Positions 1-64,000 of a stretch of 64,000 nucleotides of DNA are shown piece after piece (the first letter of the stretch is position 1; the number at the start of each line of letters is the position of its first letter). The stretch covers positions 62,001-126,000 of the forward strand of contig JAIQFK010000029.1 in the NCBI GenBank assembly GCA_020073305.1, written 5' to 3'. Made by a program: the position numbers and the translations under genes. Below the pieces are notes generated by a model. That model did not search any database, was not told the origin of the DNA, and saw only the letters and a list, made by a program, of their open reading frames with translations. The stretch is from Terriglobia bacterium. Lineage in GTDB: Bacteria; Acidobacteriota; Terriglobia; Bryobacterales; Bryobacteraceae.

Positions 1-1097
1 GCGGAGAAATCTCTCACCATCGCGCGGATGCTGGCAAGCAGCCAGGGCGCCAGGGTGTGCTGGTAGGAGATCTGACCCGATGTTTCGTCACTGCGGCGGT
101 CCTGCCGCTGGCCGGCTTCGTATTGCAGCAATTCATCCGGCACCAGAAAATCGGCACGCCGGCTGCTCACGGCCAGGCTCAGCCGGCTCTTTTCGCTCCA
201 GCCGGTTGCGAAACGCGCACTGGCCCCGCCGGCTGTAGCTTTGTTCGTGAAATTCTGATCGACGGGCGGGTCGAGATACCGATCCGTGTGCGCGGAATCG
301 ACGCTGACTCCCGCCACCGTGCCCCCCCGCGAATACTGAGCGGAGACGTCGCCGCTGGCGGTCAAAAAACTGGCGCCATCGAAGACCGCCGAGCCGTGCC
401 AGCCGGCGCGAGTATCTTCCAGAGTCGTGACTTCAATCACGCCACCCAATTTGCGCCCGTACTCCGCCGGGTACCCGGCCGTGCGAACGTTCATCGACTG
501 GACCTCGTCGGCATCGAGGCCCGGCGCAAATGCGGGCGACCGGTTGTCCACCACGGGGAAACCGTCGATCACGTACTGCGTGTTGTACTCCGCCCCGCGC
601 GGGTGGAGCACGCCGTTGGCTTCTAGCAGCCACCCCGGCTGGGCTTGTACCAGATCGATCACCGCGCGCGCGGGCGCTGCAGCCGCGCGATCGTGCAGGG
701 TGTCTTCGCCGACGCGATACGCCGGAGACGTGCGGTGCGGATCAAGGAGCGTGTCGGAGTCCTTTACGACCACCGCGGTCTCGATCTGCGCGACGCGCAG
801 CGTCACCGTGTACTCGAGCGGCACTTCGGATTGAATCGCGACGAGCGTGGATACCGGGCTGAAGCCTTGCCGCTCGATATTCAGGCGGTAGACGCCGAAT
901 GGCAGGTGACGCGCCGTGTAGCGGCCCTGATTGTCCGTCGTGAAATTGAGCCGGAGCTGAATCGCATGGCTGAGCAGCGAGCCGGAAGCTTCGACACCGG
1001 CACCCGTGTCATCCAGCGCGGAAAGGCGCAGCTCACCGGTCCCACGCTGAGCGTGCAGAACGGTCGCGAACAGCAACAGGGCCCATCCAAGCCGCAC
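1..1097 (-). CDS. TonB-dependent receptor, N-terminal part (runs off the window)
   Basis: The minus-strand frame is open from about 1112 to base 1, giving about 365 residues of an outer-membrane receptor. A hydrophobic signal peptide (VRLGWALLLFATVLHAQ) is followed by a carboxypeptidase-regulatory-like beta domain (about residues 20-100, with the typical NFTTDNQGRYTARHLPFGVY pattern) and a plug domain (YVIDGFPVVDN; PAEYGRKLGGVIEVTT). This is the architecture of acidobacterial 'OmpA-like/TonB' receptors for polymers or chelates; the substrate cannot be told. I chose GTG at 1097 because GGAG lies at 1110-1107, nine bases upstream; GTG at 1112 is an in-frame alternative. The beta barrel lies outside the window. 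Confidence 0.85.
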   Translation of the reverse strand, partial: MRLGWALLLFATVLHAQRGTGELRLSALDDTGAGVEASGSLLSHAIQLRLNFTTDNQGRYTARHLPFGVYRLNIERQGFSPVSTLVAIQSEVPLEYTVTLRVAQIETAVVVKDSDTLLDPHRTSPAYRVGEDTLHDRAAAAPARAVIDLVQAQPGWLLEANGVLHPRGAEYNTQYVIDGFPVVDNRSPAFAPGLDADEVQSMNVRTAGYPAEYGRKLGGVIEVTTLEDTRAGWHGSAVFDGASFLTASGDVSAQYSRGGTVAGVSVDSAHTDRYLDPPVDQNFTNKATAGGASARFATGWSEKSRLSLAVSSRRADFLVPDELLQYEAGQRQDRRSDETSGQISYQHTLAPWLLASIRAMVRDFS

Positions 1098-1153
1098 CTC
1101 GCCAGTCTCCACTCTTGATCTTATTAGGAGTCACGCCAATCCACCAACCGCCG

Positions 1154-1984
1154 TTAGCAGAGCCGGTAAAACTTCTGCGCCGTGCCGCCAAGCAGCTTGT
1201 CACGCGCTTCGATAGGCTGCGGGCCCATGGCTTGCGTGAACGCAGCCAGCACTTCCTTCCAGGTTCCGGCGAGGGTGCAGACCGGCCAGTCGCTGCCGAA
1301 CATCAAACGGTCCGGGCCAAATAGCTGCATCACGTGCGTGACGTAGGGCCGCAAGTGCTCGGCTTTCCAGGCACGCGGATCGGCTTCGGTGATCATGCCG
1401 GAGAGCTTGCAATAGACGTTCGGGATTTTCGCGGCGGCGGCCATATCCTCCGCCCAGCCGTCCATCTGCTGTGCGGCGATCGGCGGCTTGGCGATGTGAT
1501 CGATAACCATGAACAGATCGGGCGCCTTTTCAGCCAGGCGCGGCACCAGCTTCAAATGTTGCGGACGCACCAGCAGGTCATACGGGATGTGGCGGCGCGC
1601 CAGCTCGCGTAACCCGCCAAGCACGTCTTCACGATGCAGCCAGTTGACATCCGGCTCATCGTGCACCAGGTGCCGCACGCCTTTGAATTTCGGATGGCGC
1701 TGGAACTCGTCGAGCGCCGCTCCAAGCCGGGGATCGGTCAGATCCGCCCAGCCCACCACGCCGCGGATGAATTCGTGCGCGGAGGCAAGATCCAGGAGCC
1801 AGCGTGTCTCGTCGAGAATGATGTTGGCCTGCACGATCACCGATCCCTCGAAGCGATTGCGCTTCAGGATCGGCTCGAGATGCTGTGGAAGAAAATTCCG
1901 CCGCAACGGCGAGGCGCCCGACGGCATCCACGGATACTGAAAACGGTCAACATCCCAGAAATGCTGGTGCGCGTCGATCCGCAT
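1154..1984 (-). CDS. Amidohydrolase (L-fuconolactonase-like TIM barrel)
   Basis: 276 residues, full length for the amidohydrolase-2 family. The N-terminal metal motif (MRIDAHQHFWD), the central VIDHIAKPP segment and the C-terminal FGSDWPVC motif with the metal-binding Asp are all present. These are hallmarks of the group containing L-fuconolactonase and related sugar-lactone or dicarboxylate-lactone hydrolases. It is probably cytoplasmic, having no signal peptide. It lies 132 bases downstream of the tandem-HExxH gene on the same strand. The exact substrate is unknown; a sugar lactone is the best guess given the many sugar oxidoreductases in the window. Confidence 0.8.
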   Translation of the reverse strand: MRIDAHQHFWDVDRFQYPWMPSGASPLRRNFLPQHLEPILKRNRFEGSVIVQANIILDETRWLLDLASAHEFIRGVVGWADLTDPRLGAALDEFQRHPKFKGVRHLVHDEPDVNWLHREDVLGGLRELARRHIPYDLLVRPQHLKLVPRLAEKAPDLFMVIDHIAKPPIAAQQMDGWAEDMAAAAKIPNVYCKLSGMITEADPRAWKAEHLRPYVTHVMQLFGPDRLMFGSDWPVCTLAGTWKEVLAAFTQAMGPQPIEARDKLLGGTAQKFYRLC

Positions 1985-2116
1985 GGGTCCATGATAAGGG
2001 AACTGGTTGCCGCGCTCGGATGTCCTTGGACTGCGTTTGGAACAGGGTACGTAAACGGAAGGGCTGTTACCAACAGCTATCCTTACAGATGTTGCCGATC
2101 CCCCCGAATCTCTGGT

Positions 2117-3304
2117 TCACGGTGTCGACAGCGGCTGGTCCAATATGGAACTCCGCATGCGCTCTCGCATAGCGCGAGCCTCCTTCGCCGTAAAGACCAG
2201 GAAGTTGTGGTTGGCTAGGCCCAACTCCTTCGGGCTCCATGGAAAATGCATGATTCCGACAGGCGAGTGGCCTCTCATCTGGAGTAGCAAATGACCGATC
2301 TCGTGCGCTACGACCAGGCCCAAGACGGTGCTTCGAGGGCCCGCGATGTATGGCATCAGTTCCGAAGCCCGGTCGAGCGAAATGTTAGCGATGCTGGCTG
2401 ATATATTGGCGAAACCGACGGTCTCGCCTATGACGCCAGGCTCCGGTCGAAAGCGGCTTAGGATCCTGAGGACGGGCTTTGTCGGGTCCGCAGGCTCAGA
2501 GCAGATGGCTTGGTCTTTGATGCTTTTGTCGGTGCGACCGCAGTCGAACCAGCTTACCTCGATCCCTGCTTGCTCGAACATTTTCCCGGCTTCCGCTTCG
2601 GCGCGGGCCAGGGTCGAAGCCGGCACCTTCGCAAGTCTGTAAACACGGATAGTGATCGCGGCTGATGGTTCTGACGCTGGTTTGTTACCGGCCCGTGCGC
2701 GGACGTTTGCGCGTATTCTCTTCGCTTCCCGAGGGAGGAACAGCATTGCGGCCTGTCTGGAAAACCTCAGTTCCTGATAGCGCCACCGCGCCTGCATGAT
2801 GCCGGCGGGCGAGTGCGCGTTCTTGCCGAGCAGCAGGTGGCCTAGTTCATGTGCGACGACATGGCCCAAAATCATCTCGAACTCCCTGCGATCCGCAAGT
2901 TCCCGAGTGCGGTCCGCATAGATATTGGCCACCACTCCAAAACCCTTTTTTGCGGGTAGGAGTGCCGACCCGAATATGTCCCCGCCAACTCCCAGGCTAT
3001 CTGCCATGGAGTTCGAGAGAAGCCGGAGCGCCAGTCTCGTGGGCGCGTCTGGCAGCGCGCAGGCTCTGTTCCGGACCGCCTCCTGCGAAGTGAGCGGGCA
3101 GTCCAGCCAGATGGTTGCAATGCCAATCCGTTCAAAAATCCTGGCAGACTCCTGCTCGGCCCGAACCAACATCTCGTGGGAAACCTTGGAGTAGTTGTAG
3201 ATGTGGACTTCGATCTGCAGTCGGGTATCCGGTGGCTGTGCGCCCAGACCAGCCACACTCAAGAAGAGGCTCAAACCAGCGAGCCCAGTCCCTGTAATGT
3301 TCAT
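2117..3304 (-). CDS. Secreted protein with two tandem HExxH putative metallopeptidase domains
   Basis: 395 residues with an N-terminal hydrophobic signal (LAGLSLFLSVAGLGAQ). Two homologous halves, about residues 29-200 and 216-390, each contain a Cys pair (C69/C82 and C255/C268), a DR-E-helix segment and a zinc-peptidase-like motif: HELGHLLLGKNAHSPAGIM at 152-170 and HEIGHLLLQMRGHSPVGIM at 334-352. The third His falls two residues further than in classical metzincins, and a Met follows, which resembles a Met-turn. Catalytic activity is inferred from HExxH only. The gene is divergent from the winged-helix kinase, with 171 bases between them. I do not know a named family for it. Confidence 0.7.
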   Translation of the reverse strand: MNITGTGLAGLSLFLSVAGLGAQPPDTRLQIEVHIYNYSKVSHEMLVRAEQESARIFERIGIATIWLDCPLTSQEAVRNRACALPDAPTRLALRLLSNSMADSLGVGGDIFGSALLPAKKGFGVVANIYADRTRELADRREFEMILGHVVAHELGHLLLGKNAHSPAGIMQARWRYQELRFSRQAAMLFLPREAKRIRANVRARAGNKPASEPSAAITIRVYRLAKVPASTLARAEAEAGKMFEQAGIEVSWFDCGRTDKSIKDQAICSEPADPTKPVLRILSRFRPEPGVIGETVGFANISASIANISLDRASELMPYIAGPRSTVLGLVVAHEIGHLLLQMRGHSPVGIMHFPWSPKELGLANHNFLVFTAKEARAMRERMRSSILDQPLSTP

Positions 3305-3484
3305 GTCGCCCTCCGCTGCGAGTTGCGCAGTGGGGGCGACTATGAATCACGTGAGCCGGTGGAGCGATGCAGTGACCCTGGTATCGGCCTGACATCTGGG
3401 TGACAAGTTAATCTGCTGAAAACAAACGTCCGCGGAGGCCGTCCCGGCCGTTTGTGCTAGACTTGCCCACCAGGAGTGCCGCTT

Positions 3485-6400
3485 GTGGGCGTCCCTAGCC
3501 CAGCCCGCCTTTTCCGCTTTGGCGCGTTCCAACTGGATCTGCGAGCGCGAGAACTGCGCCGCAACGGAGTCAAGGTCCGGGTTCCCGATCAATCCATCCA
3601 GGTCTTGGCGATGCTGCTGGAGCACCCCGGCGAAGTGGTTACGCGCGACGAGCTGCATCAGAGACTCTGGCCGAACGGCACCATCGTCGAGTTCGACCAC
3701 AGCATCAATGCCGCTATCAAGCGGCTGCGCCAGGCCCTGGAGGATTCGGCGGAAGCGGCTCGGTATGTCGAAACTCTGCCGCGGCTGGGCTACCGTTTCA
3801 TCGGCGCGGTGGGGCAGGCGCCGCCAGCTCAGGAAGCCCTTCCCTCTGACGAACCCGATCCCAGCACCGGCGAGCTGGAGGGAGAAACCGTTTCGCATTA
3901 CCGCATCCTGGGCAAGATCGGAAGCGGCGGCATGGGTGTGGTGTACAAGGCCGAAGACACGCGGCTCGGCCGTGTTGTCGCCTTGAAATTCCTGCCGGAC
4001 GAGTTCTCTGACGACAAAGCCGCACTGGATCGCTTTCAACGCGAAGCCCGCGCGGCATCGGCGCTGAATCATCCCAATATCTGTACCCTGCACGACATCG
4101 GTCAGGCCGATGGGCGGCCGTTCTTCGCGATGGAATACCTGGAGGGCCAGACCCTACGCGAGCGCATCGAGGCCGGGCCGCTGAAGCTCGAAGAGATTCT
4201 GGATCTTGGAATCCAGATTGCCGACGCACTGGATGCCGCTCACGCCAAAAGCATCGTCCATCGCGATATCAAGCCCTCGAACATTTTCGTGACCGCGCGC
4301 GGTCACGCCAAAATCATGGACTTCGGGTTAGCGAAACTCGTGCCCGAGCGAGCAGGCTTGAAACCTGCATTACCAAGCGATGCCGGCACAGAGGAACTGC
4401 TGACGAGTCCCGGTTCGGCTTTAGGAACGACAGCCTATATGTCGCCGGAGCAGGCGCGCGGTGAGCCGCTCGATGCGCGCACGGATCTTTTTTCCTTCGG
4501 CGTATTGCTCTACGAGATGGCCACGAGCCAGCGGCCGTTTCAGGGCAACACCACTGCCGTGGTCTTCGACGCCATTCTTAACAAGGCACCTGTCTCGCCT
4601 GCACGCTTGCGGCCGGATCTGCCCGCTGGTCTGGAGTTCATCATCAACAAGGCGCTGGAGAAGGATCGGGATGTGCGCTACCAGCATGCCTCGGAATTGC
4701 GCGCCGACCTGAAGCGGCTGAAGAGGGACACGGAGTCGGGAAAATCCGCCACCGCAGCGGCCGTCGTGCCGACTCCGAAGACCAGTCGCCGGCCTCTGTT
4801 GCTCGTGAGCGTGCTCGCGGGAACCCTGATTTTGATCGGAAGCGCAAGTGCCGTTGCGTGGTTCGCCTTGCGGCAGCCACCGGCGCCCATCGACAACCCG
4901 CTGGCCGGTGCTAAGTTCACGCGCCTTACCGATTTCCCAGGTGACGAAACGAGCGCCTCGATCTCGCCCGACGGCAAGTTTGTAACCTTCGTGTCGGATC
5001 GCGACGGTCGTGACGACCTTTGGCTCGGCCGGGTGGGTACCGGACGGTTCCAGAACCTTACGATGGGTAGTTTCTCTCCAAGCAACCGGAATTTATTTCA
5101 AGCGGGGTTCACGGGCGACGCGTCTGAGATATGGCTGCGCGGTCCTCCTTTGAATCGGATGCGCCTGATGCCTCTGATGGGCGGTCCACCGCATCCGTTC
5201 CTCGGCGAACACGCGGTGAACGTTGGCTGGTCGCACGACGGTACGCGCATCGTCTACCACACTGATGATCCGGGCGATCCCCTCTTCGTCGCGGATCGAG
5301 ACGGCGAAAATGCGCGGCAGATTTTTGTCGATCGCCCCGGAGTGCATAACCATTTCCCTACCTGGTCGCCGGATGGCAGATGGATTTACTTCGTGCATGG
5401 CATTCCCGATTCCTTGGAACTGGATCTGTGGCGCATCGGAGCCACGGGCGGTCAGCCGGAACGCTTGACGCAAAGTAACAAGTACATTGGTTTCCCCACG
5501 CCCTTGGACTCGCGAATCGTGCTCTATGTTGCCGAAGACCGGGATGGTTCCGGACCCTGGTTGTGGGCGTTGGACGTTCAGGGCAAAGTCACGCGCCGCA
5601 TTAGCTTCGGTTTGGAGAGATACACCTCGGTCGCCGCCAGTGTGGACGCGCGCCGCCTGGTTGCCGCGGTGGCGAACCCGGTTGCTAACTTGTGGAGCGT
5701 TCCCATTCTTGAGCGCATCGCTGAAGAGCACGACGCCAAGCCCTACACCCTGCCGAACGAGCGGGCGCTCATGCCGCGCTTTGGCGGAAAATTCTTATTC
5801 TATCTGTCTTCCCAGGGCGGCGGTGATGGTTTGTGGCGCTTGGAAGACGGTCAAGCGGCCGAGGTATGGAAGGGATCCTCAGGGGCTTTACTGGAACCGC
5901 CATCCATTTCCGGAGATGGTGCCCGGGCAGCTATTGTTCTCAGGCGCTACGGAAAACGGAACCTTTGGGTGCTCCAAGCGGACGGCTCCGAGCCGCGGGT
6001 CTTGACAGATGCGATCGATGTTCGGGGCGGGGCATCTTGGTCCCCAGACCGAAAATGGATTGTCACCGGCGGCAACGATGCAAAAGGCGCCGGCCTGTTC
6101 AAGATTCCGGTGGAGGGCGGCGCTCCAGTCCGCCTTGCTGGCACAGGTCTCAACCCGGTGTGGTCGCCCGATGGAGGCCTCATCGTTTATTCCGGGATAG
6201 ATGTTGGCGGCACAGAGCCGCTTCGCGCCGTTACACCGGACGGTAGTCCCGTCGATCTGCCTCCGATCCAGATTACTACGAGCGGCGAACGCTTCCGTTT
6301 TACGCCCGACGGCAAGGGACTTGTCTACATGCAGGGAGGATTCGGAGCGCAGGATTTCAGGTTGCTGAACCTCGCGACCCGGCAAACGCGTCAGTTGACC

Positions 6401-6523
6401 CATCTGACGAACCCTGCCGCCATGCGCACCTTCGACATTACCGCCGACGGCAAGCACATCGTGTTCGACCGGCTGCGAAACAATTCGGATATTGTGCTGA
6501 TTGATTTGCCGAAGCAGCCTTGA
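3485..6523 (+). CDS. Winged-helix DNA-binding / Ser-Thr kinase / TM / TolB-propeller fusion
   Basis: About 1012 residues. Numbering from GTG 3476 (1015 aa): an OmpR/CadC-type winged helix at about 10-112 ([25 protein letters not shown]), a Hanks-type kinase at 142-415 with GSGGMG at 149-154, Lys171, HRDIKPSN with catalytic Asp264 and DFG at 282-284, a membrane segment near 445-470 ([20 protein letters not shown]), and WD40/TolB-like repeats (SPDG motifs) to the end. GTG 3485 has AGGAG at 3472-3476, eight bases upstream, and is preferred over GTG 3476. DNA binding on the same chain as a kinase and a likely external sensor suggests a one-protein membrane signalling switch. The target and signal are unknown. 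Confidence 0.85.
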
Positions 6524-6635
6524 GACGCCCTCGAAGCCCGAGGTGACGACGGGTGGCGGCTTGGACAGGCGAGCGTCCCGTCTTGCTCATGGCACGCTGG
6601 TCGCCTCGGCGAAACTGCTGGGGACCGGACACCTC

Positions 6636-6811
6636 GTCTCCGACGACGGCGGCAAGGTTCCGCGCTGGCTGGCGGGATGGCAAGGAGCTTTTCTTCCTCT
6701 CTGGATCGCCAGATCGTGGTGGTCTCGGTCAAATGCGGAACTGAGATTGACTTTGGGCTTACGACCGGCCTCTTTCGGTCGCCCACGTCCTACCGCTCCT
6801 CGGACCGGTGA
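6636..6811 (+). pseudogene. Relic of a kinase-propeller C-terminus, frameshifted
   Basis: Reading across three frames gives consecutive pieces that match the end of the propeller in the local kinases: VSDDGGKVPRW (from 6636), then RDGKELFFLSG (from 6673), then DRQIVVVSVK...LTTGLFRSPTSYRSSDR (from about 6704 to the stop at 6809). The intact paralogues have the same order (for example WRRDGRELFYL, then the strand ending before TLFRAP). Two frameshifts in about 175 bases show this is decayed. It is on the same strand as the intact winged-helix kinase 113 bases upstream, so it could be the stump of a second copy cut by the insertion element. Confidence 0.6.
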
Positions 6812-6949
6812 AGTGCCGGTGGAGGGCGGCGTTGCCGTCACTGTCGGTACTCCAGCTTTAACTGATCTCGTGCATTGTCATAGCTGACCGTCCAGTTGCT
6901 CAATCGGGAACGTGGGAGTTAGGCCCGATAGCTGTTGGGAAATCTTAGT

Positions 6950-7023
6950 GCTGTATCGAAAGCGAACCGGTGATGATAGCTTCGGGTGGCGAGCGGGCCG
7001 CGCCAGTTCGCTTTCGATACAGC
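6950..7023. repeat. Perfect 18-bp inverted repeat abutting the insertion element
   Basis: GCTGTATCGAAAGCGAAC at 6950-6967 is repeated exactly in inverse orientation at 7006-7023, with a 38-base spacer. The right arm ends immediately before the element's terminal repeat at 7024. It could be a hairpin belonging to the element, the remains of an older terminal repeat, or a recombinase site. Confidence 0.75.
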
Positions 7024-7285
7024 GATTTGAACGAAGCCGGCCGCGTTTGCGGCGGATGCGCGGTCTATGTCATTTCAATCGCCCGGGGAGGGAGGATGTG
7101 GGCGACAACCGTCTTTTTCAGTCGACTTTGCGGTGCGCCGAGGTGGCAGTGGAAGTGAGATCGGGTCCAGAAGCGTATCCGAGTGAAGGTCGATGGCACG
7201 CGGCACGCGCTGGTTTCTTCCCTCGACGCGCAGGAAGAGTAACTGCGCCGGAGCACATAGTGTTGTGGACACGTGGGCAGATGTT

Positions 7286-8419
7286 TCATTGGGCCTCGAC
7301 CACGTTAAGTGGTGGCGCACGCATTCGGATCTGCGCGGCGGTCAATCGCTCGACGACGACCATGGGCCCACCACAAGATGGGCACGTCCACCGGACCGGC
7401 GCGTGAGAAAGCGGCAGAAGGGCCGCCCGTCGCCGGTTGGCCAGAAAGCCAAAATGCCGGATGCGAACGAAGCCGCGCGGCAGCAGGTGCAACAAGAATC
7501 GGCGTAAGAACTCCTCCACCGGGAGGGTCATCAGCCGCTGCTTATTCTTGTGGGCAGAATCGCGCCAGCGGAAGGTGACCTTGCCGTCGACGAAGCTGAC
7601 GAGCCGATGGTTGGAGATGGCCACTCGATGGGTGTAACGGCCCAGGTAATGCAGCGCATACTCAGGCCCACCAAAAGGGCGCTTCGAGTAGACCACCCAA
7701 TGGTGGCGGAACAGTTGCCGGAGCAGCGACGAAAATGCCTTGGGCTGGGCGAGAGACCTCAACTGCCCGTGGAAGCCGAGTTTGCCGGCAGCGAATGCTT
7801 GCCGGAGAGCCGCGACAAACTTGCCTCGAAACACGCACCCTAGTACCTCGATCGGGAGAAAGAACCGATAGTGCGAGTGGATCCAGCGCGTATGATCGGG
7901 CGACAGTCCGCCTGCCGCAACGACGCAGTGAATGTGCGGGTGAAGTTCGAGCTTCTGGTTCCAGGTATGCAGCACGCTGAAGAAGCCGATCTCGGCGCCG
8001 AGACGGCGCGGGGTGCGCGCGACTTCGAGCAGGGTTTCGGCGCTGGCACGAAACAGCAGGTCGTAGACCACCTTCTTGTTCTGCAACGCGAGTGGCGCCA
8101 GTTCATGTGGCAGCGTGAAGACCACATGCACGTAGCGCGTCGGCAGAAGTTCCCGGCTGCGCGCGGCGAGCCATTGGTCCCGCGCGTTGGCCTGGCACTT
8201 GGGGCAGTGTCGGTTTCTACACGAGTTGTACGAGATAGTGGTGCGACGCCCGCACCGTGAGCACTCATCGATGTGGCCACCGAGCGCTGCTGTTCGGCAA
8301 CGCTCAATCGCCAGCAAGACTTTCACGTGTTGCCACGTGAGCCACCGGCGGCTCCGCTCGATGAATGTGTTTCCCGCGGCGCGGATGAGATCGGCCACCT
8401 CCAGTGGCGGCCGGGGCAT
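7286..8419 (-). CDS. IS91-family HUH transposase
   Basis: 377 residues. An N-terminal zinc-binding region (CSRCGRRTTISYNSCRNRHC and CPKCQ, about residues 58-85) precedes the HUH metal motif HPHIHCVV (about 190) and the tyrosine region HYLGRYTHRVAISNH (about 267). These identify a rolling-circle, Y2-type transposase of the IS91/IS801 group that nicks one DNA strand. Its ATG directly follows the TAA of the recombinase gene, so the two are translationally linked. Length and motifs look intact, so the protein may be active. The stop lies about 260 bases inside the left terminal repeat. Confidence 0.9.
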   Translation of the reverse strand: MPRPPLEVADLIRAAGNTFIERSRRWLTWQHVKVLLAIERCRTAALGGHIDECSRCGRRTTISYNSCRNRHCPKCQANARDQWLAARSRELLPTRYVHVVFTLPHELAPLALQNKKVVYDLLFRASAETLLEVARTPRRLGAEIGFFSVLHTWNQKLELHPHIHCVVAAGGLSPDHTRWIHSHYRFFLPIEVLGCVFRGKFVAALRQAFAAGKLGFHGQLRSLAQPKAFSSLLRQLFRHHWVVYSKRPFGGPEYALHYLGRYTHRVAISNHRLVSFVDGKVTFRWRDSAHKNKQRLMTLPVEEFLRRFLLHLLPRGFVRIRHFGFLANRRRAALLPLSHAPVRWTCPSCGGPMVVVERLTAAQIRMRAPPLNVVEAQ

Positions 8420-9295
8420 TTACTTGTCTTGTGTCGGCTCGACTTTCAGCGGCAGCGCATCCAGCGGACTCGCGGTGGCGTTGAGATGGCGCTGGGAGAG
8501 GTGCAGATAGATCGTGGTCTTTTCCAAATCGCGGTGGCCCAACAGCAGTTGGATCGTGCGCAGGTCGGCACCGGCTTCGAGCAGGTGAGTGGCAAAGCAG
8601 TGCCGCAAGGTGTGCGGGTGAAGCTCTTTCTGGATGCCGGCTCGGTGGGCCGCCTGCTGGCAGGCTTGCCAGACCACATTGGTGTGGATCGGCTGATCCC
8701 CAGTGTGCCAGCGGTTGCCGGGAAACAGCCATACGCGGGGCTTGCGACGCAGACCGCGCCAGTGTTCGCGCAACGCCTCCAGCAGCTTCGGGCTGAGCAT
8801 CACATCGCGGTCTTTCCGGCCCTTTCCACCCTGAATATGGATGACCATGCGCTGACTGTCGATGTCGCTGATCTTCAGGTGCGTTAACTCGGCTCGTCGC
8901 ACTCCGGTGGCATAGAGCGTCATCAGCAGAACGCGGTGGAACGGGCTAAGAGCCGCATCGATGAGGCACGCGACCTCGTCCTGACTTAGGATCGCCGGCA
9001 GATGGACAGCTCTCTTGGGATAAGGAGTCTCCGCCACGCTCCATGGCTTTTTGAGCGTCTTGACGAAGAGGAAGCGGATGGCCGCCACATGCTGCATCAC
9101 CGTGTTGGCGGCCAGTTTTCGCTGGCGGAACAGGTGCGCCTGGTACTGGCGGATGTGCTCAGGGCCTAACTGGTCGGGCTGCCGATGGAAGTACCTGGCA
9201 AAGTCCTCGACGATGCGAACGTAAGTGCGTGTTGTATTCTGGGAAAAGTTACGACGCTCGAGTTCCTCGAGCATCGTTTTGCGTAAATGGGTCAC
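8420..9295 (-). CDS. Tyrosine recombinase/integrase accompanying the IS91-like transposase
   Basis: 291 residues. An N-terminal SAM-like core-binding domain (SQNTTRTYVRIVEDFARYF) is followed by the catalytic domain with Arg in ATGVRRAELTHLKISDID, the HTLRHCFATHLLEAGADL box, LLGHRDLEKT and a C-terminal Tyr in TIYLHLS. All catalytic residues (R, H-x-x-R, H, Y) appear present. XerC-like recombinases are known partners in some IS91-type elements, where the role may be resolution or target capture. The gene begins 68 bases inside the right terminal repeat and is followed without a gap by the transposase. Confidence 0.9.
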   Translation of the reverse strand: MTHLRKTMLEELERRNFSQNTTRTYVRIVEDFARYFHRQPDQLGPEHIRQYQAHLFRQRKLAANTVMQHVAAIRFLFVKTLKKPWSVAETPYPKRAVHLPAILSQDEVACLIDAALSPFHRVLLMTLYATGVRRAELTHLKISDIDSQRMVIHIQGGKGRKDRDVMLSPKLLEALREHWRGLRRKPRVWLFPGNRWHTGDQPIHTNVVWQACQQAAHRAGIQKELHPHTLRHCFATHLLEAGADLRTIQLLLGHRDLEKTTIYLHLSQRHLNATASPLDALPLKVEPTQDK

Positions 9296-9488
9296 AGGGA
9301 CACCTCCTTGTGACCCGACAATATCCCACCATCACTTGGCTGCTGACCTATCCGCACGCGAAGCGTCCGCCGCGCGGGCGGCTTCGTTCAAATCCCCATG
9401 TGATGATGAATGCGGCGCGGAAGTTGGTAAGCCTTGCGCTGCCGTGAGCGGCGTCTCACGACACTGATCGCGATTGTTGGACGGGAGA

Positions 9489-9575
9489 TCAAATGCCGAA
9501 CAAGCCGGCTAACTGCTCTTCCCACAGCTCCCTGCGTCCGGTTGTCAGGTCCAGTCGATAGACCTTGGCCCGCCG
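9489..9575 (-). pseudogene. Relic of a second kinase-propeller C-terminus
   Basis: The minus strand encodes AKVYRLDLTTGRRELWEEQL before a TGA at 9491-9489. The neighbouring intact kinase has RAYRLDLSSGKKELWKQFV at the corresponding propeller strand. Nothing upstream or downstream continues the homology in this copy, so it is a stub. The rest of 9395-9605 shows no gene. Confidence 0.55.
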
Positions 9576-9605
9576 GTGTCCCGGCAGCCAACATGGCTGA
9601 AGGCT

Positions 9606-12242
9606 CTACCTTACTCCCTCGACCAGGTACAAGTCGGACAGGACCCGGCTATAAGTGTAAGCGTAAGCCTTGCCGTCGGGCGTCACGAGAATGGGAGATA
9701 GGCTATCCACCCCGGCTGGATCAGCAGGCACGAACTGTTTCCACAGCTCCTTCTTGCCGCTCGACAGATCGAGACGGTAGGCCCTCGTCGGAAGCTCGCC
9801 CCGCCGGTAGAGATAGAGGGTCCGGCCGTCGGCGCTCCAGCGGGTCGGCGCGTCCTGCGGCTCCAGGCCGGCAAACGGTCGCGGATCGCCGCCTTCCACC
9901 GGGTAAGAGTAATATTTCCCGTCCGAGCCGGTAGCGATAACGGCCTGCCCGTCGGGCGCGACCACCAGGCGGGGGCTGGTCACTCCTTCTGGGGTGATCG
10001 CGCGCGCCTTGCCTCCGCCCACATCCTGCACGTAGAGCCGCGAGCCGTGGCCCTGCTCATTTCCAATGAACGCCACTCGCTTCCCGTCGGGGAACCATGC
10101 CGCCGCCTGGTAATGAATGCTTCCGTCCGGCAGCGGCTTCGGCTCGCCCGCCCCGGTCGGGAACAGAACCAGTTGAGGCGTGGAGGTGCTGTAGGTGATC
10201 GCCAGAGCCCACTTGCCGTCCGGCGAGAGCCCTTGGCACATCCCCTCGCCGATTTTCACCGCGGGCGAGCCGTCCGTCTTGCGGATGTACATGGTGTAAG
10301 TGGCGCCGCCGCCCTCGCCGCTTTCGGTGAAAAGCACCACGCGCCCGTCCGAGGAAATATCGCGGATTCCGGAAGAATCAAGCCATGAGAGGTCGCGCTC
10401 CTTGGTGTCGCCGGGGGGCTGAGCGATGATCCCTTGCCTCTCGTTGCTCATCACCATCAAGACCCGCCCGTCACGTGAAATGTCTTGAAGGTTCATGATG
10501 CCCGGCACCCGTGCCACAAGCCGTTCCTTGCCGCCCAGCGAGACAGCATAGAGAGAGCGCGCGGCGCCGACTTTGGTCGCCGTGAACCAGACTTCCTCCC
10601 CTCGGGGTGACCAGGCAAGACCTTGCGTGCTGACCCAGCCGTCGGACAGAATTTTCTTTTTCCCGTCTAAATCGACGATCGCCACGGCGCCGCCGTCGTC
10701 GCCCCGCACTGGATGATCCTGGAACGCGATCAGGTCGCCCTTGGGCGAGACGCGCGGGGGGCCGATCCATCCGGCCGTTTCATAGAGGACCTTGCCGATG
10801 GGGAACTCGATCCGGTTTCGCCCGCCGACATCCCGCACCACGGCCAGGCTGTTTCCGTTGGGCGCCCAGTCGGCCTGCTGCACATCTTCGAGGACTTCGC
10901 GCGAAGCGCCGCCGGCCAGCGAAGCCCGGCCGAGCGTGCCGCCGTAAACGAAGCCGCCCATGGGACGCCGCCCGGAAGAGATAGCCATTTCGCCTGAGGG
11001 GGAAATGGCCAGGATCTCCGTGCCGGGAAAACCGAGCGAGCGGGATTCGGGGCTTTCGGGGCGGGTGGAGAATAACTCGAATGGGCTCCCGTCCCAGCGC
11101 GCGCCGTAAACGATGGTCTGGCCGTCGGGGGCGAAGCGGGCCGAAAGAATTGTGCCGCGGCGGAAAGTGAGCAAGTGAAACGAAGGCGGGGCGGTATTCC
11201 CCCTGCTGGCACCGACGAAGAAAACAACGGCCGCTGTGTAAAGAGCGAGCAGGGCCAAGCCGGCCAGGACCAGCGTGGCAAGCCGGCGCTTGCTGACTTC
11301 CGGCGCCGCGCCCATCACCGCCGCCACACCGGAGCTGGTCTTCCGCCCGCCCTCCAACGACATGACGGTCGTCGTCGGGCCGAGCGCGCCCAGCAGCGCC
11401 TCCAGGTCGAATGCCACGTCCCGCGCCGACTGGAATCGCTCCTCCGGGTTCTTCTCGAGGCAGTGCCGGATGTTTCGCTCCAGTGCCGGCGGCAAGTTCG
11501 AGTTCGTGGTCGAAAGCTCCTCCGGCTCCTCCTTTAAGATGGCGTTCATCGTTTCCACCGCCGAGGCCCCGCGGAAAGCCTTGCGGCCGGAAATCATTTC
11601 GTACAAGATGGCCCCGAAGGTGAAAAGGTCGGAGCGGTGGTCGACCGGCTGGCCGCGCACCTGTTCGGGCGACATGTAGCCCACCGTCCCCATGACGGCT
11701 CCAGGGTGGGTCTGGGCCTCCTGCGTGGGGAAGTTGCTGCCTTCGTTGCCGGGTGCCTCCCGCCGGGTTAGCTTGGCCAGGCCGAAATCGAGGATCTTGG
11801 CCCGGCCGTCCTTAGTGATGAAGATGTTTTCCGGCTTCAGGTCGCGGTGGGTGATGCCCTTCTCGTGCGCGGCTGCCAGCCCGCGGGCGATCTGGAGACC
11901 ATAGTCAACTGTCTTCCGAAGACCTATGCCCGTGCCGCCCAGCCGGTCCCGGAGGGTCTCGCCTTGCAACAGCTCCGAAACCAGATAGGGAGAGCCTTCG
12001 TAGGTGCCAATGTCATAAATGGCTAGAATGTTGGCGTGGTTCAGCATCCCGGCGGCACGGGCTTCCTGCTCGAAGCGCCGGAGCCGGTCCGGATCGGAAG
12101 AAAGCGCGGCCGGCAAAACTTTGATGGCCACTTCCCTCCCCAGCCGCGAGTCCTTGGCCCGATATACTTCCCCCATTGCGCCGGCCCCGATGGGCGCAAC
12201 GATCTCATAGGGGCCAAGCTGGGTCCTTGTGCTAATAGCCAT
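9606..12242 (-). CDS. Ser/Thr protein kinase with TM segment and TolB-like propeller
   Basis: 878 residues. The kinase domain (about 10-280) has GAGAMGEVY at 19-27, Lys41, HRDLKPEN with Asp134, DFG at 152-154 and YMSPEQVRG. A membrane helix lies near 318-345 (LATLVLAGLALLALYTAAVV). The remaining 530 residues carry repeated SPDG/APDG blades of a TolB/DPP-IV-type propeller, presumably on the far side of the membrane as a sensor. This is a common acidobacterial architecture. ATG 12242 begins the conserved MAISTRTQLGPYEIVAPIG. It is transcribed away from folD with 393 bases between them; ligand and targets are unknown. Confidence 0.9.
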   Translation of the reverse strand: MAISTRTQLGPYEIVAPIGAGAMGEVYRAKDSRLGREVAIKVLPAALSSDPDRLRRFEQEARAAGMLNHANILAIYDIGTYEGSPYLVSELLQGETLRDRLGGTGIGLRKTVDYGLQIARGLAAAHEKGITHRDLKPENIFITKDGRAKILDFGLAKLTRREAPGNEGSNFPTQEAQTHPGAVMGTVGYMSPEQVRGQPVDHRSDLFTFGAILYEMISGRKAFRGASAVETMNAILKEEPEELSTTNSNLPPALERNIRHCLEKNPEERFQSARDVAFDLEALLGALGPTTTVMSLEGGRKTSSGVAAVMGAAPEVSKRRLATLVLAGLALLALYTAAVVFFVGASRGNTAPPSFHLLTFRRGTILSARFAPDGQTIVYGARWDGSPFELFSTRPESPESRSLGFPGTEILAISPSGEMAISSGRRPMGGFVYGGTLGRASLAGGASREVLEDVQQADWAPNGNSLAVVRDVGGRNRIEFPIGKVLYETAGWIGPPRVSPKGDLIAFQDHPVRGDDGGAVAIVDLDGKKKILSDGWVSTQGLAWSPRGEEVWFTATKVGAARSLYAVSLGGKERLVARVPGIMNLQDISRDGRVLMVMSNERQGIIAQPPGDTKERDLSWLDSSGIRDISSDGRVVLFTESGEGGGATYTMYIRKTDGSPAVKIGEGMCQGLSPDGKWALAITYSTSTPQLVLFPTGAGEPKPLPDGSIHYQAAAWFPDGKRVAFIGNEQGHGSRLYVQDVGGGKARAITPEGVTSPRLVVAPDGQAVIATGSDGKYYSYPVEGGDPRPFAGLEPQDAPTRWSADGRTLYLYRRGELPTRAYRLDLSSGKKELWKQFVPADPAGVDSLSPILVTPDGKAYAYTYSRVLSDLYLVEGVR

Positions 12243-12635
12243 TAACCTTCTTTTCCATGGTGCCTGAACTCAGGTCGCAAATTTTCTGATCCTCCATCTT
12301 ACACTAGCGAATCAAGAGTTTGACGCCCGGGAAAGACTTTGTCTGCCGTGGCTGAGTCTCCAGTTCCTCAGCGTCGCCACGAATAAGATCACGACCGTCG
12401 TCATCTCCCAAAAGCCTCTCTGATGCTGGTGGAGAATTTCCATTGATGGGGCCGTGCTGTATCGAAGACGGTCCGGCGCTCGGCATCCCGCGTCCACGAC
12501 ATTCTCCTCGCCGGATCGTTTCCGACATATTCAACGGATGCGATTTGCGATTGTGGGTCGTTGGCGGAACGTTTCGGCTCGATCCAACAGGCCGTGGGCC
12601 AGCCCATCCCTTCTTTTCCGCTACATTAAAATCAC
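12243..12635. other. Intergenic region between divergent kinase and folD; nothing recognised
   Basis: 393 bases with short open frames on both strands but no codon pattern or motif that I recognise. It must hold the promoters of the two divergent genes; no clear -35/-10 pair stands out. Confidence 0.5.
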
Positions 12636-13568
12636 ATGGCCCAAATTCTCGACGGTAACCGGGTTCGCGACGAGATCAAGAACGAGTGCCGGTCGCGGGT
12701 GGAAAGACTCGTCTCGCGCGGCCGACCGCCCGGGCTCGCGGTGGTGCTGGTGGGCCACAATCCGGCGTCCGAGATCTACGTCCGGAACAAAGTGAAGACT
12801 TCGCACGAGCTGGGAATCTCGAGCGAAACCATCACGCCGGCAGAAAACATCACGACCGAAGAATTGCTGTCGATCATCGACAAACTGAACCGGCGCGCCG
12901 ACGTCGATGGCATTCTGGTCCAAATGCCACTGCCCGGGCACATCGATGCCAAGCGCATTTTGCTCCTCGTCTCGCCCGATAAAGATGTAGACGGTCTGCA
13001 TCCGTGCAATGCGGGCAACCTCGTCCAGGGCCGTCCCGGGCCCAGGCCCTGCACTCCTGCCGGCATCATCGAACTGCTGAAGCGTTACCAGATTTCCATC
13101 GCCGGCAAGCGCGCCGTTGTCGTTGGCCGCAGCGATCTCGTGGGCAAGCCGGCCGCTCTGCTCCTGTTGCATGAAAACGCCACGGTAACCGTTTGCCATT
13201 CCAAGACGCCAGATCTGCCTGCGGTCTGCCGCGAAGCGGAGATTCTCATCGCGGCGCTCGGACGCCCGGCGATCATTACCTCCGACTACATCCGCCCTGG
13301 CGCCACTGTGATAGATGTGGGCATGAACCGCCTCGACAAACGCTCCGACGTGGAAAAAATCTTTCCGTCCGGCCGTCCCGGCTCCGCCGAAAAACTGGCC
13401 GCCTTCGACAAGAAGGGTACGCTGCTGGTGGGAGATGTGCACCCCCTCGATGTCGTCGAATGCGCGGGCGCCTACACACCGGTTCCGGGCGGCGTGGGCC
13501 CACTGACGATTGCGATGCTGATGGTGAACACCATCGATTCCGCCGAGAGACGTATCGGCGTATGTTAA
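12636..13568 (+). CDS. folD: Methylenetetrahydrofolate dehydrogenase / cyclohydrolase
   Basis: 310 residues, slightly longer than the usual 280-300. The substrate motif SEIYVRNKVK, the signature DGILVQMPLP, the KDVDGLHPCNAGNL segment, the dinucleotide-binding VVVGRSDLVGKP and the C-terminal TPVPGGVGPLT are present. The enzyme interconverts 5,10-methylene-THF, methenyl-THF and 10-formyl-THF in the cytoplasm for purine and formyl-Met synthesis. Its stop overlaps the coaE start (ATGTTAA), so the two are translationally coupled. Confidence 0.97.
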   Translation: MAQILDGNRVRDEIKNECRSRVERLVSRGRPPGLAVVLVGHNPASEIYVRNKVKTSHELGISSETITPAENITTEELLSIIDKLNRRADVDGILVQMPLPGHIDAKRILLLVSPDKDVDGLHPCNAGNLVQGRPGPRPCTPAGIIELLKRYQISIAGKRAVVVGRSDLVGKPAALLLLHENATVTVCHSKTPDLPAVCREAEILIAALGRPAIITSDYIRPGATVIDVGMNRLDKRSDVEKIFPSGRPGSAEKLAAFDKKGTLLVGDVHPLDVVECAGAYTPVPGGVGPLTIAMLMVNTIDSAERRIGVC

Positions 13569-14167
13569 AAGTAGGTCTAACGGGGGGACTCGCGTCCGGC
13601 AAAAGTTTTGTCGGCCAGGCGCTGGCGGATCTGGGTTGTCACCTGATCCAGGCCGATGAGCTGGGCCATGAGATCCTGCTTCCGGGCGGCGAGGCCTACG
13701 CGGATGTTGCGCGCGAGTTCGGACCAGGTATTCTCAATGAGGATGGAACCATTGACCGCAAGCGCCTCGCGGCTGAGGTATTCGGAAAACCCGATCGGCT
13801 GGAAAGACTCAACCAGCTCGTGCATCCGCACGTTTTCCGCCGCGAGCGGGAGTTGATTGAGGAGTTCGCAAACTCCCAGCCGCTCGCGATCGTCGTGGTG
13901 GAAGCCGCGATTTTGATCGAGACCGGAAACTACAAAGCGTTCGATCGCGTGATCCTGGTCGAGTGCAGTGAGGAGTTGCAGATCGAGCGTGCCATGAAGC
14001 GCGACCATTTGGAGCGCGGGGAAGTTCTGGCGCGGCTCCGCCGGCAGATGCCGCTGGCCGAAAAACGGAAATTTGCGGATTACGTGATCGACACCTCCGG
14101 CAGTAAGCAAGAGACGTTGCGCCACGTTCGCGAAATCTACGACGCATTACGGAGAATAGAAGTATGA
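13562..14167 (+). CDS. coaE: Dephospho-CoA kinase
   Basis: 201 residues, normal for the family. The P-loop GLTGGLASGKS starts at residue 5; QADELGHEIL, VVVEAAILIETG and a DHLERGEVLARLRRQM lid-like segment follow. It phosphorylates dephospho-CoA at the 3' hydroxyl, the last step of CoA synthesis. I took ATG 13562, which overlaps the folD stop by seven bases and gives the canonical MLKVGLTGG start. The open frame extends further upstream but only as an off-frame reading of folD. The stop overlaps the next gene by ATGA. Confidence 0.95.
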   Translation: MLKVGLTGGLASGKSFVGQALADLGCHLIQADELGHEILLPGGEAYADVAREFGPGILNEDGTIDRKRLAAEVFGKPDRLERLNQLVHPHVFRRERELIEEFANSQPLAIVVVEAAILIETGNYKAFDRVILVECSEELQIERAMKRDHLERGEVLARLRRQMPLAEKRKFADYVIDTSGSKQETLRHVREIYDALRRIEV

Positions 14168-15300
14168 AACTACGCACGCTGCTCTGGGCTCTGGTGCTGG
14201 TGGCCGGTTTTTATTACGTCACATCGATGGCGCACTGGAACGTGGGCCAGTTGGTGCGCCGGACCACCGGCAGTTGGTACTCGCCCGGCGCCGCCTCCAC
14301 CGCCGGTTTCTCTACCGATGAAGTCAGCAACATTGACATCTACAAATCCGCGCACCTGGCCACGGTGAACATCACCAGCGTGGTATGGCGCGAAGGCTGG
14401 TTCTTTCAGATGTATCCGGAGAAGGGAACCGGCTCGGGATTCATCATCAATTCCGACGGGCGGATCATTACCAATTATCACGTGGTGTCAGGCGGCCAGC
14501 AGCTTACCGTGACGCTGTCCAGCAAGAAGCAGTACAAGGCCCGGGTGCTGGGCACCGACCGGAAAAACGACCTGGCCATCGTTCAGATTGAACCTCGCGA
14601 CAAACTGCCCGTGCTCAAGCTCGGCGATTCCGACCCGCTGCAAGTGGGCCAAAAGGTTCTGGCCATCGGCAACCCGTTCGGCCTCGAAGGAACTCTCACC
14701 ACGGGTGTGGTCAGCTCGCTGGGGCGTTCCATCTCCGCGGAAGACGGGCGCACCCTCGAAGGCATGATCCAGACCGACGCCGCCATCAATCCGGGCAATA
14801 GCGGAGGCCCGCTGCTCGACTCGCACGGCAACGTCATCGGCATCAATACCGCCATTTACGGACCGCAGGGCAATATCGGAATCGGCTTCGCCATGCCCAT
14901 CAACCGCGCCAAGGCCATGCTGGATGAGTTTCAGAAGAGCGGCCACATCACGCGGCCGCTGCTCGGCGTTAAGACCGTACTCGTCCAGGGCGATCTCGCC
15001 CAGGCGCTGGACCTGCCGGCCGAAGGCGGCCTGCTCATACAAGAAGTCGAGAACGGCTCGGCGGCCGAGGAAGCGGGCATTCACGGCCCGCGACGCGTGG
15101 TGATCGTGGGCAATACTCCGCTCGGCATTGGCGGCGATCTGGTCGTGGCGATCGACGGCAAGCCAGTGACGCGCGACGACGATCTGCAGCGCACGATGAA
15201 TCACAAACGCGCCGGCGAGAACATGGAACTCACCATTTACCGCAACGGACGAACGCAGAAGATCAACGTGAAACTAGGATCGGCGCCGGAAAATCTTTGA
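14164..15300 (+). CDS. HtrA/DegP-like membrane-anchored serine protease with PDZ domain
   Basis: 378 residues. An N-terminal hydrophobic anchor (TLLWALVLVAGFYYV) precedes a trypsin-like domain with the triad His106 (TNYHVV), Asp136 (KNDLAIV) and Ser213 (NPGNSGGPLL). A single PDZ domain follows from about residue 270 (LLIQEVENGSAAEEAG). HtrA-type proteases degrade or refold damaged envelope proteins. There is one PDZ domain, as in DegS, rather than two as in DegP. The start ATGA overlaps the coaE stop, giving a folD-coaE-htrA transcription unit. Confidence 0.93.
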   Translation: MKLRTLLWALVLVAGFYYVTSMAHWNVGQLVRRTTGSWYSPGAASTAGFSTDEVSNIDIYKSAHLATVNITSVVWREGWFFQMYPEKGTGSGFIINSDGRIITNYHVVSGGQQLTVTLSSKKQYKARVLGTDRKNDLAIVQIEPRDKLPVLKLGDSDPLQVGQKVLAIGNPFGLEGTLTTGVVSSLGRSISAEDGRTLEGMIQTDAAINPGNSGGPLLDSHGNVIGINTAIYGPQGNIGIGFAMPINRAKAMLDEFQKSGHITRPLLGVKTVLVQGDLAQALDLPAEGGLLIQEVENGSAAEEAGIHGPRRVVIVGNTPLGIGGDLVVAIDGKPVTRDDDLQRTMNHKRAGENMELTIYRNGRTQKINVKLGSAPENL

Positions 15301-15635
15301 ACGGCGCAAGACTGTTCGTCGAGCCACCGGAGTACGCCAATGATGTGCGTTGAGTTAATCGTCCGTTCGGTTATTTTTGTTCTCGGAGTCAGCCCACGGC
15401 AGTAGTCGTCCCAAATTGCGTAGGCCATTGCGAAGCCCTCTTTGGAAACGCGTCTCAACGGATAGTCCACGACAAAAGCGCCGTTTCTGTCGATCTCTTG
15501 GAGAGCGAATGTTCCGCCCGTGTAGCCAGAATGCTGGCTCCATGCCCGTATTATCGTTCCGCGTGGCAAGCGATCTGGCAGACTGGTCCACCAATCCTCA
15601 AATCTCGGTCGCATCCTGATGATCGTACCGCACAT
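15237..15635 (-). CDS. Hypothetical protein, 132 aa
   Basis: A convergent reading frame that overlaps the last 64 bases of the protease gene. The central part has the composition of a real soluble protein (RFEDWWTSLPDRLPRGTIIR; AWSQHSGYTGGTFALQEID; GFAMAYAIWDDYCRGL). I do not recognise a family or motif. Start ATG 15635; no convincing ribosome-binding site was seen. The region is accessory in character, next to a toxin-antitoxin pair. Confidence 0.5.
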   Translation of the reverse strand: MCGTIIRMRPRFEDWWTSLPDRLPRGTIIRAWSQHSGYTGGTFALQEIDRNGAFVVDYPLRRVSKEGFAMAYAIWDDYCRGLTPRTKITERTINSTHIIGVLRWLDEQSCAVQRFSGADPSFTLIFCVRPLR

Positions 15636-15723
15636 AGGACATAGGCCCTCCCGTGCGTATCCCCTCTACGACTCCAATATCCTTCAGTTTGCGCGGCCTC
15701 GCTGAAGACCTTAAACTGGTATC

Positions 15724-15915
15724 ATGACCACCGCGCGGTACGTGTACTGGCGTGACGGAAATCAATGGCTCGGGTACTTCGAGGAATTTCCCGACTACTT
15801 GACCCAGGGTGAGAGCCTCGAAGATCTCCAGGATCACCTCAAGGATCTGTACCGCGACCTCACGAGTGGTGAGATTCCCGGCGTTCGCCGTGTGGCTGAG
15901 TTATCGGTGCCGTGA
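15724..15915 (+). CDS. hicB: HicB-type antitoxin (short form)
   Basis: 63 residues with the HicB partial RNase H-like fold pattern: RYVYWRDGNQWLGYFEEFPD (a degraded substrate-like strand pair) then TQGESLEDLQDHLKDLYRDL, the helix typical of HicB. No C-terminal DNA-binding helix-turn-helix is present, so autoregulation would rest on the complex. The gene precedes its toxin, an order known for HicBA pairs, and the last codons overlap the HicA start (GTGA). Confidence 0.8.
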   Translation: MTTARYVYWRDGNQWLGYFEEFPDYLTQGESLEDLQDHLKDLYRDLTSGEIPGVRRVAELSVP

Positions 15916-16088
15916 AGCGGCAGGATTTGGTCCGGCAACTGGAACAGGCTGGTTGCGAATTTATCCGCCACGGCGGACGGCACGACTGGTATCGCAATCC
16001 TCGAACGGGTGCGGCTCAGCCTGTCCCGCGGCATCGCGAAGTCAACGACAACCTCGCAAAGCACATCCTGAAAAAACTAGCCAACTAA
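15912..16088 (+). CDS. hicA: HicA-type mRNA interferase toxin
   Basis: 58 residues from GTG 15912, whose GTGA overlaps the hicB stop. The sequence VKRQDLVRQLEQAGCEFI then GGRHDWYRNP and VPRHREVNDNLAKHILKKL fits the HicA double-stranded-RNA-binding fold, with the catalytic His (H24) in the usual loop. HicA cleaves mRNA during stress unless held by HicB. Family length and key residue look intact. Confidence 0.82.
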   Translation: MKRQDLVRQLEQAGCEFIRHGGRHDWYRNPRTGAAQPVPRHREVNDNLAKHILKKLAN

Positions 16089-16117
16089 AAACAATGCGCA
16101 ACCCCCTCATGCCGAGT

Positions 16118-16210
16118 GCGAAATGGGGACTGACTTCTGCGTCCTCAACGCAGCCGTTGCAACTTTATTGAGATCCTCACCGTGGACGCAGCGGTCTGTC
16201 CCCGTTTCGC
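16118..16210. repeat. REP/REPIN-like imperfect inverted repeat
   Basis: The 27 bases at 16118-16144 pair with 16184-16210 at 23 positions; the arms contain GGGGACTGAC and GTCTGTCCCC. The 39-base spacer holds a small hairpin (CAACG-CAGC-CGTTG, 16146-16159). Arms of the form GGTCTGTCCCC are typical of REP elements mobilised by RAYT transposases. No RAYT gene is in the window. The whole stretch 16089-16312 has no gene. Confidence 0.6.
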
Positions 16211-16312
16211 CCCGTAAGGCAGCAAAAACTGGCGCCGAAGACAATTCCTGATGCTTCCGCGCTCGCTACGAAATTACTGGTCGTCCACTCCGCAGCAGTA
16301 TAAACTGTCGGA

Positions 16313-17023
16313 ATGGATCAGACAACCTTCAACTGGTGGTCTGTCATTGCCCAGTACGCCTCTATCGCTGTTTCGATTGGGGTGGGTGCGGTCGTCTGGT
16401 GGTACACGAGGGTGACTCAGGGCATCCGTGTACAAGGGCAGCGCCAGCTAGAGTTGCTCCAGGCTCAGCTACAGCAGGGTGAGCGGCAGTTGGAAATATT
16501 GCAGACCCAACTCCAACTAGGTTTGGCTCCGTATCTGATTGCGAGAGTGACTGCCTACAGACGAGGTGGACAAATTGTACCGAACACTAAGATCGCTGAT
16601 GCTCGAGGAAGCCAGACGTGTAGGATCTGGAACCCCACTGATCGACCAGCGCATCAGGTCAGTGCTTTAGTCTACACGGGCGGCGGAAACTACTTCTGGT
16701 CAGGAGAAGACTGCGATGTTCTAGTAGATTACGATGGAGATGGAGCGGGCCATGAGCTCACCGCGCGCCAGCTCCAATCGCAAGATGACGTAATTCATGC
16801 CATTCAGAGGGAATATCGCCAGGACGGCGACCGGTACATCGACCTCGTGCGCGACACCGCTCATGGGTTCTTGGCTATCTTCTTCCGAGACGTCAACGGG
16901 AACTTATACGTCGCCGTACGGCAAGTCGATTTCGACGGACACGGTGAGGAAGCCGTGATGCACCACACGAATAGAATACTTCGCCCGTTCGGCGAGAACG
17001 CCGTTCAAACTCGACCGCACTAA
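16313..17023 (+). CDS. Membrane-anchored coiled-coil hypothetical protein
   Basis: 236 residues. One N-terminal membrane helix (about 15-33, IAVSIGVGAVVWWYT) is followed by a short Gln/Leu-rich coiled coil with an internal repeat (QLELLQAQLQQG and QLEILQTQLQLG, about 43-68) and a soluble domain of about 165 residues with no recognised motif. It contains DVLVDYDGDGAGHE and FRDVNGNLYVAVRQ, which suggest beta structure. No partner gene is obvious. It stands alone between the REP-like repeat and the sugar operon. Confidence 0.6.
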   Translation: MDQTTFNWWSVIAQYASIAVSIGVGAVVWWYTRVTQGIRVQGQRQLELLQAQLQQGERQLEILQTQLQLGLAPYLIARVTAYRRGGQIVPNTKIADARGSQTCRIWNPTDRPAHQVSALVYTGGGNYFWSGEDCDVLVDYDGDGAGHELTARQLQSQDDVIHAIQREYRQDGDRYIDLVRDTAHGFLAIFFRDVNGNLYVAVRQVDFDGHGEEAVMHHTNRILRPFGENAVQTRPH

Positions 17024-17026
17024 TCC

Positions 17027-17860
17027 GTGTCACAATCGATTGATCCTATGATTGAACAGCTTCGCCCGGGTGTTTCCGCGAAGAACGCCCGGGTCGTCCT
17101 TTTTGATTTTGACGGCACCATCTCGCTAATTCGCGCGGGCTGGATGGACGTGATGGTGCCCATGATGGTCGAGATCCTCATGGACCTCAAGACCGGGGAA
17201 ACAGAAGGACAGCTCCGCCTCATCGTCGAGGAATTCGTCGGCCGCCTCACCGGCAAGCAGACCATGTACCAGATGATCGAGCTCGCCGACAATGTGAAGG
17301 CGCGAGGCGGCAATCCTCCCGATCCGCTGGTCTATAAGCGCATGTACCTCGACCTGCTGCACGAAAAAATCAAGCACCGCCTGGAAGAGTTGGAATCGGG
17401 CGTCGCCTCGCCCGAGAAATACCTGGTCCCCGGCGCGCGCGAGTTGCTCGAAGCTCTGCACGCCCGCGGCCTGAAGATGTATCTGGCAAGCGGCACCGAC
17501 CAGATCTACATGCGCAAGGAAGCCGCCCTGCTCGACGTCGACCGCTACTTCGCAGGCGGCGTCTTCGGCGCTCTCGACGATTTCAAAAGTTTTTCCAAAA
17601 AAATCCTGATCCAGCAGGTCATCGCCAAAGCCGAATGCAAAGGCGATCAATTCCTCGGTTTTGGCGACGGTTATGTTGAGATCGAGAACGTCAAGGAAGT
17701 GGGTGGCATTGCCGTAGGCGTCGCTACCGCCGAACCCGACTGCCAGATCGTCGATGAGTGGAAGCGCAAGCGCCTCGCCGGTGTAGGCGCAGATTTCATC
17801 ATTCCCAATTTCCTCTGCCGAGGCGAGTTGCTGGCGACGCTGTTTCCCAATGGCCACTAA
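17027..17860 (+). CDS. HAD-family phosphatase, first gene of the sugar-phosphate operon
   Basis: 277 residues. HAD motif I is VVLFDFDGTIS (nucleophile Asp27, Asp29); motif II is near MYLASGTDQIY; a Lys follows in the KSFSKK segment; and motif IV is GFGDGYVEIENV. A helical cap sits between motifs I and II. Such enzymes dephosphorylate sugar phosphates; in heptose synthesis GmhB does this, but GmhB is shorter and this is not a close match by eye. GTG 17027 or ATG 17048 could start it. It overlaps the next gene by 11 bases. Confidence 0.8.
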   Translation: MSQSIDPMIEQLRPGVSAKNARVVLFDFDGTISLIRAGWMDVMVPMMVEILMDLKTGETEGQLRLIVEEFVGRLTGKQTMYQMIELADNVKARGGNPPDPLVYKRMYLDLLHEKIKHRLEELESGVASPEKYLVPGARELLEALHARGLKMYLASGTDQIYMRKEAALLDVDRYFAGGVFGALDDFKSFSKKILIQQVIAKAECKGDQFLGFGDGYVEIENVKEVGGIAVGVATAEPDCQIVDEWKRKRLAGVGADFIIPNFLCRGELLATLFPNGH

Positions 17861-18812
17861 GTACGCCGTGTTCGACCGGTCGCGGCTGGTCATCAAGCCG
17901 CTGGCTGAGCGGGTAAATGATCTCGATCTCGATCGATGGCTCGCACTCGACGCCCCAACGCCGCCCTATTCCCATCCGCAGTTGACCGAGGTCGCGCGCC
18001 GCGTCATCGCCGCGAAACAAAATGGCGCCGCCCGCATTCTGATGATGGGAGCGCATGTGCTGCGTGCCGGCGTCAATCGCCACATCATCGACCTTATCGA
18101 GCGCGGGTTCCTCGATCACGTCGCCATGAATGGCGCGGGTGTGATTCACGATTACGAACTGGCGCGCATTGGCGCGACTACCGAAAGCGTGGCGCGCTAC
18201 ATTCGCACCGGCGAGTTCGGCTTGTGGCGTGAAACCGGTGAACTCAATGACTGGGTGGCGGAGGCCGCGGCGCTGGAACTAGGGCTCGGCGAAAACGTGG
18301 GGCGCCGCATCGAATCGAGCGGCTATCCGCACAAGTCGCTCAGCGTCCTGGCCGCCGCTTTTCGGCATTCGGTTCCCGTTACGGTGCACGTGGGCATCGG
18401 TTACGACATTCTGCACGAGCACCCCAATTGCGACGGCGCGGCATTCGGTGCCGCGAGCTACCGGGATTTTCTGATTTTCGCCAGTACGGTCGAGCGCCTG
18501 GAAGGCGGGGTGCTACTGAGCTTCGGTTCGGCCATCATGGCGCCCGAGGTGTATCTGAAGGCGCTCGCCATGGCTCGCAACGTGGCGCACCACGACGGCC
18601 GCGAGATCCGCCATTTCGCAACCGCTGTATTTGACCTGGTACCCATCCAGGGCGACATCCACGAAGAACTACCCAAGGCCGACGCCGGATATTATTTCCG
18701 GCCGCAGAAGACCCTGCTGGTACGGACGGTGGCGGACGGCGGCGCGAGCTTCTATTTCTGCGGCGATCACCGGGCTACCTTGCCCGCGTTGCGCCGCGCG
18801 ATTCTCGCATGA
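17850..18812 (+). CDS. Deoxyhypusine-synthase-like protein of unknown function
   Basis: 320 residues. Segments RILMMGAHVLRAGVNRHIID, AMNGAGVIHDYELARIGATT and ALAMARNVAH resemble the Rossmann-like fold of deoxyhypusine synthase, where the equivalent TGA...HD part binds NAD and substrate. The catalytic Lys of true deoxyhypusine synthase is not evident to me, and bacteria lack eIF5A, so hypusine formation is unlikely. The VTVHVGIGYDILHEHPNCDG segment is rich in possible metal or phosphate ligands. Similar proteins occur in delta-proteobacteria, as I recall, without an established role. It is coupled by overlaps to the HAD and PfkB genes on either side. Confidence 0.65.
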   Translation: MATKYAVFDRSRLVIKPLAERVNDLDLDRWLALDAPTPPYSHPQLTEVARRVIAAKQNGAARILMMGAHVLRAGVNRHIIDLIERGFLDHVAMNGAGVIHDYELARIGATTESVARYIRTGEFGLWRETGELNDWVAEAAALELGLGENVGRRIESSGYPHKSLSVLAAAFRHSVPVTVHVGIGYDILHEHPNCDGAAFGAASYRDFLIFASTVERLEGGVLLSFGSAIMAPEVYLKALAMARNVAHHDGREIRHFATAVFDLVPIQGDIHEELPKADAGYYFRPQKTLLVRTVADGGASFYFCGDHRATLPALRRAILA

Positions 18813-19789
18813 CCACCGCGGAGATTCTGGCGGAGTTTCCAAGGCTCTCGGCGCTGGTGGTGGGAGACATCTGCCTGGACCGCTGGTCGACCTACGATCC
18901 CGACGTCGCTGAACCTTCGCGTGAAACCGGAATTCCCCGGATCGGCGTGACTCGAACCGAAATCACGGCGGGCGCGGGCGGCACGGTAGCCAACAATCTT
19001 GCCGCCCTCGGGGTGGGGCGTGTCGGCGTCCTGGGCGTCATAGGGGATGATGGTTTCGGACACGAACTCGCGATGGCCCTCGCTGGACGCGGCATCGCAT
19101 CGGATGGCCTCATCCGCGCACGGGGAACGCAGACCTTTACTTACACCAAGCTGATCAACGCAAAGACAGGAGTAGAGGATCTGCCGCGCGTGGACTTCAT
19201 TTCCACCACGCCGCTCGATCCGAAAGCAGAGCGCCAGGTACTGGACGTACTCCCCAGCGCGATTGACCGCTTTGATGTAATCCTTGTTTCCGACCAGGCC
19301 GAAACCAGCGCCGGCGGGGTGGTCACGCCTGCCGTTCGCCAGCTGCTGGCGGACCTTGCTCCCAATTATCCCGACAAGGTCTTTTTAGTTGACTCGCGCG
19401 CCCGTATCCATCTCTTTCAAAAGCTGTTAATCAAACCCAATCGGGACGAGGCCGAATCCGCCTGCCAGCGACTATTCGGGCGCGTCGACTTTCAAGCTTT
19501 ACGTGAATATTGCCATTCCAGGCTTATGATTGTAACGGATGGGGCGAATGGTGCCCTGGTTCTCGAACCGCGGCAAGAGACATTTTGCAAAACAAAGCCA
19601 ATTTCAAAGCCGGTTGATATTTGCGGCGCTGGCGATAGCTTTTCGGCCGGAGCCGCCATGGCCCTGGCCGTCACAGGTTCGGCTGTGGAATCGGCGCATT
19701 TCGGCAATCTGGTCGCCTCGATCACGATCATGAAAAAAGGCACCGGTACCGCCTCGCCGGCCGAAGTGCTGGAGGCAGCCCGCGGATGA
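18809..19789 (+). CDS. PfkB-family sugar kinase, HldE/RfaE N-domain-like
   Basis: 326 residues. The N-terminus LVVGDICLDRW and TAGAGGTVANNLAALG match the heptose-7-phosphate kinase domain of HldE/RfaE; the C-terminal PfkB signature VDICGAGDSFSAGAAMALA carries the catalytic Asp. HldE kinases make heptose-1,7-bisphosphate. No adenylyltransferase domain is attached, as in the separate HldA form. The start ATGA overlaps the previous stop and the stop overlaps the ROK gene by ATGA. The kinase may act on a heptose or another phosphosugar. Confidence 0.85.
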   Translation: MTTAEILAEFPRLSALVVGDICLDRWSTYDPDVAEPSRETGIPRIGVTRTEITAGAGGTVANNLAALGVGRVGVLGVIGDDGFGHELAMALAGRGIASDGLIRARGTQTFTYTKLINAKTGVEDLPRVDFISTTPLDPKAERQVLDVLPSAIDRFDVILVSDQAETSAGGVVTPAVRQLLADLAPNYPDKVFLVDSRARIHLFQKLLIKPNRDEAESACQRLFGRVDFQALREYCHSRLMIVTDGANGALVLEPRQETFCKTKPISKPVDICGAGDSFSAGAAMALAVTGSAVESAHFGNLVASITIMKKGTGTASPAEVLEAARG

Positions 19790-20637
19790 GGACGCTGGCG
19801 GTGGACATCGGCGGAACGAAATTCGGCGTTGCTCTCTTCGATGGCGATGGCATGGTGCGCCGCGAAGCACGGCCCACGAATCGCGAGGGCGCGCGCGACT
19901 GGATGCTCGAACAGGTGGTCGCGATCGCGCACGAGTGGAAACGCGAATTCCCGTTCACGCGTTGCGGGATCGGCTTCGGCGGGCCCGTCGATTTCGAGAA
20001 GCAGCGGGTTGCCTTCTCCACACATGTCGGCGGCTGGAACGATTTTCATTTGACCGAATTTCTGGCGCATGAGTTGAGCGTTCCCGCCATCATGGACAAC
20101 GACGCCAACGCGGGCGCGATGGGGGAGGCCGTCTACGGCGCCGGCCGCGGCCACTCGCCCCTGTTTTACATGACGCTTTCCACAGGCATCGGCGGCGGCA
20201 TTTACCACGACGGGAAAATCTGGCGCGGCGCCGACGGCTGGGCGGGCGAGATCGGCCATCTCTCGATTCGTCCCGACGGCCCCGAGTGCCTTTGCAAGGC
20301 GCGCGGCTGCTTCGAGAGAATGTGCTGCGGGCTGTGGCTGGAGCGAGACTATGGCAAAACCGCAAAGGAGCTGCTCGGTGACCCGAATTTCGTCGCCCGC
20401 TACGTCGTGGATCTCGCGCTCGGCCTGAAGGCTTGTATCATGTTATTGAATCCGTCACGGATCGTAATCGGGGGCGGCATCAGCAATGCGGGGGAAGCAT
20501 TGTTTGGGCCGTTGCGCGCGGAGCTGGACCGGCAGATTACAGACTGGTCCGGCGCGCGGATCGACGTGGTGCCCGCGGCGCTGGGGGACGATAGCGTTCT
20601 TTACGGCGCGCTGGCGCTGGCAAACACACTGACATGA
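19786..20637 (+). CDS. ROK-family sugar kinase
   Basis: 283 residues. The phosphate-binding motif AVDIGGTKFGVALFDGDG begins at residue 5, the catalytic Asp is in IMDNDANAGAMGE, and the ROK zinc motif is CLCKARGCFE (CxCxxxGC). ROK kinases phosphorylate glucose, N-acetylmannosamine and similar sugars. Active-site and zinc residues look intact. Coupled by ATGA to both neighbours, it supplies a second sugar kinase in the same operon. Confidence 0.88.
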   Translation: MRTLAVDIGGTKFGVALFDGDGMVRREARPTNREGARDWMLEQVVAIAHEWKREFPFTRCGIGFGGPVDFEKQRVAFSTHVGGWNDFHLTEFLAHELSVPAIMDNDANAGAMGEAVYGAGRGHSPLFYMTLSTGIGGGIYHDGKIWRGADGWAGEIGHLSIRPDGPECLCKARGCFERMCCGLWLERDYGKTAKELLGDPNFVARYVVDLALGLKACIMLLNPSRIVIGGGISNAGEALFGPLRAELDRQITDWSGARIDVVPAALGDDSVLYGALALANTLT

Positions 20638-21188
20638 ATTTTCCGGCACAGTACAAAACCGAAGTATTGAAGGCGCTTGAGACCCTAGATCTCGAGAGAG
20701 TGAATCAGGCGATCGAGTGGTTCAAGGATGCGCGCGCCAGCGGCCGCCAGATTTTCGTTTGCGGCAACGGAGGCAGCGCCGCCACCGCGTCGCATTTCGC
20801 CTGCGACATGGTGAAAGGCGCCAGCTACAATCGCAGCCAGCGCTTCCGGATTATGGCGCTCACTGACCAGACCGCTACGCTCACCGCATACGCCAACGAT
20901 GTCAGTTACGACTGCGTCTTCGTCGAGCAGCTCCGTAACTTCGCGAAGCCGGACGACCTGGTGCTGGGCATCAGCGGCTCGGGCAACTCTCCCAACGTGA
21001 TCCGCGCTATCGAATACGCCAATTCAATCGGCTGCAAAACCCTCACTCTCACCGGCCGCGACGGCGGCAAGCTCGGCCCCCTCGCCCAGCTCAACATCCA
21101 GGTAGCCTCGCCCCACATGGGCCGAATCGAAGACGCGCACATGATCGTGTGCCACATGATTGGGTACTACTTTATGGAGGAGAAGTAG
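20634..21188 (+). CDS. SIS-domain phosphosugar isomerase, GmhA-like
   Basis: 184 residues, about the length of GmhA (190). The SIS signature FVCGNGGSAATASHFACD at about residue 40 and LVLGISGSGNSPNVIRAIEYA are clear, and a C-terminal DAHMIVCHMIGYYF matches the GmhA end with its His residues. GmhA converts sedoheptulose-7-phosphate to heptose-7-phosphate, the first step before HldE. It is the last gene of the coupled operon. Confidence 0.85.
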   Translation: MNFPAQYKTEVLKALETLDLERVNQAIEWFKDARASGRQIFVCGNGGSAATASHFACDMVKGASYNRSQRFRIMALTDQTATLTAYANDVSYDCVFVEQLRNFAKPDDLVLGISGSGNSPNVIRAIEYANSIGCKTLTLTGRDGGKLGPLAQLNIQVASPHMGRIEDAHMIVCHMIGYYFMEEK

Positions 21189-21350
21189 GGAACCCTGTGT
21201 TGTTGCCGGACTGGATTCTGGACGGATCAATCCAGTATGTAGGCCTGTAAAGAGGCTACAGATGTGAAGCCGCCGCCGGGTGTATATCTCAAGCCAAGTA
21301 CGGCGAGACCAAAAGCTGCCCCGAAACTATTAGCGGTCTTGAAATAGACC

Positions 21351-21566
21351 GTGCCCTTTTTGTTAGCGGTAAAGGGCCAACGCTGGGAGAAGATAAAGGC
21401 TGTGTGGGTCATTGATGCCATCGTGAACGTATCCGTGCCCAAGACGCTGGCGCGCAATCTGGGCTTCAGCGCTGTCGAATTACGCAGGGTACAATCGTTG
21501 GTAGTGGAGCATCGCGAAAAACTCTTGAAAGCGTGGCATGGGTATTTTGGCACTGACCGCGGATGA
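21351..21566 (+). pseudogene. DUF4160-like protein, N-terminus missing
   Basis: The segment LARNLGFSAVELRRVQSLVV and EHREKLLKAWHGYFG matches the C-terminal half of DUF4160 proteins. The usual N-terminal strand region with FF and PPHIHV motifs is absent and upstream sequence has no continuation that I can find. ATG 21351 is only the first Met of the open frame. It overlaps the DUF2442 gene by 29 bases, the usual arrangement of the two families. Confidence 0.5.
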
Positions 21567-21811
21567 ACGCGTGTCCTCCGTGAGTTTCACTGACGAGAGC
21601 TTGAGCGTCGGTCTCATGGACGGCAGGACCATCACTGTTCCCCTCGTCTGGTATCCAAAACTTCTGGAAGCGACCGAAGCGCAACGGAACCATTGGGAGA
21701 TCTCGGGCGGCGGATACGGTATCCACCTGGCCGGACATCGATGAGGACCTAAGCACCGAAGGTCCGTTGCGGGGTGCGCCAGCTCCACGCCAAACGGCTC
21801 GAACGCCTTAA
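21538..21811 (+). pseudogene. DUF2442 protein with a one-base insertion
   Basis: The frame from ATG 21538 reads through PLVWYPKLLEATEAQRNHWE and GGGYGIH and then stops early after AGHR. Skipping one base at about 21727 restores WPDIDEDLSTEGPLRGAPAP, the standard family ending, to a TAA at 21809-21811. The insertion therefore breaks the gene, or is a sequence error. DUF2442-DUF4160 pairs resemble small two-gene toxin-antitoxin-like modules. Confidence 0.6.
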
Positions 21812-22842
21812 GGTCCATTGTTGATTACTACCTTTCCCATCCCGTCCTCGTAATTCTCCAACCGTTCAAACGTCTTGCTGATTTCTTCGAGCGGGCGCGC
21901 GTGCGTGACGATGGGGGCGAAGCGGGCGGTGTGTTCGGTCAGCATCGTTAACGCTTCCGCGGATTCGTGGTTCGAGCGGCGCACGTTGAAGATGGTCATC
22001 TCTTTGCGGCGCATGGTGTGGAGATTGACCGCGGTGTCGATGCCGGGCTGGATGGCGGTGACCACGACTCGGCCGGCATTTCGCGTCACGCTGGCGCACT
22101 GATTAATGCTGCCGTGTTTGCCGCCGCAGTCGATCGCCACATCTACTCCGCGATTGCCGGTGTCCAGGAGAATTTCGCGGACCGGATCCATGGCTGCGTC
22201 GGCGCCCACCGCCCGCGCCAGTTCCAGCCGGTGCGCCACGGGATCGGCGGCCCACACCCTTCCCGCACCCGCCAGTTTCAACGCGACGACCGTCAGCAAC
22301 CCGATCGGCCCGGCGCCAAACACCGCCGCCGTCTCGCCCGGGCGCACCGCCGCCAACTGCAGCGAGTGCAGCACGACCGCGAGCGGCTCGATCAGCGTGG
22401 CATGTTCGAGACTCATGCCAGTGGGAATGGCGATCAGGTTCCCCGCCGGCAGATTCGCGTATTCGCGGAAGAAGCCGGGTTCTTCCGGGTTGCTCATGAA
22501 CCGCAGGTTGGCGCAGACGTTGTGATGGCCGGAAAGACAGAACTCGCAGTGATAGCAGTAGAGCGCCGGCTCGAACGCTGCGCGGTCGCCGGGCGACCAG
22601 CTGGTGACACCCGGGCCGGTCTTGGCCACGACGCCCGCCGGCTCGTGACCCAGAACCATGGGGTAAACGCACGGTGAGTCGCCCACGGCTCCTTCGGAGT
22701 AAGAGTGAAGATCGGAACCGCAGATGCCCACCGCCGCCACGCGAACCTGGATCTCACCGGGACCCGGATCAGGAACATCGCGCTCGGTCAGTTGAAACCG
22801 GCGCACGCCGGTGAGTTCGGCGGTGCGGGCCCGCAGGCTCAT
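21808..22842 (-). CDS. Zinc-dependent medium-chain alcohol/polyol dehydrogenase
   Basis: 344 residues. Catalytic zinc ligands are in VGICGSDLHS and LGHEPAGVV; the structural zinc is CYHCEFCLSGHHNVC with four Cys; the NAD-binding motif is AVFGAGPIGLL. The family includes sorbitol, threonine and L-iditol dehydrogenases. It overlaps the phosphatase gene start by four bases on the same strand, so the pair may oxidise a sugar alcohol after dephosphorylation. The substrate cannot be assigned. Its stop shares bases with the end of the DUF2442 relic. Confidence 0.88.
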   Translation of the reverse strand: MSLRARTAELTGVRRFQLTERDVPDPGPGEIQVRVAAVGICGSDLHSYSEGAVGDSPCVYPMVLGHEPAGVVAKTGPGVTSWSPGDRAAFEPALYCYHCEFCLSGHHNVCANLRFMSNPEEPGFFREYANLPAGNLIAIPTGMSLEHATLIEPLAVVLHSLQLAAVRPGETAAVFGAGPIGLLTVVALKLAGAGRVWAADPVAHRLELARAVGADAAMDPVREILLDTGNRGVDVAIDCGGKHGSINQCASVTRNAGRVVVTAIQPGIDTAVNLHTMRRKEMTIFNVRRSNHESAEALTMLTEHTARFAPIVTHARPLEEISKTFERLENYEDGMGKVVINNGP

Positions 22843-23639
22843 CGCTTCAGAAACCGCAGAACTTCGTCCGCCAGCGCGGGCACCGCGACTACGGAGTTAC
22901 CGCCGTTGATCGTGTTGTTGCCCTTGAAATCGAAGAAGCGCGCTCCGGCTTCCTCGGTGATGATTTTCGGCGCCGCCAGGTCCCAGGGTTTCACCAGGGC
23001 CTCGATCCACACTTCGGCATCGCCGCGCGCCACCATCATGGCGTCCAGGCAGCCTCCAAAACAGCGCACCGACCAGAATGGCTTCGTCCAGTTGATCAGC
23101 TCGTTCGAAAACGAATACTGGGGGAAGTAATTGATGCCCGATATGCAGACCACCGCCTGCTCGACGGAGGTGATCTTCGAGATGTGGATGGGAGTGTCAT
23201 TGCAAAACGCACCACCGCCGCGTGAGGCAAAGTAGGTCTCGCCGCGTCCGGGGAAGTGCGCAACGCCGGCCACGACTTCGCCATCCTGCTCGAGGCCGAG
23301 GAGGTGGGCCCAGACGGGAATGCCGCGTACGTAATCCCGCGTGCCGTCGATGGGATCGATGATCCACCTGCGGCCGCTGCGCGATGGCTTTACCGCGCCC
23401 TCTTCGCCGAGCAGTCCATCGTCGGGAAAGGCTTCCTCGAATGCCGCGGCGAAGATCCGCTCGCATTCCCGGTCGGCCGCAGTTACGGGCGATTCGTCGG
23501 ACTTGCTGTCATAACCGATGCCGTGCTCGCGGTAGCGAAGGGCGACCTCTCCGGCCCGCAACGCAGCCGACCGGCACACATCCAGTTCGTGTTCAAATGG
23601 CGTCAACGTCAACTCCGATTCAAAAGCCCATTCTCGCAT
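22839..23639 (-). CDS. Inositol-monophosphatase-family phosphatase (HisN/IMPase-like)
   Basis: 266 residues. The metal motifs GEEG (LLGEEGAVK), DPIDGTRDYVRG and WDLAAPKIITEEAGA are all present. Members hydrolyse inositol phosphate, histidinol phosphate, PAP or fructose bisphosphate. Gene order (cytochrome c, then this, then the dehydrogenase, with an 18-base gap and a four-base overlap) suggests a small oxidative sugar or polyol operon. ATG 23639 is used; other starts are possible. Confidence 0.85.
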   Translation of the reverse strand: MREWAFESELTLTPFEHELDVCRSAALRAGEVALRYREHGIGYDSKSDESPVTAADRECERIFAAAFEEAFPDDGLLGEEGAVKPSRSGRRWIIDPIDGTRDYVRGIPVWAHLLGLEQDGEVVAGVAHFPGRGETYFASRGGGAFCNDTPIHISKITSVEQAVVCISGINYFPQYSFSNELINWTKPFWSVRCFGGCLDAMMVARGDAEVWIEALVKPWDLAAPKIITEEAGARFFDFKGNNTINGGNSVVAVPALADEVLRFLKR

Positions 23640-23657
23640 TCCGCGACGCGGGCCTGG

Positions 23658-24671
23658 CTAGTTCTGGTCTCCCAGTCCATGGGTAAAGCCGCACCGTTTG
23701 CAGAAAGTGGGGGGCTCGGTATTGTCCACCCTGTGCTTCACTGGCTTGAGGGTGCGCAAGTAAGCAAAGACGGCCTTCAGGTCTTCGTCGGCCAGGTGGC
23801 GGTAGTTGTACCAGGCCATGATCTGGTTGATTTTGCGTGCTTGTTTGACGAAGCCGGTGCGGAGCGTCTCGAGGAACATATCCTCATCGTAGTAGGGAAT
23901 TCCTGAAGGGTCGGGCGTGATGTTAGCGCTGGCTACCGTGCCCCAAGGGCCTTTGAGCACGAAGCCGCCGGCAAACTCGAGCCCTGGAATCGGTTTGCCG
24001 TTCTTTTGCGGGGTGTGGCAGCCGGCGCAGCCTGCGATTGTGACGAGGTACTTCCCGCGGCTGACCGGCGTGGAGAGGTCCGGCGGAGGCACGGGCTCCG
24101 TAATCGGCTGCGGGTCGCTTCGCATGAGGTATTTGACCGGGAAGATAATCTCAGTCTTCGGGACGGTCTTTCGCACGGGGGGAATCGAACGCAGGTAAAC
24201 GATGACGGAAGCCAAATCTTCATCCGAGATGTGGCGGAAATCCTGGTAGGGCATCAACGAAAACAGAGCCCGGCCGTCATGGCCGATGCCTTCGCGGATG
24301 GCGCGGGCCAGTTGATCGTCCGTCCAGGTTCCGGCTCCGGTCTCCGGATCGGGCGTAATGTTGGGCGGAAAGACGCGACCGGGCAAACCTTCGAGCGGAA
24401 AATTGGCGCCCGCCCCTTTGGTTCCCGGCAGGAGAGGGGCGTCGTGCTGGGTCCAGTCATGCTCTCCATGGCAATCGAAGCATCCAAAGTTTTCCGCCAG
24501 GTACCGGCCTCGTTCCAAGCGCTGAGGTGTCCGTTCAAACGTGCGATCGGACAAGGGCCGTGCCTTCGGCCCAATGAACGGCCGCCAGCCAATGGTCAAT
24601 GTGATCGCGGTTGCCAGGACGAGGACAACCACGACGATTACAATGCCTACTACCTTCGAAAACCGTTTCAT
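23658..24671 (-). CDS. Membrane-anchored diheme cytochrome c
   Basis: 337 residues. An N-terminal membrane anchor (VVGIVIVVVVLVLATAIT) is followed by two c-type heme sites, CFDCH and CAGCH, each in its own cytochrome c domain with a downstream Met in the NITPDPETG/NITPDPSG region. It resembles the cytochrome subunit of membrane alcohol or aldehyde dehydrogenases and would pass electrons to the respiratory chain. ATG 24671 has GGAG at 24684-24681, nine bases away. It starts 57 bases from the divergent gene at 24728. Confidence 0.85.
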   Translation of the reverse strand: MKRFSKVVGIVIVVVVLVLATAITLTIGWRPFIGPKARPLSDRTFERTPQRLERGRYLAENFGCFDCHGEHDWTQHDAPLLPGTKGAGANFPLEGLPGRVFPPNITPDPETGAGTWTDDQLARAIREGIGHDGRALFSLMPYQDFRHISDEDLASVIVYLRSIPPVRKTVPKTEIIFPVKYLMRSDPQPITEPVPPPDLSTPVSRGKYLVTIAGCAGCHTPQKNGKPIPGLEFAGGFVLKGPWGTVASANITPDPSGIPYYDEDMFLETLRTGFVKQARKINQIMAWYNYRHLADEDLKAVFAYLRTLKPVKHRVDNTEPPTFCKRCGFTHGLGDQN

Positions 24672-24727
24672 TCGATCCATCTCCAAGGTCCGTACGGAAT
24701 TGCGGCTCACGAGTTACCATACACTTG

Positions 24728-25084
24728 ATGGAGAATTTTCGCCAGTTCGAAGCAGGTCCGGATCCGTTCGGCCGCACCTGGAAGGTGGAATTCAAATGGC
24801 TGCAAACGGCGATCTCACTGCGGCATAGCGATACGGTCGACGTAAAGTTCGTGCTGCGCGCGGACGGTGAGCGCAGCGAGAAGGCCATCGCCATGCCGCA
24901 CGCGGATCTTTTGCAACTCAGCCAGAAGACGGGCCATCCACTCACCGATCCATGGTGCTCGCGACTGGCCGCGCTGCACCTGAAGCACATCATTGAAAGC
25001 GGCGAGGATATGGAGAAAGACCTGGTGACGATGTCGCCAGCCGATCTCGCGATTTGCGCCGCGGCACTGCCTCGCGCTGCGTGA
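24728..25084 (+). CDS. Conserved-looking hypothetical protein, 118 aa
   Basis: Reads MENFRQFEAGPDPFGRTWKV, then FKWLQTAISLRHSDTVDVKF and AALHLKHIIESGEDMEKDLV. It is acidic and soluble, with no signal peptide or motif that I recognise. It ends six bases before the DUF488 gene on the same strand, so the two are probably co-transcribed. Confidence 0.65.
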   Translation: MENFRQFEAGPDPFGRTWKVEFKWLQTAISLRHSDTVDVKFVLRADGERSEKAIAMPHADLLQLSQKTGHPLTDPWCSRLAALHLKHIIESGEDMEKDLVTMSPADLAICAAALPRAA

Positions 25085-25090
25085 GGTTCC

Positions 25091-25615
25091 GTGCGTGCGG
25101 TCTTCACCATCGGCCACTCGACGCGGCCCATTGAAGAGTTCGTACATCTGCTCGAAGCGCACGGCGTGGAGCAATTGATCGACATCCGGACGGTGCCGCG
25201 CTCGCGCACCAATCCGCAGTTCAACCGCGACACGCTTCCCAATTCGCTGAAGGATGCCGGCATCGAATATCTGCACATGGCGGAGCTCGGCGGCCTACGG
25301 CACGCGCGGGCGGATTCTCCGAACAGTGCCTGGCGGAATGCCAGCTTTCGCGGCTACGCGGATTACATGCAGACGCCTGAATTCGCCGCGGCGATCGACC
25401 GATTGATCGAACTCGGCGGCCGGAAGCAAGTGGCGATCATGTGCGCGGAAGCCGTGCCCTGGCGCTGCCACCGTTCGCTGGTGGCGGATGCCTTGACGGC
25501 ACGCGGCATTCCCGTCGAGGACATCATGAGCGGCACGCGCCGCCAGCCGCACAAGCTTACGCCGTTCGCCCGAGTCGAAGGAGCACGCGTGTGGTATCCG
25601 GGACTCATCGGGTAA
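25091..25615 (+). CDS. DUF488 family protein
   Basis: 174 residues. The family signature FTIGHSTRPIEEFVHLL at the N-terminus, DIRTVPRSRTNPQFN, and the Cys-containing IMCAEAVPWRCHRSLVADAL near 118-137 are all present. The fold is related to nucleotide-processing proteins, but no reaction is established. It is complete, preceded by a small unknown gene that probably shares its transcript. Confidence 0.85.
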   Translation: MRAVFTIGHSTRPIEEFVHLLEAHGVEQLIDIRTVPRSRTNPQFNRDTLPNSLKDAGIEYLHMAELGGLRHARADSPNSAWRNASFRGYADYMQTPEFAAAIDRLIELGGRKQVAIMCAEAVPWRCHRSLVADALTARGIPVEDIMSGTRRQPHKLTPFARVEGARVWYPGLIG

Positions 25616-25667
25616 GCACCCGCACCCCGTTCCGTCGTACAATCCAGAGTTTCACGGAGGCTGCTCA

Positions 25668-27257
25668 ATGATCGTGCCGCTCACGCCTATCCGCTTTTTG
25701 TACCGTGGCGTGGATCTGTTCGGAAGAAAAGTCGGAGTGGTGTCGGGTACGAAACGATTCACGTACGCCCAGTTCGGTGAGCGCTGCGAGCGCCTGGCGA
25801 ACGCTCTCGGGAAACACGGCATTCAGCCGGGAGATCGCGTTGCCTATCTGAGTTTCAACAACCACCAGTTGATCGAGGGCTACTATGGGGTGCCGATGGC
25901 GCGGGCCACGGTGATGCCGCTGAATGTCCGGCTGACGCCGGCGGAGCTGACGGGTATTCTCAATCATGCGGGCGCGCGCATGCTGATTTTTGAGAATGAT
26001 TTCGCGCCGCTGGTGGAGACGCTGCGCAAGGCCTGCCCTTCGATCGAGCGCTTTGTCACCGTGGATGAGAAGGCTCCAGCGGCGGACTTGCTCTACGAAG
26101 AACTGATTGCGGCGGGGCGGCCCGAGCGTGTGGACTACACGACGTTCGATGAAAACTCGATTGCCGAGCTGTTCTACACCAGCGGCTCGACCGGCACGCC
26201 CAAAGGCGTCATGCTCTCGCACCGCACGCTCTATCTGCACGGCCTCTCGGTGGCCACCTCGTACAACCCCGAGGAAGATTCCGTGGAGTTGCACACCATC
26301 CCGCTGTTTCACGCCAACGGTTGGGGACGGCCGCAGACCGCGGCCCTGCTGGGGTTGAAACAAGTCATGGTGCGGCGCTTCGAGCCCACCACGGTCTTCC
26401 GATTGATTCAGGAAGAAAGGGCCACGGCGATGTCGGTTGTTCCTACCATGGCCAATGCGCTGCTGAATGCGCCGGATCTAGGCCAGTACGATTGTTCGAG
26501 CATGAAGCACATCTTCATTGGCGGCGCCGCGGCTTCGGAAGAACTGATTGACCGCATGGAACGCGCGTTTGGATGCCATGTGCTGGGCGGTTACGGGCTG
26601 ACCGAGACGGCGCCGGTGGCGACTTCGGCCCGGGATAAGCCTGCCATCAAGTTCAAAGACGAAGCCGATCGCATTCGGCATCGCTCGATGGCCGGCTGGC
26701 CGCTGCCGGCCAATGAAATTCGCGTGGTGGACCCGGATATGCGTGATGTGCCGCGCGATATGACGTCGATCGGCGAAGTGGTGATCCGCGGAGACAACGT
26801 GATGGATGGCTACTACAAAGACCCGGAAGGCACGGCGGCCGTGATGACCGGAGCCTGGCTGCATACCGGCGATATGGGAGTGTGGGACGAAGAAAATTAC
26901 ATCCACATTGTCGATCGCAAGAAAGACATCATCATCAGCGGCGGAGAAAATATTTCGTCAATCGAAGTGGAGAAGGCCATTTTTGCGCATACGTCGGTTT
27001 TCGAATGCGCGGTGGTGTCCGCGCCCGATGCCAAGTGGGGAGAAATTCCCGTGGCGTTCGTGGTGGTGAAACCGGGCGCGAAACTCACGCAGGCCGAGCT
27101 GTGCGCGTTTCTGGAACAGCGGATCGCGAAATTCAAGATGCCGCGCGCCATCGAGTTCGTGGAAGACGCACTGCCGAAGACCGGCACGGGCAAGATCGTC
27201 AAGCGGGAACTGCGCGAAAGATTCTGGGCAGGCAAAGAGAGGCGGGTGCAAGGGTGA
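25668..27257 (+). CDS. Fatty-acid / medium-to-long-chain acyl-CoA ligase (AMP-dependent)
   Basis: 529 residues, full length. The AMP-binding signature YTSGSTGTPKGVMLSHRTL, the A5 motif GGYGLTETAPV, the hinge and A8 region GDMGVWDEENYIHIVDRKKD with ISGGENISS, and the A10 motif PKTGTGKIVKREL with the catalytic Lys are present. It activates a carboxylic acid as acyl-AMP and transfers it to CoA. The LFHANGWGRPQT segment is typical of the FadD-like subgroup. Its TGA overlaps the next start (GTGA). Confidence 0.93.
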   Translation: MIVPLTPIRFLYRGVDLFGRKVGVVSGTKRFTYAQFGERCERLANALGKHGIQPGDRVAYLSFNNHQLIEGYYGVPMARATVMPLNVRLTPAELTGILNHAGARMLIFENDFAPLVETLRKACPSIERFVTVDEKAPAADLLYEELIAAGRPERVDYTTFDENSIAELFYTSGSTGTPKGVMLSHRTLYLHGLSVATSYNPEEDSVELHTIPLFHANGWGRPQTAALLGLKQVMVRRFEPTTVFRLIQEERATAMSVVPTMANALLNAPDLGQYDCSSMKHIFIGGAAASEELIDRMERAFGCHVLGGYGLTETAPVATSARDKPAIKFKDEADRIRHRSMAGWPLPANEIRVVDPDMRDVPRDMTSIGEVVIRGDNVMDGYYKDPEGTAAVMTGAWLHTGDMGVWDEENYIHIVDRKKDIIISGGENISSIEVEKAIFAHTSVFECAVVSAPDAKWGEIPVAFVVVKPGAKLTQAELCAFLEQRIAKFKMPRAIEFVEDALPKTGTGKIVKRELRERFWAGKERRVQG

Positions 27258-28573
27258 GGATCGCAGCGGCGGTTGTTTTCGTGTTCGGTGGCTGGGCTTC
27301 CGGAGCGCTGGGCCAGGTGGATCCCGCGCTGGCCAAGATCATCCAGGAAACGCAAGCGATCGACAATCACGCGCATCCGCTGCGGTATGTGGCCGAAGGG
27401 CAGAAAGCGGATGACGAGTACGACGCTCTGCCGTGCGACACGCTGGCGCAAGCGCCCGGACCGGTACGCAGCCGCGCAGAGAATCCCGAATGGATCGGCG
27501 CGTGGCGCGCGCTCTATGGATACAAGTACAGCGACATGACGCCCGAGCACGTGAAGGAGCTGGTGGCGGCCAAGCAGAGCGCCGTCCGCGAGCATGCGGC
27601 GGGGTATCCCGCGTGGGTGCTGGACAAGGCCGGCATCCAAACCATGTTCGCCAACCGCGTCGCTTTGGGCGCCGGGCTCGAGCCGCCGCACTTCCGCTGG
27701 GTGCCGTTCGTGGACGCGCTGTTGCTGCCGCTGAACAACGATCGTGTCAAGCGGACCAATACCGACTTTGACTGGTTTTACTCCCACGAAGAGAAGCTGC
27801 TGAAACGGTACCTGAAAGAGGCGCACCTGGATGCGCTGCCCCGGTCGCTGCGCACCTATCTGGCCAAGGTGGTGACGCCGACCCTCGAGCGGCAGAAGCA
27901 GGATGGTGCGGTGGCGCTCAAGCTGGAAGCGGCGTACTTGCGTTCGCTAAACTTTGGCCGGGCGTCGGAGGAGGATGCCACCAGCCTCTATGACCGCAAC
28001 GTCGGGGGCGGTGAGGTTGTGGGTGGGGATTATCGCAAGCTCCAGGACTTTCTGTTTCACTACGTCGCACAAGAAGCCGGCCGGCTGGGGCTGGCGATCC
28101 ACATCCATTCGGCTCCAGGCTGCGGGGATTACTTTCTGCAGCGCGGCGCGAATCCGGCGCTGCTAGAGGCCGCGTTCAATGATCCGTCGCTGCGCAAGAC
28201 GAATTTCGTCATCGTGCATGGGGGTGCGCCGTACACCAAGGTAACGGCGGCGCTGCTGGGGAAGCCCAACGTGTATGCGGACATCTCTTTGATGGCGCTC
28301 GAGCTCTATCCGCGCGCCTTCAGTGAAGTGCTGCGCGACTGGCTGGAGGCGTATCCGGAGAAGGTTTTGTTCGGAACCGATGCGTCGCCTGGGCCTCCGG
28401 AAGTGAACTGGGAGGAGACCGCATGGCTGGGGGCGGCGACCGTGCGGCAGGCTCTGGGAATGGCGCTCAACGGCATGATGAACGACGGAGAGATCTCGCG
28501 CGAGCGAGCCGGCGAGATCGCGCGCATGGTGCTGCGCGAGAACGCCGTCAAGCTGTACGGGTTGAAACCGTGA
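27254..28573 (+). CDS. Secreted amidohydrolase-2 family protein
   Basis: 439 residues from GTG 27254, which overlaps the acyl-CoA ligase stop. A signal peptide (RIAAAVVFVFGGWASGALGQ) is followed by the metal motif IDNHAHPL, an internal LAIHIHSAPGCGDYF and the C-terminal Asp motif LFGTDASPGPPEV. This is a TIM-barrel metal hydrolase directed to the periplasm. The frame is open well upstream of 27254, but that part lies out of frame inside the ligase gene. The substrate is unknown; coupling to the ligase hints that its product may be a carboxylic acid. Confidence 0.8.
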   Translation: MRIAAAVVFVFGGWASGALGQVDPALAKIIQETQAIDNHAHPLRYVAEGQKADDEYDALPCDTLAQAPGPVRSRAENPEWIGAWRALYGYKYSDMTPEHVKELVAAKQSAVREHAAGYPAWVLDKAGIQTMFANRVALGAGLEPPHFRWVPFVDALLLPLNNDRVKRTNTDFDWFYSHEEKLLKRYLKEAHLDALPRSLRTYLAKVVTPTLERQKQDGAVALKLEAAYLRSLNFGRASEEDATSLYDRNVGGGEVVGGDYRKLQDFLFHYVAQEAGRLGLAIHIHSAPGCGDYFLQRGANPALLEAAFNDPSLRKTNFVIVHGGAPYTKVTAALLGKPNVYADISLMALELYPRAFSEVLRDWLEAYPEKVLFGTDASPGPPEVNWEETAWLGAATVRQALGMALNGMMNDGEISRERAGEIARMVLRENAVKLYGLKP

Positions 28574-28602
28574 AGCAAATAAAGATACGGCAAAATAACT
28601 TT

Positions 28603-28907
28603 ATGATTACGCAATCCATCTCGGAAGCCTAGCGCAAATGGGGGAGTTGATTGAACTGGCGCGCCAGGGCGAAGACGTGGTGATCATCAAGGACTCAAAG
28701 CCTGTGGCGGCGCTGACGCCGATTGAAGCGTCGGACCTGGAATTGGTGCGTATCACCCCTGCCCGGGAAAGACGCCTCAAGAAGTGGATGGAGAGCCAAC
28801 CGGGCGTGACCTTCCCGTCCGCGTCCGCCGCGGTCAAGGATCTCCAACGGGAGTTTAGTAAGAAACGCCCACGCTCACGAGCAACGAAGACTCTTAGACA
28901 ACCCTGA
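28603..28907 (+). pseudogene. Phd/YefM-type antitoxin with an early frameshift
   Basis: ATG 28603 reads MITQSISEA and hits TAG at 28630. One base more there would join it to AQMGELIELARQGEDVVIIK and DSKPVAALTPIEA in the next frame, the classic Phd/YefM pattern. The downstream frame from ATG 28638 is open for 89 codons but lacks the N-terminal strand. No Doc, VapC or RelE toxin follows; the next gene is the heme lipoprotein. It is probably an orphan, inactivated antitoxin. Confidence 0.6.
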
Positions 28908-28935
28908 CGCCGCCGTGCGATAATCGCACGCGAGG

Positions 28936-31900
28936 ATGTCCCGGTTCCAGGCTGTTGGGTTGACCCGTTTCACGATTTTTGCCGTAGCCGTTCCGATTCT
29001 GTTCCTCCTTGGCTGTTCCCCCAACCATCCCGACCAGGCATCGCTGTCGCCCGAGGAGTCGCTGAAGAGCATTCATGTGAACGGCGACTTCCATGTCGAG
29101 CTGTTCGCTTCCGAGCCGCTGGTCTTCGATCCCGTCGAGATGGTGTTCGACGAAGACGGCAAGATCTACGTGTGCGAGATGCTCGACTATCCCGACGATC
29201 CACCCGCCGGGCAGCCGGCGCGTTCGCGCATTGTATTGCTGGAGGACACCGATGGCGATGGCAAACCCGACAAGCGAACGGTTTTCGCCGATCATGTTCT
29301 CGAGGTGAGCGGCATTCTGCCGTGGAAGGGCGGCCTGATCGTCACCAGCGCTCCCGACATTCTGTATTTCAAAGACACGGACGGCGACGGCAAGGCCGAT
29401 GTGCGGCAGGTGCTCTACACGGGCTTTCCCAAAGTAAATCCCGAAGCGCGCGTCACCAATCCGCGATATGGAATCGACAACTGGATCTACGTGGCCAATG
29501 ACGGACAAAACGGGCGGATCACGTCGCCCGAGCATCCCGAGCGGCCGCCGGTGCTGGTGAGTGGCGCGGATTTCCGGTTTCAACCCGTGCGCGGGCTGGC
29601 CGAGCCGGCCTCGGGGCCCACGCAATTCGGCATGAGCTTCGATGACTGGGGCAATCGCTTCATCAGTCAGAACACGATCCACATTCGGCAGGTCGTGGTG
29701 CCCATGCTGTACCTGATTCGCGCGCCGCTGCTCGAGGTCGACAAGGTCTCTGAAGATATTTCGGACCACGGCGTGGGTGAGGCCCGGATGTATCCTCTAA
29801 CCCGGCCGCAGGCATGGAGAAAGGAACGCACCCAACTGCGGCAGCAACGCTACAACGAAAATCAGTTGCACCGTGTGGAGCGCGTTGGGGGCTGGTTCAC
29901 CGCGGCGTCGGGCGGCACCGTTTACACGGGCGACGTGTTTCCAAAGCAATACTGGGGCAACGTGTTCACGGGGGACGTGAGCGCCAATCTCGTGCACCGG
30001 GATGTGCTCGCGGCGGATGGCGTGACTTTCATCGCGCACCGAGCCGAGGAAAACTCCGAGTTCCTGGCTTCGACCGACGTCTGGTTTCGCCCCTGCAATT
30101 TTGCCAACGCACCGGACGGCAGTCTCTACATTACCGACATCTATCGTGAGTTCATCGAGACTCCTGAGTCCATCCCGGAACAGATTAAGAAGAAGATGGA
30201 TTTCTGGAGCGGAGCGGATAAGGGCCGGATCTACCGCCTGGTGCCCAATCATCCGCTTCAGCAACGCGACCTGAAACCGAATCTGGGGCGGGCCACAACC
30301 GCGGAACTGGTGGTGCAGCTCGCGAGCACCAACGGCTGGCACCGGCAGACCGCACAACGCCTGCTGGTCGAACGTCAGGACCGCGGGGCTGTTCCGCTGC
30401 TCCAGGAACTCGCCCGGAAGAGCGAGTTTCCGCAGGCGCGCCTGCACGCGCTGTGGACGCTTGAAGGGCTTTCCGTGCTGGATTCCCAGATGGTGGTGGC
30501 CGCTCTCAAAGATCCGCATCCGGCGGTGCGCGAGCACGCGCTGCGGCTTTCCGAGGAGTTTGCCGATGCGCCGGCGTTTGCGAGTGCGGTGCTGGCTCTA
30601 AAGAATGATGCCGACCCGCGGGTGCTCTACCAGCTCGCGTTCACGCTCGGGCAGTTGAAAGATCCGCGGGCGCTGTTGGCGCTGACGGATCTGGCGCGCG
30701 ACCATGGGGGCGAGCCGTGGTTCCGGGTGGCGATTCTTAGCTCGCTGAACGACACCGCGTCGGAATTCTTCCATCTGTATCTGTCGCGCAACCCGTTCCA
30801 ACTGAATGCGATTTTTCTGCGCGAGCTGGCTTCCCTGATCGGGGCCAAGCACGATCCGAACGAGATTCGGCGGTTTCTCGCGGTGGAAGAGGTGCTGGTG
30901 TCGGAGCATCCCCACGAAGGCGCGGCCGGCCTTTTCGGCCTGGCGAGAGGGTTGCGGCTGGCCGGAGTGCACGATCTCACGGTTGGAGCTGCCGAGCTGA
31001 GGCTCGCCGCGTTTCTGAACAGCCCGTCAGAGAGCGTGCAAACGGCGGCATGGGAGGTGGCAGAACATCTGCGGCTTGGCGGACTGGTGCTGAGAGCTTC
31101 CCGTGATGCGACCACGGCGCAGTTGCCGGTGCCTCACCGGGCTGCCGCGTTGCGAGCGCTGCGTGGCGGAGAGCTTGCCGCGGTCCGGCCGATTCTGGAG
31201 CAGATCCTGGCTTCGAATCCTCCACCCGAACTTCAGACTGCGGCGGTTGAATGCCTGGCAGGGTTTAATGACGAATCGGTCGCGCCCCAGTTGTTGAGGG
31301 ATTGGAAAGGGTACGCCCCCGAGACCCGCAAGCAAGTGATTGCCGCGCTGTTAAACCAGCGGCAGCGGGTGCCGGTGCTTCTCAAGGCCATTGAGGACCA
31401 TCAGTTGGAACTTGCCGCCGTGGACATCGTGGCCCGCTCGCGCCTGATGGATGACTCCGACTCTTCGATCGCGCAGCGCGCGCGGCGCCTGTTTCAAGAT
31501 GCATCTTCCGACCGGGCGAAGGTTGTGGAAAGTTACCGTGACGTTCTTAAAATGTCAGGCGACGAGAAGCGCGGCAAAGGCGTCTTCGATACGAACTGCG
31601 CGCGCTGCCATCTGCCGCGCGCACAAGGGGGCCGCGTGGGCCCGGACCTGTCGGGGGTGAACAATAAAACCAAGGAAGAACTGCTGACCTCGATTCTGAA
31701 CCCCAGCTATGCGATCGAGCCGCACTACGTGCACTATGTGGTCACGACCAAGGACGGCGAAATTCACGACGGCGTCATCGCTGGAGAAACTCCGGGAGCC
31801 GTTACGCTACGCGGGGGAACCGAAATCGGCGATGAGACGATTCTGCGCGCCAACATCGCCGAGATCCGCGCGTCCAGCGTGTCGCTGATGCCGGAAGGAC

Positions 31901-31965
31901 TGGAAAAATCCATGAGCCGGCAAGAGATTGCCGACGTGATTGCGTATTTGCGGGCGGGGCTATAA
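28936..31965 (+). CDS. Lipoprotein with PQQ-type propeller, HEAT-like repeats and c-type heme
   Basis: 1009 residues. A lipobox LFLLGC places the lipidated Cys at 27. Residues about 40-430 form a sugar-dehydrogenase-like propeller (EMVFDEDGKIYVCEM; EDTDGDGKPDKRTVF). Alpha-helical HEAT-like repeats fill about 450-850. The C-terminal domain has one heme site, CARCH, with GPDLSGV and a distal end MSRQEIADVIAYLRA. This is the 'PVC-type heme-binding / membrane-bound dehydrogenase' architecture frequent in planctomycetes and acidobacteria; proposed to oxidise sugars at the cell surface. Confidence 0.88.
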   Translation: MSRFQAVGLTRFTIFAVAVPILFLLGCSPNHPDQASLSPEESLKSIHVNGDFHVELFASEPLVFDPVEMVFDEDGKIYVCEMLDYPDDPPAGQPARSRIVLLEDTDGDGKPDKRTVFADHVLEVSGILPWKGGLIVTSAPDILYFKDTDGDGKADVRQVLYTGFPKVNPEARVTNPRYGIDNWIYVANDGQNGRITSPEHPERPPVLVSGADFRFQPVRGLAEPASGPTQFGMSFDDWGNRFISQNTIHIRQVVVPMLYLIRAPLLEVDKVSEDISDHGVGEARMYPLTRPQAWRKERTQLRQQRYNENQLHRVERVGGWFTAASGGTVYTGDVFPKQYWGNVFTGDVSANLVHRDVLAADGVTFIAHRAEENSEFLASTDVWFRPCNFANAPDGSLYITDIYREFIETPESIPEQIKKKMDFWSGADKGRIYRLVPNHPLQQRDLKPNLGRATTAELVVQLASTNGWHRQTAQRLLVERQDRGAVPLLQELARKSEFPQARLHALWTLEGLSVLDSQMVVAALKDPHPAVREHALRLSEEFADAPAFASAVLALKNDADPRVLYQLAFTLGQLKDPRALLALTDLARDHGGEPWFRVAILSSLNDTASEFFHLYLSRNPFQLNAIFLRELASLIGAKHDPNEIRRFLAVEEVLVSEHPHEGAAGLFGLARGLRLAGVHDLTVGAAELRLAAFLNSPSESVQTAAWEVAEHLRLGGLVLRASRDATTAQLPVPHRAAALRALRGGELAAVRPILEQILASNPPPELQTAAVECLAGFNDESVAPQLLRDWKGYAPETRKQVIAALLNQRQRVPVLLKAIEDHQLELAAVDIVARSRLMDDSDSSIAQRARRLFQDASSDRAKVVESYRDVLKMSGDEKRGKGVFDTNCARCHLPRAQGGRVGPDLSGVNNKTKEELLTSILNPSYAIEPHYVHYVVTTKDGEIHDGVIAGETPGAVTLRGGTEIGDETILRANIAEIRASSVSLMPEGLEKSMSRQEIADVIAYLRAGL

Positions 31966-32168
31966 CCAGCTCGGATGTGGTAATTCCAGCTCGATCTTAC
32001 CGACAGCGAAAGCAAATGTTCCACTATCGGGCCGGGTTGAGAGTTCCAGCAATAACCTCCGGATTGCCGGCGATTTGGTCGCAATCCGTAAACCTACGGC
32101 GTTACAGAGGACCTATCCGAGTCGTTCCCCGATGTAAACAATAGATCTCGAAAGCGGAAAGTGGAGCG

Positions 32169-32573
32169 ATGATGAGAACGGAATTGCTGCGATTCAACGG
32201 CGCTGTGGAGCGGGATCCCGCCATCGATGCGTGGATGAAAACGCATGCAGGTGAATTGGGAGCGGTCGCACGTCAGTGGTTTGAGGTGATGCGAAAATGC
32301 GGAGACGAAGTTCGGGAGCTTTTGCATGACGGCTGTCCGGTTGCGTGTTTGGGAGATGCGCCCTTCGGCTATGTCAATGTATTCACTTCGCACGTGAACC
32401 TGGGGTTCTTTCACGGCGCGTCGCTGCCGGATCCGGCCCGCTTGTTGCAAGGCACCGGCAAGTTCATGCGCCATGTGAAGCTAAGACCGGGAACGGCCAC
32501 AAACGCCGCAGCACTACGCAGGCTCATCGACACGGCGTACTCGGATATAAAGGCGCGCGTCGAAAACGGCTAG
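32169..32573 (+). CDS. DUF1801 family protein
   Basis: 134 residues. The segment VNVFTSHVNLGFFHGASLPD and LLQGTGKFMRHVKLR is the characteristic core of DUF1801 (YdhG-like) proteins. Cytoplasmic, no signal. The function of the family is not established. ATG 32169 or ATG 32172 starts it. It stands alone, with about 200 bases of unassigned sequence before it. Confidence 0.8.
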   Translation: MMRTELLRFNGAVERDPAIDAWMKTHAGELGAVARQWFEVMRKCGDEVRELLHDGCPVACLGDAPFGYVNVFTSHVNLGFFHGASLPDPARLLQGTGKFMRHVKLRPGTATNAAALRRLIDTAYSDIKARVENG

Positions 32574-32734
32574 CTCAGAGAAACGCTTGATAGGTCGATG
32601 CGGATGTGAACGCCTGATTAGTAACGATAGGTCGTCAGTGTTTATTGATCGTGGCTGGGTCACGCGCCACCTGGACAGAATGCGACCGCCCCCGCGCTCG
32701 TCGGTGATGTAATAATGGCGTCCAAAGACGCAGA

Positions 32735-33256
32735 ATGGCTCTCATTGTTTTCTTCCGAGGGATCAACGTTGGAGGGCACAGGACGTTTCGACCGAGCATG
32801 CTCGCAAGAGAACTGGGCGCCTATGATGTCGTGAATGTCGGCGCTGCTGGCACCCTTATCGTTCGAAAACCTGGGTCGCGCGCAAAGTTCCTCGCCGAAC
32901 TGCGCCGGAAGCTGCCGTTTGAGGCGGAAGTTGCGTTCTGCGACGGCAGTGACCTAATCCGATTGGAAATGGAGAATCCGTTTGGAGCTGAGCCATCAGG
33001 CCCGGACATCGTTCGATTTGTCAGCATCCTCTCGAAAGATGGTCGCGGCAAGGCCTCCCTCCCCATCGCACTCCCCGAAGGTGGGGAGTGGTTTGTACGA
33101 ATTATCGGGTCGAAAAGTCGACTTGTCTTTGGAGTGTACCGGCGCCACATGAAGACAATCGGCTATCTTGGACAAATCGACGAACTCTTCGGTGCGCGGG
33201 CGACAACACGCAGTTGGAACACAATACTTTCAGTGCTGCGGATTTTGAAAGCCTGA
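32735..33256 (+). CDS. DUF1697 family protein
   Basis: 173 residues. The N-terminus ALIVFFRGINVGGHRTF is the DUF1697 signature; the VVNVGAAGTLIVRKPGSR segment follows as expected. The fold is ferredoxin-like and no biochemical role is established. It is monocistronic, 161 bases after the DUF1801 gene. Confidence 0.85.
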   Translation: MALIVFFRGINVGGHRTFRPSMLARELGAYDVVNVGAAGTLIVRKPGSRAKFLAELRRKLPFEAEVAFCDGSDLIRLEMENPFGAEPSGPDIVRFVSILSKDGRGKASLPIALPEGGEWFVRIIGSKSRLVFGVYRRHMKTIGYLGQIDELFGARATTRSWNTILSVLRILKA

Positions 33257-33346
33257 GTCGGCAACCAATCGATACACGGCCTGCACGGTCCATTCTGGGC
33301 CACCCTGCGTCAAGAGGGACAGTACGCGAATTTTCGCAAGCAACAG

Positions 33347-34519
33347 CTAGCTGGCCGCGCTCTCCGTTTTCGTCGAAGGCACGTCCACCCAAGCGTGCTT
33401 GGTGGAACTCTCCAGCACTTTTTCGCAGATGCGCATTTCGTGCAGGCCGTCGCTGAATTGCGGGTATTCGGCAGGGGCGGAGCGGTCTTCCACGGTACGG
33501 TAGAAGCGGCGGAAGATCTGCTTGAAGGTATCGTCGTAGCCTTCGCTGTGGCCGCCCGGCAGATCGGCGTAGGAGCGCGCTTTTTCCGCCATGAGCGACG
33601 GGTCCTTGATCATGACTTGGTTGGGGCTGTTTCGCTGGCCGAGCCAGAGTTCGTCCGGCCTCTCCTGAGCCCACGCGGCCGATCCTTTCGTTCCATAGAC
33701 CTCGATGCTCAGGCCGTTCTTGCGGCCGGCTGACACTTGGCTGACGGTGAAAGCGCCGCGAGCGCGGTCGCCCAGGCGGATCATGATCGCGGCGAAATCT
33801 TCCGTGTCCACGGGCACCACCTCGTAGTCTTCAGGCTTGAGGGTCTTGCCCGCGAAGGTCTCGATGGCGCCTTTGGGGCGCTTGCGCGTTTTGTGAAAGG
33901 TCTGAAGGTCAGCGCAAAGCGCGGTAATTTGCAGGCCGGTGACGTGCTGGATCATGTCGCACCAGTGAGTGCCGAGGTCGCCAAAGACGCGCAGTTTGCC
34001 GCCGTCCTTGGAGTCGATGCGCCAGTTCCAGTCGGTGTCGTAGAGCAGCCAATCCTGTGAGTAGGTTCCTTGAACGCACAGAATATCGCCCAGCTCTCCG
34101 GCCTCGCGGATGCGGCGCAGATGCTGCACCATGGGGTAGTAGCGCAGATTGTGATTGGTGCAATTGGCCAGATTTTTGGCGCGCGCGAGCTTGACCATCT
34201 CTTCCGCCTCGGCCACCGAGGTGGCCAGCGGCTTTTCGCACACGACGTGTTTGCCGGCTTCGAGCGCCGCCTTCGCCATGGGGAAGTGCAGGAAGTTGGG
34301 CGTGCAAATATGCACGGCCTGGATTTCCTTGTCGTCGAGCAAGGTGCGGTAGTCACCCGCGCTGCGCTCGACGCCGACTTCAGCCGCGAATTTCTTCGCT
34401 CGCTCGTCGCCCTGCTCGGCAATGGCCGCCAGTTCGACGTTGCCCAGCCGGCGGATCCCTTCCACGTGCACCCGCCCCACGAATCCCGTTCCAAAGACCG
34501 CCGTCTTGATTTTGCGCAT
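33347..34519 (-). CDS. Gfo/Idh/MocA-family NAD(P)-dependent oxidoreductase
   Basis: 390 residues. N-terminal Rossmann motif [14 protein letters not shown], the EKPLA motif ([18 protein letters not shown]) with its catalytic Lys, and the DLGTHWCDM helix are typical. It probably oxidises or epimerises a sugar or inositol. No signal peptide, so it acts in the cytoplasm, unlike the TAT-type relative at 43619. It is divergent from the rhomboid gene, with 109 bases between them. Confidence 0.9.
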
Positions 34520-34628
34520 GTTGTTTTCCGAACCGACTAATGTAACGCAAAAGGTGGGACTTTGGTAGCGTTGCCGCAGGGGCGTGAATGGCGTCTGCTA
34601 TCCTAACTTTTAGAACACGGTTCCTCGC

Positions 34629-35363
34629 ATGCCTCACGATTACCGATTTCGATCGGCGGGCTATTCCTGGTCGAGCTACTTCCCGTTTGCCGTGAAGTGG
34701 CTTATCATCTCTAACACTGCCATCTTCGTAGTTTGCTTTCTTTTTCCCTCAAAGTTCGTTTTTGATTGGTTCGCGCTGTCGCCATATCTGGTCCTCAAGC
34801 GATTTGCCATTTGGCAGCTTGTCACGTACATGTTCTTGCACGGCGGCATCGGCCACATCCTGTTCAACATGCTCGCGCTCTGGATGTTCGGTATGGACCT
34901 GGAGCGCGACTGGGGCACGAAGCGGTTCCTGAAGTACTACTTCATCTGCGGCATCGGGGCCGGCATTTGTGACGTGCTGGTGAACGCCCTGATGGGGAAT
35001 TTCAACACGCGCACCATTGGCTCATCGGGTGGCATATACGGCCTGCTGCTGGCTTTCGGCGTGCTCTATCCGGACCGTATCGTTCTGATGAGTTTTCTGT
35101 TTCCCATCAAGGCCAAGTATTTCGTGATGATCATGGGCGGGATCGCATTTCTGAACTCCGTCGGCAGTGCCGGCAGCGGTGTCAGCAACGTGGCGCACCT
35201 GGGCGGCATGCTGTTCGGCTACGCGTACCTGCGGATGCGATTCCTGCGCGTGGATACGGGCAAACTGATCCAGCGGTATCAAACGTGGAAGATGGAGCGC
35301 GCCAAGAGAAAATTTCAGGTTTACATGCGCAAGCAGGGGCGCGGCGGGCCCTGGGTGAACTAG
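34629..35363 (+). CDS. Rhomboid-family intramembrane serine protease
   Basis: 244 residues with about six membrane helices. The catalytic Ser133 lies in GSSGGIYG and His190 in NVAHLGGMLFGYAY; HGGIGHILFNM (about 71-81) supplies the conserved His-Asn of helix 2. The C-terminal cytoplasmic tail is basic. Rhomboids cleave membrane proteins within the bilayer. It lies seven bases before the CcsA-like gene on the same strand and is the first gene of that run. Confidence 0.92.
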   Translation: MPHDYRFRSAGYSWSSYFPFAVKWLIISNTAIFVVCFLFPSKFVFDWFALSPYLVLKRFAIWQLVTYMFLHGGIGHILFNMLALWMFGMDLERDWGTKRFLKYYFICGIGAGICDVLVNALMGNFNTRTIGSSGGIYGLLLAFGVLYPDRIVLMSFLFPIKAKYFVMIMGGIAFLNSVGSAGSGVSNVAHLGGMLFGYAYLRMRFLRVDTGKLIQRYQTWKMERAKRKFQVYMRKQGRGGPWVN

Positions 35364-35370
35364 ATCTCGC

Positions 35371-36192
35371 ATGGCGGAAATGAGCATCATCTGGCTGCGC
35401 GTGGCGGCTGGGCTATATTCGCTCGGCCTCCTGGACGCCATTCTCACCATCATCCGGCGGCGTGGGCGCCTGTTTCGCATCGCGGTAGGTGCGTTCGCGC
35501 TGGCGGCTGTTTTCCATCTGGTCTCGATCGTCGAGGAGGGTATGGCGATCGGCCGTTTCCCCGCCAGCGGCTTTTATGAATCCATGTCGCTGTGTGCTTT
35601 CCTGATCACGTCGCTGTTCCTGTTTGTGTACTGGCGCTACCGGCTGGAAAGCCTGAGCGTGTTCATTTTTCCGCTGGTGTTTGTGATGACGATGGTGGCG
35701 TCACTGGGCCGGCCGGTGTCGTCGACGTGGTCGAGCCAAACGGTGCGGGATGCGTGGCTCATGGTGCACGTGGTGCTGGTGCTGCTGGGCTACGCCGCGC
35801 TCTTGTTCACCGCGGTGGCGGCGGTGCTGTACCTGATGCAGGAGCGTGAGCTGAAGCGAAAGAAGCCGCGGAGCTTTTACCATCGCCTGCCGCCGCTGGG
35901 AACGCTCGATGACTTGATCACGCGGTTCATGGGACTCGGGTTCGTGCTCATCACGCTCGCCGTGATTGTGGGCAGCGCATGGGCATTTGTTCAATTCGGC
36001 ACGCAATGGATTGCGGACCCCAAGATCGCCATCTCCATGTTCACGTGGGCGATCTATCTGGCGATGGTGTTTCTGCGCGTGTCGGCGGGCTGGCGCGGGC
36101 GTAAGGCGGCGGTGCTGGCGATCGCGGCGCTGGGCTGCTCGGCTCTCACCTGGGCGGCGCACGCGCAGTTCCAGCGCATTGTGTTGCGATGA
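35371..36192 (+). CDS. CcsA/HemX-like membrane protein (cytochrome c assembly family)
   Basis: 273 residues with about eight hydrophobic segments. RDAWLMVHVVLVLLGYAALL carries the conserved periplasmic His, and GSAWAFVQFGTQWIADPK matches a degenerate WWD-type heme-handling segment. In other bacteria a similar HemX sits before hemA and lowers GluTR levels; CcsA relatives export heme for cytochrome c. Here the stop overlaps the hemA start (ATGA), which favours a HemX-like role. The function is inferred from family and context. Confidence 0.82.
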   Translation: MAEMSIIWLRVAAGLYSLGLLDAILTIIRRRGRLFRIAVGAFALAAVFHLVSIVEEGMAIGRFPASGFYESMSLCAFLITSLFLFVYWRYRLESLSVFIFPLVFVMTMVASLGRPVSSTWSSQTVRDAWLMVHVVLVLLGYAALLFTAVAAVLYLMQERELKRKKPRSFYHRLPPLGTLDDLITRFMGLGFVLITLAVIVGSAWAFVQFGTQWIADPKIAISMFTWAIYLAMVFLRVSAGWRGRKAAVLAIAALGCSALTWAAHAQFQRIVLR

Positions 36193-37454
36193 AACTGCTC
36201 GTCACCGGAGTCAGCCACAAGACCGCGCCGGTGGAGGTGCGCGAACGCCTGGCATTTGCCGAAGGGGTGTTGCCGGCCGCTCTGCACGGGCTGGTTTCGC
36301 GCGAGGGAATCCTGGAAGCCATGGTGCTCTCGACCTGTAACCGCGTGGAGATCGCCGTTACTACCGACGATGCCGTTGATCCGGTGTCGGCGGTGTGCAC
36401 CTTCCTTCACGAGTCGCGCGGCGTATCGCTGGAAACGCTGGGTCCCTGCCTCTACTCGCACGAGGGCCGTGAGGCCATCCATCACCTGTTCCGCGTGGCC
36501 TCCAGCCTGGATTCCATGGTGGTGGGCGAGCCGCAGATCCTGGGGCAGCTCAAAGCGGCTTATGCGCATGCCAAGGCCAACGATTGCCTGAACGGCCTGC
36601 TGGAGAGCATCGTTTCGCGTGCATTCAGCGTGGCCAAGCGCGTACGGTCGGAGACAGGCATCGGGCAGATGGCGGTTTCGGTGAGCTACGCCGCGGTGGA
36701 ACTGGCCCGCAAGATTTTCGGATCCCTGGATGGCCGCACCGTGATGATCGTGGGCAGCGGCAAGATGTCCGAGCTGGCCGCGCGCCACCTGCGGCGTTCG
36801 GGCGCAGCGCACATTTTCGTCACAAACCGAACTTATGAACGCGCGCAGGAGTTGGCCACGATATTTCAGGGCACGCCGGTCGAGTACAGCCGGTTTCTGA
36901 GCCTTCTGCCGGAGGTCGACATCGTCATCACGTCGAGCGGCGCTCCGCACTACATTCTCAATCAGGAGGAGATGCAGCGCGTCATCACCGCCCGCCGCAA
37001 CAAGCCGATGTTTCTGATCGACATCGCGGTGCCGAGGAACGTCGACCCCTCGGTGAACGACGTGGACAACGTCTTTCTGTACGACATCGACGATTTGCAG
37101 GAGGTGGTCAACGCCAATCTGCGCGAGCGCTTCAAGGAAGCCGAGCGCGCCGAGGAGCTGGTAACGCAAGAAGTCGATCGCATGATGGCGCGGCTCAAAG
37201 TGCAGGAGGTGGCGCCAACCATCGTCAGCCTGCAGGAGCAGCTCGAACAGATTCGCGCCGGCGAGATCGAACGCGTGCGCCGCAAGCTAGGCCCGCTGAC
37301 GGCGGAGCAGGAGAGTGCGATCGAATCGCTGACCCGCGGGATCGTCAACAAGATTGCGCACGGTCCCATCTCCGAGCTGCGGCGGCATGCGGGTCTGCCC
37401 GACGGCGTGCATATCATCGATGCCATCCGCCAGGTTTTCCATCTGAAAGACTGA
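36189..37454 (+). CDS. hemA: Glutamyl-tRNA reductase
   Basis: 421 residues. The active-site Cys motif is VLSTCNRVEIAV (about 48-59), then VVGEPQILGQLKAAY, the NADP-binding VMIVGSGKMSELAARHL and a C-terminal dimerisation helix region. It reduces glutamyl-tRNA to glutamate-1-semialdehyde, the committed step of C5 tetrapyrrole synthesis. The ATG overlaps the HemX-like stop, and the TGA shares its last base with the hemC ATG. Confidence 0.97.
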   Translation: MKLLVTGVSHKTAPVEVRERLAFAEGVLPAALHGLVSREGILEAMVLSTCNRVEIAVTTDDAVDPVSAVCTFLHESRGVSLETLGPCLYSHEGREAIHHLFRVASSLDSMVVGEPQILGQLKAAYAHAKANDCLNGLLESIVSRAFSVAKRVRSETGIGQMAVSVSYAAVELARKIFGSLDGRTVMIVGSGKMSELAARHLRRSGAAHIFVTNRTYERAQELATIFQGTPVEYSRFLSLLPEVDIVITSSGAPHYILNQEEMQRVITARRNKPMFLIDIAVPRNVDPSVNDVDNVFLYDIDDLQEVVNANLRERFKEAERAEELVTQEVDRMMARLKVQEVAPTIVSLQEQLEQIRAGEIERVRRKLGPLTAEQESAIESLTRGIVNKIAHGPISELRRHAGLPDGVHIIDAIRQVFHLKD

Positions 37455-38374
37455 TGCTGGTCATTGGCTCGCGTGGTTCACAGCTCGCGCTTTGGCAGGC
37501 GAAGTGGATCGCGGCTCGGCTGGCCGAGCGCGGACAGGAGACGCGCATCGAAATCATCAAGACCACAGGCGACAAAATCACGGACGTGCCGCTGGCCAAG
37601 GTCGGAACCAAGGGACTGTTCACCAAAGAAATTGAGGAGGCGCTGCTCGACGGCCGTATCGATCTCGCGGTGCATAGCTTGAAAGACCTGCCGACGGAAG
37701 TGCCCGAGGGCCTGGCTATCGTGGCCATTCCGGAGCGTGAGGACCCCCGGGACGCGATGGTGGGGGTGACTCTCGGAAACCTGACGGCAGGCGCCAAGGT
37801 GGGCACCAGTTCCCTGAGGCGCGCCGCGCAGTTGCGGGTAATGCGGAAGGATCTCAAGATCGAATCCGTGCGGGGCAATCTGGATACACGAGTGCGCAAG
37901 CTCGACGAAGGCCAGTACGACGCTATCGTTCTTGCCGCGGCGGGACTCACACGGCTGGGCTGGGCCCATCGGATTGCGGAGATTCTTTCGCCGGAGGTGA
38001 TGTGTCCCGCGGTGGGGCAAGGCGCACTCGCCGTCGAGACGCGCGCCGAAGGATCTGCGCGTAATATCTGCGGAGCGCTGGACCATGCGGCCACGCGCAT
38101 GGCGGTGACGGCGGAGCGCGCGGTCCTGGCGTCGTTGGGTGGAGGCTGCCAGGTGCCAATCGGGGCGCACGCCCGGGTTTCGGGTGAGAGGCTGCAGCTC
38201 GTCGGAGTGGTGATTGCGCCGGACGGGGAACGCGTGGTCCGCAAGGCCGATCAAGGCGCTGTGGCGGATGCGGATGAAGTGGGCCGGCGAGTGGGCGCAG
38301 CCCTGCTTGCGGACGGCGCCCGCGAAATTCTCGAAGAAGTATATGGCGCACCCCCGCGGGATGCTTCGGTATGA
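37454..38374 (+). CDS. hemC: Hydroxymethylbilane synthase (porphobilinogen deaminase)
   Basis: 306 residues, typical. The N-terminal IGSRGSQLALWQA, the substrate arginines in TSSLRRAAQL, and the cofactor Cys in LGGGCQVPIGAHA (dipyrromethane attachment) are present. It joins four porphobilinogen units into hydroxymethylbilane. Starts on the last base of the hemA stop and overlaps the next gene by ATGA. Confidence 0.97.
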   Translation: MLVIGSRGSQLALWQAKWIAARLAERGQETRIEIIKTTGDKITDVPLAKVGTKGLFTKEIEEALLDGRIDLAVHSLKDLPTEVPEGLAIVAIPEREDPRDAMVGVTLGNLTAGAKVGTSSLRRAAQLRVMRKDLKIESVRGNLDTRVRKLDEGQYDAIVLAAAGLTRLGWAHRIAEILSPEVMCPAVGQGALAVETRAEGSARNICGALDHAATRMAVTAERAVLASLGGGCQVPIGAHARVSGERLQLVGVVIAPDGERVVRKADQGAVADADEVGRRVGAALLADGAREILEEVYGAPPRDASV

Positions 38375-39849
38375 AGCCGGTGTGCCTGGTCGGCGCCGGG
38401 CCGGGCGATCCCGACCTGATCACGGTGAAGGGCAGAAGCGTTCTCGAGTGCGCCGACGTAGTGCTGCACGACCATCTGGCCAATGAGGAGCTGCTGCGGC
38501 TCGCGCCGCCGCACGCGGAGCTGATTTACGTTGGCAAGAAGAAGGCCGAGCACGCGCGCACCCAGGAAGAGATCTGCGAAATCATGATCGACCGGGCGCG
38601 GCGCGGACTGAAAGTCGTGCGGCTGAAGGGCGGCGATCCGTTCATATTCGGGCGCGGCGGCGAGGAAGCGGAAGCGCTGGCTGACGCCGGCGTTCCCTTT
38701 GAGGTCGTGCCCGGCGTGACCTCTCCCCTGGGCATCGCTGCGTACACGGGGGTTCCGCTGACGCATCGCGACCACACTTCGGTGGTTACCTTCGTCACTG
38801 GGCACGACGTTGCACGGATCGATTGGGACCGGGTGGGACACGCCGAGACGCTGGTCATCTTCATGGGGCTCACGACCTTCGGCCAGATCGCTCACGAGAT
38901 CATTGCCCGCGGCCGTTTGCCCGAGACTCCCGCGATGGCCGTGCGCTGGGGCACGCGCGCGGATCAGGAGACGGTTTGCGGAACGCTCGCTACCCTGCCA
39001 GGGCTCATCCAGGAGAGTGGCTTGAAGCCGCCCGCCACCATCATCGTGGGCGAGGTGGTGCGGTTGCACGACAAGCTGGACTGGTACGGCCGGCTTCCGC
39101 TCACCGGAAAGCGGATCGTGGTCACGCGCGCTCGCGATCAGGCGCGAGCCTTGGGCGCAAAGCTGCGGGCGCTCGGAGCCGCCGTCGTGGAGATGCCAAC
39201 GATCGAGATTGTGCCGGCTGCCGACTGCGGGCCGCTCGACCGGGCGGTTCGGGAATTGGACAGCTACGACTGGTTGATCTTCACCAGCGCCAATGGTGTG
39301 CGATGTTTTGTCGAGCGTCTGGACCGTTCCGGAAGGGATCTGCGCGCGATTCGAGCCCGCATCTGCGCGATCGGCGATGCGACCCGCGGCGCCATCGAAT
39401 CGCTGCATCTGAAGGTCGATCTGATCGGCGAGGAGTTCGTCGCGGAAGGTCTGATCGAGGCGTTTCGCTCTACCGATCTTCAGGGCAAACGCGTTTTGCT
39501 GCCCCGCGCAGCCGTAGCCAGGGATGTGCTGCCGGAAGGGCTGCGCGCGCGTGGAGCCTGTGTGGATGTGGTTGAGGCCTACCGCACGGTTGTGCCGGAG
39601 GGCGTCACCCGACAAGCCGCCGAGGTCTTCGGCGGCCCGCGAAAAATCGACTGGATAACTTTTACCAGTTCGTCGACGGTGCAGAATTTCATGCGCATCG
39701 CCGGGGTCGATGTCCTCAGCGGCGTGAAGGTGGCATCCATCGGACCTGTGACCACGGCGACCGCGAAGAAGCTCGGCATAGCCGTCGACGCGGAGGCCAG
39801 TGTTTACACGACGGACGGGCTGGTTGCGGCGATTTTGCGCAGCGTGTAG
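38371..39849 (+). CDS. Fused uroporphyrinogen-III methyltransferase / uroporphyrinogen-III synthase
   Basis: 492 residues. The first half (about 1-245) is a SUMT/CobA domain: VGAGPGDPDLITVKG, LKGGDPFIFGRGGEEAEAL and VTSPLGIAAYTGVPLTHR. The second half (about 250-490) is a HemD domain with DWLIFTSANGVRCF and ITFTSSSTVQNFM. The fusion closes hydroxymethylbilane to uroporphyrinogen III and methylates it to precorrin-2, the branch to siroheme and B12. Such CobA-HemD fusions are known. It ends the coupled hem operon. Confidence 0.95.
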   Translation: MKPVCLVGAGPGDPDLITVKGRSVLECADVVLHDHLANEELLRLAPPHAELIYVGKKKAEHARTQEEICEIMIDRARRGLKVVRLKGGDPFIFGRGGEEAEALADAGVPFEVVPGVTSPLGIAAYTGVPLTHRDHTSVVTFVTGHDVARIDWDRVGHAETLVIFMGLTTFGQIAHEIIARGRLPETPAMAVRWGTRADQETVCGTLATLPGLIQESGLKPPATIIVGEVVRLHDKLDWYGRLPLTGKRIVVTRARDQARALGAKLRALGAAVVEMPTIEIVPAADCGPLDRAVRELDSYDWLIFTSANGVRCFVERLDRSGRDLRAIRARICAIGDATRGAIESLHLKVDLIGEEFVAEGLIEAFRSTDLQGKRVLLPRAAVARDVLPEGLRARGACVDVVEAYRTVVPEGVTRQAAEVFGGPRKIDWITFTSSSTVQNFMRIAGVDVLSGVKVASIGPVTTATAKKLGIAVDAEASVYTTDGLVAAILRSV

Positions 39850-39894
39850 CGGCGTGGGAAGCCGTGAAAGAATCGACGGAATCGCGTGTGAACT

Positions 39895-40001
39895 TGTAGC
39901 GCAAGCCCACGCCTGATTTTGGCGGGGACCTGCGGCTTTTTGCCGCGATCGAAGAAAAAGCCGCAGGTCTCCGGCAAAAAACGCCGTAGGCCTGCGCTAC
40001 A
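39895..40001. terminator. Large imperfect palindrome between convergent genes, probable bidirectional terminator
   Basis: The inner stem GACCTGCGGCTTTTT (39927-39941) pairs exactly with 39955-39969, leaving a 13-base loop, and ends in T-rich runs on both strands. An outer arm TGTAGCGCA at 39895-39903 pairs with 39993-40001, with partial pairing between the arms, so the whole 107-base unit is palindromic. It lies between the convergent cobA-hemD and DUF309 genes and contains the DUF309 stop (TAG at 39999-39997). The size and GC-rich arms also suit a mobile repeat family. Confidence 0.65.
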
Positions 40002-40353
40002 GGAATTTGATCTGCGGAAATTGCGTGAGCGTCTCGCCGCGCGAGATCTGGTCCAGGCAGGCCACGCTTTCGCGATACAGCAACGCCGTGTCGAGACCTT
40101 CACACTCGGGCAGATATCCGGCGAGCTTCTTCAGGCCTTTCTTCAGTTGCCGTTCCGCCCCAATCCGGTTTCCCTGTTGGTGATGATAGAGGCCGACGGC
40201 GAGGTGGATGACGCCTTGCAGAAACAGTCGCCTGGCGCCGCGCTCGGGCCGCCACAAGTCCTCTAGGACCTCGTGACAGTCGAAAAATTCACGCCGGTTG
40301 AAGAGCGCGATACCCTGCTCGAAGTTCACTTTGCCGGGTGTGTGCGGAACCAT
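39997..40353 (-). CDS. DUF309 family protein
   Basis: 118 residues. The family signature FNRREFFDCHEVLEDLWR near residue 18 and QGVIHLAVGLYHHQQGN are clear. All-helical, cytoplasmic, no established activity. It overlaps the end of the epimerase gene by 28 bases on the same strand, so it is the last gene of that operon. Its stop falls inside the palindrome. Confidence 0.85.
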   Translation of the reverse strand: MVPHTPGKVNFEQGIALFNRREFFDCHEVLEDLWRPERGARRLFLQGVIHLAVGLYHHQQGNRIGAERQLKKGLKKLAGYLPECEGLDTALLYRESVACLDQISRGETLTQFPQIKFL

Positions 40354-41270
40354 TCCAGAGCGAGGCGGAGTCCTTGTTCGAAAGTGTAGCCGGGGGTGTA
40401 ACCGAGGCCGGTGCGAGCCGCGGTGGTGTCGGCCTGCGAGTGGCGTACATCACCAGGGCGCGGCGGGCCGTACTGCGCGGGAATTTGCACGCCTTCGATT
40501 TTCTGAAGAAGTTCCCAGGTTTGATTGAGGGTGATGCGTCCGCCGTTGCCGCCGTTAAACACACAACCCGCAACGTCCTTGGCGCGCGCGGCTGCGAGGT
40601 TCAGCGCGACCACGTCATCCACATACGTGAAGTCGCGCGATTGTTCGCCGTCGCCATAGATGATGGGCGAGCGGCGCTCGAGAATCGCGCGGATGAACAG
40701 CGAGAGCACGCCGGAGTAGGGGCTGGATGGGTCCTGGCGCGGGCCGAATACGTTGAAGTAGCGCAGCGCTACCGTCTCCAGGCCGAAACACCCGGCGAAA
40801 ACGCTGCAGTAGTATTCGCCGGCGAGTTTCTGCAGCGCGTATGGCGACTTCGGCCGAGGGAGCATGGTCTCGACCTTGGGCAGAACCTCGGTGTCGCCAT
40901 AAGCCGATGACGAGGCCGCATACACAACCCGGCCGACGCTGGCTGCGGCCGCGGCACGAAGGACCTGAAACGTTCCGTTGATGTTGACCTCGTGCGAAGG
41001 CACCGGATCCTGAATGGACCGTGGCACCGATGGAATGGCCGCCTCGTGAAAAACCACATCGGCTCCGCGCAAGATGGGCGCCAGCGCTTCATAGTCACGA
41101 ACATCGACGTTGTGATACGCGACCGAGGAACGCACTTCGTCAAGATTCTCCGCGCGTCCGGTGAGGAGGTTGTCGATCACCACCACCTTGGACGCACCCT
41201 TGCGCAACAACCCGCGCACCAACGCTGAGCCAATGAAGCCCGCGCCTCCGGTCACCACGTATTTGCTCAT
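40326..41270 (-). CDS. NAD-dependent sugar-nucleotide epimerase/dehydratase (GalE-like SDR)
   Basis: 314 residues from ATG 41270, which overlaps the upstream stop by ATGA. The cofactor motif VVTGGAGFIGSALVRGLL is at residue 5, and the catalytic YxxxK is in SPYALQKLAGEYY with Ser in AASSSAYGD. It probably acts on UDP-linked sugars (4-epimerase or a related activity) for cell-surface glycans, which fits the neighbouring glycosyltransferase fusion. A longer open frame upstream of 41270 lies inside the isomerase gene and is not used. Confidence 0.92.
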   Translation of the reverse strand: MSKYVVTGGAGFIGSALVRGLLRKGASKVVVIDNLLTGRAENLDEVRSSVAYHNVDVRDYEALAPILRGADVVFHEAAIPSVPRSIQDPVPSHEVNINGTFQVLRAAAAASVGRVVYAASSSAYGDTEVLPKVETMLPRPKSPYALQKLAGEYYCSVFAGCFGLETVALRYFNVFGPRQDPSSPYSGVLSLFIRAILERRSPIIYGDGEQSRDFTYVDDVVALNLAAARAKDVAGCVFNGGNGGRITLNQTWELLQKIEGVQIPAQYGPPRPGDVRHSQADTTAARTGLGYTPGYTFEQGLRLALEWFRTHPAK

Positions 41271-42106
41271 TGGGGGAGTTTGGCAATTTCCGATTTGAGA
41301 TAGCACAGCGAATCGTTGGCGAGTTGTTCCGCGCCCGGCGAGAAATCGAACGCTTCGAGCGACACCCACCCCGGGAAACCGCGGCGTTTGAGTACGCTCA
41401 GAACGGGCTTGAAGTCATAGGATCCGCCGCCGCAATGCTTCCCATCCATCTCATTCACGTGAACGTGGCGAATCAGATCGTAGTGGCGATCGAGCAAGAC
41501 GGCATGAGGTTCCACTTCATCCACCGCATTGTGCGTGTCGAACATGGTGCGCAAACCGGAACTGCCGATTTGTCGCACAATGGAGGCCGCCTCGTCCAGA
41601 GTCTGGACGACGTCGCACTGGCCTTTCGGAAGCGCTTCGACCAGAATAGTGACTCCCCGCTCGGCGGCGTGCGGCGCGACCGAAGCCAGCCCGCCGACGT
41701 AGTGCGCGGTGGCTTGCTCGCGGCTCAACCCGCCGGTAGTGGCGCGCTGATAGGGCGAGCCGAAGACCATCACGCCGCTGGGGCCGAGATCGGCGCAAAG
41801 GTCGATGAGATTCCGGATGTGCTGCCAGCTTCGGGTACGCAGAGCCGCATCCGGAGTCGTCACGTGCAATCCCTTGGGGCTGACCATCAGCCAGTGGAGC
41901 CCAACAAAGCACAGTCCCTCGGATTCGATCATGGAGCGGTATTCGCGCCGCGCGGATGCGGGAATCGTAGCCGGGTCTTCCGCCAGCGTGAAGGGAGCGA
42001 TCTCGATGCCTTCGTAGCCCGCCTTGCGAATGGCGCGGCACGCATGGGCGAAAGGGAATTTCTCGAACGCTTCGTTGCAGATGGCGTGATGAAACCGGTA
42101 GTTCAT
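41267..42106 (-). CDS. Sugar phosphate isomerase/epimerase, xylose-isomerase-like TIM barrel
   Basis: 279 residues. AP-endonuclease-2-type barrel with GYEGIEIAPFTL, LVEALPKGQCDVVQTLDEA (metal-ligand Glu), MFDTHNAVDE (Asp-His) and RHVHVNEMDGKH. Such enzymes isomerise free or phosphorylated sugars or inositol derivatives. No signal peptide. The stop overlaps the epimerase start, so it lies upstream in the same operon; 28 bases separate it from the glycosyltransferase gene. Confidence 0.85.
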   Translation of the reverse strand: MNYRFHHAICNEAFEKFPFAHACRAIRKAGYEGIEIAPFTLAEDPATIPASARREYRSMIESEGLCFVGLHWLMVSPKGLHVTTPDAALRTRSWQHIRNLIDLCADLGPSGVMVFGSPYQRATTGGLSREQATAHYVGGLASVAPHAAERGVTILVEALPKGQCDVVQTLDEAASIVRQIGSSGLRTMFDTHNAVDEVEPHAVLLDRHYDLIRHVHVNEMDGKHCGGGSYDFKPVLSVLKRRGFPGWVSLEAFDFSPGAEQLANDSLCYLKSEIAKLPQ

Positions 42107-42134
42107 GGCCGGATCATTCAGTGTAATTCAGGCT

Positions 42135-43547
42135 CTACTTGCGCGCGACCAGGATCAGGGAGAGTCCCCGCCAGGGCAGCACGGGGTCGACGCGCCGCCA
42201 GATCCACACCGTCTTGTCGAAAACCTTCAACGCAAACTTATTAATGTGCTGTGTACGTAAGATGCGGCTATACAGCAACCAAGAGGGTGCGCCGATCTTG
42301 TTCAGGCTGCGGACTTTCTCGACCTTCAACCCGGCATTCTGGAGTAAACGGATTACCTCGTCGCGACGAAAGCGCCGCTGGTGGCCCATGGCGCGATCGA
42401 TGGAGCCGTAGAGGCCGCGTCCCTGCGGTACGAGCACGATCAGCGTGCCGCCAGGCTTGAGAGTGCGATGCAGAATGGATATCGTCGCTGACGGGTCTTC
42501 CACGTACTCGAGTACATTCAGGCAGAGCGCAGTGTCGAAAGACTCGCCAAACTCCCCGAAATCACCGGCGCATTCCGGGTCCATTTCTCGCACCTGAACG
42601 TTGGGTGTCCGCAGGAACCGGTTGCGAAGAGCGTGGAGGTAGAGCGGGTCTTTTTCACCGGCTACGTACAGCAGGCGCCTGGCCATGAGCCGCGCCGAGA
42701 TGTGCCCGATCCCGGCGCCCACCTCGAGTACCGTGTCGCCGATGAACGGCCGCAAAACGCGCACCATCCAGTTCAAGTACTGGGGTGTGCCGGTGAGGTT
42801 GTTAAGAAAGGCGCGGCCGTACATCGTCGCATAAAGGTCGTCGATGACCCAGAACTTGAAAATCACGGCCAGCGCTTTGATGCCATCCTTCCAGCCGATC
42901 TTCTTGCCCTCTTCGTAGGTGCGGCCGTGATAGCTGATGGGCACTTCGTAAATCCTCAGGTTGCGTTTGGCGCACTTCATGACAATCTCGGGTTCGAAGC
43001 CAAAACGATCGCAGCGGATGGGGATGCTCTTCAGCAGGTCGGTGCGAAATACCTTGTAGCCGGTTTCCATGTCCGTCAGGTTGAGATTGCAGAACATGTT
43101 GGAAATCGTGGTGAGGGCCTTGTTCATGATGGAGTGCCAGTAGCGCAGCACGCGCGTCTGGCTGCCGGCGAGGTAGCGCGAGCCGAACACGGCATCGGCG
43201 CGGCCATCGAGCAGCGGGCGAACCAGGGTGGGGTATTCAACGGGGTCGTACTCCAGATCCGCGTCCTGGATGATCGAAAAGTCCCCCGTGGCCTCCTGGA
43301 TGGCCGTGCGGACGGCCGCGCCTTTACCGCGGTTCACCTCATGACGGAAAAGGCGGATTTGTGAATCGGCGGCCGCCAGATGCTCGAGAATCGCCCACGT
43401 GCCGTCGGTCGAGCGGTCATCCACGATGATTAACTCGCGCTGCATCTGCTCGGGAAGAGGCGCGCTGAGGACTTGGGAGATGCACCGTTCGACGACGGTT
43501 CGCTCGTTGTAGACCGGCATCAGGATGGAGAGCTTCAAGGGGCTCAT
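42135..43547 (-). CDS. Fusion of a GT2 glycosyltransferase and a class I SAM methyltransferase
   Basis: 470 residues from ATG 43547. The first half (about 1-240) is a family-2 glycosyltransferase: LSILMPVYNERTVVERCI, IIVDDRSTDGTW, and the DXD motif in IQDADLEYD. The second half (about 255-470) is a SAM methyltransferase: DTVLEVGAGIGHISARLM, then ALCLNVLEYVEDP and LKPGGTLIVLVPQG. The first half resembles dolichol-phosphate mannosyltransferases without membrane helices. It probably builds and caps a surface glycan. The open frame runs upstream to 43721 but without codon or motif support. Confidence 0.88.
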   Translation of the reverse strand: MSPLKLSILMPVYNERTVVERCISQVLSAPLPEQMQRELIIVDDRSTDGTWAILEHLAAADSQIRLFRHEVNRGKGAAVRTAIQEATGDFSIIQDADLEYDPVEYPTLVRPLLDGRADAVFGSRYLAGSQTRVLRYWHSIMNKALTTISNMFCNLNLTDMETGYKVFRTDLLKSIPIRCDRFGFEPEIVMKCAKRNLRIYEVPISYHGRTYEEGKKIGWKDGIKALAVIFKFWVIDDLYATMYGRAFLNNLTGTPQYLNWMVRVLRPFIGDTVLEVGAGIGHISARLMARRLLYVAGEKDPLYLHALRNRFLRTPNVQVREMDPECAGDFGEFGESFDTALCLNVLEYVEDPSATISILHRTLKPGGTLIVLVPQGRGLYGSIDRAMGHQRRFRRDEVIRLLQNAGLKVEKVRSLNKIGAPSWLLYSRILRTQHINKFALKVFDKTVWIWRRVDPVLPWRGLSLILVARK

Positions 43548-43618
43548 TGTAGCGCAGGGGCACTCATCGCGTTGCTCTTGCGTCTTCGCAGTACACTGGG
43601 GGTTCAGGAGAAACACAG

Positions 43619-44737
43619 ATGAACAGTCAGAGGACTCGCCGCGATTTATTGGCCGCCGGCGCAACCGGCGTGATGCTGCTGAAGCCGCAACTTGTGCGGG
43701 GCGCGCAGGCCAATTCGGCACTGTCGGTTGGTTTGATTGGGTGCGGGCGCAGGGGCAGCTACGTCAGCGGCATTTTCGCGAAAAATGAGTTCGCCAAGAT
43801 GGCCGCGCTGTGTGACATCTATGACGACCAGTTGGCCGCGGCTACGCAGAAGTTTTCCGGCGCCAGAACCTTCAAGAACTATCACGACCTGCTGGCGAGC
43901 GATGTGGACGCGGTTTATATTGCGACTCCGCCTTACTTACATCCGGAGCATTTTGAAGCCGCGGTGAAGGCGCGCAAGCACATCTTCATGGAGAAGCCGG
44001 CTGGTGTCGACGCGGCGGGCTGCCGGCGCCTGGTGGCAGCGGCGAAACAAGCCGACAAGACCAAGCGAATCACGGTCGACTATCAGCAACGCTATGGCAA
44101 GGACTACCGGCGGGCGTATGAGATTGTTCGATCGGGCGAGCTGGGCGCCATCAAAATGGTGCGGGCATCCTGGCTGGGCGGAGGCTTGCCGGTGCGGGAA
44201 GGTGTGCCGGAAAACGAAGAGCAGATGCGCAACTGGCTGTTTTATCGCGAGCGTTCCGGCGACATCATCGTCGAGCAGAACTGCCACAATCTGGATGTAG
44301 TGAACTGGTTCACGGGCAGCCATCCGGCGCGCGCGTTCGGTTACGGTGGACGGCAGGTGCGCACGAATATCGGCAATATCCTGGACAATCTGGGAGCGAC
44401 GTTCCATTTTGCCGACGGCATGGTTTTCAGTTACAGCTCCAATCAGTTTTCGACCGGCGGTTTCAGCGATGTCTCCGAGACGTTTATGTGCGAGCGCGGG
44501 GCCATCGCGACTTCGCGCAAGGGCTATAAGGTCTACCGGAAGGACGCTCCACCCGAGGAGGTGGTGACTAACTACGACATCACGAAGGATGCCGTGGACG
44601 ATTTCATCGAGGGAGCGCGCACCGGAAAAATCGAGAACGCCGCGTTCGCCGCGGCGGAGAGCACCCTGACTGCGATCCTTGCCCGCGAGGCGATTTACAG
44701 CGGCAAGGAGATGACCTGGCAGCAATTGCAGAGCTAA
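43619..44737 (+). CDS. TAT-exported Gfo/Idh/MocA-family oxidoreductase
   Basis: 372 residues. The N-terminal twin-arginine signal (RTRRDLLAAGATGVMLLKP) shows export to the periplasm in folded form with its cofactor. GLIGCGRRGSYVSG is the Rossmann motif and HIFMEKPAGVDAAGC the catalytic-Lys region. TAT-type members of the family are abundant in acidobacteria and planctomycetes and are thought to act on extracytoplasmic sugars. It precedes the peroxiredoxin gene by 13 bases. Confidence 0.9.
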   Translation: MNSQRTRRDLLAAGATGVMLLKPQLVRGAQANSALSVGLIGCGRRGSYVSGIFAKNEFAKMAALCDIYDDQLAAATQKFSGARTFKNYHDLLASDVDAVYIATPPYLHPEHFEAAVKARKHIFMEKPAGVDAAGCRRLVAAAKQADKTKRITVDYQQRYGKDYRRAYEIVRSGELGAIKMVRASWLGGGLPVREGVPENEEQMRNWLFYRERSGDIIVEQNCHNLDVVNWFTGSHPARAFGYGGRQVRTNIGNILDNLGATFHFADGMVFSYSSNQFSTGGFSDVSETFMCERGAIATSRKGYKVYRKDAPPEEVVTNYDITKDAVDDFIEGARTGKIENAAFAAAESTLTAILAREAIYSGKEMTWQQLQS

Positions 44738-44750
44738 GAGAGATCGACTC

Positions 44751-45194
44751 ATGTTCGGCTGGCTGTTTTCCGATCCGCTGCCCGTGGGCTCGAAAGCCCC
44801 GGAGTTTTCACTCCCCGATGATACGGGCGCGACGGTCACGTTGAAATCGCTTCGCGGCAAGAATGTGGTGCTGGTCTTCTATCCCGGCGATGATACGCCG
44901 ACCTGCCGCAAACAGCTTTGTGAGTTCCGCGATCGCTGGGACCAGGCAAAGATGCGCAACGTGGCGGTGTACGGCGTCAATCCGCAGGGAGCGGGAAGCC
45001 ACCAGAGTTTTCGCAGCAAGTACAAGTTTCCGTTTCCCCTGCTCGTGGACAAGGGCCAGCAGATGGGAGCGCTTTATCACACGAACAGTCTGATCGTGAA
45101 GCGGACGGTTTACCTGATTGGTCCGGACGGCACCATTCTATATGCCAAGCGCGGCAAACCTGCGCCGGAAGAGGTGCTCGCGGCGGCGAAATGA
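44751..45194 (+). CDS. Peroxiredoxin, BCP/PrxQ type
   Basis: 147 residues. PGDDTPTCRKQLCEFRD holds the peroxidatic Cys52 and a resolving Cys57 four residues on, the PrxQ spacing. FPLLVDKGQQMGALYHT and LIGPDGTILYAKRG follow. It reduces hydroperoxides with electrons from thioredoxin. It is complete, though the N-terminus FGWLFSDPLPVG is slightly longer than usual. It probably shares a transcript with the oxidoreductase upstream. Confidence 0.92.
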   Translation: MFGWLFSDPLPVGSKAPEFSLPDDTGATVTLKSLRGKNVVLVFYPGDDTPTCRKQLCEFRDRWDQAKMRNVAVYGVNPQGAGSHQSFRSKYKFPFPLLVDKGQQMGALYHTNSLIVKRTVYLIGPDGTILYAKRGKPAPEEVLAAAK

Positions 45195-45263
45195 AGTCTG
45201 CTGCCGCGCGCAGGTTGGGAAGCACTGAACCACGCGGTCACGGTATCATAGGCCGTCTGAGCC

Positions 45264-45899
45264 ATGGGATGCCCGCCCATTTATCCGATCCTGGACACCC
45301 AATCACTTGCCGCAACGGGCTGCCAGCCGGACACGGCCGCCGGCGCCTGGCTGGATGCCGGTGCGCGCATCGTGCAATTTCGTCACAAGGGCCAGTGGAC
45401 ACGCGCGGTGTTTGAGCAGGCTGAGCGTGTTGGCCTTCAATGCCGCGAGCGGGGCGCAATATTTGTCGTGAACGACCGCGCCGACATGGCCATGCTGCTT
45501 GGGTCGGGCCTGCACGTGGGGCAGGATGATCTTCCACCGGCCGACGCGCGTCGGCTGATCGGACGTGACACGTTCCTGGGCTATTCCACGCACAACCCGC
45601 GTCAGCTCGATGCCGCGGCCAGCGAACCGGTTGACTACGTCGCGATCGGCCCGATTTTCGCAACGGCCTCGAAGCAGAATCCGGACCCGGTCGTGGGGCT
45701 CGAGGCGCTGCGAAGCTGCCGGGCGCGCTGCAAACGGCCGCTGGTCGCGATTGGGGGCATTACGCGCGAGACGGCGCGCGCGGTGTTCGCGGCTGGAGCG
45801 GATTCAATTGCGGTGATCGGAGACCTCATTCCCGAAGATTGCACCAGCGCAAACTTGCGCCGGCGGATGGAAGAATGGCAACAACTGGCACAGACGTAG
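45264..45899 (+). CDS. Thiamine-phosphate synthase-like protein
   Basis: 211 residues, normal for ThiE. IVQFRHKG (the K of the pyrophosphate site), FVVNDRADMAMLLGSGLHVG, the QDDLPP segment, LGYSTHNPRQL, VAIGPIFAT and LVAIGGITRET are all ThiE motifs. ThiE couples the thiazole and pyrimidine halves of thiamine. It has no other thi genes beside it, so the paralogue TenI is an alternative, but the VNDR and QDDL motifs favour ThiE. The end overlaps the permease start. Confidence 0.82.
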   Translation: MGCPPIYPILDTQSLAATGCQPDTAAGAWLDAGARIVQFRHKGQWTRAVFEQAERVGLQCRERGAIFVVNDRADMAMLLGSGLHVGQDDLPPADARRLIGRDTFLGYSTHNPRQLDAAASEPVDYVAIGPIFATASKQNPDPVVGLEALRSCRARCKRPLVAIGGITRETARAVFAAGADSIAVIGDLIPEDCTSANLRRRMEEWQQLAQT

Positions 45900-47272
45900 A
45901 AGCGGGGCTGGTCAAAGGGCTTGGGGCGATGGATGCGACCACGCTGGTGGTCGGCTCGATGATCGGCTCGGGCATTTTCATCGTGTCAGCGGACATGGCG
46001 CGGCAGTTGAACTCTCCGGGCCTGTTGATCACGACTTGGGTGGCTACGGCGGCGCTCACACTGATTGCCGCTTTGTCGTACGGCGAGCTGGCCGCGATGA
46101 TGCCGCACGCCGGTGGTCAGTACGTGTACCTGCGCGAGTCCTTTGGGCCGCTTGCCGGCTTCTTATACGGCTGGACGTTGTTTCTGGTGATCCAAACGGG
46201 AACCGCCGCCGCTGTCGCGGTAGCCTTTGCGAAGTTCCTGGGGGTATTCGTTCCGTCCATCTCCGCGAAAAACTATCTGTTCGGAGCCGGCCGGCTCGGG
46301 CTCACCACGCAGCAACTCATCGGCATTCTGGTGATTGCTCTCCTCACGGCGATCAATGCTCGCGGCATCCGGACGGGCGCAATCGTCCAGAACATCTTCA
46401 CCATCGCGAAAACGGCGGCTCTGTTGGGCCTGATCGGGCTCGGTTTTATCATGGGCCGCAATCCGGAAGCCGTCGCTGCCAATTTCACCGGCTTTTGGCG
46501 CAACTCCAGCTGGGATTTCCACACGATTCGCCTGGTGGGCGTGGCCATGGTGGGATCGCTTTTCTCCGCCGATGCCTGGAATAATGTGACATTTACCGGC
46601 GCGGAGGTTCGCAATCCACGCCGCAACCTGCCGCTGGCGCTGGGACTGGGGGTGGCCATCGTCTCGGCACTCTACATTGCCACGAATTTCGTGTACCTGA
46701 ACGTACTGCCCCTGGCGTCGATCCAAACGGCGCCCGAAGGCCGCGTAGCCACGGCCACGGCGGCCGTGATGTTTGGGCCTGTGGCGGTGCAACTCATGGC
46801 GGCGGCCATCATGATCTCGACTTTCGGCTGCGCCAACGGTCTGATCCTCTCCGGGGCTCGCGTTTACTGGGCCATGGCACTCGATGGATTGTTCTTCCGC
46901 AAGGTAGCCACGCTGCACCCGCGCACGCACGCACCTGTATTCTCGCTCGTGATCCAGGGCTTCTGGACCATGTTACTGACGTTAAGCGGCAGCTACAACG
47001 ATCTGCTCGACTATGTTATCTTTGCTGTTCTGCTTTTCTACATCCTGACGATAGCGGGGATTTTCAGGCTTCGCCGCACGCGACCCGACGCCGAGCGGCC
47101 CTATCGCGCGCTGGGTTATCCCGTGCTTCCGGCAGCGTATATGGCGGCGGCTGGGTTGATCGAAATTCTCCTGCTGTTCTACAAGCCCAACTACACCTGG
47201 CCCGGGCTGATCATCGTGCTGCTGGGTGTGCCGGTGTATTTTGTGTGGCACAAGAAAGAGGTGCATCCGTGA
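45875..47272 (+). CDS. APC-superfamily amino-acid permease
   Basis: 465 residues from ATG 45875, with about 12 membrane segments. GSMIGSGIFIVSADMARQLN at the N-terminus and GELAAMMPHAGGQYVYLRES are the APC signatures. LAT/basic-amino-acid transporters belong here; the substrate is not evident. It overlaps the ThiE gene by 25 bases and the next permease by GTGA. The two permeases are related but clearly different in sequence. Confidence 0.88.
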   Translation: MATTGTDVEAGLVKGLGAMDATTLVVGSMIGSGIFIVSADMARQLNSPGLLITTWVATAALTLIAALSYGELAAMMPHAGGQYVYLRESFGPLAGFLYGWTLFLVIQTGTAAAVAVAFAKFLGVFVPSISAKNYLFGAGRLGLTTQQLIGILVIALLTAINARGIRTGAIVQNIFTIAKTAALLGLIGLGFIMGRNPEAVAANFTGFWRNSSWDFHTIRLVGVAMVGSLFSADAWNNVTFTGAEVRNPRRNLPLALGLGVAIVSALYIATNFVYLNVLPLASIQTAPEGRVATATAAVMFGPVAVQLMAAAIMISTFGCANGLILSGARVYWAMALDGLFFRKVATLHPRTHAPVFSLVIQGFWTMLLTLSGSYNDLLDYVIFAVLLFYILTIAGIFRLRRTRPDAERPYRALGYPVLPAAYMAAAGLIEILLLFYKPNYTWPGLIIVLLGVPVYFVWHKKEVHP

Positions 47273-48735
47273 GTCTCTTTGCGACCAAGTCGGTAGAGTA
47301 CATCATGGCCGAGTCGGAGGCCGGTGAGCACAAGCTCAAGCGCACGCTGGGACCGGGCAGCCTGGTGGCGCTGGGCATCGGCGCGATTATCGGCTCCGGC
47401 CTCTTTTCACTTACCGGTGTAGCGGCCGCTCTGCACGCGGGTCCCGCCATCGTCATCTCCATGATCGTGGCGGCCATCGGATGCGCGTTCGCGGGTCTGT
47501 GCTACAGCGAGTTTTCCTGCATGATCCCGGTCGCCGGCAGCGCCTACACCTACGCTTACACGACACTGGGCGAGTGGCTGGCCTGGATCATCGGCTGGGA
47601 CCTGGTGCTCGAATACGCCGTGGGCGCGTCGACGGTCTCCATCAGTTGGTCGGGATATGTGGTTTCGTTGCTGCACGATTTCGGCATCGATCTCCCGGTG
47701 CAGCTTCTGGCCGGACCATTCGAGAAGCGGATGTTGCCGGACGGGAGAGTGATTCAGGGAATCGTCAATTTGCCGGCGGTGTTTATCATTTGCATGATTT
47801 CTCTGCTGCTGATTCTCGGCATCAAAGAGTCCGCCCGCACCAATGCCATCATTGTGGTCATCAAGCTTGCGGTGGTGGTGGTTTTCATCGCAGTGGGCTG
47901 GCGATTCATCCACGCGGAGAACTACACGCCGTTCATCCCGGAAAATCAGGGCGCATTCGGACAGTTCGGGATCAGCGGCATCATGATGGGCGCGGGAGTG
48001 ATTTTCTTCGCGTACATTGGCTTCGACGCGGTTTCTACCGCTGCGCAGGAAGCCAGGAACCCGCAGAAAGATATGCCCATCGGCATCATCGGTTCGCTGG
48101 TGGTGTGTACCATCCTTTATGTTGTGTTCTCTTACATCCTCACCGGAATGGTGCACTACACCAAGCTCAATACTTCGGCGCCGGTTGCCGTGGCTATTGA
48201 TCAGACGCCCTATGAGTGGCTGAAGGTTCTGATCAAGTTCGGCATCATCTGCGGGTTCACTTCGGTCATGCTGGTGATGCTACTGGGGCAGAGCCGCGTG
48301 TTCTTCTCCATGTCGCGTGATGGCCTGGTGCCCAAGATCTTCTCCGACATCCATCCGAAGTTCCGCACTCCGTGGCGCTCCAACCTTCTGTTCATGCTCT
48401 TTGTGTCTCCCTTTTCGGCGTTTCTGCCGCTCTCCGTCGTGGGGGAAATGACCAGCATCGGCACCCTGTTCGCTTTCGTCATCGTGTGCGCGGGCGTCTG
48501 GGTCATGCGCCGCGCTCATCCCGATACGCCACGGCCATTCCGCACGCCGCTGGTGCCGCTGGTACCCATTCTCGGCATCGTCTGGAACTTCGCCATGATG
48601 TATTCGCTGGGGTTGAGCAACTGGCTGCGGCTCATCGTATGGCTGGTGATTGGACAGGTGATCTACTTCACCTACAGCCGCCATCGCAGCCATCTGGCGC
48701 TGAAGCAGGGGGCGCCGGTCGCGCAGCGGCGGTAG
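47269..48735 (+). CDS. APC-superfamily cationic amino-acid transporter (CAT/YfnA-like)
   Basis: 488 residues from GTG 47269. The beginning SLFATKSVEYIMAESEAG, HKLKRTLGPGSLVALGIGAI and the IIGSGLFSLTG motif match the CAT subgroup, which starts with this cytoplasmic segment. Further helices and FFAYIGFDAVSTAAQEARN follow. It imports arginine, lysine or related amino acids. The start overlaps the first permease's stop by GTGA, so both are made together. Confidence 0.9.
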   Translation: MSLFATKSVEYIMAESEAGEHKLKRTLGPGSLVALGIGAIIGSGLFSLTGVAAALHAGPAIVISMIVAAIGCAFAGLCYSEFSCMIPVAGSAYTYAYTTLGEWLAWIIGWDLVLEYAVGASTVSISWSGYVVSLLHDFGIDLPVQLLAGPFEKRMLPDGRVIQGIVNLPAVFIICMISLLLILGIKESARTNAIIVVIKLAVVVVFIAVGWRFIHAENYTPFIPENQGAFGQFGISGIMMGAGVIFFAYIGFDAVSTAAQEARNPQKDMPIGIIGSLVVCTILYVVFSYILTGMVHYTKLNTSAPVAVAIDQTPYEWLKVLIKFGIICGFTSVMLVMLLGQSRVFFSMSRDGLVPKIFSDIHPKFRTPWRSNLLFMLFVSPFSAFLPLSVVGEMTSIGTLFAFVIVCAGVWVMRRAHPDTPRPFRTPLVPLVPILGIVWNFAMMYSLGLSNWLRLIVWLVIGQVIYFTYSRHRSHLALKQGAPVAQRR

Positions 48736-48759
48736 ACGAGCCGTTCAGAGACTCCGCTT

Positions 48760-49221
48760 TCAACTCGTATGGTCCAGGATGATTTTCCAGCCGCTGGGCG
48801 TCTTGCGGAATAGCAAAGTGAAAATCCCACCTGCCTCGCCTCCCGCTTCTTGAGGCCGGTCGAGATGCCACTTCCCGATTACGGAAGCATACTCGGCTCC
48901 GAGCGGCATCACTTCGATACCGGAGAACATGAGGTGCCCCATTCTCTCCTTGGTGGGATAGCGGCGGTGATAATTGTCCAACACCTGCCGGTAGCCGCGC
49001 GTGATGGTCGCGCCAACGAAGGTGGTCGAGTCGCTTGCCTCATATCCCGACATAAACGCTTCCACGTCGCCGCGATTCCACGCTGCCTGCTGCGCTTCGA
49101 TGACGGCGCGGACGCCGGCTTCGGCCGGGGTGGGCTGGCCGTGGAGGGTAAGGAGCGCGGCCAGGCTCAGCAGAAACAACCAGAGCAGTGTGGAAGGACG
49201 ATCGCAGCGTATAGTAGGCAC
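48760..49221 (-). CDS. DUF4440 / SnoaL-like exported protein
   Basis: 153 residues from GTG 49221. A signal peptide (STLLWLFLLSLAALLTLHGQ) precedes a NTF2-like domain: VIEAQQAAWNRGDVEAFMSG, then VLDNYHRRYPTKERMGHLMF and TLLFRKTPSGWKIILDHTS. DUF4440 proteins occur as small secreted or steroid-isomerase-like folds without known reaction. It lies 29 bases downstream of fliG on the same strand; co-transcription with the flagellar genes is possible but not needed. Confidence 0.75.
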   Translation of the reverse strand: MPTIRCDRPSTLLWLFLLSLAALLTLHGQPTPAEAGVRAVIEAQQAAWNRGDVEAFMSGYEASDSTTFVGATITRGYRQVLDNYHRRYPTKERMGHLMFSGIEVMPLGAEYASVIGKWHLDRPQEAGGEAGGIFTLLFRKTPSGWKIILDHTS

Positions 49222-49250
49222 AATCAAGCGATTGTACGCTGTCCCAGTCC

Positions 49251-50321
49251 TTACATAATGTACTTGCCGCCGCTGGCGGTCTGGGAGCTCAAGGCCCCTT
49301 CGGCCTGGAGTTGCCGCACGAGCGCAATGATATGCTGCTGCGCCGATTCCACGTCTTTGACTTTGACGGGTCCCAGGGCCTCCATGTCTTCCTGCAACAT
49401 CTGGGAGGCGCGCTCGGATAGGCACTGCATGAAGTGGCCGGTCAGTTGAGGGCCGACTCCTTTGAGCGCCATGCACAGGATCTTGCGGTCAACCCTGGGA
49501 ACCAGGATCTTCATTTCCTCCTTATCGAACTTCTGGAGGTCCGCGAAGACAAACATGAGATTGCGAATGGTCTCAGAAAGAGTGGCGTTGCCCTGGCCGA
49601 TCTCGGTAAGCAATTGCTCGCTCACGCCGGCGTCGAGGCGGTTCAGCATCTCAGACACGGCCCGCACACCGCCGTACGATTGGCGGCTGAATTCTCCCAG
49701 CGCCTTCAACCGGCGTCCGATAAAGACCGCGATCTTGGCGATGATTTCGGGAGAGAGTTGCTCCAGGTTCGCCATGCGCCGGACCACATCCGTGCGCAAC
49801 TCCTCGGGCAGCGCCAACAACAGCGCCGCTGCTTGCGCGGGCACAAGATGCGACAGAATCAGGGCGATAATCTGCGGGTGTTCCTTATAGACCAGCTTGG
49901 CTAGCTGGCGCGGATCGATCTTCTGCAGCGCGTCGAAGTTCGCGGTATCGGCGCTCATGGACTTTACCAGGCGTTCGACAATTTGAACCCCGGTTTCCGG
50001 GCCGAAAGCGTCCGTGAGCAATTTCTTGGCGTACTCGATGCCGCCTTCGAGCACATAGCCCTGGCCGACATTCAGGGTGTGAAATTCTTCGAGGACCGTC
50101 TCTACATGAGACGCCGGGACGGTGGACAGGCGGGCGACCTCTTTGGTGATCTGCTCCACCTCGTCTTCAGTGAGATGCCGGAGGAGGGCGGCGCTGGCCT
50201 CGTTGCCGAGCCGCACCATCAGAATGGCCGTTTTCCGCAATCCGGCCAGCGCCACTTTCTCCCTAGGCTCGGCTTCCTGGGGGGCCGCTATGCGAGGTTT
50301 GTCAGGGGTGGTGGGACTCAT
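49251..50321 (-). CDS. fliG: Flagellar motor switch protein FliG
   Basis: 356 residues. The N-terminal domain (KTAILMVRLGNEASAALLRH), the EHPQ motif with the linker (YKEHPQIIALILSHL), and the C-terminal torque-generating domain (DLQKFDKEEMKILVPRVDRK) are present. Charged residues of FliGC needed for stator contact are retained. It forms the upper C-ring and contacts the stator. It is the last flagellar gene of this block, 29 bases after fliM. Confidence 0.95.
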   Translation of the reverse strand: MSPTTPDKPRIAAPQEAEPREKVALAGLRKTAILMVRLGNEASAALLRHLTEDEVEQITKEVARLSTVPASHVETVLEEFHTLNVGQGYVLEGGIEYAKKLLTDAFGPETGVQIVERLVKSMSADTANFDALQKIDPRQLAKLVYKEHPQIIALILSHLVPAQAAALLLALPEELRTDVVRRMANLEQLSPEIIAKIAVFIGRRLKALGEFSRQSYGGVRAVSEMLNRLDAGVSEQLLTEIGQGNATLSETIRNLMFVFADLQKFDKEEMKILVPRVDRKILCMALKGVGPQLTGHFMQCLSERASQMLQEDMEALGPVKVKDVESAQQHIIALVRQLQAEGALSSQTASGGKYIM

Positions 50322-50350
50322 CGCTCATTGATCTCCGCGCCTGAACCGCT

Positions 50351-51298
50351 TCATTCCGGCGCTTCCATGCCTTCTATCAGAAAGGCTCGGTGCGCGCCGC
50401 TACACACCACCTCTCCATCAAACTTGACTCTTCGATTCGCCAGGCCCATTACCGGCCGGTTGACGGTGTGATCCAGCACGACGACCGAGCCCACTTCGAG
50501 CGCCAGCAAATCCTTGACCGACAGGGTGGAAGCCAGTTGCGGCTCCACTTCAACCGTGGCCCGCCGCACGAGCTTCAGGACCCGCCGTTGCTCGGCCTCA
50601 CTCGAGTCGGATTGTCCCGCCGTCCACTGCTGATCGAATTTCTGGACCATGCTCTTGATCGTGATCGACGGCATGGCCAGATTGATCATTCCCGCGGCGT
50701 CATCAATATGGAATTCCATCCCGATCGCGACCACCGCCTCGGTGGGACCGAGAGTTCGAATCAACGGCCTTCCGGTTTCGACCGAGTCCAGCTTGAACTC
50801 GACATCGGCCACGCCCTTCCAGGTTTCTTCCAGATCGTGAGCGATCAGCCGGAACAGGCGATCGAGCAGGTGCCGCTCCATTTCCGTCAGCTCGCGATCC
50901 GCCTTGGCGGAGGTGTCCTTTCCGCCGAGCAGCAACTCGAGAATGGGATAGATAAGAGACGGATTGATCTCCAGCAGGGCATTGCCGCCGAAGGGCAGAA
51001 GGGTCAGCGGGACCATGCAGGTTTGCGGGGGCAGCCCTTCGAGGAACGTGGTGTATGGAATCTGTTCGACGCTGACGAGATTTCCCGAAAGGTAGGCGCG
51101 AAGATACGCCGTCAAACTCGAAGCCAGGTTGCGCACGAAGTTCTCGTGCAGGAAGCGTATGGCGCGAAGCTGTGACTTCGGAATGCGATCCGGCCTGCGA
51201 AAATCGAACGGCGTCGCCTTGGGTTCCAGGTTGTTGGCGGAATCCGCCGGCCGGTTCTTGAAGAACGTGTCAATTTCGTCTTGCGAGAGCTGGCGCAT
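50351..51298 (-). CDS. fliM: Flagellar motor switch protein FliM
   Basis: 315 residues. The N-terminal CheY-P-binding LSQDEIDTFF, the middle CheC-like domain (RALRFLHE-type region near 45) and the C-terminal SpoA domain (VEPQLASTLSVKDLLALEVG) are present. It links FliG to FliN in the C-ring and receives CheY-P. The start is six bases from the upstream FliN-like stop. Confidence 0.93.
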   Translation of the reverse strand: MRQLSQDEIDTFFKNRPADSANNLEPKATPFDFRRPDRIPKSQLRAIRFLHENFVRNLASSLTAYLRAYLSGNLVSVEQIPYTTFLEGLPPQTCMVPLTLLPFGGNALLEINPSLIYPILELLLGGKDTSAKADRELTEMERHLLDRLFRLIAHDLEETWKGVADVEFKLDSVETGRPLIRTLGPTEAVVAIGMEFHIDDAAGMINLAMPSITIKSMVQKFDQQWTAGQSDSSEAEQRRVLKLVRRATVEVEPQLASTLSVKDLLALEVGSVVVLDHTVNRPVMGLANRRVKFDGEVVCSGAHRAFLIEGMEAPE

Positions 51299-51304
51299 TT
51301 CTGA

Positions 51305-52219
51305 TCAACGGCTCCCAGGGGCCAGCGAAGCCTCGGCTTGCTGCACGGAACTGGCGCAACGCAGGCGTTCGCCCCGGCTGACTAATTCCAGAATGCGGAT
51401 GGCGTATGAGTCATCTACCACCACGATTTCTCCGCGTGCGATCACGCGGTCGTTCACCCGGAATTCAACGGGCTCGTCGGTCCGGCGATCCAGGGTAACC
51501 AGCGATCCTCTTTTGAGCATCAAGGCGTCTTGAAGGGGAACCTTTGCCGTTCCAAACGAGATGCTGATCGGCATCTCCAGGTCGGCCAGGGATCTCAGGG
51601 CGGCCACCGCCGACTGCGCGTCGATTTCGGCATCCCTACCCGTTGCCGGCCGCTCCGCATCCGGTTTCGCCCCAGGGGCCTTTGCCGCGACCGCCTCGAG
51701 CAGCGCCGTACTGGCAATCAGGCACACACTGATGGCCGGAGCCTGGGCGATCTGTAAACTGACGAAGCTGGTGCTTCCGCTATCTGGAGGGCTGGCGAGA
51801 AACTCGCCCTGAAGGCAGGATACTTCCTGTTCGCACCGTGCGGTCAGGCTTCTGCCTAAACTGGCCAACGACTGTACCAGAATTTCCCGGTAGGTATCGC
51901 GCACATCAGCCGGGTTCGAGGCTTCAACTCCGACGGCTCGAAGCCCCGTGGCCCCGATCTCTTTCCAGGCAGATGCCGCGGCTCCGATCCATACCGATTG
52001 ACCCGGGCTCAGGCTGAACTCCTGGGCCCACCACAACGTGCCATCGCCCTGTGGCCGTTCTCCTGTGTCCGCCTTCTCGCAGCCTGGACGTTCGGCGCCC
52101 ATGGCTTCGATGGCGCGGGCCAGTCCCTGCGCCCATTCCTCGAGGAGCCACGGGAGTTCCGGCGGCCCGCCGGCGGCGCCCGAAGCTTTGTTCCGATCTG
52201 TCGTTTCAGCCGGCTCCAT
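51305..52219 (-). CDS. FliN/FliY-like C-ring protein with a long N-terminal extension
   Basis: 304 residues. Only the last 80 or so carry a SpoA domain: LADLEMPISISFGTAKVPLQ, LVTLDRRTDEPVEFRVNDRV and ARGEIVVVDDSYAIRILELV. The N-terminal 210 residues are Ala/Glu-rich and not recognised; FliY proteins have a CheC-like domain there, but the CheC active-site motif is not visible. It starts two bases after the small FliN stop. Its position favours a C-ring role. Confidence 0.75.
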   Translation of the reverse strand: MEPAETTDRNKASGAAGGPPELPWLLEEWAQGLARAIEAMGAERPGCEKADTGERPQGDGTLWWAQEFSLSPGQSVWIGAAASAWKEIGATGLRAVGVEASNPADVRDTYREILVQSLASLGRSLTARCEQEVSCLQGEFLASPPDSGSTSFVSLQIAQAPAISVCLIASTALLEAVAAKAPGAKPDAERPATGRDAEIDAQSAVAALRSLADLEMPISISFGTAKVPLQDALMLKRGSLVTLDRRTDEPVEFRVNDRVIARGEIVVVDDSYAIRILELVSRGERLRCASSVQQAEASLAPGSR

Positions 52220-52220
52220 A

Positions 52221-52526
52221 CTAAGCGGGACCTGATGCGATGTCCAGGCGTTCTTGACGGCTTACGACCGTGAGAATACGGACACCGTAATTGCCCTCCA
52301 CAACCACTACTTCGCCGCTGGCAATAACCCGGTTGTTCACCACAATCTCCACCGGCTGGCGCAAGGATCCTCCCAGCTCGAGAACCGAGCCCGTGGTCAG
52401 CTTTACGATTTTGTGCAGCGGTAACGAGGTGTGGCCGAAAACCACGCTGACGCGCACCGGCTCTTCCAGTAAGACGGCTAGAGTGTTCGAGGAATCAACT
52501 CCGGGCTCGGCGATTTCGGTCAACAT
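52221..52526 (-). CDS. fliN: FliN-type SpoA protein, short
   Basis: 101 residues, the size of FliN. LLEEPVRVSVVFGHTSLPLH and GSVLELGGSLRQPVEIVVNN, then ASGEVVVVEGNYGVRILTVV, are a complete SpoA domain. FliN tetramers form the lower C-ring and bind the export ATPase complex. It lies between two other SpoA genes and directly precedes the longer one. Confidence 0.88.
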   Translation of the reverse strand: MLTEIAEPGVDSSNTLAVLLEEPVRVSVVFGHTSLPLHKIVKLTTGSVLELGGSLRQPVEIVVNNRVIASGEVVVVEGNYGVRILTVVSRQERLDIASGPA

Positions 52527-52565
52527 GGCAACTCGCGCAGACGTTGTCCGCAGGCAAAACGAAGT

Positions 52566-52826
52566 TTAAACCGTTCCTGTCGCCAGTGATGTGATACGAA
52601 TTCCAAAGTTGTCATTGAATACCACGACCTCACCGCTGCCCAGCCGCGCTCCCCCAACATAGATGTCCAAAGGCTCCCCAGCGGGCTTGGCCAAAGGGAG
52701 CACGGTGCCGCTGCGCAATTCCAACACCTCAAGAAGCTTAAGGACGCGCCTGTCCAGTTCCACCTCAATGCTCATGGGCACATCCGCCAGATGACCCAGT
52801 TCTGGCGTGATGGAGGTTGTCGACAT
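52566..52826 (-). CDS. Second FliN-type SpoA protein
   Basis: 86 residues from ATG 52826 (ATG 52877 is also in frame). LADVPMSIEVELDRRVLKLL, ELRSGTVLPLAKPAGEPLDI and GSGEVVVFNDNFGIRITSL form one SpoA domain, closer to the standard FliN pattern than its neighbour. It is the first of three SpoA genes in a row. Bacteria usually have one FliN, so the trio is unusual. Confidence 0.83.
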   Translation of the reverse strand: MSTTSITPELGHLADVPMSIEVELDRRVLKLLEVLELRSGTVLPLAKPAGEPLDIYVGGARLGSGEVVVFNDNFGIRITSLATGTV

Positions 52827-53009
52827 GACGTCTCTTCCTGACAATGCCATTGAAGCGTTTTGCAGGCCATCGGCCATCGTCTGACCGTGCCTTCAGATGC
52901 TCTCCTACGCGAGACAGTAGCCAGGGATAGTATCCGGTGATCGGACGGCCGTTTCGTGGATCGTTGTAGGGGCGGGGCACGCTTGGGCACGCTCGGCCCC
53001 ATTTGACAG

Positions 53010-53912
53010 CTAGAACTTGAGCGCTTCCAGGGTCCGGTAGCTGGCGCGCAGGCTTTCGACCGGGTCCTCGGCGACCTCGTCTTGCTCGACGAAGTAATGC
53101 TGGACGCCGGCCTCGGGAGCGGCGGCGAGAATTTGCTTGAAGTCGATGACGCCTAGCCCGACCTCCCGAAATGCGTTGGGTGACAGTTCTTCCGCATAGT
53201 GGGTCTTCAAGCCCGGCGCTTTATCTTTGAGGTGCATGAGGGCGACTCGCCCCTTCCACTGCTTGAGCAGCGCCATGGGATCCTGCCCGGCGACGCTCAC
53301 CCAGAAGACGTCCATTTCGAACTTCACCAGCTTCGGGTCCAGGCGTTCGAGGAACACGTCGATGGGGCGTGATCCATCCTTCGGCCCGAACTCGAAGGCG
53401 TGGTGATGATAGCAGAACTGCATTCCCGCCTTGCGGACCGATTCTCCGGCCTTGTTGAACTGGTCGGCATAGCGGCGGAAGATATCGAGTGAGCCGCGCT
53501 CGGCCGGCATCAGGTAAGCAACGACGACGTACTGAAAGCCCGCTGCCGCAGCATCATCGACGGCCTTTTGCCACGTCAGCCCCGCGGGCGCACCTTGCGG
53601 GAAGGATTCCTTCCATGGAGCCCAGTTGCCGGTGACGAGCGGCGTATCCACGTGCGTGCTCACCGCGTGCAGCCCAAATTCCTTGCAAAGCGGAAGCACC
53701 ACTGCATTGTCTCCTCGCGAGGTCTCGATCTCGCGGTAGCCGATCTGCGCGACGCGCTGGAGCGTCTCCCGCGCATGGTCAGGGATGAGTCTGCGGACGG
53801 TGTAAAGCTGGAAGCCCAGCGGGCGCCGGGTGGCGGCGGAGAGAGCGGAAGTAGCCGCAAGGCCGGTGAGGAGCGACTTGCCGGCATCGCGGCGAGTGAG
53901 GTTGTCAGGCAC
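53010..53912 (-). CDS. TAT-exported sugar phosphate isomerase/epimerase
   Basis: 300 residues from GTG 53912. A twin-arginine signal (NLTRRDAGKSLLTGLAATSA) precedes a xylose-isomerase-like TIM barrel: FQLYTVRRLIPDHARETLQR, GYREIETSRG, CYHHHAFEF and LMHLKDKAP. Export of such isomerases is known in acidobacteria and suggests periplasmic sugar handling. The frame continues upstream to 54071 but without support. It is 62 bases from, and divergent to, the kinase at 53975. Confidence 0.85.
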   Translation of the reverse strand: MPDNLTRRDAGKSLLTGLAATSALSAATRRPLGFQLYTVRRLIPDHARETLQRVAQIGYREIETSRGDNAVVLPLCKEFGLHAVSTHVDTPLVTGNWAPWKESFPQGAPAGLTWQKAVDDAAAAGFQYVVVAYLMPAERGSLDIFRRYADQFNKAGESVRKAGMQFCYHHHAFEFGPKDGSRPIDVFLERLDPKLVKFEMDVFWVSVAGQDPMALLKQWKGRVALMHLKDKAPGLKTHYAEELSPNAFREVGLGVIDFKQILAAAPEAGVQHYFVEQDEVAEDPVESLRASYRTLEALKF

Positions 53913-53974
53913 GAGTTGATTATATAGAGACTGCGGCGGCTTGGGGCACACTACATCCTGTCGAGATTGGTTCC

Positions 53975-56590
53975 ATGTCCCTTGCGCCCTCCACACGCTT
54001 AGGCCCCTACGAGATTCTTTCGGCGGTTGGCGCCGGAGGCATGGGCGAGGTGTATCGCGCGCGGGACACACGGCTGGACCGCACGGTCGCCGTCAAGGTC
54101 CTTCCCGAACATCTGTCGAGCAATCCGCAACTGCGCGAGCGCTTCGATCGCGAAGCTAAGGCCATTTCGAGCCTGAGCCATCCGCACATCTGCGCGCTCC
54201 ACGATGTCGGCCACCAGGATGGCGTCGATTTTCTGGTCATGGAGTTCCTCGAGGGCGAGACGCTGGCGCACCGGATCAAGAAAGGGCCACTGCCGCCGGA
54301 TCAGGTGTTGCAGTACGCCATCCAGATTACCGACGCGCTCGATACCGCGCACCGGCACGGCGTCGTACACCGGGATCTGAAACCCGGCAACATCATGCTG
54401 GTGAAGACCGGAGCCAAGCTGCTGGATTTCGGGCTGGCGAAAGTGCGGGCCGCCGAAGCGGCCGCGGGCATGACGGGGCTGGCGACGCAAACCACGCCGC
54501 TGACTGGCGAGGGGACGATCCTCGGCACCCTGCAATACATGGCGCCGGAGCAGTTGGAGGGCACAGAGGCCGATGCGCGAACGGACATCTTCGCGCTGGG
54601 CGCGGTGATCTACGAGATGGCGACGGGACGGAAGGCATTCGCGGGCAAGAGCCACGCGAGCCTGATCTCGGCCATCATGACGGTGGAACCGGCTCCTATT
54701 TCAACGCTGCAATCCATGGCTCCGCCGGCGTTGGATCATGTGGTGCGCACCTGTCTTGCGAAAGATCCAGACGCGCGCTGGCAGACGGCGCACGACGTTC
54801 TGGTCGAGTTGAAGTGGATCACGGAAGCGGGATCGCAGGCGAGCTTGTCCGGACCGCTGGTCGCCCACCGGAAGAGCCGCGAACTAATTTCATGGGTGCT
54901 TGTTGCAGCGCTCGCGCTCGTCTTGTCCGTTGTTCTTTTCCGTCAGCGGCCAGCCTTAGCTCCCGCCGTGCGATTCCAGATTCCGTTACCGGACAAGGTG
55001 AGCTTCGAGTGGCTTGACTTCCCGGTAATCTCGCCCAACGGTCAGCGTCTGATTTTACCCGGAATCGATTCGGAAGGCCGGCGGCATTTGTGGCTTCGTC
55101 CGCTGGATTCCTTCGCAGATCAATTGCTGCCGGGAACCGAGGGTGCGGACCTCCCCTTCTGGTCGCCAGACAGCCGCTCCATCGCATTTTTCAGCAATGA
55201 AAAGCTAGAGCGGATTGACTTGGCCGGTGGGCCGCCTCAAACACTATGTGATGCGGCTTCTCCCACCCCAGGAGGCGCCTGGAACCAGGATGGCGTGATC
55301 TTGTTCGCTGGCAGGTCTGGGACCCTTCGCGTTTCCGCAGCGGGAGGTCAACCAAAACCTGTGCTGCAACTCGACAAGTCACGCCAGGAGACAGCTCAAT
55401 TACTGCCGCAGTTCCTGCCTGATGGACGGCATTTCCTCTATCTTTCGCAGAGTTCTAGCGCGGGGAAAGGCGGCATCTATCTGGGCTCGCTGGATTCCAG
55501 AGAGACTCGTATGTTGCTACCCGTGGAGTCGAATGCTACTTACGTTCCGCCCGGGCTTCTCGTGTACGGCCGGCAGGAAGCACTTTTGGCTCAGGAGTTC
55601 GATGCCGGTAAGCTGGGGGTTTCCGGCGACGCGGTTCAGATAGTGGATCACGTAGGGCGCATTCCGTACCTCGGGGCATCGGCGTTCTCTGTTTCCCAAA
55701 ACGGTGTCCTGGTCTATGGCAGCCCTGCGTCGCGCCGCGTTCAGCTTGCCTGGCACAATCGCGAAGGTAAACGAGGGGCTTCGGTGGGTGAACCCGGAAT
55801 GTACGGGCTTGCTGGGCTGTCGCCGGATGAAAAGAGGCTTGCCGTGACGCGTACCGATCCTAAAACCGGCAAGTCCGACGTCTGGATCCTGGAGATTTCG
55901 AGCGGCATTCTGTCGCGCTTGACTCTTCATTCGGCCGAAGGCATGTCGTGGTCTCCGGATGGGAGACAACTATTGCTTGGTTCGAACCGCCAAGGCACTG
56001 TCGACCTGTATCGAAAAGAAGTAGGAGGCGGCGAGGAACAGTTGATCTTCCACTCCGATGAGGATAAATACGCGGCGGCGTGGCTGAAAGACGGCTCCAT
56101 CTTGTTTGAGAATACGGCGGGCAAGGTATTCTATCGGCTACACCTTTCCGGCGAACGGAAGCCGGAGGTGTTGCTGCAAACGGAGTTTGACAAAGATGAC
56201 CCTCGCGTTTCTCCCGACGAGCGATGGATTGCATACTGCTCCACCGAATCGGGCCAATGGGAAGTCTACGTCGCAGCCTTCCCGACGTTCACGGAAAAAC
56301 GCCAGGTTTCCAACGCCGGAGGCTGCCAGACCGTGTGGCGGGGGGATGGCAAGGAACTCTTCTACCTCGACCTGCAGGGAAAGATCACGTCGGTCGAAGT
56401 GAAGGGCGACGTTGCCCTGCAGACGGGCGCACCCAAAGCCTTGTTTCAAGTTCCATTCCGAACAGAGGTGAACGAGTCCCAATTCGATGTGAGTGGTGAC
56501 GGAAAAAGGTTTCTGTTGAGCCTGCCGGTTGGAGAGGAGAGTAAGCCCATCTCTGTAGTGCTTAACTGGACGGCGGGTCTGAAGCGATGA
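53975..56590 (+). CDS. Ser/Thr protein kinase with TM segment and TolB-like propeller
   Basis: 871 residues. The kinase has GAGGMGEVYRARD at 19-31, Lys41, HRDLKPGN with Asp134, DFG at 151-153 and YMAPEQLEG. A TM helix lies near 305-325 (WVLVAALALVLSVVLF). The propeller has repeated SPDG/SPNG blades and ends with VVLNWTAGLKR, a tail shared by the next gene. The ATGA at its stop overlaps the start of the duplicated copy. Signal and targets are unknown. Confidence 0.9.
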   Translation: MSLAPSTRLGPYEILSAVGAGGMGEVYRARDTRLDRTVAVKVLPEHLSSNPQLRERFDREAKAISSLSHPHICALHDVGHQDGVDFLVMEFLEGETLAHRIKKGPLPPDQVLQYAIQITDALDTAHRHGVVHRDLKPGNIMLVKTGAKLLDFGLAKVRAAEAAAGMTGLATQTTPLTGEGTILGTLQYMAPEQLEGTEADARTDIFALGAVIYEMATGRKAFAGKSHASLISAIMTVEPAPISTLQSMAPPALDHVVRTCLAKDPDARWQTAHDVLVELKWITEAGSQASLSGPLVAHRKSRELISWVLVAALALVLSVVLFRQRPALAPAVRFQIPLPDKVSFEWLDFPVISPNGQRLILPGIDSEGRRHLWLRPLDSFADQLLPGTEGADLPFWSPDSRSIAFFSNEKLERIDLAGGPPQTLCDAASPTPGGAWNQDGVILFAGRSGTLRVSAAGGQPKPVLQLDKSRQETAQLLPQFLPDGRHFLYLSQSSSAGKGGIYLGSLDSRETRMLLPVESNATYVPPGLLVYGRQEALLAQEFDAGKLGVSGDAVQIVDHVGRIPYLGASAFSVSQNGVLVYGSPASRRVQLAWHNREGKRGASVGEPGMYGLAGLSPDEKRLAVTRTDPKTGKSDVWILEISSGILSRLTLHSAEGMSWSPDGRQLLLGSNRQGTVDLYRKEVGGGEEQLIFHSDEDKYAAAWLKDGSILFENTAGKVFYRLHLSGERKPEVLLQTEFDKDDPRVSPDERWIAYCSTESGQWEVYVAAFPTFTEKRQVSNAGGCQTVWRGDGKELFYLDLQGKITSVEVKGDVALQTGAPKALFQVPFRTEVNESQFDVSGDGKRFLLSLPVGEESKPISVVLNWTAGLKR

Positions 56591-59224
56591 GTCTCGCGCC
56601 CGGTGCTCGGCTCGGCCCGTACGAGGTTCAATCCGCCATCGGCGCTGGTGGAATGGGTGAGGTCTACCGCGCACGCGACACGCGGCTGGACCGAGTGGTC
56701 GCAATCAAAGTTCTTCCCGAACATCTATCGAGCAATCCGCAACTGCGGGAGCGCTTCGATCGCGAAGCCAAGGCCATTTCGAGCCTGAGCCATCCGCATA
56801 TCTGCCCGCTGTACGATGTCGGCCACCAGGACGGCGTGGATTTCCTGGTCATGGAATTTCTGGAAGGCGAGACGCTGGCGCACCGGCTGAAGAAAGGACC
56901 GCTGCCGCCGGATCAGGTGTTGCAGTATGCCATCCAGATCACTGACGCGCTCGATACCGCGCACCGGCACGGCGTCGTGCATCGCGATCTGAAACCCGGC
57001 AACATCATGCTCACGAAAACCGGCGCCAAGCTGCTGGATTTCGGACTGGCGAAGATGCGGTCTGCGGAAGCTGCCCCGGGAATGACGGGAGTGCTCACGC
57101 AAACCACGCCGTTGACGGGCGAAGGGACGATTCTCGGCACGCTGCAATACATGGCGCCGGAACAGTTAGAAGGCACAGAGGCCGACGCGCGCACTGATAT
57201 CTTCGCTCTGGGCGCGGTGATCTACGAGATGGCCACGGGGCGGAAGGCGTTCGCGGGCAAGAGCCAGGCGAGCCTGATCTCGGCCATCATGACGGTGGAA
57301 CCTCCGGCGATCTCTACATCGCAGCCGCTAGCGCCTACCGCTCTCGATCATGTGGTGCGCACCTGTCTCGCCAAAGACCCCGATGCACGCTGGCAGACGG
57401 TGCACGATGTACTCGTAGAGCTTAAGTGGATTACTGAGGCGGGATCGCAAGCTGGCCTCGCCGGGTCTGTCGGCAGACCGCAGAGGCGCCGCGAGTTGCT
57501 GCTTTTGCTGTTCGCGTCTGTAGTCTCCCTTGCCTTGCTGGTCCTTGCGCTCGTGCATTTTCGCGAGAAGCCCGCCGAAGTTCACGCTATCAGGTTTACG
57601 GTTCCCATGGCTGACAAAGTGATCCTGGGCCTGTCGATTACCCGGTGGTTTCGCCAGATGGCCGCCGGATGGTCATCGGGGGCACGACGCCGGAAGGGAA
57701 GGACCTCCTTTGGATCCATTCCCTGGATGCTATCGGAGTCGAACCGCTCGCGGGAACCGATGCGCCTGAGGCGCCGTTTTGGTCGCCCGACAACCGGTTT
57801 GTCGCCTTCTCTACCGGCGTCGTCGGCGCGAGAACCAGTCTCAAAAAGATTGACATTTCGGGCGGTCCGGCACAAACCATTTGCGACTTGCCCAACGGCG
57901 CTGTTACGGGCACATGGAACCAGGACGGAGTCATTCTGTTCGGTAACAACATAAGCCCCCTGGTCCGTGTCTCAGCGGATGGCGGCACGCCGCGGCCGGT
58001 AACGGAGCTGAACAAGTCTCGTCGCGAAACGGGGCACCAGTGGCCGCATTTTTTGCCGGATGGCCGGCATTTCCTCTACCTGGCAATGAGCGCGGACGCA
58101 CGGGAGAGTAGCATTTTTTCCGGATCCCTCGATTCCAACCAGACGCAGTTGGTCGTCCGTGGCGCATCCAACGTAAGCTACGTGCCACCCGGATATCTGG
58201 TCTATTCCAGCCAGGGAACCATTCTGGCGCAAAAGTTCGACGCGAAATCCTTTCGGGTGACCGGGGGTCCATTCCCCATCGCCGAACATGCAAGTACATT
58301 CGGGTTCTTCCCTGGAGCGGAGTTTTCCGTGTCGCCGAACGGTGTTCTGGCCTACCTCGCCGGGGGTTCCGGAAGAGTTCAGCTTGCCTGGCACGACCGC
58401 GACGGGAGACGCTTGGGTTCGGTTGGAGAACCTGGATTATATCCACAAATTTCTTTGTCGCCAGATGAAAAGCGGCTTGCTGTACAGCGGACCGAGGCAG
58501 ATGAGACGAACCTCTGGATTCTGGAGTTGGGCAGCGCATCTTCTCGCGACTGACCTTCAATCCGGCGGGCGACCTTAATCCGCAGTGGTCGCCAGACAGC
58601 CGCGAACTGTTGTTCAGCTCCAGCCGCAACGATCACCTCGATCTGTACCGTAAGTCGTTAGGAGGGGGCGAGGAGGAACTGGTTTACGAGTCGCGGGACG
58701 ACAAGGGTCCGTTTCACTGGTCGAAGGACGGGTGGATTCTTTTCGTCGGAGCCGGAAACAACTTTTATCGAGTACCGCTCGCTGGCGAGCGCAAGCCATT
58801 GCTGGCACTGAAGTCGGGGCTCGGCGTAGATATGGCAGCTGTTTCTCAGGATGGACGCTGGGTGGCCTACGAATCCGCCGAGTCGGGGCGCTATGAGGTT
58901 TATGTAGCGGCGTATCCCGCGTTTACCGGGAAGCGGCAGGTTTCCATTGCCGGCGGTTGCCAGCCGCTCTGGAGGCGGGACGGTAGGGAACTCTTCTATC
59001 TAACATTAGATGGCAAACTGGAGGCAGTCGATGTGCGGGGAGGAGCGACACTGGACACCAGCACACCGCACACGCTCTTTCGAGCTCCCGTGACGGTGAT
59101 TCCCAGCCAGGCCGAGTATTGCGTTACCGGGGACGGCAAGAGATTTATCTTCCGCGAACCAGTGGGAGAAAGCGCCGCGCCAATCACCGTGGTGCTGAAC
59201 TGGGCTGCCGGATTGAAGCGATAG
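56587..59224 (+). pseudogene. Tandem duplicate kinase, broken by two frameshifts
   Basis: The kinase domain of about 300 residues is intact and almost identical to the gene before it, with the same Lys41, HRD and DFG residues. At about 57635 one base is missing: the frame goes from ILGLSITRW to one reading VVSPDGRRMVIGG, which aligns with the neighbour's PVISPNGQRLILPG. At about 58537 another base is missing, and the frame moves again to IFSRLTFNPAGDLNPQWS and onwards to VVLNWAAGLKR at 59221. With both shifts healed the protein would match the neighbour in length. As it stands only a kinase with about 20 residues beyond the membrane helix could be made. Confidence 0.8.
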
Positions 59225-59254
59225 CCCGCCGCAACCCGATATTTCTCACTGGTT

Positions 59255-59283
59255 TTGCGCACAACGGAATCTTGTGGTACTCT
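59255..59283 (+). promoter_or_regulatory. Candidate sigma-70 promoter for rplA-rplJ-rplL
   Basis: TTGCGC at 59255-59260 and TACTCT at 59278-59283 are separated by 17 bases, 73 bases before the rplA ATG. The remaining leader (59284-59356) is the place for an L1-binding site, but no clear structure was identified. The -10 box fits the consensus at the first two and last positions only. Confidence 0.4.
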
Positions 59284-59356
59284 AAACAAAGTCCCAATTT
59301 AATGCTCAATGGGAGGTTCGCGTCTCTAAGCGGACCGTTCGCACCAATGAGGAAAT

Positions 59357-60073
59357 ATGGCCCGTAAACCAGGCAAACAATATCAATCTGCCGCGAAGCA
59401 AGTCGAGCCGCGCCCCTACGTCTTGGAGCAGGCCGTGCCACTGCTGCAGAAGATCAAGTACGCCAAATTCGACGAAACGGTCGAGCTGCACATGCGGCTG
59501 GGCGTCGACCCCAAGCACGCCGACCAGATGGTGCGCGGCACTATCGTCATGCCCAACGGTCTGGGCAAGTCTAAAAAGGTTCTGGTCATCGCGGGCGGCG
59601 ACAAGCAGAAAGAGGCCGAAGAGGCCGGCGCGGATTTCGTGGGCGGCGAGGATATGGTCAACAAGATCCAGTCGGAAAACTGGACCGATTTCGACGCGGT
59701 AGTCGCCACGCCCGACATGATGCGGTCCGTCGGCAAACTCGGTAAGATTCTCGGCCCGCGCGGCCTGATGCCCAACCCCAAGACGGGAACGGTAACGGTC
59801 GACGTTGCCAAGGCCGTCAGAGAGGTCAAGGCCGGCAAAGTGGAATTCCGCGTCGACAAGACCGGCATCATCCATGCGCCCGTGGGCAAGATCAGTTTCG
59901 CCACCGAGAAGTTGGTGGAGAATGCGGCCAGCTTGATCCAGGCCATTTTGAAAGCCAAGCCGGCGGCCTCCAAAGGCAAGTACGTCAAGAGCGCCACCCT
60001 GTGTTCCACCATGGGCCCGGGAATTTCGATCGACATCACCGAGATGACGACCAAAGCGGCGTTGGCAGGGTAG
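59357..60073 (+). CDS. rplA: 50S ribosomal protein L1
   Basis: 238 residues. The L1 signature [18 protein letters not shown] and [17 protein letters not shown] are present. L1 builds the stalk that releases deacylated tRNA and represses its own messenger. GAGGAA lies just upstream of the ATG. L11 (rplK), which normally precedes L1, is absent; the sequence before it is the broken kinase. It is followed after 13 bases by rplJ. Confidence 0.97.
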
Positions 60074-60086
60074 CGCGAGGGACAGC

Positions 60087-60614
60087 ATGAAAAACAAGGA
60101 CGACAAAAAGAAAGACGTCGAAGCGCTGCGCAAAGAACTCGAGGCCTCGAAGAACCTGTTCGTGACCGGGTACGAGAAGCTCCGCGTCGAGCAGGATTTC
60201 GAGCTGCGCAAGGCCGTTCGCGCGTCGGGCGGCAAATATCGCGTGGTGAAAAACAACCTGGCGGCCAAGGCATCGGAAGGTACGCCGTCCGAGCCGGTTC
60301 TGAAGGATTTGAAGGGCATGACCTCGCTGGCCTACACGGCGGGCGATCCGGTGGCGCTGGCAAAAGCTCTCACCGCGTACGCCAAAGCGAACCCCACTTT
60401 TACGTTCAAGGCGGGCATCGTGGAAGGCCGGGTCATCGAGGTCAAGGCCATCAGCGACCTGGCGTCGATGCCGTCAAAAGAACAGATTTTTGCCAAGATG
60501 CTGTTCCTGATCAATGCTCCGGCGCAGCGGCTGGCCACGACCATCAACGCCGTGGGTCGCAACCTGGCGGTGGTGATCGACCAGGGTACCAAGGAAAATA
60601 AGTTCAAATCGTAG
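60087..60614 (+). CDS. rplJ: 50S ribosomal protein L10
   Basis: 175 residues. [18 protein letters not shown] and [13 protein letters not shown] are typical of L10, with the long C-terminal helix that holds L7/L12 dimers. It anchors the stalk and autoregulates the operon. The start lies only 13 bases after rplA, so a separate L10 leader is not apparent. Confidence 0.96.
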
Positions 60615-60650
60615 TACCGAGTTCAAACCGAGTTTGAGGAGTCTTTTGAA

Positions 60651-61037
60651 ATGGCTGATATCAATACAATTGCAGAACAGATTCAGGGCCTGACGCTGCT
60701 CGAAGCGTCCCAGCTCGTCAAGGTCCTGGAAGAGAAGCTGGGCGTTTCGGCAGCAGCCGCGACGGTGGTGGCCGGCGGTGGCGGTGGTGGCGCAGCGGCA
60801 GCGGCGGCTCCAGCCGCCGAGGAAAAGACCGAGTTTTCGGTCGTCCTGCAGGCGGCCGGTTCGAATAAGATCAATGTAATCAAGGTCGTGCGCGAGGTTA
60901 CCAGCCTGGGCCTGAAGGAAGCCAAGGATCTGGTGGATGGCGCACCCAAACCGGTTAAAGAAGGCGTCACCAAGGAAGAAGCCGAGGCGATTAAAAAGAA
61001 GTTCGTCGACGCCGGCGCAACCGTGGAAGTGAAATAA
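60651..61037 (+). CDS. rplL: 50S ribosomal protein L7/L12
   Basis: 128 residues. Two-part layout: an N-terminal dimerisation helix ([20 protein letters not shown]), an Ala/Gly-rich hinge and the C-terminal domain with [20 protein letters not shown] and [13 protein letters not shown]. It recruits translation factors to the ribosome. The hinge is long and Ala-rich, within the usual range. Confidence 0.97.
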
Positions 61038-61489
61038 GATCAGGTTTCAGGCGCCAGGTGTCGGGTGTCCGGATGGCACGGAGCACTTGGTGTTCCATTT
61101 GACTGGAAGTATAAGGTTCTGATAAGCTTTTGGCTTGGGCTTAGTTTTTTAGCCGGATTCAAACCCGGATTGGTGAATGTGAATCTGGAGATCTGGCATT
61201 TTGATTGCAGTGCGATCGAAACTGCACACAGGGTATCTCTGTCTCTACTCGGTTTCCCAAGCAAATGCGATTCGTCCGTCCAGAATCGTTCCTTTTCTTC
61301 CGTTCCAAACTACGGCCGCGTGGATGCCAGTCCGCGCTGCCCAATTTTTTCGGGTAGAGTTTCTTCCCTTCGCGTGCTTCACGAGATCGGGCGGACTGCG
61401 GGAGCTCAGCTCCTGGCGGCCCGCTAAGGCATTTGGATCTTAACTCGAGTGTCGAAGCGTTGAGCTCTTTCGGCCCTCAGGAGCAATGA
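61038..61489. other. rplL-rpoB intergenic region, no gene seen
   Basis: 452 bases, longer than the roughly 320 in E. coli, where an attenuator sits. A weak hairpin (GGAGCAC-TTG-GTGTTCC, 61079-61095) has no T-run and is not a convincing terminator. Open frames here lack codon structure. A promoter for rpoB or an RNA-processing site is possible but not visible. Confidence 0.5.
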
Positions 61490-64000
61490 ATGAATAGTCA
61501 GCAGCGAAATGGCACCGCGCCAGAGCGAGTGGATTTTTCGAAGATCAAAGCATCCATTCCGATTCCGAACCTGATCGAGGTTCAACGGCAATCCTACGAG
61601 CGGTTCCTGCAAATGGACCTGCTTCCCAACGAAAGGGAAGACACAGGCCTGCAAACGGTATTCAATTCCGTGTTTCCGATCTCCGACTTTCGCGGCGTGA
61701 GCCAGTTGGAGTTCGTGGATTACTCGATCGGCAACTGGGAGTGCAAGTGCGGGAACCTGAAAGGTCTGCATCACCTGCGCTCCACTTGCCGCAATCCGCA
61801 GTGCGGCGCTACCATCCGCACCGACCCGTTCCATGCCGGCGACGTGCTGTGCCATCACTGCGGCACGTTCAACAAAAACGTAGTCACGTTCTGCAACAAA
61901 TGCGGCGATCCGGTCGGGCTCCAATTGAAGTACGACATGGTGGAATGCCAGGAGCGGGGCATGACGTATGCCGCGCCCCTCAAGGTCACCATCCGCCTGA
62001 CGGTCTACGCCAAGGATCCCGAAACCGGCGCCAAGAGCGTTCGCGACATCAAAGAGCAGGAAGTCTTCTTCGGGGAAATCCCGCTGATGACGGACAACGG
62101 CACGTTCATTATCAACGGCACCGAACGCGTGATCGTTTCGCAGTTGCACCGCTCTCCGGGCGTCTTCTTCGAGCGTGTCCCGGCGCAGGGATACTACCTC
62201 GGCAAGATCATTCCCTATCGCGGGAGCTGGGTTGAGTTCGAATACGACATCAAGAACCTGCTGTACGTGCGCATCGACCGCAAGCGGAAGTTCTATGGAT
62301 CGGTGTTTCTGCGCGCCCTGGGGCTCAAGACCGATGAGCAGATTCTGCGCACCTTTTACCGCATCGACAAGATCAACATCAAGGACAAGAAGCTGTATTG
62401 GGTAGTGGATGACGGCCTGATCGGCTTGAAGCTCTCGCACGCCATCAGCACCAAGGGCGGGGAAACGGTAGTCGGCCAGGGCAAGAAGATTACCCCTTCG
62501 CTGATGAAGGAAATCCAGAAGGCGCGCATCCAGCAAGTCGAGGTTGCCGTCAACGATCTCGAAGGCGCATACATCGCGGCCGACGTGGTCGACATGTCGA
62601 CCGGCGAGGTCATGATCGACGCCAACCAGGAGCTGACCACCACTACGATCGCCAAGCTCATCGAAGCCGGGATTGAGAGCTTCGAGTTTTTCTTTCCCGA
62701 GCGCGACGACGTGGGCACGGTCATTTCATCGACCATCCGCAAGGACAGCGTCAAAGCCCAGAATGAAGCGCTGATCGAGATCTATCGCAAGCTGCGTCCA
62801 GGCGATCCGCCGACGCTCGACACCGCCACCCAGTTGTTCCAGGGCATGTTCTTCGACCCGCGCAAGTACGATTTCTCGCGCGTCGGGCGCATGAAGTTCA
62901 ATATCAAGCTGTTTGACCGCGCGGATGCCACCAAGCTGGATAACCGCACGCTGACCTCAGACGATTTCTACGCCACCATCCGGTATTTGCTGAAACTGCG
63001 CAAGGGCATCGGGGTAGTGGATGACATCGATCACCTGGGGAACCGCCGCGTGCGCGCGGTAGGCGAGTTGCTGGAAAACCAGTTTCGCATCGGCCTGGTG
63101 CGCATGGAGCGGGCTATCAAGGAAAAGATGTCCGTCTACCAGGAAATGTCTACGGCCATGCCGCATGACCTGGTGAACGCCAAGCCGGTGATGGCCGCGA
63201 TCCGCGAGTTCTTCGGATCGAGCCAGCTCTCGCAGTTCATGGATCAGACCAATCCGTTGTCGGAGATCACGCACAAGCGGCGCCTTTCGGCCCTCGGGCC
63301 GGGCGGCCTTTCCCGCGAGCGCGCCGGGTTCGAGGTTCGCGACGTGCATCCGACGCACTATGGGCGTATTTGCCCCATCGAGACCCCGGAAGGTCCGAAT
63401 ATCGGTCTCATCTCGTCGCTTTCCTGTTTTGCGCGCATCAATGAGTTCGGCTTCATCGAGAGCCCGTATCGCAAGGTGGTGAAGGGCGTGGTCATCGATG
63501 AAGTCCGGATTCTCAATCCGGGCGACACCGATTACAAAGTCGGCGATATCGTGCGGCGCGTGGACGTGGAGAAAGCCAACCGCGACATCAGCGCCAAGAA
63601 GCAGCCGGCCGAATACGAGGCCCACTGCGAATACCTGTCGGCATGGGAGGAAGACAAGTACATCATCGCCCAGGCCAACGTAGAGCTGGATGAGAAAGGC
63701 CGCATTGTTCCCGAACTGGCCAATGCGCGCCAGGCGGGCAACTTCGTGCTGAAGCAGAGGGATGAGATCGAATACATCGACGTCAGCCCGAAGCAGTTGG
63801 TCTCAGTGGCCGCCAGCTTGATTCCGTTCCTGGAGAACGACGACGCGAACCGCGCGCTCATGGGTTCCAACATGCAGCGCCAGGCCGTTCCGCTGCTCCG
63901 CGCCGATGCGCCTTACGTGGGCACCGGCATGGAACATGTCACGGCGCGGGATTCGGGTGCGGTGGTGCTCTGCAAACGCCCGGGCATCGTGGATTCGGTC
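61490..64000 (+). CDS. rpoB: RNA polymerase beta subunit (3' end beyond window)
   Basis: 837 codons to the window edge. ATG 61490 is preceded by AGGAG at 61479-61483; an earlier ATG at 61486 reads ATG-AAT-GAA-TAG and is a decoy. [20 protein letters not shown], the LTYAAPL-equivalent [32 protein letters not shown] and the rifampicin-region sequence [19 protein letters not shown] are intact. Residues 83-146 are an insertion with eight Cys (85, 87, 100, 105, 121, 124, 135, 138) that E. coli beta does not have. Confidence 0.97.

Follow-up and report, generated by a model that had tools for sequence, protein, structure and literature searches.

DHSL, the deoxyhypusine synthase (DHS)-like protein encoded at 17850..18812 of the window (the whole 64,000-nucleotide stretch of Terriglobia bacterium DNA that was analysed), probably belongs to sugar-phosphate metabolism and not to hypusine or polyamine metabolism, because it lacks the catalytic lysine of DHS and because its gene is linked across many phyla to those of sugar kinases, a phosphatase and an altered heptose-type isomerase. 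On the plus strand of the window, five genes run end to end from 17027 to 21188, all of them found where a sequence-only reading had placed this chain of mostly ATGA overlaps. A HAD-superfamily phosphatase gene (17027..17860, GTG start, 277 aa, PF00702) is followed by the DHSL gene (320 aa, NF052581), a PfkB-family kinase gene of the HldA/HldE-kinase-like kind that lacks an adenylyltransferase domain (18809..19789, 326 aa, PF00294), a ROK-family sugar kinase gene (19786..20637, 283 aa, PF00480) and a GmhA-like SIS isomerase gene (20634..21188, 184 aa, PF13580). According to the ORF coordinates and the letters themselves, three of the junctions are 4-base ATGA overlaps, while the HAD and DHSL genes overlap by 11 bases.

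The ORF directly upstream (16313-17023) was rejected as an operon member, having no Pfam family and no tblastn matches in the fetched loci. Downstream and convergent to the operon, the minus strand carries genes for a zinc dehydrogenase (21808..22842) and an inositol-monophosphatase-family phosphatase (22839..23639) that overlap each other by 4 bases; both have counterparts at a same-genus locus (L190; 71% and 73% identity, respectively), where that of the dehydrogenase likewise lies beside the operon, and might be accessory. An Rfam scan of the window at gathering thresholds yielded no matches.

DHSL matched the NCBIfam "GSU2086 family" profile (NF052581) over practically its full length (model positions 2-300 of 301) and above the cut-off (377.6 bits against 250), the likeness to GSU2086 being judged via this family profile rather than the GSU2086 sequence. 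Its structure was predicted with a pLDDT of 93.8, and the best 50 PDB matches listed in a fold search were all DHS or LOR/SDH-ArgZ-AgrE proteins (probability 1.00, TM 0.44-0.55 to the query, rmsd 4.9-17 Å, 10-17% identity), with hhalign giving 96.4% for DHS and 95.7% for LOR/SDH. Two conserved motif regions, presumably on the nucleotide-binding side, could be aligned with DHS (PF01916) and AgrE, including the HD-x-E region shared with the LOR/SDH and ArgZ/AgrE ornithine cyclodeaminase domain (TIGR00300, PF21570). DHSL nevertheless stayed far below the TIGR00300 cut-off (14.2 against 410.8 bits), and no arginine or ornithine context was seen among the annotated neighbours. The model thus places DHSL as a predicted member of the DHS/ornithine-cyclodeaminase fold group that lacks the DHS catalytic lysine.

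Specifically, the lysine of the SWGK motif of DHS aligned with T293 of DHSL, and over 110 DHSL loci this position held T in 102, S in one and P in one, with two gaps, four uncovered sequences and not a single K. Since DHSL also scored below the gathering cut-off of the Pfam DS profile (17 against 27 bits), its sequence argues that it is not a deoxyhypusine synthase. A genome-wide search with the DS profile listed another locus only, and not DHSL; there the genome encodes a second DHS-family protein, with an intact SWGK motif, next to agmatine-deiminase-like and decarboxylase-like ORFs (both named by eye). As a LOR/SDH relative is encoded in the genome as well, DHSL is one of several DHS-fold proteins of this organism. 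The possibility that DHSL is itself an amine or polyamine enzyme of the DHS or homospermidine synthase type, with merely incidental operon partners, draws on the shared fold and on weak matches to the DS and homospermidine profiles, yet is very improbable given the lost lysine, the separate locus of the SWGK protein, the absence of polyamine genes among the annotated neighbour proteins (a sample of the neighbours) and the tie to sugar genes across phyla. A plain DHS or homospermidine synthase was rejected because of the lysine loss, the cut-offs and the gene context.

The gene neighbourhood was examined at 80 named loci of DHSL relatives, with partner genes sought within 4 kb, neighbours called as simple ORFs and annotation made on representatives only. 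HMM counts revealed a partner gene near DHSL in 66 of the 80, most often a PfkB-type kinase (61/80), and none in the other 14, some of which lie on short contigs; of 29 main-family loci, 21 had no co-oriented gene for a searched partner in the surrounding 4 kb. When the window genes were used in tblastn, whose counts differ from the HMM ones, matches within 4 kb versus beyond (540 versus 599 kb) numbered 38 versus 2 for HAD, 52 versus 0 for PfkB, 24 versus 1 for SIS and 10 versus 3 for ROK, the latter being the weakest linked partner. The order HAD-DHSL-PfkB recurred in 13 of 20 regions (hand-picked from 26 strong non-own matches in the window's gene order, the remaining six being left out), indicating that the grouping is not due to chance, and six of these 13 contained all five genes. 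The exact 4-base overlap between DHSL and PfkB was seen in 31 of the 58 pairs measured.

A sugar-phosphate role for DHSL is therefore likely. The sequence-only reading had proposed that this DHS-like protein does something other than hypusination in the company of sugar kinases and a GmhA-like isomerase, and had regarded the link as accidental should the fold or the company fail in related genomes. Both held: structure prediction and structural search returned a DHS-like fold, the linkage persisted across phyla, and the lost lysine together with that linkage supports the proposed change of role. Overall the reading is partly supported, as the NAD- or phosphate-dependent making or modifying of the sugar that it also put forward is conjectural.

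Two arrangements could be distinguished, with labels that depend on thresholds and contig ends. The window belongs to a type A branch, in which a HAD gene, a separate HldA-like kinase gene, ROK and SIS occur without a nucleotidyltransferase. In type B loci the order is nucleotidyltransferase-kinase, DHSL, SIS; an HldE-like gene of this kind adjoins DHSL in 17 of the 80 relatives, with SIS as well in 10 of these 17 (annotated on one representative). The type B order is also that of Geobacter sulfurreducens, where, in the passages concerned of a published study (PMC5585712), locus numbers put GSU2086 between hldE and gmhA; in contrast to that locus, the window has HAD, a separate HldA-like kinase and ROK, and no nucleotidyltransferase. 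The same passages give Tn-seq values on electrodes of -3.1 for hldE, -3.2 for GSU2086 and -3.7 for gmhA (PMC5585712), and such similar insertion defects could reflect polarity within one operon. A literature search for a function of the GSU2086 family returned these Geobacter passages and no function.

With regard to the partners, the HAD protein retains its motifs (DFDGT in 61 of 62 sequences, one being uncovered; SGT, K191, GDG and E218 in 62/62, window included), and its AlphaFold model (pLDDT 91.8) is predicted to be C1-cap-like from its nearest folds, namely alnumycin-P phosphatase AlnB, phosphoglycolate phosphatases and beta-phosphoglucomutases; no GmhB model was among its NCBIfam matches. 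The best NCBIfam match of the PfkB kinase was the HldE kinase domain (rfaE_dom_I, TIGR02198; matched by 16/16 aligned members), at 145.2 bits against a cut-off of 345, and its closest solved structure was D-beta-D-heptose 7-phosphate kinase (4e84). The ROK kinase (194.8 bits to PF00480) was closest to glucokinase 3vov. The SIS isomerase, sole match in the genome to phosphoheptose isomerase GmhA (TIGR00441) at E 0.001, scored about 125.4 bits against a cut-off of 209.45. Pfam, NCBIfam and model searches found no nucleotidyltransferase or adenylyltransferase in the operon, and the best match to an HldC-like adenylyltransferase model lay unlinked, on C16 (177.2 bits against a cut-off of 181.5).

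The passage of PMC5387315 on the GmhA metal site lists H61, E65, Q175 and H183 as zinc ligands. The corresponding pattern of the window isomerase is H54-D58-E166-H174, so that E has become D and Q has become E. Since both the isomerase and the kinase fall below the curated cut-offs and the zinc ligands are altered, the likeness to GmhA and HldE noted in the sequence-only reading stands, while their identity as GmhA and HldE proper does not. The window thus groups a GmhA-like isomerase, an HldA-like kinase and a HAD phosphatase as the ADP-/GDP-heptose pathway does (GmhA, HldA/HldE, GmhB), but adds DHSL and ROK, and a plain ADP-heptose operon was rejected because of the sub-cut-off scores, the altered ligands and the absent adenylyltransferase. 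The zinc pattern was (H/Q)-D-E-H at all 40 loci whose DHSL is at least 50% identical to that of the window, and H-E-Q-H, as in GmhA, in all 11 genomes with a more distant DHSL. This split of the isomerase ligands, new here, tracks the divergence of DHSL.

We tentatively favour, at somewhat less than an even chance, a heptose-pathway-type sugar-phosphate module in which DHSL would be a hidden-redox enzyme that uses a dinucleotide-type cofactor for a redox-neutral change. The ROK kinase would serve the entry of free sugar, the SIS isomerase would interconvert ketose and aldose phosphates, the HldA-like kinase would phosphorylate the SIS-handled sugar phosphate, probably at C1, and the HAD enzyme would remove one phosphate; DHSL would epimerise or isomerise the sugar phosphate common to SIS and PfkB via the redox cofactor of its fold group. 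It is within this scheme that we infer an NAD-type cofactor, an epimerase-type reaction, a C7 substrate and the order of steps. The scheme draws on the predicted fold and its aligned motif regions, the lost lysine, the gene linkage including the HldE-like neighbours, the zinc-site split and the Geobacter Tn-seq values; against it stand the large rmsd and low identity of the fold matches, the possible polarity behind the Tn-seq values, and the relatives and main-family loci that have no partner nearby.

Ten residues of DHSL (H69, H100, D101, E103, H180, D186, D206, K237, D262 and R284) are invariant in 109/109 covered sequences. Part of them lies in a His/Asp-rich motif, H180-x3-G184-x-D186-x2-H189-x-H191, of which H180, G184 and D186 occur in 109/109 covered sequences, H189 in 100/110 loci and H191 in 104/110. 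This motif could bind metal or phosphate, and together with the loss of the DHS lysine it might point to a protein that kept the fold alone and serves sugar-phosphate metabolism with a metal or with no redox step, be it as an aldolase, a lyase, a mutase or a regulatory subunit for SIS or PfkB; the retention of the motif regions common to NAD-using relatives speaks against this, and we consider it somewhat unlikely.

Some contexts look catabolic and count against the hidden-redox module as well. Type A blocks are adjoined by a Gfo/Idh/MocA dehydrogenase in 7/80 and a TIM-barrel isomerase in 6/80, an IolE-like TIM barrel is among the annotated neighbours in some contexts, and sugar ABC importer genes occur at one locus (L103) and, together with DeoC, on a Chloroflexota plasmid. 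These findings, and the absence of a nucleotidyltransferase from the window operon, would fit a route that degrades an imported sugar, or salvages it as a metabolite, instead of a biosynthetic one. Because the type B loci appear biosynthetic and no transporter gene is present inside the window operon, such a route seems quite unlikely.

The hidden-redox cofactor might alternatively be the nickel-pincer nucleotide (NPN) made by LarB/C/E, with DHSL as a non-LarA enzyme for sugar-phosphate epimerisation. The DHS-fold LOR/SDH family TIGR00300 is titled "nickel-pincer nucleotide-dependent" in NCBIfam, and LarC occurs directly behind PfkB at L078, the only locus among those examined for LarC where it lies beside DHSL. 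In a 396-genome phylum sample, LarC was found in 122/132 DHSL carriers (best E 1e-40 or better) versus 160/264 others, and, in genomes without LarA and TIGR00300, in 35/39 carriers versus 41/123 others, both counts ignoring lineage. Genomes that make NPN without larA are also on record, the relevant passages of PMC11796402 stating that larB, larE and larC are present and larA absent in ~15% of genomes. In families with DHSL carriers, however, non-carriers mostly have LarC too (judged by eye), and ten carriers lack it, seven of them at least 92% complete (G176, G349, G312, G328, G341, G373 and G389). Literature searches retrieved no paper for NPN with ornithine cyclodeaminase and none reporting such a link for pincer, LarC and ornithine. 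As the ten carriers are LarC-negative and the counts ignore lineage, NPN dependence as a rule for DHSL is lowered to a decidedly unlikely reading, and it is more doubtful still that the GSU2086 family is one of the missing non-LarA NPN enzymes, a DHS-fold sugar-phosphate epimerase partnering a zinc-site-altered heptose isomerase. If true, NPN chemistry would reach sugar phosphates beyond 2-hydroxy acids, and an NPN cofactor would go some way towards explaining why, as published, there are NPN-making genomes without LarA.

Irrespective of the cofactor, the widespread, multi-phylum GSU2086 family gains a metabolic setting and named partners, and the coupled split of DHSL and the zinc ligands offers a concrete handle for a substrate search. 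The resulting prediction is that of a DHS-fold enzyme that would act on sugar instead of amine substrates.

The five overlapping ORFs of the operon (17027-21188, plus strand) that the sequence-only reading had described were all found exactly where it placed them, and its mostly ATGA overlaps were borne out at three junctions, the first junction being an 11-base overlap. Pfam and NCBIfam assigned four of the ORFs to the HAD, PfkB, ROK and SIS families. The remaining one, the deoxyhypusine synthase (DHS)-like protein (DHSL; 17850-18812, plus strand), scored sub-threshold against Pfam DS (17 bits, cut-off 27) but clearly belongs to NCBIfam NF052581 (377.6 bits, cut-off 250), whose title, 'GSU2086 family protein', carries no function. 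The same genome encodes another GSU2086-family protein that passes the cut-off (contig C26, L032:6710-11316; flanked on one side by a UvrA-like ATPase and on the other by a CAAX-protease-like protein), one weak further match that is a LOR/SDH (TIGR00300) protein on C34, and, separately, an SWGK-bearing DHS-family protein on C21. Convergent to the operon, overlapping zinc dehydrogenase and inositol-monophosphatase-family genes (21808-23639) are retained next to it in the same-genus locus L190.

The DHSL of the window is a real and conserved gene that is linked to enzymes acting on sugar phosphates. Scanning one genome per bacterial or archaeal species, we retained the top 80 of at least 583 confirmed relatives (51-81% identity in the best segment); they come from, among others, Acidobacteriota, Planctomycetota, Armatimonadota, Chloroflexota, Bacillota, Nitrospirota, Nitrospinota, Elusimicrobiota, Myxococcota, Thermodesulfobacteriota, Pseudomonadota and one archaeal Methanoperedens record. 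The genome-context link that had been proposed held in these best 80 of 583: HMM searches revealed a same-strand partner within 4 kb of DHSL in 66/80 loci and none in 14/80, with a PfkB-type kinase of any sort in 61/80 (HAD 39, PfkB 44, NTase-kinase 17, SIS 21 and ROK 9 of 80). Near versus far control counts revealed concentration at DHSL for HAD (38 vs 2), PfkB (52 vs 0) and SIS (24 vs 1), and less so for ROK (10 vs 3). An exact 4-base DHSL/PfkB overlap was seen in 31 of 58 pairs (gap between -60 and 300; starts picked nearest the expected place). Within the window's order (20 of 26 non-own strong matches fetched), HAD-DHSL-PfkB was retained in 13/20 loci, six of which carried all five genes; in two others PfkB or HAD alone accompanied DHSL, and the last five lacked the block but carried GSU2086 copies that were different or partial (34-38% identity).

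The DHS-like fold that had been suspected was returned by structure prediction. An AlphaFold2 model from alignment A1 (25 sequences; pLDDT 93.8, pTM 0.92) matched, among 50 PDB entries listed by Foldseek, exclusively DHS or LOR/SDH, ArgZ and AgrE (prob 1.00, TM 0.44-0.55 to query, rmsd 4.9-17 Å, identity 10-17%). Profile-profile comparison gave 96.4% over 277 columns for DHS and 95.7% over 154 columns for LOR/SDH. The SWGK lysine of DHS is catalytic; in the DHS profile alignment its position is occupied by Thr293 of DHSL, and in the main family mostly by Pro. Over 110 loci (window included, best DHSL match per locus; L202, L204, L205, L206 and L208 being other GSU2086 copies), the residue was T at 102 loci, S at one and P at one; two loci had a gap here and four were not covered. 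H69, H100, D101, E103, H180, D186, D206, K237, D262 and R284 were invariant in 109/109 covered sequences. By the tests run, the window gene is not a deoxyhypusine synthase. Diverged homologues at L047:1202-2152 and L048:9215-10165 (21-25% identity) miss several otherwise conserved residues including K237, and their genomes have weaker matches than most to LarC, a nickel-pincer nucleotide (NPN) biosynthesis protein. GSU2086-family proteins at L045:1875-2981 and L204-L206 show 33-36% identity; those of L045, L204 and L205 are longer than the rest, and that of L045, which also adjoins HAD and PfkB, has an insertion of about 48 residues.

Two gene settings were distinguished among the best 80 of 583: type A, with HAD and PfkB (34/80, including the window), and type B, marked by a fusion of NTase and HldE kinase that spans about 510 aa and was annotated in L106 as representative (17/80; SIS in 10 of these 17). 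Other neighbours in the 80 were SDR (6), DegT (5), radical SAM (8) and a transketolase half (4-5). A FastTree tree of 134 DHSL rows split 29 main-family rows from 105 others including the window (support 100), gathered 16 of 19 type B rows in a single set of 17 (support 99), and placed the window in an Acidobacteria set of 24 (support 99). SIS or PfkB was found at 8 of the 29 main-family loci, and none of the searched partners at the other 21. The type B locus of a Candidatus Methanoperedens record (L125) clusters with Nitrospirota sequences (support 86), which suggests transfer or a binning mix. Because a Gfo/Idh/MocA dehydrogenase and a TIM-barrel isomerase are additional members of type A loci in some Chloroflexota, Clostridia and one Singulisphaera record, and sugar ABC importer genes also occur at L103 and on a Chloroflexota plasmid that carries DeoC too, we refrain from calling the role purely biosynthetic.

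As to the partner enzymes, the nearest solved relative of the window PfkB is heptose-7-phosphate kinase 4e84; all 16 PfkB members matched rfaE_dom_I, the window's score lying under the model cut-off. The folds nearest to the HAD model (pLDDT 91.8) were AlnB, phosphoglycolate phosphatases and beta-phosphoglucomutases, so this protein would be a phosphatase or phosphomutase. The SIS isomerase is the sole TIGR00441 match in its genome, in which TIGR02197 (HldD) had no match at the cut-off and 16 sub-threshold matches. A stand-alone HldC-like nucleotidyltransferase on C16 scored 177.2 bits against a cut-off of 181.5; a LarB gene lies 0.8 kb from it (L214; genes at 6544-7287 and 8108-8590).

The GmhA zinc ligands given in the available text of PMC5387315 (H61, E65, Q175, H183) correspond to H54, D58, E166 and H174 in the window SIS. 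Joining every SIS match to the closest DHSL match within 4 kb, we found isomerases with HDEH (37) or QDEH (3) at these positions in 40/40 loci whose DHSL was at least 50% identical to that of the window, and HEQH in 11/11 genomes (duplicate loci merged) below 50%; one HEQH-paired case is the second DHSL of L078, basal on the window's side of the tree. Among these SIS-DHSL pairs, zinc-ligand pattern and DHSL divergence form a coupled split and, since the loci share descent and some are close kin, not as 51 independent events.

In Geobacter, the available text of PMC5585712 reports electrode-growth values of transposon insertions of -3.1 for GSU2085 (hldE), -3.2 for GSU2086 ('hypothetical cytoplasmic protein in sugar biosynthesis operon') and -3.7 for GSU2087 (gmhA), and that of PMC3495685 names GSU2084 D-glycero-D-mannoheptose-1,7-bisphosphate phosphatase. 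As far as these excerpts go, the similar values and this naming support a shared pathway for GSU2086, hldE and gmhA, although polarity of the insertions may be the source of the similarity. We infer from gene order, not from sequence, that GSU2086 itself belongs to type B.

A dependence of DHSL on NPN is improbable but has several pointers. NCBIfam titles the DHS-fold relative TIGR00300 nickel-pincer nucleotide-dependent, and in the Ornatilinea apprima operon a gene for LarC (nickel insertion, PF01969; L078:12057-13241) lies directly behind PfkB and before ROK; among the DHSL loci searched, however, LarC occurred at this one only. Genes for LarA-type racemases, known NPN users, lie in a divergent unit beside HAD-DHSL-PfkB operons in two genomes of one family (L038:685-1959, L049:5326-6603). 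In a 396-genome sample (raw counts, kinship ignored), LarC was present in 122/132 GSU2086 carriers (best E 1e-40 or better) vs 160/264 others, and in 35/39 carriers vs 41/123 others where LarA and TIGR00300 were lacking; against this, ten carriers lacked LarC, seven of them at least 92% complete. Genomes with larB, larE and larC but no larA are described in the available text of PMC11796402. The best, still tentative, reading of the DHSL reaction is that it alters a heptose-type sugar phosphate by hidden-redox chemistry.
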